In this document: positions 1 to 64,000 of the stretch, in pieces
Layout: each line of letters starts with the position of its first letter
How positions within the stretch are numbered: the stretch's first letter is position 1
DNA from: Xanthostigma xanthostigma
Lineage: Eukaryota > Arthropoda > Insecta > Raphidioptera > Raphidiidae
Length of the DNA stretch: 64,000 nt
Direction: 5' to 3'
NCBI GenBank assembly: GCA_963575645.1
Contig: OY754472.1
Span: 5,394,001-5,458,000 of the forward strand
The notes under the pieces: model-generated
What the model was told of the DNA's origin: nothing
Databases searched by the model: none
What the model saw: the letters and a program-made list of their open reading frames with translations, nothing else
Position numbers and translations under genes: made by a program

Positions 1-1553
1 TAAAATCGCAATAACCACTAGGGTGCAAACATACACTTCTGTCTTTTTTTAAGTCGTAAGAGCTCGTTGGTTCTGATTGGCTGACGCCATAGATAGACAT
101 AAAATTATTGGAATAACCAAGGAATTACTTCGAAAAAAGAGACGTATATATATTTTCAATACACTTTGTTTCCTTCACGGACCGCACATTGAGTAAATAG
201 ACAATGTTTGATATAGTAATTAATATATATATGCATGAAACGATCGCGGTCGCTTTGGTCGCGGCATAAATGACGTCATGGATGGCGCGCTCATCGAGAT
301 CATGAAGTTCACATTTGTCAGTAGATCAGCGCGACCATTAACTGTTTTCCCGCGCATTTTAATGTCACAGAGATGACATCACAATATTGAAATGAATGAA
401 TGTATCGAAGCCGTTTGAGCTCAGGATGCGAAAAGAACATCTGTCATTAGATAGATTTAACGTTTCTTAGAAAAACATAACCTTACTTATTGCAAGATGT
501 TTTTTTTTTACGCGATAACGGCAGCCATGTTTGTTGTTGGCTGTGGCCCATTTCACTAAAACTTTTGTCCGCAATGTTTATAAGTTAGGGGAATGACAAA
601 ATGTGCGGTTGTGATTGCGAGAGTTGCGGGCGCCAGATGGAACGCGCTACTTGCTTAAAAAAAATGAACAGCTATATTTACTCGTATTAAAAACATTTGA
701 GGCGTTTATAAAAAAAAGTGTGGTTTCAAAAATGTAATTTCTTACATAAAACAGAAAAAAAAGTATCGAAACCGTCACCAAATTTCATAAAAACGTTTGA
801 TATAGAAAAAACAAATTCACTCCATTTTGGTATATATAAAACAAAATCACACAACATATATTCAAAAAGTCAAATTAGTACCTCCCTCATTTTGAAATTT
901 GAAAACTCAAAACTAGATTTAAATTATTATAGGCATTAGGCGTATTCATTCGACAAGTATTTCTGTTTTGTTAAGAAATAAACTTTTAATCTAAAAGATC
1001 AGTCAATTTCTCTATCAGACATACGAAAGAACTTTTCAATTGCACAGATTTTTCTGTTTATCGGACAGTCAATTTTAGATTTTTTCGCGTTTAAAAAATG
1101 ATTTTTGACTTTATGAACAAAAAGATTATTATTTTAACACGTTTTTATTAACTTTCTTGTCAGTTCTTTGCACATAAACAAGTTAAAGACAAAATATATT
1201 AATAGGTACAGGGGCAGGAGGAAGATCAAACTCTAGTTTGATCCTGTCCTCATTGCCTAAATTTGTACATTTAGATCAATAAAAATTTATTGTTATTATT
1301 AATCAATTTTTTGTCTGTTCGGTACAAATTTTGCACATGATTTTAAACCAACTTCCCGTTAGTTGAAATTTTGACAAGTGTGTAATTAAGATTTATTTTT
1401 TAGCTTTATAATTTATATAAATTATTATGTTGGAACACGTTTTAGCTACTGTGGATGACTAGGACCTTTGATTAAAGTATTATAATACTTTAATCAATTG
1501 TAGGATGATAATATTATCGTTCTAAGGTCACAGTTAGGGACGTAATATGATTT
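1..1553. other. Non-coding left flank
   Basis: No exon-like stretch is visible on either strand. The minus-strand CLASP gene must cross or end in this region or further left, but I could not find its next exon here. A perfect AT palindrome, attaaagtattataatac and its mirror, lies near 1472-1495 just before the satellite. Confidence 0.6.
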
Positions 1554-1555
1554 TT

Positions 1556-2122
1556 AATATCATTAAATATATCGATATTTATATCGACACCGAACCTATA
1601 TAGATAATCAATAATACCGAACCTTTCAATATCGATATTTATATTAATCGATATATCTCTCTGATATTTCTTAGCCATAATATCAATAAAATCATATCGG
1701 TAATGTAAATATATCGATATAAATATCGATATTTTCATGCTCTCCGATTTTTTTATGCCATAATATCGATAATATCATAGGAATGTACATATATCGATAT
1801 AAATCGGTAAGGTCAATATAAATATCGATATCATCGATATAAATATCGATATCATCGATATAAATATCGATATCATCGATATAAATATCGATGATATCAA
1901 TATAAATATCGATATATATATCGATATAAATATCGATTATATCGATATAAATACCGATTATATCGATATAAATACCGATATTATCGATATAAATACCGAT
2001 ATTGTCGATATAAATACCGATATTGTCGATATAAATACCAATATTGTCGATATAAATATCGATATTGTCGATATAAATATCGATATTGACGATATAAATA
2101 TCGATATTATCGATAATATCAG
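1556..2122. repeat. ATCGAT-rich tandem satellite
   Basis: About 570 bp of tandem AT-rich units built on atcgatataaatatcgat, with a period near 18-21 bases and gradual drift: ataccgat variants lie in the middle and atattgtcgat variants to the right. The unit is almost self-complementary, so both strands look alike and open reading frames through it are artefacts. The flanks contain cagttaggg on the left and the mirror-like ccctagtcacag on the right. This may mean the array sits inside a MITE, but the match is weak. Confidence 0.85.
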
Positions 2123-2741
2123 TTGACTAATATATTGTTGCAACCCTAGTCACAGTCAATTAAAATTTTCTGACGAGTCGTGAAATGTCGGACATTTTGT
2201 CGAATAAATACTGCTTATGTTTCCACAATAAAAAATTCTTACATCCATTGCGCGAGAGCGAAGTATCTCTCGTAAGAACAGGTATTCCGCTACGCTGCCT
2301 ATAAGAACGCGGTAGCGATGGAGCACGGCTCAGCGTCGGCTGAGATAAATTTTCAGTGCTACCGGCTTAAATTTATTAATCGATAACGATACACGCATAC
2401 CAACACAACATACAAACCGGCACATTTGAATTATCCGAATGTAAGCATTAAAAATAAAACAAATTTAATATTTGAATATTATTACTGCCTGCATTTAGTC
2501 ATTAGTTCAAACAGTTGGCGTTTTTTTATTTTCAAACAAATATTCGTTGTGACAATAACTTGTTTTAAGATAAAATATTAATTTTATTGAAAGAAAAATA
2601 TACATTGTTTTTTAATAAAGAAAAAAGTTTAACATAACCTGTTGAGATTTATATCTAATCAAATATTAATTCAGTGCTGGTCAAAAAATTAATATATTGT
2701 CGCCAAAAAGAAAATCAAATTGAATACAAATAAAAACATAC
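2123..2741. other. Gap between satellite and last visible CLASP exon
   Basis: AT-rich sequence with a GC-richer patch at about 2245-2360 (gcgcgagagcgaag and similar). I see no exon or RNA gene. Reading the minus strand, this is the intron downstream of CLASP exon 9. Confidence 0.5.
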
Positions 2742-5700
2742 CGGTCGATCCGCTATTGCTCGCTGTGCCGGCACGATTAAATTTATGAGTCGACGCAGGA
2801 GCAGCCGCCTGATTTAAACTACTCGAACTGCTGCTGCTACTCATTTGTTCACTATAACCGGCACTGCTTAGCACAGTTCGTCTGTAACTCGGTTCCAAAG
2901 AGCGTAACAAAGATTCGCCGGCGTCGGGGAAATGATCTTTGAAGGCCCAAAATGCTCTATAACAGAAATTCGTCGATTTTAAAGGCACTTAAAATTTTAA
3001 AAGGCATTTAAAGGCACTCGACAACACAGATATTTTCTTTTCCATTTTAATTAATTTTAGTCACAAACTTTTATGTAATTAAATTACAGTAGAACGCCGA
3101 TTATCCGACCGCCGATTAACCGAATCGCCAATTATCCGAATCGGTCCTAAGTGTAATATAAAAAATTAAAACCAAGTAATTTTTCAATAAAAACAAGTTT
3201 TGTGGGGACGCAAGAATACAAAAATGCGAGTGACAATTAGGCTTTTGAAAAAAAAATAATTATCGATTTTTTTATTGTATTTTAAAACTTTATTATAAAT
3301 AATATTGATAATCGATGCGAAAAACTTTCAAAAAACTTTTTTTAAATTAATTATAAGCAATTTAAAATTGATAAAATATTAAAAAAAATCACGTGACTGC
3401 AAACGCACTAAAATTGTTTTTGACAGTTGTGACGTCATAATGGTAAAATGTATACCTATACGCAGTATACTATCAATGGCTTCTACATAATAATTGTGTA
3501 TTGACTAAAACATTATGACGTCACATTATGTTCGGGAAATGTCTGCGCGTTCTCGGAACTGGGTACAAAAATTTATTTTTAAATTGATATAACTTTTGAA
3601 TTATAACGAAAATAAAAAAAAGAAAAATAGTTTTGTTATAAAACTTATATACGATCTTTCCATTTATGACAAAAAAAAATTTCATTCAAAAGCCCAATTG
3701 CCGTGTAGACGCTACAATGTTATCAGCACACGTCGAAGTTGGAACTCGCTGGAGTTCAGATATATTTCAACTGTTATGGTTGAAAGCTAGAGGCAAAACA
3801 CTACTTGTCCGATTATCGGAATCGACCCCGGTCCCAATTAATTCGGATAATCGGAGTTCTACTGTATTTATACGAAAACAAGGCAACAGCGCTTGACCGT
3901 TTATAGTGACTTTTGTGAACTATGGTGATCGCAAATGTTGCAGTCAGAAGATTCAGCTCGAGTGCAGCAGTGGACCGATATCTGTCACATGAACCAATAT
4001 GGCGCCAGCTACTGGGTAATGCACACACGTTCATGGCTTACATGTGTGTAGTGTCTGTGAAGTTATACAACTTTAAACTATACCAAAAATAAGTAAAAAG
4101 AACCGAAGTTTTCCCCAGGTAGTGATAACAGCGCCATCTCGCGTGCGCCAGAAAACGGTCCATCTCGAAACACAGCGAGCATAGGAAGCTAAGTCTCCTG
4201 ATTAAAGACTTCGTGGTTACCACCGTCATTCAGAAACAGTTCAGCTCCACCCACTTGCGCATAGCCCACAAAAAAGCAGAAAAAATAAAAATAAACAGAT
4301 TAAGTAACTATCTTCACTACATACTTTCTCGCTGTTTGACGTGCTTCAGCATCAGCATCGGAAATGCCTTTTTTGATAGCTTCAGCGATGCTTGTGATCT
4401 GCTTCTTGAGCGTTTGTGACGACCACGTATTTAATATCACCAATATCAAACTGTGACACTCTTTTCTGATATCGCAGCTTTTGCTCGTCGTCGCCGACTG
4501 CGTCACAACTGGTATGAACTTGGGCGAGTGGCAGTGAGACAGCATATGTCGCAAACACAGAGCACCGGCTGTCGCGACGACCTGCAATTCAATTTGTTAA
4601 TTCGGTCACCTAAATACATACAACCGGATGCTTCCGTATCAGAGTTTCGAGACTTCGCAATTCTGAACACAATTTTTAAACGTTTCGATTCCAGAACTGG
4701 AAAAGATCGATATCGGAATTTCGAAATTAATGAACGATTAAAAATTAACCCCTTCAGTAATCATTTAAAAATAAAAAATTGGAAAAAAAACCTTTTTTTA
4801 TGAACGAATTTTAATTACAGAAGCCATTTCGGACCCAAAATGGGACTGAAAGTTGATATTATGGAGCAGTGTGAAAAAAAACATTAAGTAGATATATACA
4901 GTATGTAAACGCGTAAGGTGCACATAGGGAAATTAACATTGGGAAAAAATGACTGGATCAGAGTGAGCCTTGAAATCTTGTTTTTCAATTTGACAGATAA
5001 TATTCTTTTGCAAAATGAATGTGTACAGTGCCAAAGAAAATATTCAAATGATTACAACATAATCGGACTTTTTTTATTAATGGGACATTAAATTCCCAAA
5101 AATACTTAAATATGGTGCGAGATCAAATATCTGCGCCGATTCATGTTGAACCTAAAGACATTGGGTCACTGATTTACCAACGCGCATACGTCATACCAGT
5201 CAGACAATTTTTGAATGAAATGTTTCCAAACAGATGGAGTTGTTTTTTTGTTTTATTTTTGTACAAAAAAATTAAAATAAAGATTTATAAGAGCTTTTTA
5301 TTATTAAAAAAGTCTATTAAAATAAAAATAAGTCAAAATAAAATAGAAATCCTCAAGATTACCACGACAATTCAATAGAAATAACAATTAATGCAGTCAT
5401 GGCTAACTCTGATCCAAGTATTTTTCCCCAATTCTAATTTCCCTATGTGCACCTTACGTGTTTACATACTGTATATATATATTCAAAATTTTTCTTTGGT
5501 GTGGTAAATGGGAATAGAATATAATTTAAAAAAGAAATACCTTTGCCGAATTCTGAATTAGTCCAATAAGAGGAATAATTAAAAATTTCGCAGTCACTTC
5601 AAATCTATTTCCAAGTTCTTGCGCTAAGTGAGCAATTGTAGCGCAAGCTTCTCGGACAACTTGCGATCGAAGATCCGAAACGGCCGCTTCAAGGGCAGTT

Positions 5701-8700
5701 TCCAGAGTGCGAACAGTTGTAACGAAGTCGTCATACTGTGTAGCGCCGGCGATGAGCAAAGAGCGTATTTTCTTCAACTGTAAAAATTAGTTTTGGTATT
5801 AGTTCGTGTTTCGTAAGTGACGAATCACCGCGCAAGCGCAATAAGTGCACGCCTAGAACTGCCAATGACAGTTTAGTTCTTAATGATCACAAAACCAACG
5901 TCTTAAATCGTAACACAAACCATTTAAAATCGTTTCACTTCATTTTAGATTTTTATTTTCCTTATTAATCATTTTTTTAATTTAAGTTTATTATTTTCGG
6001 TATTCATTGAAAGTAAGGTACCTAATTAAAATCAATTGAGTTTTTGTTACTTTATTATATTTTATTTAAGCTGCGAACCAGGCTTAGCTCAGTGGATACA
6101 ATCTTAAAACCGGCGTTAGTGTGTAATATGCCGTACCGAGCGTCATCTATGAACCGCTTAAATGGATAAAAACAGCATTCGATAGTACACTGTGTAATTG
6201 ACAGAGGCGGGCAAACTTTCATGCTTAATATTATTTTTGATAGATTTCAATCAAGTCTACTGTACCCCCCTGAACGAAATTATTAATATAGATATTGTTA
6301 AAAATCGAAACCGGTACAAAATCCAAACCCGACTAGATTTCTCGAAACGTAACCGTAACCGAAACACGTGACATACCGAAATCCAAATGTCATTTTGATT
6401 CGATTTCAATTAAATCTTTAAATTACTCACAGCATTAACTCTTTTATCCCAAGCTTCGTTTGTATTTGATAAAATATCTTTCACTTCTTTCATATGATCG
6501 TTTAATTCTCTTCCGGTAAATAATTGAATTGTTGGAACATCCTCGAAGGAACGTATAAAAGTAGATTCATCTACAGCGCCGGCTAAAAAAAATACATTCG
6601 CTAATTTACTACCAAAATCTTAAATTAGAAATAGAAATAAGATTTATTTTTTCAAATTTGTACATAATTTGGTATTACATATTAAGTTCGTTCCAAGCAG
6701 CCGCGAACGGTAATAAAACCGTACACAGTCTTGTTAGTGCGCAAGACTGTCTTGCGCAGTATCGATTTTTGAGCTAGTGCGCAAATTTGTCTTGCGCAGT
6801 GACAAGAACGTGTATGGTTCTATTACCGTTCACGGCTGCTTAGAACGAACCTATTATATCACAATTTTATTATTGAAAAAAAAGTAAGTATATCTTAAGG
6901 GGGGCCCCATATTAGATATACTTTTCCAATATACCATTTAAATATCCAAATCTTTGATTAACGTCTGATTAGAACTCTTCAATAAATAAAATTATCGACC
7001 AATTTTTCAGACAATATATTAACAAAAATATCAATAATATAATATATTATATTATATTTTTAGACCCGTTCTGAAGAAGATCCAAATCCGGATCGAAACG
7101 TTAATCGTTTAATGTATTATTGATATTTTTGTTAACATATTGTCTGAAAAATTGGTCGATAATTTTATTTATTGAACCGTTTAAATATCTCCGTTGAAAC
7201 GGAAATGCACATATATGTATGCATATAAGAGAAAAAAAAATTTGTAATTATTCTGTTAGTATCAATAAATAATTTCTGTAACATTTTTTCTTTTTATTGA
7301 CAATGTCTGTACAATTTTAATAGTGTTTTGACTAATAAAGTTTAAATTGAATTGAAAAATATTTGATATCGTATCCATCTAGATAATAACAAGAAATGTT
7401 CATAGGTAAAAAGAAAACCGAAGTAGATTTCTTCGAAAATGACGCATTTCCGACCTCCAAGGGAAAGAGGTTAAATCATTCAAAATTAGTCATAGTTTCT
7501 CTTCTCAAGAGGAATACGAGCAATTACCGGTCACCTGTATATTAGGTATGTGGAAACACTCTTTACTATTATCGACCAGCTCGAAGGAGGCTTCAGCCGT
7601 CATTTGAAAGAAATGTCTTGATATTTTTAGCTACTGAATATTTTTACAGTTAGTTCATATTGCTTTATTTTTTGTTTTGTGTTTTCCCCGTTGGTCCCTT
7701 TCATTTTTATATGACGTATTGTCTGGTCTTTTGTCTATTGAGCGCGTTTAAAAGAGAAAATAATAATAAAATTCAGGGGGCTCGGCGCCTTGTTCGCCTA
7801 GGGGCTACATGATGGGGAAATTCGCCGTTGATTGCATCATTTACCGTTACACAATTTATGCGTATCCTGTAAAAAATAAAAGAAATATATATTTTCTATA
7901 AACTGACCTGGACCCGACGTTGGCGTTGCACATATCGGTCGTTTAACAGTCGGAGCGCTAACGACTCTTTTTACAGCTTTCGATTTCACCATAACTCTGT
8001 CTGGTTCGTCGATATAATTCGAATCTGAAAATGAAAATATTTTCTCCAGTGAATACACAATAATTGAATATTTATAAGGAGCCATCTTCGAGTGTCTATC
8101 GTCACGAACGGCCATTCAAAAAGTCTCTTTTAAATCTGCCTCTCGATTATCTGATGAATATTGAAGTCCGTCGTTTTTTACTCTGCCAGTTCTTTGTATG
8201 TCATGTTATATTCCTTATGTGAATGACCTTGAATAGTTATAGAATAGGATTTACAGCGCCCGTGGTGGCGAAAAGTTAAACGTTTTGAGGGGCTTTAAAA
8301 CAGGGGTGTCAGACTGATTTTTCTAAAGGGCCATTTATAAGATTTAGGGTGTTTTAGCGGGCCAGACTCTAAATTAAAAAATTGGTTGTCTGTAAAGTCG
8401 GTTTACGGACGATAGTTTTACGTGATAACGTATTCCGTAATACATAACCTAAACCTCCCAAAATTTGGTTTCAATCCGCTTATCCTTGGTGTCGGAATGA
8501 TAAGAAATGTCAAAAGTGACGTTTGCAACTGTCGAAGTATTATGTTCTAATAATAATTAGTTATTCCAATACTTAACTTAGAAGGCGTTGCATTTCACAA
8601 AATACTAATGTCAAAAAATTGAATTAAACATTAGAAATGCAGCCGTTTTCATGTTAAGACAAGATATACGTTATCTTCTAATTTCCATGTACGGCAAACA

Positions 8701-11700
8701 AAGACGACCGACCGCGTCGCGCCATGCATTAGACAACATTGCATTTATACAGCTATTTTTCTATATAAATTTGTATAAAAAAACTGTTTAGGCAAATTCT
8801 GTTATACGAAATCTATGTAAAATGTTCTCCTCTTTCGTTTAAGACTGGTTTCAAACCGATCTGATTTAAATTGAGCGAGAAATTAGCAAAAAGCACGCAC
8901 AGGGTCAGGCGGAACGTTACGCGTTACGAACGTTAGGATTTAGGAACGTTACACTTTTTCGTGCATGCAGCCGGTGTTTTATCAATTTATAAGATTGGTG
9001 ATTCATCAATTTATAAGACGTTATCACGTCAAAATTAAAACACATACTACCGTATTTTTCGGACTATAAGACGCACTTCAAATTTATAAAACGATTTTTA
9101 GAAAAATATATTTTATTGTTATTTTCGGATAATTACCCCCCCCCCCCGATCATAATAATAAAAAAATAAGCCTGAAAATAATACGAATACCTGGCTAAAA
9201 AATAAAATTTAGAAATACTTCTTGAAAAAAAAAAATTGCAAAATTGGTTTGGGATTTAATATTTTGCTTGACACCTTCCTTCGTTAGTATTCTTGTGTGA
9301 TATTAATAAAACTTAAAAAATAATGATTTTTTTTACTTTTCCCTCCCTCCCAGAAAAAATTATCTACGCCCTTGATCTACGTGAACTTACTCGGTAGAGA
9401 TGTCAAAGCAGTAGGTAATAGTTCTCCAGAAGTAAGCATTTGATCAAACTTAGCGTAGAGCATTGGCTGTTTAGTTGACGGCACTCCGCCCTTTTTGTTC
9501 AAATCGTGTCGCAATCTCTCGCCGACGTGTCTATAGATTTCAACTAATGTATTTATGGCGGTGTCGCGAACAGACGGAATCGGATCGCTCACCAATTTAA
9601 CGATGTTGGGTGTAAACTTTCCCAATGTTAAATTCTGCGTTCCGTATCTGGAAAGAAAAATATCGTTTAAAAATTAAAAACCTCTATCTACGTCCTAAAT
9701 TGCTTGTAGGCTGTGTGCACGAAACCTACTAGCGCCGCTAGTGGTTAATAGAGAATTATTTAACTCACTTTTTATGGAAATGGCGACATGTTTCTATAGT
9801 GATAAGTCAAAAACACGATGTGTCAAAAAAAATGTAATAAGGAAATAATCTACTGTTTAAGCAATCTGTCTATACAATTTTATATTTGGAAAATTTCTTG
9901 GGAACAATAGACTTCTAATGCAGTGTGATTAATTAAAACATTTTATTTGCCAACGTTTCGACTAAATCTAGTCTTTATTTTAGCGCCTTGATGAAGACTA
10001 GATTTAGTCGAAACGTTGGCAAATAAAATGTTTTAATTAATCACACTGCATTAGAAGTCAATTGTTCCCAAGAAATTTTCCAGAATAATCTACTATCTAT
10101 ACTAATATATAAAGCAGAAGAGTTTGTTTGTTTGTTTGAACGCGCTAATCTCAGGAACTACTGGTTCGAATTGAAAAACATATTTTTTGTTGGATAGCCC
10201 ATTTATCGAGGAAGGCTATAGGCTATATAATATCACGTTACGACTAATAGGAGCGGAAAATCAATGAAAAAAGTTGCAGAATGTCAGTCAACATTTTTCA
10301 CCATATACTTATATTCAGGCGAAATGCCGTAACAGAATATCGCAATATTAGCGATACATCTACCGAATCTCGGTTAGCTAAGTCGGTAGCGCGCTCGACT
10401 CTTAATCTCAGGGTCGTGGGTTCGAGCCCCACCTTGGACGAATATGTTTTTAATGTTTTTTTTTATTTTATACATTGCTGTTTTCTAAGGCTATCATTTA
10501 AATTTATTTTAGTTTTATTTACGACTAATTAAAATTAAATAAATCTAAATAATAGCTCATTTGAAAACTATTACAGTACCTATATATAAAATTAATTTTC
10601 CTACAGTGTTTTCAATTAAATATTTATTATATTTTATTAATTATACAGTAATTATTGATTTAAAAGAAATAATTATTACTTAAAAAAATATATTTTCATC
10701 AAAAATGGAGGTTTGAGTTTAAAATAAGTAATAAAGCAGGGAACTGCCGAAAACTGCAAAACATTTGGACCCACATTCATCTTGGTAAACTAAGATGAAT
10801 GTGCGTACTCATGTCTCTTCCTTCCCCATTCGTTCTTTTGCACCCGGGTGGAACCGGACGGGACCGCTAGTTAGAAGATAAATGTGTTAAAATTAGTAAT
10901 AAACGCACAAAAATATGACTTACGTATTTAAAACGTTAACAAAACAACGAAGTACTTCTTCTCGTATTTTAGAGTTTTTATGACAAAAGCCATCAGATAT
11001 CTTTTCTAACAGCTGTTGAGGCTGCACAACTTGCTTCTCTAATATTTTTTCAATGAATTGATGTGCTTTTTCTCTAACCTACAAAAGAAACATATTCAAC
11101 ATATTTTGATTAACACGATTGTCACTATCGTAACCAAGGAAAAAAGCAACATTTTCAAAATCTTTTTTTTCTCATTTATCATATCACGCATTTGGTCTCA
11201 ACTGCGTATATTCTAACAGTTCCGGCTATGCATATTAATTCAATGAGCATAAAATATAGTTCACGAAATACGAAACAAAATGTCGGCTTTAAACATTGGA
11301 ATATTAGATTTTTTTTCTAATTTTTCGAATTTTATAAAAGTTTAACTATTTTCTTCAATGAAGGTCTCTCATAATTGATATTCAAATTTTTCAAAGATTA
11401 TAAACCCTTAAATAGGTATGCTTTTTTTTTAATTCTAAGCGCATAACTTTTTTATTCAAAATTGGTATACAGTGTGGAACTTCGCTCATTCGAACTTTGA
11501 TAATTAGAAGCCCAACAATTAGAATTTCTCGATAAACCGAATTTCTTGGCTTGTTGCTTGAGCTCCCATATAACACAATGTACTATTTTCTTGGATAATT
11601 CTAGCACTAACGATTCTTTGTTTCGTTTTCCCCCTCCGTCTATCTAGCAGCCATTCGGTAATTTGAAGTATTGGGCCAATCCCTTCGATAATGAATTAAC

Positions 11701-14700
11701 GAAGTCCCGCAATATTTACAAAATAATAATTTTTGTCCAATGTCGACATTGTCTCAATACTTACGGTTTCTCTTTGGTCTCCGAGCCTGTCTAAAACCGA
11801 CGGTAAAACTGATGATACATACGGCCAAAAATCGTGATCTAATCTATCACAAATATGTGTCATCGCCTCTAACCCATTTTGGGAGACCTGAAACAAAGCT
11901 TTTTATGAACATTTTAAAACCAAATACTGTTTAAATACACGATTTTGTAACAAAAACAAATTCGACAAATTTAAAATCAAGCTCAATCTCTCAGCTTTAC
12001 GAGTTATTTGCGCATAGCGCGTGCTCGAAATGTAAAAACTTACAGAAGTTCGTGTTTTCAATTTTGTCGATATTTGAGGAAAAAATCGTCTGTGACAGAC
12101 GAACGGACGGACGGAAGGATGGACACCAGAGTGATTACATACGTTAGAGCTGTAAAAGTAACGAGAAATTGTGTACCCGTATGTATTCGTTACTTAAAGA
12201 ACCAGCACCCGTTACTTTCGTATCGTTACGTTACTCGGTACTTTTCATACGACATACAATAGTGTACCACTTAACAGCATCAAGCAATAAGCATGTAGCT
12301 TCGCACAAAGCGCGTCGCATACATGATACGACATGAGTCATGACTTCGTACTTTATGAATACTTATAAGTATAACACATTGTGTTCGTATAACCGTATCA
12401 AACGAGTCGAACTGACATGGATACGAAACATGCGAGTAACGAAATGAATTTGTAAGTAACGATTTGGTACTTCGAGTCAGACGATGTACCCGTTACTCAG
12501 TAACAAATACATACGGTTTGTTACAGCTCTAACATGCGTGTTCTGTTTTGCACGGAGCACTAAAAATAATTCGCAAACTCGTACAATGGAAAACACTTTT
12601 AGTGAGGTTAAATACCCGCGAGAACTTTAAGATTTAGGTTTTCTTGTAAACTATGAGTGAGACCATATTTCCAAAATTTTAGGTTTAGTATTTTCGCTGA
12701 TAAAGAGGGGAGATGCTCGATTTTCGTATATTTTCTTTTATATCTTTTAAACTGTGCATTTCAACATTATAATAAAATAGATTTGTATTTCTCATAACGA
12801 GTTCTTTCATTTGACAAGTCACTTGATGCACTTGAAACATACATTTCTTTTTTCATTTTCTAATTTGCCCCCCAAAATTAACCCCCAGAATCATCTAACT
12901 CTATAAATGTACTAAATTTTAACTTTTTTCGTCCAATAGAATCGAAGAAAATACGCTTTGACAGACGGACAGGCAGAGAGAGACAGAGAGATTCTATAAA
13001 GGTTCTGTTTTATCATTGGATGCGCGAGCCCTAAAAACAAAATAAAAATTAGTGTTAGTACGCCACTGTATCAAATTACAATTACAGTGTAACCTCTTTA
13101 TAACCTCCTTCGTTATAACGAAAAACTCCCTATAACGTAGAAATCTTTACAGTTTGGTTGGTTTACCTTAAAACCCATACATTAATACCCTCTTTACAGC
13201 GCAACAGCCATTCTCTATTACGAAGAAATATGCTCATATTTAGGCGTCAGCAAATATTTACAGACGTAAAGAGGACGATTCTGAACCATCACTAACTATT
13301 CAACAAGTACTCGATGCCGCCAAACTTATCGAAAAATTCCTATTGTTTAATGAAGATGATTCCACCACATCTTAAGACATGCATAAGATACTTAATAAAA
13401 TACTAAACAAATATTGGCATAGCAAAAAACGTCAGGTAAAGTTAACAGATTATATGTGTTTGGAATAAATTAATTAGGTGAAATTTGGTTATTTTTCTTT
13501 CTTCCCTTCATATAACGAAAACTCTTTATAACGAAGAAAATGCTTGGTCCCTTGAGATTCGTTATAAAGAGGTTACACTGTACTTAAAGAAATGTTTATA
13601 TTAATTTAAAAACAAAACAAAAAATCTCTTCAAACATCCTTGTTTATGTAATTTTATACACTGAACATATCTGTACACCTATGTATTTTATTTGGAAGTA
13701 AATGCATCAATTATTTATTAAATAAATGAATAACAAGTTCCTTAGTTGACAGAAACAATAATGAACGGTGCAGATGAGAAAATTGTTATGACCCTGATGA
13801 CGTAAGAATATGTGACATGCACAACCAATGACCTGAAGTCTTTTAAATGAACCCCACCTAGATGGGATGCAGCGAATATGATGCAAAAACAAATGATATA
13901 CAGCTGATAGGTACTATTTTGTTGACATTGTTTATTATAATTTTTATTTGATATTTAAAAAAAGATGACCTTGACCTAATTGTTTAGTTTTTTTTTATCT
14001 ATTTTCTTCAACGAAAATACTACGCTAATTATTCTTGCACCTATACTTAAAAAAATAATCAATATATTCTAATTTCTCAACGAATTTAATGGGAATGTTA
14101 TTAAGCAAATACTTGTGAGAAAAAAATGAGAAGCGACTGTATTTTTTTTTTCAATGTCAAATTTTTTTTACATTAAAAATGTTATAGGTTTTTAGATATA
14201 AAAACAAAACGAAAATTGTTTTTTTTTTAAGAATTAATTAGTAATTTTTTCTAAAGCCTACATTTTATAATTTTCTGAATCATCTCTGCTATTATACAGC
14301 AAATCCAAATTAAATGCAAGTTGATATTATTTATTATTAGAACTTGGAGAAGCACAATTAAAATACCACCGTTAAAAACAGACACTTAAAAATCTACAAA
14401 AAACAAAAATATAATCATTAAAAGTATAACAGACACATAGATTTTAACTAGAAAATAAAACAAACATGTAATGTGCCTTTCTTAAAATAGTAGTATCTAT
14501 TTTGAGTCACCAGCAAAAAAAAATCGACGTGCGGCCAAGGGAGCCAGTGTTTTAAATAATTATCTAGTGAAAAGAGCCGTGTTATGGTACTTAAAAAACA
14601 AAACATAAACACTTCAATCGGGGAGGAAAATAAAAAAAGTGAATATCCAAATAGTTATTCCAACTCAGTATTAAATTGACATAACCTACTAAATATTATG

Positions 14701-15478
14701 ATCATTGATAACATTTGACTGTTATTTTTGTACGTTATATTTTATACGCTCAATTTCAAATTAAAAACAAAACAAAACCATTATAAAACGAAACATAACT
14801 TTCGCGTAAGTAAAATAAATAAATAATTGCTAAAAATAGCAATGATATAAGATTTATTAGTGAATAAAATGACCTTAGCGGTGTGTGCATTTTAAATATG
14901 TACGTAATGATTTCAACATAAAAAAAAACCTTTCAAATTACCTTTAAATGTTTTTAAGCTCGATTTTAAAGCCCTAATTAGACCTGTCAAATTCTCATCA
15001 ATTTACTAACGTCTAAAAATTAAAATAAATGCTCAAGAAAAACTAGTTTTAAATTAAATTATAATAAAACATAAACAAAAAAGAAACAAGCAGTCATCGC
15101 TCGTTGGCCCCGATGTTATCTTACTGTACGTCGCTTCCAGTAGCCGATCTAGTAAAATTACCTCAAATGGTTACTGAATTGTTACAAAAAACAAACGAAT
15201 CGCAAGTAAAATAAACAGCAGTTTCAAATAGAAATTAAACAGCTGGTGACCTTAAATAAATAAAAAAATCAAAGATTTAAACTAACCTTAAAATTGCTAG
15301 ACTGAGTCCAATTTACAAGTGAATCGATGAATGCTCCGATATCTGAGCATTCGATTGAGTTGTCTTCATCGGCCAAATAGGCGACAAGATCCGCGCCGAC
15401 TGTTTGACGGAGACGGGTGTCCGGTTTAGCTAACAAGGCACCGAATCCATCCATAGTCGTCGGGCGAATATAAGCCAT
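2742..15478 (-). CDS. chb (CLASP): CLASP/Mast/Orbit microtubule plus-end protein, N-terminal half (gene continues left of window)
   Basis: CLASPs bind microtubule plus ends and kinetochores through TOG domains and rescue or pause microtubules. Nine coding exons on the minus strand join in frame: 15287-15478 (ATG at 15478), 11765-11887, 10924-11078, 9391-9647, 7908-8024, 6431-6582, 5541-5777, 4325-4581 and 2742-2956, giving about 568 codons. The N-terminus MAYIRPTTMDGF matches the MAYRKP-type start of fly Orbit. TOG1 occupies about residues 1-230 (WPYVSSVLPSVLDRLGD, VRDTAINTLVEIYRHVGERL). A basic linker follows (KRVVSAPTVKRPI), then TOG2 from about 275 to 520 (WDKRVNALKKIRSLL, LRSQVVREACATIAHLA, KKGISDADAEAR). 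The last visible exon starts AFWAFKDHFPDAGESLL and runs into a serine-rich linker with eight serines in a row, as expected before the basic region of CLASP. The C-terminal half is outside the window. Introns carry several MITEs. The match to the family is clear across all nine exons. Confidence 0.93.
3087..3864. mobile_element. pogo/Tc1-mariner-type MITE in CLASP intron
   Basis: Terminal inverted repeats CAGTAGAACGCCGATTATCC and (inverted) CGGATAATCGGAGTTCTACTG are flanked by TA on both sides. About 780 bp with no intact transposase. Lies in the CLASP intron between exons 8 and 9. Confidence 0.8.
4899..5471. mobile_element. Tc1/mariner-like element with transposase remnant
   Basis: Long inverted ends of about 75 bp (CAGTATGTAAACGCGTAAGG on the left, mirrored on the right) with TA at both edges. 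The middle, read on the plus strand near 5165-5250, gives AYVIPVRQFLNEMFPNRW, which resembles the VRxFLxExFPNRWIG segment of mariner/Tc1-type transposases. The rest of the enzyme is missing, so this is an internally deleted copy. Lies in the CLASP intron between exons 7 and 8. Confidence 0.8.
5778..6430. other. CLASP intron 6, no clear feature
   Basis: Ordinary intron sequence. At about 6080-6097 there is a tRNA A-box-like run (GGCTTAGCTCAGTGGAT) but no matching B box downstream, so I do not call a tRNA. Confidence 0.5.
6685..6851. mobile_element. Short MITE, about 167 bp
   Basis: Inverted ends GTTCGTTCCAAGCAGCCG on the left and CGGCTGCTTAGAACGAAC on the right, extending about 45 bp through the ACGGTAATAGAACC region. 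Flanked by a possible TATTA duplication. The interior contains two direct copies of GTGCGCAAnnnTGTCTTGCGCAGT. Lies in the CLASP intron between exons 5 and 6. Confidence 0.8.
6947..7179. mobile_element. Hairpin element with hammerhead-like core (copy 1, complete)
   Basis: Two inverted arms of about 80 bp (TTATCGACCAATTTTTCAGA on the left, its mirror on the right) flank a core at about 7070-7100. The core reads CTGAAGA, then a GATCC/GGATC hairpin, then GAAACG, close to the CUGANGA...GAAA core of hammerhead ribozymes but with one extra base before the stem. The element is bounded by a perfect 10-bp direct repeat, TTTAAATATC, at 6937-6946 and 7180-7189, which I read as a target-site duplication. 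Related copies lie at about 35290-36235 and at 40457-40743. Penelope-like retroelements are known to carry hammerhead motifs in their terminal repeats, and this may be a short derivative. Confidence 0.65.
8303..8370 (+). mobile_element. hAT-type terminal fragment
   Basis: CAGGGGTGTCAGACTG followed by ctaaagggccatttataa. A matching inverted piece (ggccctttaaaaaaatcaga) is at about 38640-38660, so the two belong to one repeat family. The copy is interrupted on its right by the element at 8380. Confidence 0.5.
8380..9031. mobile_element. CGTGATAACG-ended transposon family, copy A
   Basis: A 652-bp element with ends AATTGGTTGTCTGTAAAGTC and ...GACGTTATCACGTC. The motif CGTGATAACG lies near both ends in inverted orientation. 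It is bounded by a 9-bp direct repeat AAATTAAAA (8371-8379 and 9032-9040). A near-identical copy in the opposite orientation lies at 55070-55735 and a deleted one at 58636-58846. No coding capacity is seen. The family is not one I can name; the 8-9 bp duplication would fit hAT, Merlin or MULE types. Lies in the CLASP intron between exons 4 and 5. Confidence 0.8.
9888..10081. mobile_element. Near-perfect palindromic element with hammerhead-like core
   Basis: Arms of about 88 bp (GGAAAATTTCTTGGGAACAA on the left, mirrored at the right end) around a short loop. The right arm starts TTGATGA followed by a GACTA/TAGTC hairpin and GAAACGTTGGC, the same layout as the cores at about 7070 and 40630. 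The arm pairing is almost perfect, so the copy is probably young. Lies in the CLASP intron between exons 3 and 4. Confidence 0.75.
10096..10870. mobile_element. Non-autonomous Helitron, 775 bp, carrying a tRNA-like segment
   Basis: Begins TCTATACTAATATATAAAG after an A and ends CTAG before a T, which is the Helitron pattern of insertion between A and T. The 5' part (agtttgtttgtttgtttgaa, then the aggaagctataggctat-type block) is the conserved 5' region of a widespread insect short Helitron family. A GC-rich hairpin CACCCGGGTG sits about 30 bases before the CTAG end. No Rep/helicase is encoded. The insert at 10369-10442 is tRNA-Lys-like. Confidence 0.88.
10369..10442 (+). pseudogene. tRNA-Lys(CTT)-like segment inside the Helitron
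   Basis: The 3' half matches insect tRNA-Lys(CUU) closely: anticodon loop CTCTTAA, GGGTC variable region, perfect T arm GTGGG/CCCAC with loop TTCGAGC, and a T-run downstream. The 5' half is decayed: the acceptor, D stem and the 5' strand of the anticodon stem do not pair. I call it a tRNA-derived pseudogene and not a working gene. Confidence 0.75.
12145..12531. mobile_element. hAT-type MITE, 387 bp
   Basis: Ends TAGAGCTGTAAAAGTAAC and its mirror GTTACAGCTCTA, flanked by an 8-bp near-identical duplication (ACATACGT at 12137, ACATGCGT at 12532), as for hAT elements. The interior is full of GTAACG/CGTTAC subrepeats. Lies in CLASP intron 1. Confidence 0.85.
12640..13040 (+). mobile_element. Probable retroposon or transposon tail fragment
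   Basis: Contains the stretch TTTGACAGACGGACAGGC followed by ATTCTATAAAGGTTCTGT. Such GACGGACnGAC...CTATAAnGGTTC tails are common in repeated sequences of many insects. A shorter relative, GACAGACGAACGGACGGACG, is at 12091-12115. I cannot name the family. Confidence 0.4.
13085..13580 (+). mobile_element. pogo/Tigger-type element with transposase C-terminal remnant, copy 1
   Basis: Ends CAGTGTAACCTCTTTATAAC and GTTATAAAGAGGTTACACTG with flanking TA. The plus strand at about 13265-13372 reads RRKEDDSEPSLTIQQ and then LIEKFLLFNEDD to a stop, resembling the C-terminus of pogo/Tigger transposases. Most of the enzyme is absent. A second copy starts at 42873. Confidence 0.85.
13581..15286. other. 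CLASP intron 1, right part, no feature
   Basis: AT-rich intron sequence. I see no exon, RNA gene or clear repeat boundary. Confidence 0.5.
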
Positions 15479-17124
15479 TGTTTATGACAATTGCAGCCGA
15501 AGCTGCTAATATTACTATAAGAAAAATATACTGGTCACTAAAACATCTTCAATTAGACAAAACCGGAATGTATACAATCTAGCCTAATTGAAAGGATTTA
15601 AAATTGGAATAATATATTTTTTTATATAAATCGCTAAGGCGCGTTGGTTCATGCATAAATTTGTTGGCGCTAATATATCCTGACGCAATTTGTATCAAAA
15701 AAATAATATAGCGTAGAATTACTATGCCTACATATGTTTTACTCAAGCTTAATAAAGATGCTATATTTAATCAGCTAACGAATTATTGGCCTGAAGGCAA
15801 CTTTATTATGCGGAAATTATTAAATAACATACTTATTGCAAAGTATTATTTCAGTTAGATGGGATCAAATATCATGAATATTTTTATTCAAATGTAGATC
15901 GTGGGAAAAAGATATAAAATCAAGAAAGATGCTTATGCATTATAATTTTGATACGTCGATACAATCAATATGAAAATCAAACACAAAAACATCTGACTGC
16001 CTCTGAAACATGCGAGAAATAGAAAAACAAAATCAAAAAACAAAAAAGCTATGTACCTGCATTAATAGAGAAATGTCAACACATTAAAATATCCATTTGA
16101 TATCAAATAATTTACGCAATTTTCACTACACCAACTTTCATAATTATTTTTAAAATAGTAAGTTTGTACAAAGCACTATTTCACTAGAAAATAACTCACC
16201 GTAATTGGTAATCAAATAATTTTTAATTTCTATACATTTCACAACCGGCCATGTTACTGCAAGATTCATCCACTCTTGACTAGAAGATCATTTAGTTACA
16301 TACAAAAATTCACTGTTGCAACTTGCATTCAAACTTGCTGTTAAATAAAAATCGTTAAACTTCCAATTTCAATACATATAGTTTGTAGAAAAATAAAATT
16401 TTGTAATGCGAAGTAACATCACATTATTCCAATTAGTCCGCCTTTAAAAATAATAAAACATCTTCCAGAATTCAGTTTTCCACATTCCAGTAAACATCAA
16501 TAATTTATTTGAAGTTCGACGACGAGCTTATGTCAATCAATATTTTATAGAATATAGTGAATATGAAAAAAATGTTTAAATACAATTCTTTTTCGGATGA
16601 CTCTACTTTTCTTTGATTTTACTTTTAATTCAAACTGATCATCAATTTAAAAAAAATAATCATACAAAATAATCATAAAGCACTTGTAGCCACTGGTCAT
16701 ACCCAGTGTTGCCAAACGCGTAACATTAAACTTTCCTTTTCAAATGTCAAAAATAAATCAAAAATCAAAATGTTTGTTATCAGTTACATGCGTGTGTGAT
16801 TTGTGAAAATGTGTTTCATGATTAATTAGTTAATTTGAGTGTTCCACTAGAACACATCATAGACGTCTAATTACCTCATATAAAAAAATCAACAAGGCCA
16901 CATGCTCAAGAATTTTTGACATTTTATGACTAAATTGTGAATGGAAAACGTAAGAAGTTGTAAATATTATAATTTTCAAATAAATAAATAACAGTATTTG
17001 ATTTCTAATTTTATATAAAAATAGTATTCATGACAGGGCCAATAGTTGAGCCCATCATTCCCTGATAAATACAGTTCGCCTGATCAAAAGTGTCGATTTA
17101 TATTTTGGATGTTTTAGTACAAAG
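15479..17124. other. Shared upstream region of CLASP and NSE3
   Basis: The CLASP start codon (minus) and the NSE3 start codon (plus) face away from each other across about 1.65 kb. Both 5' untranslated regions and promoters should lie here, possibly with an untranslated CLASP exon. I see no TATA box or initiator I would defend. Confidence 0.5.
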
Positions 17125-20100
17125 ATGGTTCGTGCGAATTCATCAAACAGAACAAGAAATACTCAGTCATCACAAAAGGCATCTCAGTCAAGCCAAAATG
17201 AATCTCATTCACAACGTACCAAAACTCAACTGTTGGCCGAAGACAAAGAAGAATTTGTTAAAAACATAGTGAGATATGTTTTACATATGATGGGCACCAA
17301 ATATCCAATCAAAAGAACAGAGATTGTTAAAAATGTTCTCAATAACAGCGGGAGACATTTTGAAGTACTTATTAAAAGTGTTCAAATTCAGCTTATTGAT
17401 GTACGTATATATATTTTTACCGATCGGATAATTTTTCTCCTGTCGCTTGTAGTATTTGAATTTAAGGATGTTGATCCGTTACAGTACCAATCAAAAGTAA
17501 GTCGAATTCTAAATGGGAACTTTTATAGTTTATAAGTCGATGATACCAATAAATTATTGTCATAAAGGCATAAATAAATAATTTTTTTTAATATTAATTA
17601 ATTATTTCAGTACTTTATACTTAATGGACTAACTTTTGTATTTTTTGTACAAAGTTAGGTTAAAAAAAATAAATTTATGTAAATATCTCTATTTTACATA
17701 TTTTTTGCAGTAAATAATTAAAAAAAGAAATTAGAAGTAATATGAATTAAAATTAAATCATTAAAAAGTTGAAAATTCAGTTAAAATTGTTAAATCTGTC
17801 AATAATAAAAGTCCATAATCGAAAAGTGCTAAGGTTTAATAATTTTTTTTATTGATTAAAAGTCTCCTAATTAATTTGGAAAAAATATTAAAATATGCGT
17901 AAGACATCGATGCTTTACATAGATAGTTTTCGGAACTGCTGACATTATTTGGTTATTTGCAAAAAATTAAAATGTACCGTTTGCATGCTAGGTTGAGATA
18001 TTTTCCATAAGACTACATGTAAAAGTTTTTTTTAATTTTTAACTTTATAAATCTCCTAATGATTTTGGGTTTTTTACAGAAAATTTTGTCATAAAAAAAT
18101 CTATTAAAAAAGCTTTATTTCAGATTTTTTTCATTATCTTCGTAAAACGGCTCAAACAAGGAAATTATTTCATGATGATTTGTTTTAGACATACGGATTA
18201 GAATTATATGAAGTTCCTGAATCAAAATCGAATAAACAGTACATTGTTGTAAACAATACAGATAGCATGTTGATTCCGTCGTCTCAAGAAGAAAAAACAC
18301 AATATTCTCTTTTACTGCTGATCTTAGCGCATATATTTATGAGTGGAGGATCGATTCCTGAAGGTAAATCATAAATTTTAAATACCCGTAATTATGCTAC
18401 CATATAATCATACAGGTTACAAAATCACTGCCAAATATACAAAAATCTATAGAGTACGAGACCCGCACCGAATCAGCGGAAAGTCATGCTAAACTTTAGC
18501 GCGAGTGAAATCGTGTTTATTAAATACGTTTTTTTACATTCATGAAAACTAAAGGACCCTGCACAAACCTTACGGGTTCTCGGTTAAATGGATCGAAAAT
18601 GGTTTTATTTTGTAATTTAAAGGTCACTAAGAAAAAGTGTCCAATGGCGCATAGCTTAAAAACAACTAGATTTTCAGCTACAGATATGTTTAGCAAGATT
18701 TTGAATGCACAACCTTAATTAATCTTAAGCTCTAGAAATATGTTTTTGAGTGCGCTGAACACGAATATGACATTATTTTTTACAGGGTGACACCTTCCAA
18801 CATTACCTAATTTTCGACTATTTTTCTATTTCTAAAAAAAAGCACAAAAGTTGAAGATGGAACATGCTTGTGAATTCAATGGATATCCCTCCCTATATCT
18901 AAAATCTCGCTAAACATATGAAGGGTACACGGGAAGAAGGCGATTTGTCAGTAAAAATTCGAAATTAATTTTTTTATGCCATCTTGTAGCCAAAAGTCGT
19001 ACCTTACTGTTGGTGTATATGTCGCCGGGATATTGTCAAATCCGTGATATTGTAATTTCACTAGTGAAATTACAATATCACGATTGACAAAGAGTCGTGA
19101 TATTATAATTTCACTAAGTGAAATTATAATATCATGGATTTGACAATATCCCGGCGACATATTCATTTTAGACAAGAATACGCTAGGTCAAAAGTTATAA
19201 GCGTTGAAAGAAATGCATCAGCAGCAAGTAAATGGTACGATCTTAAACACTTCAAAATGCTCTCCTGCACAATTTACATTTTTTGACAAACCGCCTTCTT
19301 CCCGTGTACCCTTCATATCTAGCTAAAAATCTATTGGTTTTTAGACTATGCACCCACTTTTTCTTAGTGACCTTTAAACTATAAAATAAAACCATTTTCG
19401 ATCAATTTAATCGAGAACCAAATCCTATAAGGTTTGTGCGGGGTCCTTTTATACGTTGTTTAAATCCGCATGTTTACAGTTTTGCACGTCTACTATAAAA
19501 TTCTAATGAGCCTTTTTCCTGAAGTACGAAAAATCACTCACTAGTAGCGCTAGTAATTCGGTAGGGACAAACACTGTCAAATCCCCATATAAACACACAT
19601 TAAAGTGTACTTGAAAAAAAAATGTTTTTAACACAAGATGATGTTCCTGGAGCAAACTAAAATTTGCAACTGTAAAAGATAACAATGTAGTAACATTAAA
19701 ACGTTGGCTTGCGTGTCGTAATTTAAAAGTATCTGGAAAAAAAAATGAATTAATAGACAGGTTAGTATGCAGACTCTAGTAAAATATTAGAGATAAATTC
19801 AAACTGTAATAAGAGAAATTGAAAATAATTATGAATTTCAGATTTATTTCCAAATGAAATATGAATCAAAAATATATGGTAATAAAATAAATTTAATTAA
19901 ATATAATAAATGAATATAATTTAATAAAAGATTGAGGTTATATCTCATTCTAATCAATGGTAATAAACTGTCAAAAATTTACTATTCATTTTTTATTCAT
20001 TTAATTAATTTTAAAAATAATTTCGATAACATATGTAAATGATGACTCTCAGTGATAAGTTTATCAGTTCAAAATTTTTTTTATTTCAGATTTATATTTT

Positions 20101-21224
20101 TAAATAATAAAATAATATCACGTAAATAACATTGGTTGGCATGTAAATATTTTATGTTTGTCCCTACTACTAGTGCTGCCTCTCGTGACACTTTCGCTGC
20201 ACTATTCTCAGGAAAAAGGTTCATTGAATTACGAGCATTTTCGAAGTGAAACTTTTTTGGGAGTAAATTAGACGATAAAATGAAACGCTTCCCTTTCTCC
20301 GACTTCAACCGGAAGTTGAGAGGAAAGAGTAGGAGAATCGTTTCTACTCTCTCTGTCAAAGCGTCATCCTCACTCTATACGCATGCGCAGTGCTTACTGT
20401 TAATGCGTAGCATTTTCTCTAGCTACGGTAACAAACTCAACATAACTATTTCGTAATTCTGAAATAATAAAATCGTCAACACCTAATATAAGGAAGTTTC
20501 ACTTCTAACGCGCAAGAATCTCTCGCGTCCTTTTTTTTTGTATTCTTGGCAGAGGTAATTAATTTATTAATTCGTTTATGATGATTAGTCAGATACTGCA
20601 ATGCTGATGTTATTATGATTACGCTAATAAAATATTTCCTTGCACTATTAGTTTAAGTCTGAAAGTTGATTCTTTCATAAAATCAATACCGATTGTGTGT
20701 AAAAGTTTTTCTTGAAACTTTTATTTTTTTGTTTCAGTTTCTGTGTTTAATTTCTTGAGAAAATTAAATATCGTCAACGGTGAGAATTATGTCCACGATT
20801 ATTTCGGAGATGTTAAGAATTTAGTGAGTGTCGAATTTCCAAAAATGTTGTATCTGCAATCATCGAAAAGGCAACAGAATGAAAGTCAAATCTTGAGCAC
20901 TCAAAATGGCGGAATGGTGTTTGTGTCGTGGGGAGCGCGCGCTCTCAAAGAAATAACAAAAGAGAGTGTCCTAGCATATGTTAGTAAAGTAAGTTAAAAA
21001 CACTAATTTTTCTTAATTACAAATAAAGTTGCTAGTTTATTTATTTCTATGGACTATGTGCAGGGAGGCGGAGTTACAAATTTTTCGATGCGAGCGTTCG
21101 TGGTAAATTTTTTTTTTTGTAGATTTACGGACGTGACATGAAAACATGGCGATCGTTGTACCGACAAGTAAGGCAGGAGCAAGAGCACGACAGTCAAAAT
21201 GCGAACGATAGTGACTCATATTAA
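17125..21224 (+). CDS. NSMCE3 (MAGE): NSE3/MAGE-family subunit of the SMC5/6 complex
   Basis: NSE3 joins NSE1 and NSE4 to form the kleisin-binding, DNA-binding module of the SMC5/6 genome-stability complex. Four exons join in frame: 17125-17400, 18189-18363, 20738-20988 and 21123-21224, giving 267 codons. The N-terminus is a serine/asparagine/glutamine-rich tail of about 45 residues. The MAGE homology domain then follows: EFVKNIVRYVLHMMGTKYPI with its winged helix A; the second exon with YGLELYEVPE and LLLILAHIFMSGGSIPE; then FNFLRKLNIVNGENYVHDYF, VEFPKMLYLQSSKR and FVSWGARALKEITKESVLAYV; and a short C-terminus, IYGRDMKTWRSLYRQVRQEQ, ending in an acidic tail. The single-copy layout and these motifs fit insect MAGE/NSE3. 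Intron 2 holds foldback elements, and intron 3 ends in a repeat fragment directly before the last acceptor. Confidence 0.92.
18551..19450. mobile_element. Nested foldback element in NSE3 intron 2
   Basis: Outer arms of about 110 bp: AAAGGACCCTGCACAAACCT on the left, mirrored as AGGTTTGTGCGGGGTCCTTT on the right. Inside is a second inverted pair at 18916-19318 (ATGAAGGGTACACGGGAAGA and its mirror), and inside that a third at 19018-19161. This is a stack of three foldback units, each interrupting or extending the last. Confidence 0.8.
19018..19161. mobile_element. Innermost palindromic MITE, 144 bp
   Basis: Ends TATGTCGCCGGGATATTGTC and its mirror GACAATATCCCGGCGACATA. Each arm itself contains a smaller palindrome around TTCACTAGTGAA or TTCACTAAGTGAA, giving a cruciform-like double structure. 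Confidence 0.85.
19541..20180 (+). mobile_element. Transposon fragment encoding a SAP-like motif
   Basis: Inverted ends CTAGTAGCGCTAG...GTAGGGACAAACA on the left and TGTTTGTCCCTACTACTAG on the right. At 19689-19760 the plus strand reads TLKRWLACRNLKVSGKKNE then LIDR, followed by a splice-donor-like GTTAGT. This matches the helix-turn-helix of SAP (DNA-binding) motifs, which often open proteins encoded by animal DNA transposons. No other coding part is recognisable. Confidence 0.6.
21036..21110. mobile_element. Repeat fragment at the end of NSE3 intron 3
   Basis: TATGGACTATGTGCAGGGAG through TCGATGCGAGCGTTCGTGG is a diverged inverted copy of part of the element at about 28170-28230 (ACGCTCGCATCGATAAATTT). 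It stops about 12 bases before the AG acceptor of the last NSE3 exon. Confidence 0.65.
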
Positions 21225-21231
21225 CGTTCAA

Positions 21232-21370
21232 TTATAGTTTGCTACCGAACTTTGATATCGAGAAATACGGCATGATTTTGTTCCATAATTTGAAAATGTC
21301 GGGATCTTCTCCAACATTTTCCAAATAGCGGGCCGACATTTCAGAACCATTGTATTTCCCGGTGATCTTT
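21232..21370 (-). other. Orphan exon-like open stretch
   Basis: Reading minus from an acceptor-like TTTCTAATTAG, the frame gives KITGKYNGSEMSARYLENVG and then FKLWNKIMPYFSISKFGSKL before a stop only 8 bases beyond the NSE3 stop on the other strand. The residue mix looks like real protein. I found no upstream exons and no family. It could be the last exon of a minus-strand gene meeting NSE3 tail-to-tail, or a gene fragment. Confidence 0.3.
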
Positions 21371-22894
21371 CTAATTAGAAAGACAACTCTTGTAGAAATA
21401 TAGCATTGAAAGTGTACCAAATACAGAGCTCATAAAACGCATCAAACTATTTCAGAGTAAACTAAGAACATTTATGCGCTTGCGCGAAATTCCGATTCAC
21501 GCATGCGCGTATATGTTGTATGTGTTACTTATAGAAGTACTCAGCGAGTTGATACAAGTCTCCCCTTCCACTTTCTTATTTGACTATCCATTCTATTGTG
21601 ATAATGCTGGTGAGTTTTAGATAACCTCAAAAATAACATAACATTGAAAAATAGTGATTGTGATAAAAGAAATTTATTATGAAAAATGATTGTGCACTAA
21701 AATTAATCAAAATAAACTCAGCTGGAAAAAAGGCGCTACAATCTGTTACTGATATTTAATACTTTAGAATGCAATAGTCCTATCTAAAAGCATTGAGTGG
21801 CAACCATAGATATTATCTATGGTGGCAACCTGCTGGAGGCATTGGTGAAGGATCATTCCATTCGGTACAATAGCGGCCAGATTGGTATCTACATTTTTTA
21901 AGTAGGTATTTAAAAAAAATAGCTGTGATAAGCATAAATAATGAAGTAAACATTTTTGTTATAAAGAAAGTTATTTTAATATTACTATTTTGTATACAGC
22001 ATTATTATAATTTTGTAGTAACGATGACTTAATGTAAAACCATTATAATTTCAAGTACTTATTTGTCATCAACATCTGTACTGTGGAAAATTACTGTAAT
22101 TCGTTATGAAATAAATTGTTTAATTAGAATTCGTTTCTCATTCTGACCAAAAAAAAACCTGTGAATCAATAATTTCTGAATATTAGTACCTATATGTAAG
22201 TTGGTAATGCGTTGGCGACGCACGTCATTATTATTGAATAACAGTTATTTTTAAGTTATACTTTTTAGAACAAAAGTAATCAATGCACAAAAAAACTAAA
22301 TTTCGGGCGGGCAGTAATATCTGCTAACAGTGGTCACCCCCCCAACCCATCAAACGGTTAGCTTTTTCTGTCATTCTAATTCGAAATTTCTTTGCATAGA
22401 AAATATGAAAAAGCACGATCGAAAAACGCTGATGATCTCAGATGTTCAGCGTCTATAATCTACAATCTCTCTCACGGTCAGAAAAAACGAGATTTCACGT
22501 TAAATTCAAGTATCTTAAATAACAAATGAATATGTATTTCTTATTCGTTTTTTTTATTCTATCTGCATAAAACAAAAGAAAATTATATGGCAACATTCAT
22601 ATTTCAGAGAACTACTAATGGCTAACTGAAAAAAAAAACTATTTTGTAAAAAAAGCTGTGTATGTTTTCAATTTCTATGCATTTGTTTTTTGACAACTCA
22701 AAATTTAGAAAAAAGCATAAATATCGCAGGTATAAAAATAAAAAAAGTAATACAATTAATCATTAGTAATTCTCCGTAAACATTTTTGAGTCAATGACCG
22801 ATATGCTGGCCCCGGAAAGATGTCGAAACACGTGCGTGGTTTGCCGATATCCTTCGAAAATATCGAGTCTTGATTATATTGCTTTCTGTTTTAG

Positions 22895-22988
22895 ACAGAT
22901 AAATTTCAAAGATGGTACACCAATTACTGGAATTCAAATAGTTCCACAGAAAGTCTACGACCAAGCAGCTTTGTTTATTAATATTTAA
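22895..22988 (+). other. Orphan exon-like open stretch
   Basis: After a good acceptor (gctttctgttttag) one frame reads INFKDGTPITGIQIVPQKVY and stops at 22988. Another frame is also open to a nearby stop. No partner exon was found. Possibly a terminal exon of an unseen small gene. Confidence 0.25.
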
Positions 22989-24248
22989 CTATAAGCGCTG
23001 TTTTCTGTATTTTGTCGGCCTATGATTACAAAAGAAAATTAACAATTTCAATTAAAAATTACTATAAATAATAAATTCACAAAATTACATATTATGTACT
23101 ATTTTAAAATTATATTTTTATATAGATTTTTATATTCTTAGTCTCTAAGATGAGTGTTTCACATTGAAAAATACAACAATACAGTTTCGACACAAAAAAT
23201 TAAAAAAAACAACAAAAAATAAGGTTCTTACAGATGTTAACTCTTCAATTAACATTTATTTCTCGAGTATCAATTAAACTATTAAATTAATTCATATTTT
23301 AGTATGAGAATTTGTACTAGCGCGCAAATCATTGATACTGAAAATTGATTTTAGTTAGATTCTTATAAGTAAGAGCTAATAGTTTGTGATACGCCGTCAT
23401 AAACTATGTGGAAATAGATCTCCTCTACGCGCCTTTAAAAATCACACAAAAAAACTACAGTATCCTCACTATTTGCAGTCGATGGTCGAAAATTCAATCA
23501 CCTTTACTGCTTTCGACTACTGTATCAACATCACAGTTCTAAGAGACGGATAGATCCGGATGGATTCAGGTCCGAACCCATATATTTAATAACCTAGTGG
23601 CCGTAAGTGGAAGCGTGGCCCATGAAGTGAAAGCAAATGACTGTTTTTCTATCTCTTTCTTTTTACTTGACCCGTTGTGCGCAAGTGTCGCGTCTGTAGT
23701 GAAGCAATTAAGTAAGTGGAATAGAGCAAGCCACCTCCCTTTCACAGCTTAGTTCCATGTGCATCCATTCACGGACATGCGCATGAGACTCAGAGTATAA
23801 TAAGTGAGAGAGACATATATATATGTCTGCACTGTAGTGTTTAAGTCTTTCTTCCGTCTAGACTAGCCAACTATCTACTCCATCTATTAGAGACCAATGA
23901 AAACTTAGAACAATGAAGTCTCGATCCCTAGGGTACGGTTGATAAATAAGCACTTCCATAGTCGCATATTTAAAGGAAGGATACTGTACATTATTAATTA
24001 ATTATATCTGCTCATTTGTTATATTAAAAAAAATCAATAACGCTTAGTAACGCACCATTTCATTGTTTAATAACAGTCGCTATTTAAATTTATATACCAA
24101 GAGAAGATAGCAAGTTTTGAAATAGCAAAGATATAAAAACGCAGCATTTTAATAATTCTACAAACTAATTATTGGTTCCTCGCATATTTGACAGCTGATA
24201 TGCGTTTGTTTATAACCATGTTGCTTACAACTGTTCGAATCTAACGCC
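22989..24248. other. Intergenic, no clear gene
   Basis: AT-rich, with a GC-richer stretch at 23540-23800 that contains an acatatatatatgt palindrome near 23812. No exon, RNA gene or bounded repeat is supported. Confidence 0.45.
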
Positions 24249-24371
24249 ATCGAGAACTGCTCCGGGGCAAGTCAGGCCGAATGGGTAACTATTGGTTAAA
24301 TAAACAATAAACAAATTTCTTTAACCAATAGTTACTCATTCGGCCTGCCCTGCCCCAGGGCAGTTCTCGAT
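24249..24371. mobile_element. Short MITE, 123 bp
   Basis: Almost perfect 50-bp inverted ends: ATCGAGAACTGCTCCGGGGC on the left and its mirror on the right, flanked by GCC on both sides. Its last two bases provide the A and T of the ATG of the ORF that follows. Confidence 0.85.
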
Positions 24372-24642
24372 GCCGAAAACGCCATATAATATCTGCGCAT
24401 CAAGGAAATGTACATTTATTTTTACGTCAGTCGAGTTATTAGGAAAAAGTTTACAAATAACAGTCGGTGCCGTAACTATAGCCTTTTATGCGTCCGTTGC
24501 GAGCTTCTATAATTGCGCACTCGAAAACCCAAAGTTCGGTCCTGGTCTGGTCATTTCCGCGTTCCTCTATAGGGGCTGCGCCCTGTGCCTGGGCATCGCC
24601 CTAGTTACGGCACCGATAATAGTAAATATAATTCAAGTATAA
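24370..24642 (+). CDS. Small two-helix membrane protein, unrecognised
   Basis: A 90-codon ORF with unusually GC-rich third positions for this region. It has two hydrophobic segments, about residues 24-48 (LLGKSLQITVGAVTIAFYAS) and 60-88 (ALCLGIALVTAPIIVNIIQV), separated by NCALENPKFGPG. The composition and balance look like a real small membrane protein. I do not recognise a family. The ATG is formed across a MITE end, so either the true start or an upstream exon was replaced, or this is an exon fragment. No promoter or upstream exon was found. Confidence 0.4.
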   Translation: MPKTPYNICASRKCTFIFTSVELLGKSLQITVGAVTIAFYASVASFYNCALENPKFGPGLVISAFLYRGCALCLGIALVTAPIIVNIIQV

Positions 24643-24678
24643 AGTCAAACAATACAATTTTTGTTGTTTTCTATTAAA

Positions 24679-25194
24679 CAGGGTGGCCACAGAAAAATGA
24701 TTTCTAATTTCCCTGATAATTTCAGGTTTTCCGGGACATTTATTATACTTTTCCGTGATTTAAATATCTTATTTGTATGACTGAGATATTTAAAGTTTTG
24801 ATTAAAGTCATTTTTTTTGCACTTTTTCGAATCTAAATTGAGTATAAAAAACAATATCTCGCATTTTTTCAAGCATACAAAACTTTATCTCTTAAACTAA
24901 TGATGGCACAGTAAACCACTTTTTTAATCGCCGATATCTCAGCGATAAATAGCCGCATAGCAATAAAAAAAAATACCAAATTGGAGCTTGAACACCAGGC
25001 TCAAAGACCAAGTGTTCATAAAGCTTGGAAAAACTGTTTTTCGAGTCTGAATGCAGTTTTAAAACAACAACAACTTTTCAAAACTAGAAATTTTAAACTC
25101 CAAAATGCTATTTTTCCCTGATATTTTGTAAAATTTCTTGACATTTCCAGGTTGCATTAAATTCCCTGATTATTCCAGGTCTGTGGCGACCCTG
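24679..25194. mobile_element. hAT-like MITE, 516 bp
   Basis: Ends CAGGGTGGCCACAGA and TCTGTGGCGACCCTG, with degenerate TTTCCCTGATAATTTCAGG subrepeats near both ends. The CAGGG start fits hAT families. The 8-bp flanks do not match cleanly. Confidence 0.7.
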
Positions 25195-25460
25195 TATAAA
25201 TGAGTTGGATGGCAAAAGACGTCGAATTTTGCCATTTTTTTAGTATATTTGAATCATATTTAGAAATAGTCAGTCTCTTGAATATAAAAACCCAAAATAA
25301 ACAATTTAATAAACATCGATAAGAATCTTATAAGATTTACTAAAACAATCACAGTACGATATCAACTAAAACCTGAATCCCAAATGGCAGATGAGATGGA
25401 AATGTGACACAAAATTGTTATATAATGCAATAGAGCCAACCTGAATTTAGATTCCAATTG

Positions 25461-26033
25461 GTACAACTGTATAACTATATCTCTTGTTTCGCTCTCGAGA
25501 TCCCTGTACACTAGATGACAACACAATTCAGATAATTAAGTAGAGCTGACAATCCTGCGCCGTCTCATGTTACATTGTGTCATAATGTTCCTTGTGTGAT
25601 CCTTTTTCGTTTCAACGTTTTTCACCAAAAATGAAGTGTTTTTATGAAACAATTTTTTTCCACATATGTGTTTAAGACTAACTCTACATAGTGATCTCGA
25701 GAGCGAATCAAGATACAACTGTACGATCGAGCGAGCCCGCCGAAGCCCGATCATAATTATATTGATTGTTTCACTCGAACCCTAACCCAAACTTTTGTTC
25801 CATTAAATGGTAAAGGGAATAAGAATCGAGAATTTCCACCCGTGATCTCTTCAACTCGTATTCACTTTGAACTTTATGACATAATGTGATGTGAGACGGC
25901 ACAAGTGCAAAAGGCTGTCAGTTCTACTTACTTCGTTATCTGAATTGTTGTCTCATTTAGTGTACAGGGACAGTACTACATAGTGATCTCTTCGAGCGAA
26001 ACAATATAATTATGATCGATCATACAATTGTAT
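25461..26033. mobile_element. Foldback MITE, about 570 bp
   Basis: Long imperfect inverted ends: tacaactgtataactatatc then TTGTTTCGCTCTCGAGATC on the left, mirrored by GATCTCTTCGAGCGAAACAA on the right. A further 90-bp inverted part inside carries CCCTGTACACTA and GCCGTCTCA. A third copy of the end sequence (ctcgagagcgaatcaagata) lies inside at about 25693. Confidence 0.75.
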
Positions 26034-26714
26034 TACAAATACTTTGTATAATTAATTCTGATATCTGATTACATAGAGTAAATAAATGATGTTTTGTCAA
26101 GTAAAATTTTAAGTTGTACTACAATAAAGATACATTTTTTTTACTAATTGATTAATAATTATTGACGAATTTATTTTGCCTTCCACAAAATTGTTATGCA
26201 GTCTTAGCAACACCTAACGATACCCAAAAACAAATGATCCGTTATCGGTAAATTAGCGTAAATGTCCGATCAATTATAATAATGTCAATAATTCTTATTT
26301 GATAGAAACGTTGCTAATGGAGAAAAATGCTTATCTTTTGTACAAGAAAGTGATGATATCCAAACCAAAAGTCTCGCCGAAGCTTCTATCAGACACTAAT
26401 TCCCAAGCCCTATTTTAAAAAAATATATAACGACTCCGTTTCACAATTTGTTACTATTCGGTAAGTGGCTATCAAGATCGGTAAGGCAAATAGTATTTTT
26501 TGACATATCAATCAAAGTCCACTCGCACTGATATTCAAGCCAAATTGCACCATCGAACGTACACATTATAATCTATTATTGTAAAATCCTGTGATTTTCT
26601 ACGCATTCTATTGTACAACCGTCGATAATGGATTTTATGCGAGTTCGGAAGGTTCACGTTAATGCAAATGTCGAGAGGTAATAAGTAAAAAAGTTCGCTC
26701 TGTATTCTCTATAC

Positions 26715-27169
26715 CAGGGGTGGCGAACCTATCGAACGCTATATAGATAATTGTTGGCACGGCCTTGAGGTGTAAAATCGAAATAATTAAAAATATGCTA
26801 GATGTCGAAAAAAATTGACTGTCACCAAATAACAAATACGAAAAAGTATCATAGCGCTGGATGTATTATCGAAATTATTCTTTTCATATATCGTCGGTCT
26901 AATTTTAAAACCCCGTAAGTCAATTTTGGTTATTTTTTACGAGGTTTTACAGAAGTGTAGGTACTAAAATCCTAAAGCATTATAGCCTAAAATCATAATT
27001 TCATAAAATTTTTACTTACGAGGTTTTAAAATTAGACCGACGATATGTTAGATTCATTTTTTTGGCAACTAATTTTTTTGCCTGCTTAACTGTACGTCAT
27101 GAATACTACATTTTTGAAAAAAAAAAAAAAAAATGACACGTAGATGTAGAAAGGTTCACCATACTCTAG
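26715..27169. mobile_element. hAT-like element with nested MITE
   Basis: Left end CAGGGGTGGCGAACCTAT and right end AGGTTCACCATACTCT are inverted hAT-type termini. The MITE at 26885-27047 is inserted inside. A run of about 15 A bases is near 27118. Confidence 0.6.
26885..27047. mobile_element. MITE inside the hAT-like element
   Basis: Inverted ends ATATCGTCGGTCTAATTTTA and TAAAATTAGACCGACGATAT continue for about 33 bp, with ACGAGGTTTTA repeated internally. Confidence 0.8.
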
Positions 27170-28132
27170 CATACGAGGCCCCACTGACGTACTACAATTC
27201 TGGACATGCTCTAGAAAAAGATAGATCAATGTTGTGGTCACCTCTATCTCCCTCAAAGTTGTACCTTAACCTCATTCGTGCGTGAAGAGAAAAGGACAGA
27301 GATGGCCACAACGTAACTCTATCCTCCTCACACAGTTAACCGAAAAACAACAACGATAAATGGCAAAGGCACGTCCAGCAGGGTATGTCGATGCTCGGCC
27401 TCCCGGTGCCAGTAACATTTCGAAAAACATTCATTACTTAGTGTCCTTGAAATCTTAGTCGAACTCGCAACAGTTGCCATTTTCCCCGAATGTCGCGACA
27501 TAATTTTTTTAAGGATAAATGAGGATGGTCACTAAATTCAGATGTTTTAAGAGTTACGATTTTATTTTATATAATTTACAATTAAAAAACAATATATGTA
27601 AGTATAGTCGAAACAAATGAAGTACTGTTCACTTCAAATGGTCTTTGCTTCTAGTAAGCACCTAAAACAAATACCTCAGATTTATTTTCAATAAGCCTTA
27701 TTTGCATACAATAGAATGATCGTCGAATGTTTTTAATAACGTATCAAGATCAAATGAAAACAGCTTTTGGTTCCACGGTACTCATCCCACTGAGTAAATA
27801 TTTAAGCAATTATTTTGTTTTTTAATAATTGCGGAGATATTTTTTTTTTTTTTGTAAAAACAAAAGATATAAGAATATCGTCAAATCGTAAAACCGTGCA
27901 TAAAAATACAAAGTTAAGACCGACAAACAATTCTAGTTTTACAATGAGCACGCTGGTTAAATTTAGTAGCTTTTCCGATCAAGGTGATCATTCAATGTTC
28001 ATTTTGAAACTCCCGATTATAGTTCGTCTAAATTATTTCACCATCTGGCCACACTACGTAAAATATTTTTCTCGCAAGGACATAAAAAGTTTAAGATAGG
28101 ATGATAAAATAATTTAAATTTCAAACAGTGAC
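27170..28132. other. Intergenic, no clear gene
   Basis: No exon with a convincing frame. Open frames here are short and AT-driven. Confidence 0.45.
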
Positions 28133-28897
28133 ATAGCAGTGCCGAAAATTTGTGTTTGGAGTTTCCCCTAGTGCTCACTACAAACGCTCGCATCGATAAA
28201 TTTGTGACACCGCCTCCTTGTACATAGACAGAGGTTGAAGTGTTTACTCTCTGACTCCTACATTTAATTCAAATTCCAGGGGACAGGTCGATAAGTGTAC
28301 GTTTTCAGAGCCACTATTATTCACTAAAATAAAAGTTTCAAATTTTTTCACTTGTTGGAAAACAAAATTAGTTTCTAAAATAAAATTAGCATTTTTCATA
28401 TAAATTTTCAGAAAAAAAAAAATGTTTAAGTTGGAATAATTTTGCATGCCTCACATTTTTATAGTTGATATTTTGATAGCTAACCAATCAGAATCTGTTA
28501 TTTTGAAAAATGACAGTGTCGAACTGCTATACCCATTTCACTTCATGGACAATCAGACCAAAAATTTATTTTCCAATGAAAGGTATATTATATTTATCCT
28601 TTTTCTATACATATACATTTTTGTATTGACATTTCACTTTAACAAATGATTAGTTACCATCTACTCATAAAATGGCTGCCATAATATAATTTTTATCAAC
28701 TCGTTTTTTAAAATAGGTGGTTTTAAAATTTACTTGAAAAATGCTAATTTTATTTTAGAAACTGTGTAGTTTTATGTTTTCCTGCAGGTGAAAAAAATTT
28801 GAAACGTTTATTTTAGTGAAAAATAGTGGTTCCGAAAACGTCCACTTGTCGTCCTGTCCCCCAAATTCCAAATTTGCCTTTGTTTCGGCACTGATGT
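28133..28897. mobile_element. Foldback element with CAGTGCCGAAA ends
   Basis: Left CAGTGCCGAAAATTTGTG and right CAAATTTGCCTTTGTTTCGGCACTG region are inverted, and a further 130 bp of inverted similarity (for example CACTATTxTTCACTAAAATAAA) lies inside at about 28275-28400 and 28700-28860. A fragment of the same family sits in the last NSE3 intron. Confidence 0.65.
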
Positions 28898-30201
28898 ATA
28901 AAGGAGCAAAATTCTTTTTGGTGTTTCTTTAAAATCTCTGACATTTTTTGATTTCCTCAAAAAATGACCACCCTGTCGACCATAATTTTTCATATATAGC
29001 ATCTAAACATTTAAATCATTTGACTAAAATTCATCAACATAATTGACTATTCACACTGAATACAGTGAATTTGCAAATACTTTAAAAATAAAATTATCGG
29101 AAATAGCCCTACGTCATGCTTAAAAATAAAAATAATTCTCATTAACGTATGTATAATAAAAATCATTAACTTGCGTTACGACAAAAGATATCTGCCAAAC
29201 TGGCCTGCGAAGATAGACATTTTTCTTTTTGCAAAACGTTTCGTTTGAATTCTAATTATTACTCCTTTACCTACCGACTTCGAACTGAACGAAATTTCAA
29301 AATTCATATCATTTGGAAACACTTAAAATGTAAACACTTTTTCTCGATTCCTTTGAAAGGAAAACAATTGCCACTAACCTTTAGCTTTAAACACTCACAT
29401 TAACACATTACGAAGTAAAAATTTTTGTTTTTGTCGTTTCCAATTGTTTCAAATTTCGCCAATAGTCATTGTTTACTTTCAGCACTAAACACTATTTGTA
29501 CATTTTCATTTTTCCCGCCAAACCGCAAAAAGCTGTGTTATAATTAATGTCATACTTAAAAAAAACAAGCGCTGTTTACACAAACAAATCCGATGTACTT
29601 TGTTTTTTTTAATTGTTCTACTATTCAAAATTAAACAGAGTCGACATAAAAATAAAACCACTACAATATAACTGGGCTTCAAAAACCGTTAATAAATATA
29701 ATGTGCACGTTAAGATGACAGATGGCTCTGATTGAAGCATCATACGTTTTTCCTGTGTTATTAGCTGTGCAATTTTATTATGATATTAATATTAAATTAC
29801 AGTACATCTCACAGTCAGTTTTAAAACTAACTCACAATCAAATAAAAAAAAAAATGAAAAAAAAACACGTCTGAATAAGAGGATAAAAAAGAATTCATTA
29901 TTTAACATTTATATATATATATGTGTGTTTATGATATAAGCAGTTTTCTGTTTACGTAGTCTTTTGTTCTGCGTTTCTCTCTTTTTTTTACCTACTTTAT
30001 TATGTAATCTCGCAAAGACTACACAATAATGAATAAGTAAACATTATTTTCCATTTTTGAAAGAACAAACAATGCAATTTTGTTGCCGTTATTTTTTTTA
30101 TATATATATATTTTTTGTTTTATGTATGTTATTGAAGTGGTGGGCGCAGTAGAAGATGGAAATGGCAGAAAATAGAGCTTGAGTAGATGAGGAGTCGACG
30201 T
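28898..30201. other. Region downstream of the PP2A gene
   Basis: AT-rich sequence that should contain the PP2A 3' untranslated region on the minus strand next to 30201. TA runs lie near 29912 and 30102. No gene seen. Confidence 0.45.
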
Positions 30202-45845
<15,644 letters not shown>

Positions 45846-46649
45846 GATATTAGGCTGTGTAATTAATTATTTATATAAATACTACGTTATAATAAGTAAA
45901 TACACTATTCTTTAAATTAACACCATGTACAACGAAACTACTCAACCCCACAATCCAAGCTATTAAATACAAGATGGACGTTCGTATGCCCTGACGTCAT
46001 AATTGCCCTGCCAAGTTCCAGTTGCTCGAGTCATATGGGATGCGTTCGTTTCACAGTTGTAAGTCTGCTCTAGTATATTTGTATCTTTTTCTATACACGT
46101 GTAGCAGAAAAGGATAAAAACAATGTGCACTGAATGCCAAAATTAACATTCAAAAATATTTTGGAAAAAATATTATTTTTTATAATTAAGAAGTATTTGG
46201 AATTTATTGAAAAGAAAAAACTAATCGGATGCGAATAAAATATAACGAAAATATGATTATTGTCAATGCTTTCCTCGTATTATTAAAAATTATTTGAATT
46301 TGCCGGGAAGACACTCCCCTTTTCAAATGTTTCAATGGGAAAAAATAATTTTCTTAAGAAACGTTAAATAGCACACAAAATAAGTAAATTAAAGTACACC
46401 TTAACGGTATTTTTCATATAAATATTCTCAAAATATTTTTTATAGATTAAAAGAAAATGTTATAACATTGGCACTTGGAAAATTCTATCCTCCTTAGTTA
46501 ATACTTAGAAGCATTCAAAATTTTAAATTCCACACTACAAATTGTTGTATAATTTCAAATCGTAAATGTCAAATAAGTCAGAAAAAGTATAAACGTCTCT
46601 AGAAATGTGCAGTCAGTATAGATTTATATCTGTTTTAGTAATTATCACC
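45846..46649. promoter_or_regulatory. Shared upstream region of PP2A and the RACK1-like gene
   Basis: The two start codons face away from each other over 804 bp. About 150 bp upstream of the PP2A ATG lies a perfect CRE-type TGACGTCA (45992-45999), with a YY1-like AAGATGG at about 45971. CRE sites are known in mammalian PP2A catalytic promoters; use here is inferred. For the RACK1-like side, an acceptor-like tctgttttag at 46628-46637 suggests a leader intron ending just before its ATG. Confidence 0.5.
45992..45999. promoter_or_regulatory. CRE-type site upstream of PP2A
   Basis: Perfect palindrome TGACGTCA about 150 bp upstream of the PP2A start codon. CREB/ATF binding is inferred from the motif alone. 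Confidence 0.5.
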
Positions 46650-49600
46650 ATGTCAGTAAAAATCTATTTGGCTGGTCAACTTCGTGGTCACAATGGATGG
46701 GTTACTCAAATTGGAGTCATTCCAAATAGTTCAGATTTATTAATTTCTTCTTCTCGAGGTAATAAATATTTTATAATAGTATCTACATTTTTTAATTATT
46801 AAAATCACTGGTAAACCTTGATACTCTCTACTATCACTACGTCTAAACTACGTAAGATTATTATTTGCTAAAATTGAATATTTTTACGTAGGTATTATTG
46901 TTAAAAAAAGTTAAATAATTTTAACGGTGAACTGTTGACATTTTATTTAATAAAATGTACAATTTTAAAATATTTTTTCTAAACCATTTGTGAAAATAAT
47001 TATGATTACATAATTGATTGATTTTTTAGATAACTAATAATTTTCAGCTTTGCACATGAAGTTTTGACTTATTAACATAAATTAATTAATTGTAATGTTG
47101 ATTATAGATAACGAAAACATGTTTACCTTAATTCGACTAACAGAACCATTATCAGAAATTCTTCCGCTCTGTAAGACCCGAGGAACTTTTGGTAATGCAC
47201 CTTTTGTTGAAGCAGCACTCATGAATGTAAAATGTTTATAGATCGAAGTCTTTTGCTTTGGCGTATAAACAAAAATGAAGATGTATACGGAACGCCTTCC
47301 GTTAAGTTGACTGGTCACAATCACTTCGTTAGTGATATGGTTTTATCAAGCGATGGCAGCTATGCAATATCAGGATCTTGGGATAAAACTCTGCGTCTTT
47401 GGGATCTCTATACAGGCAAAACTATAAGACGTTTTGTTGATCATACAAAGGCAAGCATTTCATAATAATTAAAATTATCTAGACAAACTAAGGGAGCAAG
47501 GCACACATGCTACTTTTTGTATCGATGCTGCATCATGATTTATCGATTAATCAGCTACTTAGAATATCTCGTTTGATCGTGCATCAACAAACCGCAATTT
47601 CGCTCGATCAAACGATGAATAACGATCAATGCATTGTACCTATTTTTTTGTGGTTTCAAGAAATTGCGCAAAATCGTAATTGAAAATGTAGCATTTGTAA
47701 TGTAAAGATATTTCAAGTAATAATTATCACTATATTTGTATAATTCTGAAGTTGAAACTTTCAGTAACCCTTAAAACTTTAAAGTGTTATATTATCATGA
47801 CAGCTATCATTTTATATCAACTTAGTACAACATCTTAATCAAATCACTTACATATTAAAACTAGTTAATAGTATATTTTTACCGTATACATGTTCAAAAT
47901 CGGTCATTTACTAATTCGTATTGTATTTATTTTTTAAGAAATCACCAAAAAATGACAGATATTATTCCTTTTTGAATTTAACACTACTTTCTTATGTTTT
48001 ATGGTAACCAGCCAACTAATGTCTTAATAATTAAATCAGCTTATGATATTATGTGAACATCAAAATGTCTAAATTTTAGAATAGAATTTGATAACTAATA
48101 TTCAATGCATACAGTGATCATTAATAACCACAATTAGATGACAATAACTTGGCTTTTAAGAATTTGACATAATATTCTCTTACATAAAAAAACCAATTAT
48201 AATAATTTACCAATCGGTCTTTACATGACGTTTCCATAGTAACGCCATTGTACTTAAAAGCTTTAGTTTTTAGCTTGGCTGCAACTGGAACATCGTGTCG
48301 CTAGAAGTTTTGACAAGTGTTTAACTGATCCAAATTCTGAAAGCTGTGCGGACCAATTTGCAAAGTTGCTGTAATAATATGCTATTTTTTGGTAACATAT
48401 TATTGGATGGACAACTACGATTTTGGAGAATTTTTGCACCACCATCGACACCATCCCATTATCGTTTGTTTTTTTTTTAGAAAACTCCCCCCTTTCTCCC
48501 TCAAATTTTCACTATGCAAAAAAAACGCCATCGCATCGACACCACCCCGTTATTGTTTTTTTTAGAAATCGCCGGTGTCCATTAGTGATCTTTGTTGAAT
48601 ATGCTGTTTTAAAGTTACCAGTGTACAACACATAAGGCATCAATGAAATAAGGTTTCTTAGTGCCTATTTGTCGACTTTTTCCACGCCAAAATTTGTATC
48701 AATGTGATTTCAGGATGTCATGTCTGTTGCGTTTTCATCCGATAATCGGCTAATTGTGTCAGGATCACGTGATAAGACCATTAAACTCTGGAATACTCTA
48801 GGAAATTGCAAATTCACAATTAAAGATAATTGTCATGATGGTTGGGTGTCGTGTACTCGATTTTCACCGATTCCTGAACCTTCACGCTTAGTTTCATGTG
48901 GTTGGGATAAGAAAATTAAGGTTGTTAAATACAAAGCGAGCTAAAAGATTAATAATTACAATCAGTAATCCGTTATTGAACTAGTATTTCAAGGGAAATT
49001 CCATTGAACTTTTAGGTTTGGAATTTAAAAAAATGTAAAGAAGAAGTTGAACATTTTGGCCACACCGGCTATTTAAATACAGTGGCCTTATCACCAGATG
49101 GTACATTGCTTGCCAGTGGAGGCAAAGATTCTGTTGCGATGATATGGGATATGCAATTGAACAATTTTTCCTCTAGTTTGGAGACTAAAGGAATTATCAA
49201 TGCAATTTGTTTTTCTCCAACCAGATACTGGCTCTCTATAGCTGTCGATTCAAATATTAAAATTTGGGTATGTTTTTTCATTTAGTTAACTAGCTATAGT
49301 TGTTTGTAGACATTAATTTAACTTGAATGGAATATCAGTGCGTACCAGAGCGTATTTTCACTGGGCGAAACATCGTCCAGAAAACGGTGCCCCTAGATGG
49401 CTCCCTAGCAGAATCACTGGGCGGCATAACTACTACTCACTAGGCGTCACAAACTCATCATTGGGTGGCCTTAGTGTCGCCTAGCACTGGTCCTTACTGT
49501 TATAAGATCAAGATATGACTTGCCATTTTATCTTTTTTTAAGCTTGGTTTTGTCTTAATTTGTCTTATATACTTATAGGATTTGGAAAGCAAACAATATA

Positions 49601-49761
49601 TTACCGATTTAATGCTAGAACAAGTTGGTTATTCAAAAATATTGCCGGAGTGTATATCTTTATGTTGGTCAACTGATGGACAGACACTCTTTGCTGGTTA
49701 CACAGATAATGTTATTCGAGTTTGGGAAGTACAAGGAACGTATAATAGTAGTTATTTTTAA
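46650..49761 (+). CDS. RACK1-like WD40 paralogue (diverged tandem copy)
   Basis: Five exons at 46650-46758, 47242-47450, 48714-48920, 49016-49267 and 49579-49761 join to 319 residues with seven WD40 blades. Exon sizes 1-4 (109, 209, 207, 252) are identical to the neighbouring RACK1 gene, so it arose by tandem duplication with introns. It keeps [55 protein letters not shown] and [15 protein letters not shown]. It differs by ISSSRDRSLLLW in place of the RDKT ribosome-contact motif, by losing the KAEPPQC segment in blade 7, and by a new tail, GTYNSSYF. Codons are AT-rich, unlike the neighbour. The second intron starts GC (AAG/GCAAGC). An upstream in-frame ATG at 46605 would add 15 residues, but it may lie in a leader intron. 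The open frame and valid splice sites argue that it is functional. Confidence 0.88.
47451..48713. other. RACK1-like intron 2
   Basis: GC-AG intron of 1263 bp. No transposon ends with clear duplications were found. It contains an ATCGATTAATC-rich patch near 47520-47640. Confidence 0.5.
49343..49495. mobile_element. Possible small hAT-like MITE
   Basis: GTACCAGAGCG on the left and CGCCTAGCACTGGTC on the right are weakly inverted, with ACTGGGCGnn and TAGGCG repeats between. Lies in intron 4 of the RACK1-like gene. Boundaries are uncertain. Confidence 0.35.
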
Positions 49762-50399
49762 TACGAATTAATTACATGGTAGTTTTTTTCTAGTTATGTG
49801 CTTATTAGTTTTATATTATTCTTAAATTTTACTACTGTTACTAAGTACTATTCTGTATCTATAAATGTCAATTTTTTAAAATGTTTTATAATACACTGTG
49901 ATAATAATTTTATTTGTACTGAACAGTTACGATTTAATAAAACAATATTTTTAAATTACTGAATTATCTAACACAGTTTTCCCAATTCTACTCTAGTTTT
50001 AATTAAACTTATTTACCTAGTTGAAATAATAATCTCTGATGACCTCAGCTAACTGTCTAATACTAATCAGAGAACATACAATACTAATCCATACTAATCA
50101 TTCATTTACTGATCTCCAGAGACAATACAATCTCTTTTTCGTCTTTTTCCTACAAAATAAAGATATTTAACAGTAAAATTGCAAATTACCCATCCTTTAA
50201 TTTTGGAAACACTCTAACCTTTTTTATTCCCAGTAGATACAATTCATTGACTGTAAGTTTGCGCATGCGCATGGTAGAACAAGCGCGAGCGCCATAGATT
50301 CTCTTCTCTCATTTCAATTATTGTTACAGTGCGTGCAGAAGCGAATATCGCTGTTGTTTAATCTATAAAAATAATTTATAGAAAAAAATCAAACCGATC
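49762..50399. promoter_or_regulatory. Region between the two RACK1 genes, with RACK1 promoter elements
   Basis: Within the 638 bp that separate the two genes, a perfect NRF-1/Ewg-type palindrome TGCGCATGCGCA lies at about 50260-50271. A pyrimidine run CTCTTCTCTC at about 50301-50311 could be a 5' terminal oligopyrimidine start, as expected of ribosomal-protein-like RACK1 mRNAs. The RACK1-like copy has no comparable tract. Start-site use is inferred. Confidence 0.5.
50260..50271. promoter_or_regulatory. NRF-1/Ewg-type site upstream of RACK1
   Basis: Perfect palindrome TGCGCATGCGCA about 130 bp upstream of the RACK1 ATG, matching the NRF-1 consensus used in many housekeeping promoters, bound by Ewg in flies. 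Confidence 0.55.
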
Positions 50400-53300
50400 A
50401 TGACTGAAACATTACAGCTTAGAGGAACTCTTCGTGGTCACAATGGTTGGGTTACCCAAATCGCCACAAATCCAAAATACCCCGACAAAATTTTGTCTGC
50501 TTCCCGAGGTAAGTCGCATATAAATATTTTCCAGTTTTATCTTAAGTAATTGTAAGCATCTGTTTTTGAGAATTGATGTTAACTGAGTTGAAAAATGTAT
50601 TGGTCCTAATTGTAGTATGATTTTTGTGGTATCAAATTATATGCCATATGCCGTACCATTTTAGTGCACACGTGGACTGAAATACGTTTTCGGCCGATAA
50701 ATAAATTCTCTGAAAACGACTTATTAATTCACAGACAAAACATTAATCGTGTGGAAATTGACACGTGACGAAACCAACTATGGTGTACCCCAGAAACGCT
50801 TGTACGGACATTCCCATTTCATTTCTGACGTTGTTCTGTCAAGTGACGGCAATTATGCACTGTCTGGATCGTGGGACAAAACTCTACGCTTGTGGGACTT
50901 AGCAGCTGGACGCACTACTCGTCGTTTCGAAGATCATACCAAGGTTCGATAAGTATTTCATTGGACATGATATTCCTCTTTCAGGATGAAGATTGTCAAC
51001 ACAGTGAGGTTGATATGAGTAGCTGCGCACGTTTAGCTCGGTAACTATTTGTAGCTACTTTCAGATATTTGTTGAAAACTATGTTTACGCGACTTTCAAA
51101 TATGGGGCAATTTTTGGGTAACTGATTTTTGTCACATTTTTTAAATTACTCGCGGGAAAAATGGGATATTCTTACTCGCTTGTATACTCATGGTTTTCGA
51201 AACAATTATTGGAAATATAAGTTTTTAATGATTTTTCGGGACCACTGATGTTGGTACACACGTTTAGGATAGGACTGCCATAAATGTCATGACGCCAACC
51301 GGGATATATCGATGTAGCGTTGTTACCAACATCACAAAACGGTAAAGTTCAACATGAAAGAGGCGCCCTATAACTAATCTAGGCTATGTTCCCAATTATA
51401 ACCCAGTATACCGGCCAGTGCTAATGACGTCCATAAATGTACTGCCATATTGTACTGGTGAAACAGATGCGACGTAGCATAAATATTTAACCAGACGTGT
51501 GTTCATCAGTGGATTTTTTTAATTTTGTTATTTGCAATAATGTCTGATCAACAAAATAAACAATTACTTTTGGTGGATGGGGGAAATAATACATCAACGC
51601 GCTGGCCAGTATAATTCGGAACGAATCAACAGTATGGCGTCTATTCATGACGCCACTAGCATTGACCAGGTATATTTCGGAACACGCCCGTAATATTTCG
51701 TCTTATTTAGTAACTAAACACAATAATTAAAAATCATGACAACTGGGCCTTAAAGTATGATTTTCTCTGTTGACCTTAGATGTTGAGCGTCTATTAATCT
51801 ACAATTCAAAATGACCTTTTTGATTAGCTATAGGAATATGTAATCGCAATATCGATATCATTATTTTGATAACCAAATTTTTTTATTCGGGTAACTTGAC
51901 ACCTGATTTGCCGACTGGGACATATGGCAGCCCTATAGTTAAGGAGTACTTACATATAAGTCTTAAAATACAAAATATCTAATTAAACCATTCATTTTAA
52001 AATCATAGTTTTTTTCAGATACATTTTTGTTAATTTGAATAATGCATGACAGCTTTACTTTCGACGGCAATATTTCTTTTATCGTTTAGAAATCTCGATG
52101 GAAACATTAATTTGAGACTAATTTGTCGCGTCTTTTTAAATTTGGCAGCACTTGCAATATTTTACGTTTTTTTTTTTTAAGGTAGTTTGGGAGCCGCAAT
52201 CCTAACTCAAATAAATGACTTTTTTTTGTTCCTCAAATAATTACCCAAATCATGCTATAATAATTAATAGAAATTCACATAAAAATGTATTTGATTTAAT
52301 TTAATGCGAATTACAGTTAAATAATTATAGTAATGTAATTAATAAAATATTAATTGACACTAGTCACTGTCACTACAACAACAGAGATAGAGGCCACTTG
52401 TCAGTATAAAAAAATTAATAAAATCAAAAGTACGTGGTAAATTATTCTGAAATTTTTGCAGTGTGTATTTCAGACATCGTTCTATCCATTAAAAAGTTTT
52501 TTTTTGTGGGGTCAAGTTTGTCAATTTTTTACAGACCCTCAATTTCCGGAGTTATTGAACAAGGACACTCATAAAGGCTCTTGTATTTTTGCATAACTTT
52601 AATTAATTATATCTCTTAAACGGTGTGGTAAACAAATCTGATTCTTTTTCTGTAGGTGTCTTTAATTATAATCTTTTGAATAAATATAAAAACAAGTAGG
52701 GTCAAATTTAAGTCATTTGGCTACCAAACTACCTTAAATACGTTTTGTGACTGAAAATTTTACTCAATTTATTATTTATTTATTTTTTTCGTTTTACTAA
52801 CGGGTTTATATTTGATATAGGACGTTCTGAGCGTAGCATTCTCAGTCGACAACCGTCAAATTGTGTCTGGATCCCGAGACAAAACCATCAAATTGTGGAA
52901 CACTCTGGCTGAGTGCAAATACACTATTCAAGATGATGGTCACAGTGATTGGGTTTCGTGTGTCCGTTTCTCGCCAAACCATAGCAACCCGATAATCGTA
53001 TCGGCTGGCTGGGATAGAATGGTCAAGGTAATTTCTATTTTACTATTTTTATATCTTTTTAAAACAACTGGTATGATGAACTTACGACCTAATGATTGAG
53101 CAATGATTTATGGTTAAATGCTGCGGATATGGAACTGATAACCAGTCAATTTGCGATTTTTTTTTTTAATAAAAAATGTATGTTAAAATTAGTACTGTTG
53201 GGATTTTACTTCGGTCTTGCGCCATCTACTCAGCATTTCAGTGAACTCTCTTATACGAAGCGTCTTCATAGTAAAGCATTGCACGCTATATTTTTGTAAA

Positions 53301-54805
53301 TATTTATAGTTTACAATAATGGAAGTGACGCGTCATTGAAAAATCGAAGAAGAAGCATGATATGTGCTGTGCAATACCTAATTGTCTTAGTGGATCAAGT
53401 GTAAATGTTATCAAATTTATAAATTGAAAAGTGACAGCTGTTAGCTGATCATGCACTTTTGATATTATGCGGGTTTTCTTCCAAATTTGACGTTTGCATG
53501 CAGAAATCAACAAATTTAACCTTATCACTACAGCTTACAATGTGATCAGTACTCGCGATTTTTTTTCCTTTGATATAATTACGTTTCAAAGGATTAGTAT
53601 CACTCCAACAACAAATTTCTTCCTTGGAAAAGATATTTTAAATAAAACATTGAAACCTTGTATATGTTACGGTTAATACAAGAAAGTAGTTACTTCACGA
53701 ATTAATTGGCTAATTACCCGAATTAACCAATCCTTGACGTTGGTTAATTCGGGTATTAGCCGGTTAATTCGCGAATAAACTACTTTCTTGTATTAACCGT
53801 AACATATATACTGTCAACGCAAGCGCTTCACGTAGGACGACCATATTAAATATTTTTAAATGGGCTCCGCTTACAGGTAAAATCTCAATGGGACCAAACT
53901 ATCAAAATCGCAGGATTGTGGGCAAAAATATTTGATTCATTTAATGTACGTTTCATCTATAGATTTAGACTTGTTCAAGAAAATTAAATAAAAATAAATA
54001 CAATTATTGTTATTTAATTTTCTGTATGTACTTGAAAAAGTCTAAATCTATATAATTAAATCTAATATTTTTGTCCACAACCCTGCGATTTTTCTTGCAT
54101 TTATTTTCACGATAGACCCGATATCTAATACTTAAATCTAGTGTTTAAATTTTATGATTCGTTCTAAAGTATATTTGTGTATTTGATTTAAAGGTATGGA
54201 ACTTGGCCAACTGCCGTCTGAAGATCAACCATATGGGTCACACTGGTTACTTGAACACCGTCACGGTATCTCCAGACGGTTCGCTGTGCGCCAGCGGCGG
54301 TAAGGACTGCAAGGCAATGCTTTGGGACTTGAATGATGGCAAACACTTGCACACCCTTGACCACAATGACATCATTACGGCCCTCTGCTTCTCGCCCAAC
54401 AGATATTGGCTTTGTGCTGCGTTTGGACCATCGATTAAAATATGGGTCAGTAAATGTTGTCATTTGTTTTTCTTTGTTTTTAATAATTACGAATGATGAT
54501 TATTCTTTACCTCATGATATGTTAATGAATGGGTATATTGCGGATATGGGACTGATGTACTGTTGATCAATTTTTGTTTTCATTTGTTTTAACGAGAGCT
54601 GTTTATTAATTGTGGTGATTATTTTCAGGACTTGGAAAGCAAGGAAATGGTTGAAGAATTAAGACCGGAAGTAGTATCTGCTCCATCCAAAGCTGAACCA
54701 CCACAATGCTTGTCTTTGGCCTGGTCTACAGACGGGCAGACATTGTTCGCTGGGTATTCTGATAATACGATACGCGTATGGCAAGTTTCTGTATCTGCGC
54801 GCTAA
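50400..54805 (+). CDS. Rack1: RACK1, ribosome-bound WD40 scaffold
   Basis: RACK1 is a seven-bladed WD40 protein on the 40S subunit head that links ribosomes to PKC and other signalling partners. Five exons, 50400-50508, 50735-50943, 52821-53027, 54194-54445 and 54629-54805, give 317 residues, the standard length. The N-terminus [20 protein letters not shown] and the blades [62 protein letters not shown] and [12 protein letters not shown], with [13 protein letters not shown] in blade 7, match insect and vertebrate RACK1 almost throughout. The ribosome-contact RDKT after blade 1 is intact. Introns 3 and 4 each contain a C/D-box snoRNA-like sequence. Vertebrate RACK1 genes are also snoRNA hosts (SNORD95, SNORD96). 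Confidence 0.98.
51383..51690. mobile_element. PIF/Harbinger-like non-autonomous element
   Basis: Inverted ends: tATGTTCCCAATTATAACCC with CCGGCCAGTGCTAATG on the left, and CTAGCATTGACCAGG with ATATTTCGGAACACG on the right. GGGCxxGTTCCGAA-type ends are typical of insect Harbinger families. A short frame starting [17 protein letters not shown] lies inside and quickly stops. In RACK1 intron 2. Confidence 0.65.
52181..52733. mobile_element. TTAA-flanked MITE, 553 bp
   Basis: Ends GGTAGTTTGGGAGCC and GGCTACCAAACTACC are directly flanked by TTAA on both sides, the target of piggyBac-type elements. No transposase. In RACK1 intron 2. Confidence 0.85.
53067..53146 (+). ncRNA. C/D-box snoRNA in RACK1 intron 3
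   Basis: A terminal stem ACTGGT (53067-53072) pairs exactly with ACCAGT (53141-53146). Next to it are C box ATGATGA (53073-53079) and D box CTGA (53135-53138). A D'-like TTGA at 53096 and C'-like ATGATTT at 53103 lie between. The bases before the D box, GCTGCGGATATGGAA, form an antisense element. The fifth base upstream of D is a T, so the predicted methylated target base is the A in UUCCAUAUCCGC. From memory this resembles a conserved 28S rRNA stretch, but I could not align it. About 80 nt, a typical size, and hosted in an intron of a translation gene as usual. Confidence 0.78.
53661..53808. mobile_element. Palindromic MITE, 148 bp
   Basis: Arms of about 65 bp: TATATGTTACGGTTAATACA and AGAAAGTAGTT on the left, mirrored as TGTATTAACCGTAACATATA-type sequence on the right, with a CGGGTxTTAGCC/GGTTAATTCGGG interior. 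In RACK1 intron 3. Confidence 0.85.
53904..54092. mobile_element. MITE, 189 bp
   Basis: Ends AAAATCGCAGGATTGTGGGC and CCACAACCCTGCGATTTTT, plus an inner inverted pair around TAGATTTAGACTTGTTCAAG / CTTGAAAAAGTCTAAATCTA. In RACK1 intron 3, downstream of the snoRNA. Confidence 0.8.
54488..54562 (+). ncRNA. C/D-box snoRNA in RACK1 intron 4 (paralogue of the intron 3 one)
   Basis: C box ATGATGA (54493-54499) and D box CTGA (54552-54555), with GCGGATATGGGA directly before D. This is the same antisense element as in the intron 3 snoRNA with one base changed, and it has the same predicted methylation position. The terminal stem is weak (TAC with GTA). The exon-proximal position about 70 bases before the acceptor fits intronic snoRNAs. 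Confidence 0.68.
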
Positions 54806-55069
54806 TGTAATTTTTTATATTGAGAAATAAAAAATATTCACAAAGCTTCCTTCTTTTATTTTCAACATTGATTCATATAAGTTAATGTCAGAAGTATGGC
54901 ATTGATAAAAAAGGAAGTTAATGATTCGGCGCGTGTGTTTATAATTTTGAGTTTTGCCCACAAATTCGTTTAAATTAAATCTATTGTATTCAAAATACAA
55001 TGAACCCATTTACATCTTTTTACTGACTTCAAAAAAGGAGGAGGTTCTATGTTCGACTGTATATATTTT

Positions 55070-55735
55070 TGACGTGATAACGTCTTATAAATTGATGAAT
55101 CACCAATATTATAAATTGATAAAACACCGGCTGCATGTTCGAAAAAGTGTAACGTAACGTTCCTAACGCGTAACGTTCCGCCTGACCCGGTGCGTGCTTT
55201 TTGCTAATTTCTAATCAATTTAAATCAGATCGGTTTGAAACCAGTCTTAAACGAAAGAGGAGAACATTTTACATAGATTTCGTATAACAGAATTTGCCTA
55301 AACAGTTTTTTTATACAAATTTATATAGAAAAATATTTTATACAAATTTATATAGAAAAATAGCTGTATAAATGCAATGTTGTCTAATGCATGGCGCGAC
55401 GCGGTCGGTCGTCTTTGTTTGCCGTACATGGAAATTAGAAAATAACGTATGTCTTGTCTTAACATGAAAACGGCTGCATTTCTAATGTTTAATTCAATTT
55501 TTTGACATTAGTATTTTGTGAAATACAACGCCTTCTAAGTTAAGTATTGGAATAACTAATTATTATTAGAACATAATACTTTGACAGTTGCAAACGTCAC
55601 TTTTGACATTTCTTATCATTCCGACACCAAGGATAAGCGAATTGAAACCAAATTTTGGGAGGTTTAGGTTATGTATTACGGAATACGTTATCACGTAAAA
55701 CTATCGTCCGTAAACCGACTTTACAGACAACCAAT
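55070..55735. mobile_element. CGTGATAACG-ended transposon family, copy B
   Basis: Reverse-oriented near-copy of 8380-9031: TGACGTGATAACGTCTTATA at the left end and CTTTACAGACAACCAATT at the right. It includes a short internal tandem duplication of tttatacaaatttatataga near 55313-55360. No coding capacity. Lies just downstream of RACK1. Confidence 0.85.
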
Positions 55736-55813
55736 TTTTTTGTTAAAAATATTTTATAATCGTTTTCTATTGTAACAATTTATTAATATTTATGTAATAC
55801 AAAATAACGAATA

Positions 55814-58800
55814 TTACACAAATTTTGCTATTATAATAGTGCAAAATAAAACGAAATAAATATTTATCGGTAACATTTTTCTAGTGTTAGAGCAATTATC
55901 GCGACTACAAGTGTGGCAAAAAAAGCTATCGTTCGAATTAGGATCCATGAATGGTTTCATTGACTTGTCTAAAAGCAAACACAGATTGCCGAGAGATACT
56001 GCACATGTGCTTATCATAATCTCATCGCCGTTTGACAGTCCCATTTGCTGCGTTGCGTTTTCAATGTTTTGACGGGTTGTTTTGGCGTTCTCCGTTGTTT
56101 CTGTACTTCCAGCTGGTTTTGTTACATGCGTTATTTCCGTCGTTTTACTTATTTTTTTTGTGGTCGTATATATTATACCAGGTTTTTTAATTAAAATCTC
56201 TGTTGTCTTCATGCTACGTGTGGAGGCATTTTTTAAAGTTTTCAATGAAACATTTTGAGGAATAGTAGTTTTCAATGAAACATTTTGAGAAATAGTAGTT
56301 TCCGTGTGATTTTCCAATAATTTTTTGAAAACTAAAAAAGAAAAGTTAATGCAACTTGGTTATTATTCATTTACACGAGGCAAATTGTTTAACTGTATTT
56401 CAAGATCTTCATCCGCCCCAAAAATTTTAAATATGAATTTAATCCTACTGCGTATTACAGATTAACTACTGCGAGAAGCATGTTTTTATTTAATAGACCG
56501 CGCACACTTATCAAGCATGGACCAGCACAGCACAATGTCGCACACCGGACCAGCAATTAGCATATTAGATCAGGCCAGCATGGCTAGAGAGTAATTGCAG
56601 ATCATCGACTGACGATCATTACAGGTGCTGGTCTAATGTGCACCACTCCGTTAAATAGCATTGATACCTTCACGAAGAGCCTTTTCTGCTCCGTGCTGGT
56701 CCATGCTTGACAAGTGTGTGCGGTCATTAACAAACAATTATTATATCCATTTTAAACCAGTGTATTCTTCTAACCTATGGTTGAAGTGTGACAGAGAGCG
56801 TATATAAGCGGCCTTGCAAGAGTCAATCGCACCGCAGCACGCTTCAACTCAGCCTCTATACGCTCTCTCTCTCTCAACACTTCAACCCACTCGTAACGTC
56901 TTACCCGCACTCACATATAATAGACACTACTATGTACAGTTTTTGAAATAGGTACTAAAAGGTATTAAAATTTCAAAATGCCTCAAGGATTTTTTTTGCA
57001 AATACAATTCCGCAAAATTGAAAATTCACAGCTTGGCTACGACCGACTATTATTCAGACAGGTCTTCGGTTTTGTGTTCAGACATTACAATAAAAGAAGT
57101 GTTACACAAATTTTCACGCGGCCGTAATACCTACCCAAAAATGTTTGATAGCTTTTGGCCTGGAAAGGTGTTATGATTACAGTGAAAAACAATTGGAATA
57201 AAATTACCAAACAAGTTCGGTTTCAATCTCAAATGTAAACAGATGTGGAACATTGGAATGATGTTATCAAAATTAAAAATATTTTGTATTGTTGTCGCTG
57301 ACATTCCAAAAAAACTGAATAATTGCTTCAATATTTTGTTTTTTGCATCCACATTGCTTTTAGTACATTCCATAGACAACGTATCTGGCACATCTGGTAT
57401 TTTATTGCAGTGAATATTTTCAATTGTTGAACATACGAAACATTTGATGGCTTCATCTGCACAAAGAGCGAAGTTATATAGGAATTCCCAATGTTTAATT
57501 TGCAGTGGAAATATTATGCAACCAAACTGGCATTTCATGTTATATTCCTATGTCCATGGGTTTATCATCATGTTATCATATTATAGTATTTTAACACAGC
57601 GTTTAACAAACATCGTTATGTAATGATCAAAAGTTAACAAAACGGTTCAAAAGTTGGGCCTTTACTTGGGCAACTTAACACTTCATTAAAGATGTTTGGT
57701 AACACTGGTATCTGAAGTTGTGTTTATTTTTGTTTACATGAGCTTATCTCTGACAGAATAGATTACTTTCTAGTTTATGATTCTATTCTGACAGCGAGGC
57801 ATTTGCAATCGCAATTTAAAAAAAGAAATGTCTCAAAAACGCGAGAGATGTAAAAACTACAGCGAAGATGAAAAGCAAACGCTTATGCATATTATACAGC
57901 AGTAAGTTATTATTTCAGTACGTTTTTTGAGCAAATATTGCACCTTGTTTATAACCTAACGCTGGGTTGCACAAAACATTGTCAAAAAAATAGTTGTGAC
58001 AATGACATTAGATTGTGACCAAACATATTTCTCCATATGAAAATCATAGTAGAATTTTGTACTGATGTTGATCGAAAAATTCGATTGAAACGAATTTGTT
58101 TTAAACTGTATAGGTATGTCTACTTTTTTTGCACATTTACTCATAGCTTGAAAAGCGATCTTTTTCAATGTAAATCAATCATTTGTTTTCGTGTCAGTAC
58201 AATATCTAATGTTCTATCTGTCATGGAGTTTGACAACGACATTAGACTGTACCTACGAGCACAAAGATCATTGTCAGATCAAATTATTTTTGTTGACAAT
58301 GCTTTCTGCAACACAGCATTAATCTTAAATCTATTAGCGCCATTCCGTATGGTCAATGTTAAAATTAACAACGCTGTTAAATTTCTGTCCCAGTTAACTT
58401 ACGTGACGTTTTTGTTACAAAGTGACAAACAATTAACAGCACTGTAAATTCTTATATTGACCATACAGAATAGAACCTATATATTTCCCGTTAAGATCAT
58501 TACCCTAACAACGATTGTTAAGAGCGCCGGCCCTAGCCCTTGATTAGGGTTGAGCGAGATTGTCTTTACTCTTATACCTTTGTTTTCTATATTTTTCGTA
58601 GCGTCTGTATGCCAGCCCTTAACAGTGTAATATTTTGACGTGATAACGTCTTATAAATTGATGAAACACCGGCTGCACGCACGAAAAAGTGTCACGTTCC
58701 GCCTGAGCCTGAGCGTGCAAGCGAGAGCGTCGGCTTGTACGCATTTCTCTCTCTTCTCGCGTGACGTCAGAGAGTTCATCAATGTTTCTTTATGACGTTA

Positions 58801-60106
58801 TCACGTAAAACTATCGTCCGTAAACCGACTTTACAGACAACCAATTTTTTTTTAACCTATTCAATTTGCAGATACGTAAGTATAATAGAAAAGAAGGAGT
58901 CGGACCGCGCGACTTTACGGGAAAAGAAAGCTGCTTGGACGGCAATTGCGGACAAGTTTAACGAAGTGTCTACAAGCGAACCTAGAGACATCAAGCAGTT
59001 ACAAAATTTTTACAGCAATGCTAAACGACCTACGAGAAGGGATGGCGTAGACGAATATGTAATTAATTATTTATAATACATACGCACTCTATATATTTGA
59101 GGCAGTCTGTGCAATTTTGTATTATAATGATGATATATTATTAATTCTAGGAAGATAGATACACAAAGTATATAAAAAACGAGAGAGTTGAACTTGACGA
59201 CAAGGTTAATAACAAGAGATGAAACTATTTTAAGAAATGTTAACTTTTATTTCAAGAATTTCATTTTTTTAGAACGAGCCAATTAAAGTTGAAAGGGGTT
59301 CATATACTTTCCAATTATCTGAAACTGGACTATCTGAAACTGGATTGTCTGAACCCGGTTTATCCGAACCTGGGTTATCAGAGCCTGGGTTATCTGAACC
59401 TGGGTTATCCGAACCTGGGTTATCTGAAACTGGGTTATCCGAAACTGGAGTATCTTTGCCAGACTCTTTGGATGAAAATGTTGATAAGAGAAGTATCGAA
59501 GATTTAAAACGAATTTATATTTTGAAAAAAATAAAAATAGCAAATTTTGAATATGAATCTAAATTAAAAGAACACATAATGAACATGCAAATAAAAAAAT
59601 TAACGTACAAACAATTATTAAAAAAACAAATAAACGAATAAAAAATATCTGCTTCCTTTTAAAATAACGATATTTTATGACAATTAATAATTTTGGTAAC
59701 TTAGTAAAGATCACCAAAAAAAAATTGTTTTTCGTCCATTTTGGTTACCGGGTTATATAAGCCCTCACTTACTGTTGTTTTCGTAATTTCACAATCGTTT
59801 AATAGTTGTGAGAAACAAAGAAAACTGTTACTTCGTTATTCCATTGTTGTAACAATTGAAAAACTAAACGTAACCAAGGATTATATTATAATTTATTAAA
59901 TTTCGATGATAAAAATTGAAAAATAAATTTTCTACTCACTCCTAAATGAAATGTGAGAACTTCAATAACTCTAATAATTAATATAAACAGTGATATTTAT
60001 AAAATAGCTACATAGAATAATTTAAATTTTAAACAAGAAACAATAACATACCTGAATGAAGTAATCCAATAAATAAAAAAAATAAAGAAAACTTCCAAGT
60101 ATGCAT
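55814..60106 (-). CDS. Secreted Ly6-like cysteine-rich protein, probably GPI-anchored
   Basis: Three exons (60052-60106, 57208-57456, 55814-56331) join in phase 1 to 273 residues. Exon 1 is a signal peptide, MHTWKFSLFFLFIGLLHSG. The mature part opens IKCFVCSTIENIHCNKIPD, a Ly6/three-finger start. A threonine-rich stalk of about 90 residues follows (KTTEILIKK, TTTKKISKTTE, STETTENAKTTRQ), the kind of segment that carries O-glycans, with NxT/S sites. Then come CAVSLGNLC and FFCHTCSRDNCSN, the closing CxxxxCN knot of Ly6 proteins, and a hydrophobic tail, INIYFVLFCTIIIAKFV, fitting a GPI signal. The long stalk inside a Ly6 layout is unusual. The donor of exon 2 was chosen at TTTG/GTAATT because it alone keeps the frame. 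Function unknown; insect Ly6 proteins act in septate junctions and ion-channel control. Confidence 0.78.
56493..56728. mobile_element. MITE in the Ly6-like gene, 236 bp
   Basis: Ends AGACCGCGCACACTTATCAA and TTGACAAGTGTGTGCGGTC, continuing through GCATGGACCAGCAC/GTGCTGGTCCATGC, with TTAAT/ATTAA at the edges (Harbinger-like TAA target possible). Inside, GACCAGCA motifs recur. Confidence 0.82.
57828..59641 (+). CDS. Zeste-type Myb/SANT-like DNA-binding protein with pentapeptide repeats
   Basis: Exons 57828-57901, 58872-59058, 59151-59204 (short, probable) and 59273-59641 join to about 227 residues. Residues 10-75 match the Myb/SANT-like domain of 'regulatory protein zeste' type proteins: KNYSEDEKQTLMHIIQQYVS, REKKAAWTAIADKFNEVS, PRDIKQLQNFYSNAKR. 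A repeat of ten L-S-E-P/T-G units follows (about residues 116-165). The protein ends in a lysine-rich coiled coil (RSIEDLKRIYILKKIKIANF). Such proteins are abundant in insects, and many derive from Harbinger-type transposons; no nuclease is present here. The whole gene lies inside intron 1 of the Ly6-like gene on the opposite strand. The 54-bp third exon has good splice signals and phase 0, so it could be skipped without shifting the frame. Confidence 0.78.
57960..58318. mobile_element. Harbinger-like MITE in the zeste-type gene intron
   Basis: Ends CGCTGGGTTGCACAAAACAT and ATGCTTTCTGCAACACAGCA flanked by TAA. GGTTGCACxA ends are typical of insect MITEs. A second small inverted pair (CCGTATGGTCAAT / ATTGACCATACAG) follows at about 58347-58470. 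Confidence 0.72.
58636..58846. mobile_element. CGTGATAACG-ended transposon family, copy C (internally deleted)
   Basis: Keeps both ends of the family (TGACGTGATAACGTCTTATA; ACAGACAACCAATT) but only about 210 bp in total, with a short unrelated GC-rich centre (gagcgtcggcttg). Its right end stops 25 bases before the second exon of the zeste-type gene, and the T run at its edge serves as pyrimidine tract. Confidence 0.8.
59325..59460 (+). repeat. Coding minisatellite, 15-bp unit
   Basis: About nine or ten tandem 15-bp units of the form TTATCTGAACCTGGG encode L-S-E-P/T-G. All unit lengths are multiples of three, so the frame is kept. Two unit types (CCT versus ACT) are arranged as T-T-P-P-P-P-P-T-T, pointing to expansion from the centre. 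Confidence 0.92.
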
Positions 60107-60412
60107 TATAAAAAATAATTGTGTTACACTTCGCAGTACAAAAATCGCAGCCGCCTAAATCTACACAGAACATTCTTTTGTTACTCGAGCTCTGTTAGGT
60201 GATTCGCATTTGTTAATTAAAAATCACGAATTTTGTAGGTTACTCTTATAAGTGTGTTAAATTTAAATAAAATGGTATTTTATTTCTCAATTTTATGTAG
60301 TTAGAAGTTGATTTATTATCATTATTTTTATTCAAAATGCAATCCATACTTCCTGAAACTGTTTGGGAAACTCTGATTCATTAACTGACAGACGACAGTT
60401 CTATTTGTCACA
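60107..60412. promoter_or_regulatory. Divergent promoter region
   Basis: The start codons of the Ly6-like gene (minus) and the small coiled-coil gene (plus) are 307 bp apart and face away from each other. Both promoters should lie here. I see no defined core element. Confidence 0.5.
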
Positions 60413-60862
60413 ATGTCGTATATCAAATCAGCGAAGGTATAAATAGGATTAAGTATCTATATACTTAAAAAATTATAACATTTTTGTTTGTACTAGTTAT
60501 TGTGTTAATTTATCATTAATAATGATAATTATCAGAGTTTTTGTAATATACATAACCTATATTTTTTCTTAGAAATTTAATTAATGAGAATAATTGTTTT
60601 CGTTTATTAGTTGCGAGCTACAAACTTATCGAAAACGGTTTTGACTTCGCCAGGACAACGAGAAAATTTGGAAGGTTTCTCCAATTCAACTGAAGAAGTG
60701 CTGAATCGTGTCAGTTTTGAGGGCTCTGTGGAAATCAACATAGTTCAAGAACAGAGAGATGCTCATCAAAAAAGACTCAAAAGTTTACGTAAAGAACTGG
60801 ATTATTTAAATAGTACAGCATGGAAGTATCAACCGATAGAAAAATATATAGGCCAATCATAA
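60413..60862 (+). CDS. Small coiled-coil protein, unrecognised
   Basis: Two exons (60413-60436, 60611-60862) join in phase 0 to 91 residues: MSYIKSAK, then LRATNLSKTVLTSPGQRENL. From about residue 55 there is a coiled coil (QRDAHQKRLKSLRKELDYLN), and the end is WKYQPIEKYIGQS. No signal peptide, membrane segment or cysteine pattern. Codon use and the charged helix look like a real conserved small protein, but I do not recognise the family. The tiny first exon rests on AAG/GTATAA and TTTATTAG splice sites. Confidence 0.7.
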
Positions 60863-61010
60863 CATAGGTATTATTTATAAGAACACACTGTATGCATATT
60901 TTTAATATTTTAATTTTGTATTGTATAAAACTATTCCGTATTTAAAATATATTCATTAATTTTTATTTGGTTAACAGTTGGTCATTAAAAGTCTTGATTT
61001 AAAGTTGAGT

Positions 61011-61190
61011 TCAATACAAAGGACGGGGCTCCCAGGGTGGTTTTAATAGTCCCACGAGTGGTGCATTTGGCAAATCATATATTAATCCGCTAAGGTTAAA
61101 GATGTTTGCCTCCCTTTTTAGAAAAAACCTCACAATTTCTCCACATAAATTACTTATCATTTTACAGATAATTGCTTGTTCTACTGGCAT
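61011..61190 (-). other. Open exon-like stretch
   Basis: After an acceptor-like ttttttag the minus strand reads MPVEQAIICKMISNLCGEIV and then LIYDLPNAPLVGLLKPPWEP before a stop. It looks protein-like but has no partner exon that fits. It could be an alternative last exon of the gene at 61863-63990 or a gene fragment. Confidence 0.25.
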
Positions 61191-61249
61191 CGACAACTAA
61201 AAAATTTATTATTGCTTTTGTTTTTGTAAATTAATTAAAATACAGCAAC

Positions 61250-61545
61250 GCTGAACAACGTCTGCCATCTGACGGCTTTAATTTTGAAACAACGTCAACA
61301 CTTCGATCTGTCATCTGACCTTCATATTGTAATACAACAGACACAATACTGCATACTGCCATCTAACGGCTTTAATTTTGAAACAGCGAGCAACACTGAA
61401 CAACGTCACAGCAATGCTACATGGTGCCATCTGACGGCTTAGCTCAACGCTTTTGCTACTTGCGCCTCTATATGACAATTTTAGTAAAATATTTCTTCGA
61501 TCTGTCATCTGAGCTTCATATTGTAATACAACAAAAAGAAGAACG
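61250..61545. repeat. Degenerate tandem repeat with GCCATCTGACGG motifs
   Basis: The blocks GCCATCTGACGGCTTTAATT and TCTGTCATCTGACCTTCATA each occur two or three times in an alternating pattern over about 300 bp. Local tandem duplication is the simplest reading. Confidence 0.65.
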
Positions 61546-61862
61546 TTATAAGCAGTGTGCAAAATTAGAAACGAATTGAATACCTGCAATCATATTTAAA
61601 AAATAATTTTGTAAAGTGCAGCTATTGTGAGAGAACTTAGCATTGTCATTATTTATTAGAAAATTAATAGTGATCGGAAGGAAAAAATAGTCACTCGTCA
61701 AGGATACATTTATTTTCTACCCTTTGAAAATTATAAGTGCCATATGATTTCATACTCGTCTAAAATGTCTCATTCATAGAGTATTAAATAAAACTAAATA
61801 ATAATTTAAAAATTAGAAAAGCCTATAAGATTAATAAAAAATACAGCCAAGAGACTAATTTG

Positions 61863-63990
61863 TTATCTAGTTAATAATGACATCATCGCATTTTTTGTGT
61901 ACGGACATCTACGAAAATATTTTCGGCATCCGGATGGATTCGATACACGTTCTCCAATTTTGGCTGCTTCTATCAGTTGTGATATGCCCCATTCCGTTCT
62001 GTTTCTTGAATCCCTATGTTGAAAACAATAGACAAGATTAAAATTATATTATGCATGTATCTTTATTTTGAAATGGACCAGCAACGCTAACTTCACAGTT
62101 GTTGTCAAGACCTCTAGCGACATGATGTTCCAGTTGCGGCCAAGCTAAGAACTAAAACTTTTAAATATAATGGCGTTGATATGGGAACACCATGTATTAT
62201 ACAGTGGTTGGTAATAATTTATAATCTGATTTTTTTATGTAAGAGAATATTATTTCGTCCGCATGGATTTTATTTTTTTTGCGCGGGACATTAATTATTT
62301 TTCTAAAATAAAAATAGCCTAAGTTACTCCTTTATTTTGACATTACAGACACTTCAATTTTATTTATTTGTATAGATTTGGAACGGCAAGTTATCATTTT
62401 TTGATTTAGATGAAATTTTTAAAATCACAAAAGTGATCCCCAAAGAATTCAGTATCTCATTTAGCTAGATAAATCACTAATTTAATATAGAAAGGTACTG
62501 ACTGAAGTTAGGGCTACATAAAAAAGAATTTTTGCAATTGCATTTTACGTTATTACCAAAGCACTTTTAAAATGTTGATTTCAGCTGGTGTTAAGTCTTT
62601 CCGCGGCGTTGCGGTTATCTGGCAAACAAAACTTCTGGCACATCCGCTCCTGTCTTGTTTTAATATCATGTTCCAGTCCCATTTTGAAAAATCATTCTGT
62701 AAAATATTTAAAATTATTATAAAATTTTATTTTACCATTTCAAAAATTCCTCGAGTTTGATCCATGCATGTTAAAAAATTTAGTACCTATAATCTTAGTT
62801 GCATTTTTAAATCATATGAGCGTGATCAAAAACAAAAGATAAACTCGATGAGCAATACAACAATTATTATTTTTTTAAAGTAAATATCAACCTGTTCGTT
62901 TTCGGAATTTCCATCGACAATACCCTGATCGTGCCTTTTTATTGGATACGTCGGATAGTAAGTTTTTGTTCTGGTAGGCATTCCGTTAACTCTATTGCCG
63001 CCACCACCACCTCCGCCGCCGCCCCCGCCACCAAAAGGTCGGATTTTATTATAGTCCTGCGCTAGTTGGTGCAAGTAGTACATCCCGGTTAAACCCAGAC
63101 CAGCTAGAATTACTATCTTGACAAAATGTAAACCTGCTTTGGCAATGCCCAACATTATCAAAAGTAGTATCAACGTTGCCCAACCGTGTCGCCACTTCAT
63201 TGCTGATAATGACATTTTGCCTAGAAAAAAAAACATCTGTACATATTAATATTATAAAGTTTGGATGTATCTTCGAGACTACTCATCCGATTCCAAAATT
63301 TTTTTCACCAATATTTAGAATGAATCTTCAAGATTGACATAAACTATATAATATATTATCGCGTTAAAATAAAAGTGTTTTTCGTAGAGACTAATTTTGC
63401 AACGAAAAAAAGGCGATAATCTCCAAATTCGGGCGAAGCCGGACCGGGCCGCTAGTAATAGTATAAATTGCCTGAATTTTTTAGTTTTTATTTTTATCTA
63501 CGACTAGATGCCCCGTCATGGCTCCATCAGGGTGCACTCGCTTCGCTCAAATTTATAATTAACTCCCCGCGATTTATTATTAAGTATTATTTTGGGTATA
63601 ATATATTATTTTACACCGCTTTTGACATTAACTCCAATCCAATCTGGATTACAGACGGTCAAACAGCTGCGGTTATCACACCAATTTGCAAATTTTAAAT
63701 ACTTGATTTTCCTCAAACTAGAACCGCGGATAAGCAAATTCGCGATTAACGAAACCGCGGGTAAGCAAATTCGTGATTAACGAAACCGCGGACAAGCAAA
63801 TTCGCGGTTAAAGAAACCGCGGATAAGCAAATTCGCGGTAGGCAAGTACACCGAATTTCAAAAAAAAATATAAAAATCCACCCGTTTAAATGATTACAAC
63901 AATAAGAATAAGTATTTAATTATTGCTTGCATCTTCTGTTTCGAATTAACTACATAAGCGCAGAAAAAAATAATTCTTACCTGGTCGCAT
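61863..63990 (-). CDS. Insect-type membrane/secreted protein with poly-Gly and C-terminal Cys domain
   Basis: Four exons (63981-63990 with ATG at 63990, 62892-63220, 62557-62696, 61863-62013) join to 209 residues. A second ATG at 63215 would give 204. Near the N-terminus is a hydrophobic stretch, WATLILLLIMLGIAKAG, then another (VKIVILAGLGLTGMYYL). A run of twelve glycines follows, then a basic/tyrosine patch (TRTKTYYPTYPIKRHDQG). The C-terminal half has WDWNMILKQDRSGCARSFVC, then EWGISQLIEAAKIGERV and SGCRKYFRRCPYTKNAMM, with four cysteines that may pair. I believe related insect proteins exist but cannot name a family or function. It could be a cuticle or extracellular-matrix factor; that is a guess. 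The gene may have leader sequence beyond the right edge. Confidence 0.75.
63236..63455. mobile_element. Very short Helitron, 220 bp
   Basis: Starts TCTGTACATATTAATATTATAAAG after A and ends GGGCCGCTAG before T, with the hairpin-like CGGGCGAAGCCGGACCGGGC just before the end. Related at both ends to the Helitron at 10096 but keeps almost none of the middle. It sits in the intron directly upstream of exon 2 of the minus-strand gene. Confidence 0.85.
63722..63848 (+). repeat. Tandem repeat, 31-bp unit
   Basis: Four units of about 31 bp with CCGCGGATAAGCAAATTCGC followed by gattaacgaaa. The last unit is shortened. Lies in the first intron of the minus-strand gene. Confidence 0.88.
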
Positions 63991-64000
63991 GTAATATGTT

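Follow-up and report, generated by a model that had tools for sequence, protein, structure and literature searches.

The 64,000-nucleotide window contains an intact, insect-like RACK1 gene, which lies complete on the + strand and consists of five coding exons separated by GT-AG introns, with a product of 317 amino acids. The top PDB match of this product is 4v6w_Ag (E 3.3e-195), whose sequence is common to 6xu6, an entry described as the Drosophila ribosome (PMC13228274); the animal is therefore most likely an insect. A paralogue of RACK1 is present upstream of the gene. Coding introns 3 and 4 of RACK1 each hold a predicted box C/D snoRNA, referred to here as sno3 and sno4. The coordinates of the gene, of the two RNAs and of a second snoRNA pair considered below are collected in Table 1.

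Table 1. Features of the RACK1 locus and of the SNORD95-like pair. Positions are those of the window, except where C7 is given.
Feature	Position	Strand	Basis or remark
Host gene RACK1	50400..54805	+	gene model
RACK1 coding exon 1	50400-50508	+	gene model
RACK1 coding exon 2	50735-50943	+	gene model
RACK1 coding exon 3	52821-53027	+	gene model
RACK1 coding intron 3	53028..54193 (1166 nt)	+	holds sno3
sno3, predicted box C/D snoRNA, SNORD99 type, 80 nt	53067..53146	+	RACK1 coding intron 3
sno3 terminal stem, ACTGGT (5' arm) / ACCAGT	53067..53072 / 53141-53146	+	exact 6 bp
sno3 C box ATGATGA	53073..53079	+	motif scan
sno3 guide TGCTGCGGATATGG	53119..53132	+	14 Watson-Crick pairs with 28S CCATATCCGCAGCA
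sno3 D box CTGA	53135..53138	+	motif scan
RACK1 coding exon 4	54194-54445	+	gene model
RACK1 coding intron 4	54446..54628 (183 nt)	+	holds sno4
sno4, predicted box C/D snoRNA, SNORD99 type, ~74 nt, uncertain ends	about 54486..54559	+	RACK1 coding intron 4
sno4 C box ATGATGA	54493..54499	+	motif scan
sno4 guide TGCGGATATGGG	54539..54550	+	12 Watson-Crick pairs with 28S CCCATATCCGCA; extra G-U at 54538
sno4 D box CTGA	54552..54555	+	motif scan
RACK1 coding exon 5	54629-54805	+	gene model
SNORD95-like element 1	C7:6122362-6122429		RpL8 intron; pattern search
SNORD95-like element 2	C7:6122751-6122812		next RpL8 intron; pattern search

An earlier note on this DNA had described ATGATGA C boxes and CTGA D boxes in the two introns, and all four boxes were found to be exact, with a spacing between the starts of C and D of 62 nt in sno3 and 59 nt in sno4. 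In both copies, the sequence GCGGATATGG(A/G)A abuts the D box. The 6-bp terminal stem that had been claimed for the intron 3 copy was confirmed as exact; it forms when the 80-nt piece is folded but is lacking from the optimal structure of a 96-nt piece. The terminal pairing of sno4, as judged by eye, consists of UAC/GUA only, about 3 bp. Four pieces were no more stable in folding than their shuffled counterparts (z 0.45 to 1.27), and the folding result lends no support to sno3 and sno4. Poor folding relative to shuffles may be expected of C/D RNAs. Between their variable stretches, the two copies show only a weak similarity (p 0.019 global, 0.009 local, 5000 shuffles), and therefore the earlier description of the remainder as diverged was a fair one.

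For the analysis of the target site, rRNA was located by pattern: the organism's own 28S was taken from L023 5359-8712, a full-length Rfam LSU match, and 5.8S from L021. An exact 26-base core motif of 18S was not found in the assembly, nor did any of four 18S motifs occur in L021-L024, and the target search covered 28S and 5.8S. In sno3, nucleotides 3-16 upstream of D form 14 Watson-Crick pairs with 28S; in sno4, nucleotides 2-13 form 12 Watson-Crick pairs, followed by a G-U at position 14. Both therefore exceed 10 rRNA pairs directly upstream of D, the limit that had been set for an alignment check. Position 5 upstream of D is a T:A pair in both copies and lies opposite 28S A2519, which is the first A of CCCAUAUCCGC; the target word CCATATCCGC has a single occurrence in 28S. 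By the fifth-nucleotide rule, both guides are predicted to direct a methyl to this one adenosine, in agreement with the claim that the two copies share a guide and a target. Between the C box and the guide, neither copy contains a pure Watson-Crick match of at least 8 to 28S or 5.8S, and hence nothing points to a second (D') guide. When G-U was allowed, the matches of both copies in this stretch were no longer than 9-10 nt and included one or two G-U each, in sno4 among the matches listed.

The known snoRNA that sno3 and sno4 resemble is SNORD99 (HBII-420; RF00608), with which they share the guide UGCGGAUAUGG just before D, the C box and the size; the terminal stem of SNORD99 may have a counterpart in sno3. 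Human SNORD99 is assigned to 28S Am2787 (old Am2774) and is hosted by SNHG12 (PMC8393311, PMC9941101). Because the guide is common to all of them, the same 28S A is predicted, and sno3 and sno4 would be guide equivalents of SNORD99 by the fifth-nucleotide rule. At gathering thresholds, Rfam gave no match anywhere in the window. In a permissive scan of 1.7 kb, RF00608 matched sno3 with 27.6 bits (E 0.0057) and sno4 with 18.7 bits (E 1.7), and sno4 also weakly matched SNORD50 (15.8 bits, E 9.3). The covariance search that had been proposed thus bore out the alignment of both copies to SNORD99 at permissive settings, but not membership, as neither reaches the RF00608 gathering cut-off of 60 bits; for this reason, we name them SNORD99-type and do not count them as SNORD99 members. 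In a genome-wide RF00608 search, sno3 was the best of the 4 matches listed, all of them below the cut-off (E 0.49; 60 of 117,408 candidates scored), and sno4 was absent from these 4. Of 14 prokaryote genomes that served as controls, 10 also gave sub-cut-off matches to RF00608 with E up to 10. Given these control matches and the sub-cut-off score, the genome rank of sno3 alone is weak evidence.

Drosophila S2 cells have been described, in a 2026 preprint, as having no human Nm signals in 28S 2401-2804, a range that covers the equivalent of A2519 (PMC13228274), and it may therefore be that not all insects carry the mark. The method used there detected 30 of 42 annotated 28S sites; a missing Drosophila signal is therefore no proof. 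A literature search of titles and abstracts returned no snoRNA in insect RACK1 and no insect SNORD99, and the main text of a study of mosquito C/D snoRNA predictions names neither SNORD99 nor RACK1 (PMC4300560).

Much of the SNORD99 score must stem from the guide, which is dictated by its target, being necessarily the complement of the target site. One interpretation is that the likeness is a convergence imposed by the conserved 28S target and does not reflect descent, in which case sno3 and sno4 would be guides but not orthologues of SNORD99. The sub-cut-off Rfam scores of both copies and the Drosophila description are in keeping with this, as is the variable stretch of sno4, which has no likeness to the SNORD99 consensus beyond the guide (p 0.40 global, 0.83 local). 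The variable stretch of sno3, however, shows a weak likeness to this consensus beyond the guide (p 0.011 global, 0.021 local), which argues against convergence. We regard convergence as a serious possibility, somewhat short of an even chance, and shared ancestry of sno3 and sno4 with SNORD99 as plausible.

The two copies differ in their placement within the introns. The C box of sno3 lies 45 nt past the 5' splice site and its D box 1055 nt from the 3' end of the intron; the corresponding distances for sno4 are 47 nt and 73 nt. The branch point usually follows an intronic C/D snoRNA at a distance of about 50 nt (PMC8162545). The D-box distance of sno4 is compatible with this usual placement; sno3, with 1055 nt between its D box and the end of the intron, lies in an unusual place. 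Intron 3 carries a dispersed hairpin repeat at about 53659-53811, of which there are at least 39 other copies in the genome, 91-98% identical (40 candidates scored), and the intron therefore probably grew after sno3 had settled in it. Rfam miRNA families that matched intron 3 were rejected, the matches being to hairpin repeats and not to miRNAs. For sno3, a firmer terminal stem may make up for the distant 3' splice site, an idea that derives from work on mammalian snoRNAs. Relics of snoRNAs were sought in five introns: the equivalents of introns 2, 3 and 4 in the upstream paralogue, and introns 1 and 2 of RACK1 itself. None of the five contains TGATGA, and 2 of 10 relic alignments gave p values of 0.017 and 0.023, which are unconvincing after ten tests and with the boxes absent.

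Since a single guide suffices, one could also envision that one copy is functional and that the other is a decaying duplicate. Either copy might be the one in decay: sno4 has no clear terminal stem and a low Rfam score, and sno3 lies at a great distance from the 3' splice site, within a repeat-bearing intron. We think that this is unlikely, because in both copies the C and D boxes are still exact and the guide still forms 12 or more Watson-Crick pairs, despite their divergence elsewhere.

The rarity of such a pair was evaluated in the window and in the genome. A scan of both strands of the window required a C box with no more than 1 mismatch, a CTGA located 55-120 nt downstream of the C-box start and a guide with 10 or more Watson-Crick pairs to 28S or 5.8S. 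This yielded 4 candidates, and only sno3 and sno4 had at least 12 pairs. In 100 dinucleotide shuffles, there were 0.70 candidates per shuffle and 4 with at least 12 pairs overall, and no shuffle contained two such candidates. In the genome (623 Mb in 28 contigs), the bare 12-mer GCGGATATGGNA occurred at 47 places, compared with 57 in the reversed control. The pattern TGATGA-N25-55-GCGGATATGG had 4 matches, two of them the RACK1 pair, with none in the reversed control; by eye, the other two were a coding-like sequence (L009) and a copy of a dispersed repeat, GCGGATATGGATCTGA (L010). When the D box was required and the guide was trimmed to GCGGATAT, 4 places were found (control 0), and the full guide was present in the RACK1 pair only. 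The pattern GCGGATATGG-N0-3-CTGA occurred at 112 places, including the RACK1 pair, and at 3 in the reversed control. Among the 100 such matches listed, 82 read GCGGATATGGATCTGA, a class that looks like a dispersed repeat, 16 had other spacers, and 2 were the RACK1 pair; the places outside the pair were judged from their letters and from the exact-C-box search, which could overlook guides whose C box departs from the exact form. The rarity thus rests on the combination of boxes and guide, and not on the bare 12-mer. That sno3 and sno4 are chance C/D-like motifs within AT-rich introns is extremely improbable: although the boxes are short, shuffles do yield some candidates with at least 10 pairs per window and the 12-mer is common, two candidates with at least 12 pairs to one rRNA site occupy consecutive introns of one gene, an outcome that none of the shuffles reproduced.

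We therefore consider it very likely that sno3 and sno4 are intron-encoded box C/D snoRNAs and functional counterparts of vertebrate SNORD99, with the same predicted target, A2519. The observed basis for this reading comprises the boxes, the guide, the pairing to the organism's own 28S, the position in an intact gene and the sub-threshold Rfam similarity. From these features, we infer that both RNAs are transcribed and processed: RACK1 would be spliced, its introns would be debranched, and the debranched introns would then be trimmed back to the snoRNP core. As box C/D snoRNAs, the two would be stable RNAs of the nucleolus that associate with fibrillarin, Nop58, Nop56 and 15.5K. Each RNA would bring fibrillarin to 2'-O-methylate one adenosine, 28S A2519, the counterpart of human Am2787. 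The pair was probably born by duplication from one RACK1 intron into the next, after which the copies would have diverged, with the boxes and the guide alone being held.

The earlier note had also suggested that, as vertebrate RACK1 hosts snoRNAs, the host relation may be ancient. In chicken, intron 6 of GNB2L1 (RACK1) hosts U95/SNORD95, the guide for 28S-A-2576, and HBII-420 (SNORD99), the guide for 28S-A-2548, lies in intron 4 of the EST locus CK986810 (PMC2653536). The As targeted by SNORD99 and SNORD95 are 28 nt apart, and in the 28S examined here the A that lies this distance downstream of A2519 is A2547. A pattern for an A2547 guide with exact TGATGA and CTGA was found at 2 places in the genome (reversed control 0), which are consecutive introns of RpL8; each element has 13 Watson-Crick pairs and a G-U at position 1. 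The host was identified from its joined exons, which match 60S ribosomal protein L8 (11he_L8 as the top match, E 4.9e-186; 4v6w_CA, E 5.9e-151). An Rfam search of the RpL8 pair gave no SNORD95 match with E up to 2, and these elements are therefore called SNORD95-like by guide only.

The chicken SNORD95 thus has its host gene in common with sno3 and sno4 and a target 28 nt away, but its guide and target A differ from those of the RACK1 pair, which is not of SNORD95 type; the A2547 guide of this genome is located in RpL8. RACK1 acts as a host in both lineages, with a different predicted snoRNA passenger in each, and so the results give no support to the idea that RACK1 is an ancient host of its snoRNAs. 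The difference in passengers fits the view termed 'constrained drift', in which the modification is preserved while snoRNAs change from one broadly expressed host to another (PMC3511168), and the RACK1 pair offers a concrete case for it. Tentatively, and with rather less than even confidence, we suggest that since the insect-vertebrate split two guides for marks 28 nt apart have ended up in different hosts, such that in chicken the guide in RACK1 is that of SNORD95 and in the insect it is that of SNORD99, the SNORD95 guide of the insect being in RpL8 and human SNORD99 in SNHG12.

The analysis extends to an insect-like genome a SNORD99-type guide that the papers cited here report for human and chicken, and it predicts a methyl group on 28S A2519 of this animal, though Drosophila S2 cells are described without human Nm there. 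If the host-switch reading is true, then the insect would retain a mark equivalent to Am2787 that was apparently lost in Drosophila, and if the mark was indeed retained here and lost there, then SNORD99 would predate the protostome-deuterostome split. In comparison with SNORD99 itself, which is hosted by SNHG12 in human and by an EST locus in chicken, the SNORD99-type RNAs described here reside in RACK1, score below the Rfam cut-off and come as two copies. Copies of one guide in neighbouring introns, as in sno3 and sno4, are also seen in the chicken isoform pairs of U38 (RPS8 introns 4 and 5) and U45 (RABGGTB introns 1 and 2; PMC2653536), whose guides and hosts differ from those of the RACK1 pair.

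Sister C/D snoRNA-like sequences were also observed in RpL8, one in each of two consecutive introns, and both carry the same guide, ACTAGAGGCTCTTT-CTGA, whose predicted target is A2547 of the 28S rRNA. Judged from its sequence, this candidate pair is a second twin pair, with a design as in the RACK1 pair.

Candidate snoRNAs of RpL8 and repeats within RACK1 intron 3 (C7, a contig of the same animal's genome, G000)
Feature	Position	Strand	Context
Candidate C/D snoRNA of RpL8 intron	C7:6122362-6122429	minus	within L062, RpL8 region (G000:C7:6118001-6127000)
Sister candidate C/D snoRNA, next RpL8 intron	C7:6122751-6122812	minus	within L062
Hairpin (MITE-like) repeat	window ~53659-53811		RACK1 intron 3; genome copies
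Second long inverted repeat, imperfect	window 53904-54092		RACK1 intron 3

Upstream of RACK1 lies a diverged tandem paralogue (window ~47243-49763), which is identical to RACK1 at 170 of 274 aligned residues and whose PDB matches are RACK1. The places of its introns coincide with RACK1 introns 3 and 4, and a search of the matching introns for TGATGA found none. Within RACK1 intron 3 itself, the hairpin repeat, which has at least 39 other genome copies at 91-98% identity, gives rise to the weak Rfam miRNA matches; for the second inverted repeat one relative was reported, a partial one at C8:44832023-44832139.

In the rDNA stretches L021 and L022 (contig C11), the eukaryotic 28S match ends at model position 1888 or 2354, unlike that in the rDNA stretch L023, where 28S is full length. 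Some rDNA copies thus look as if their 28S were interrupted by inserted elements. The assembly contains 28S and 5.8S, but a search of it for an 18S core motif gave no exact match; the motif may be missing from the assembly or may differ.

The dispersed word GCGGATATGGATCTGA, which accounts for 82 among 100 listed places in G000, imitates the guide plus D box of SNORD99 and can give false snoRNA calls in the X. xanthostigma genome. The A2547 site predicted for the guide of the RpL8 pair is the 28S site of SNORD95 (U95).
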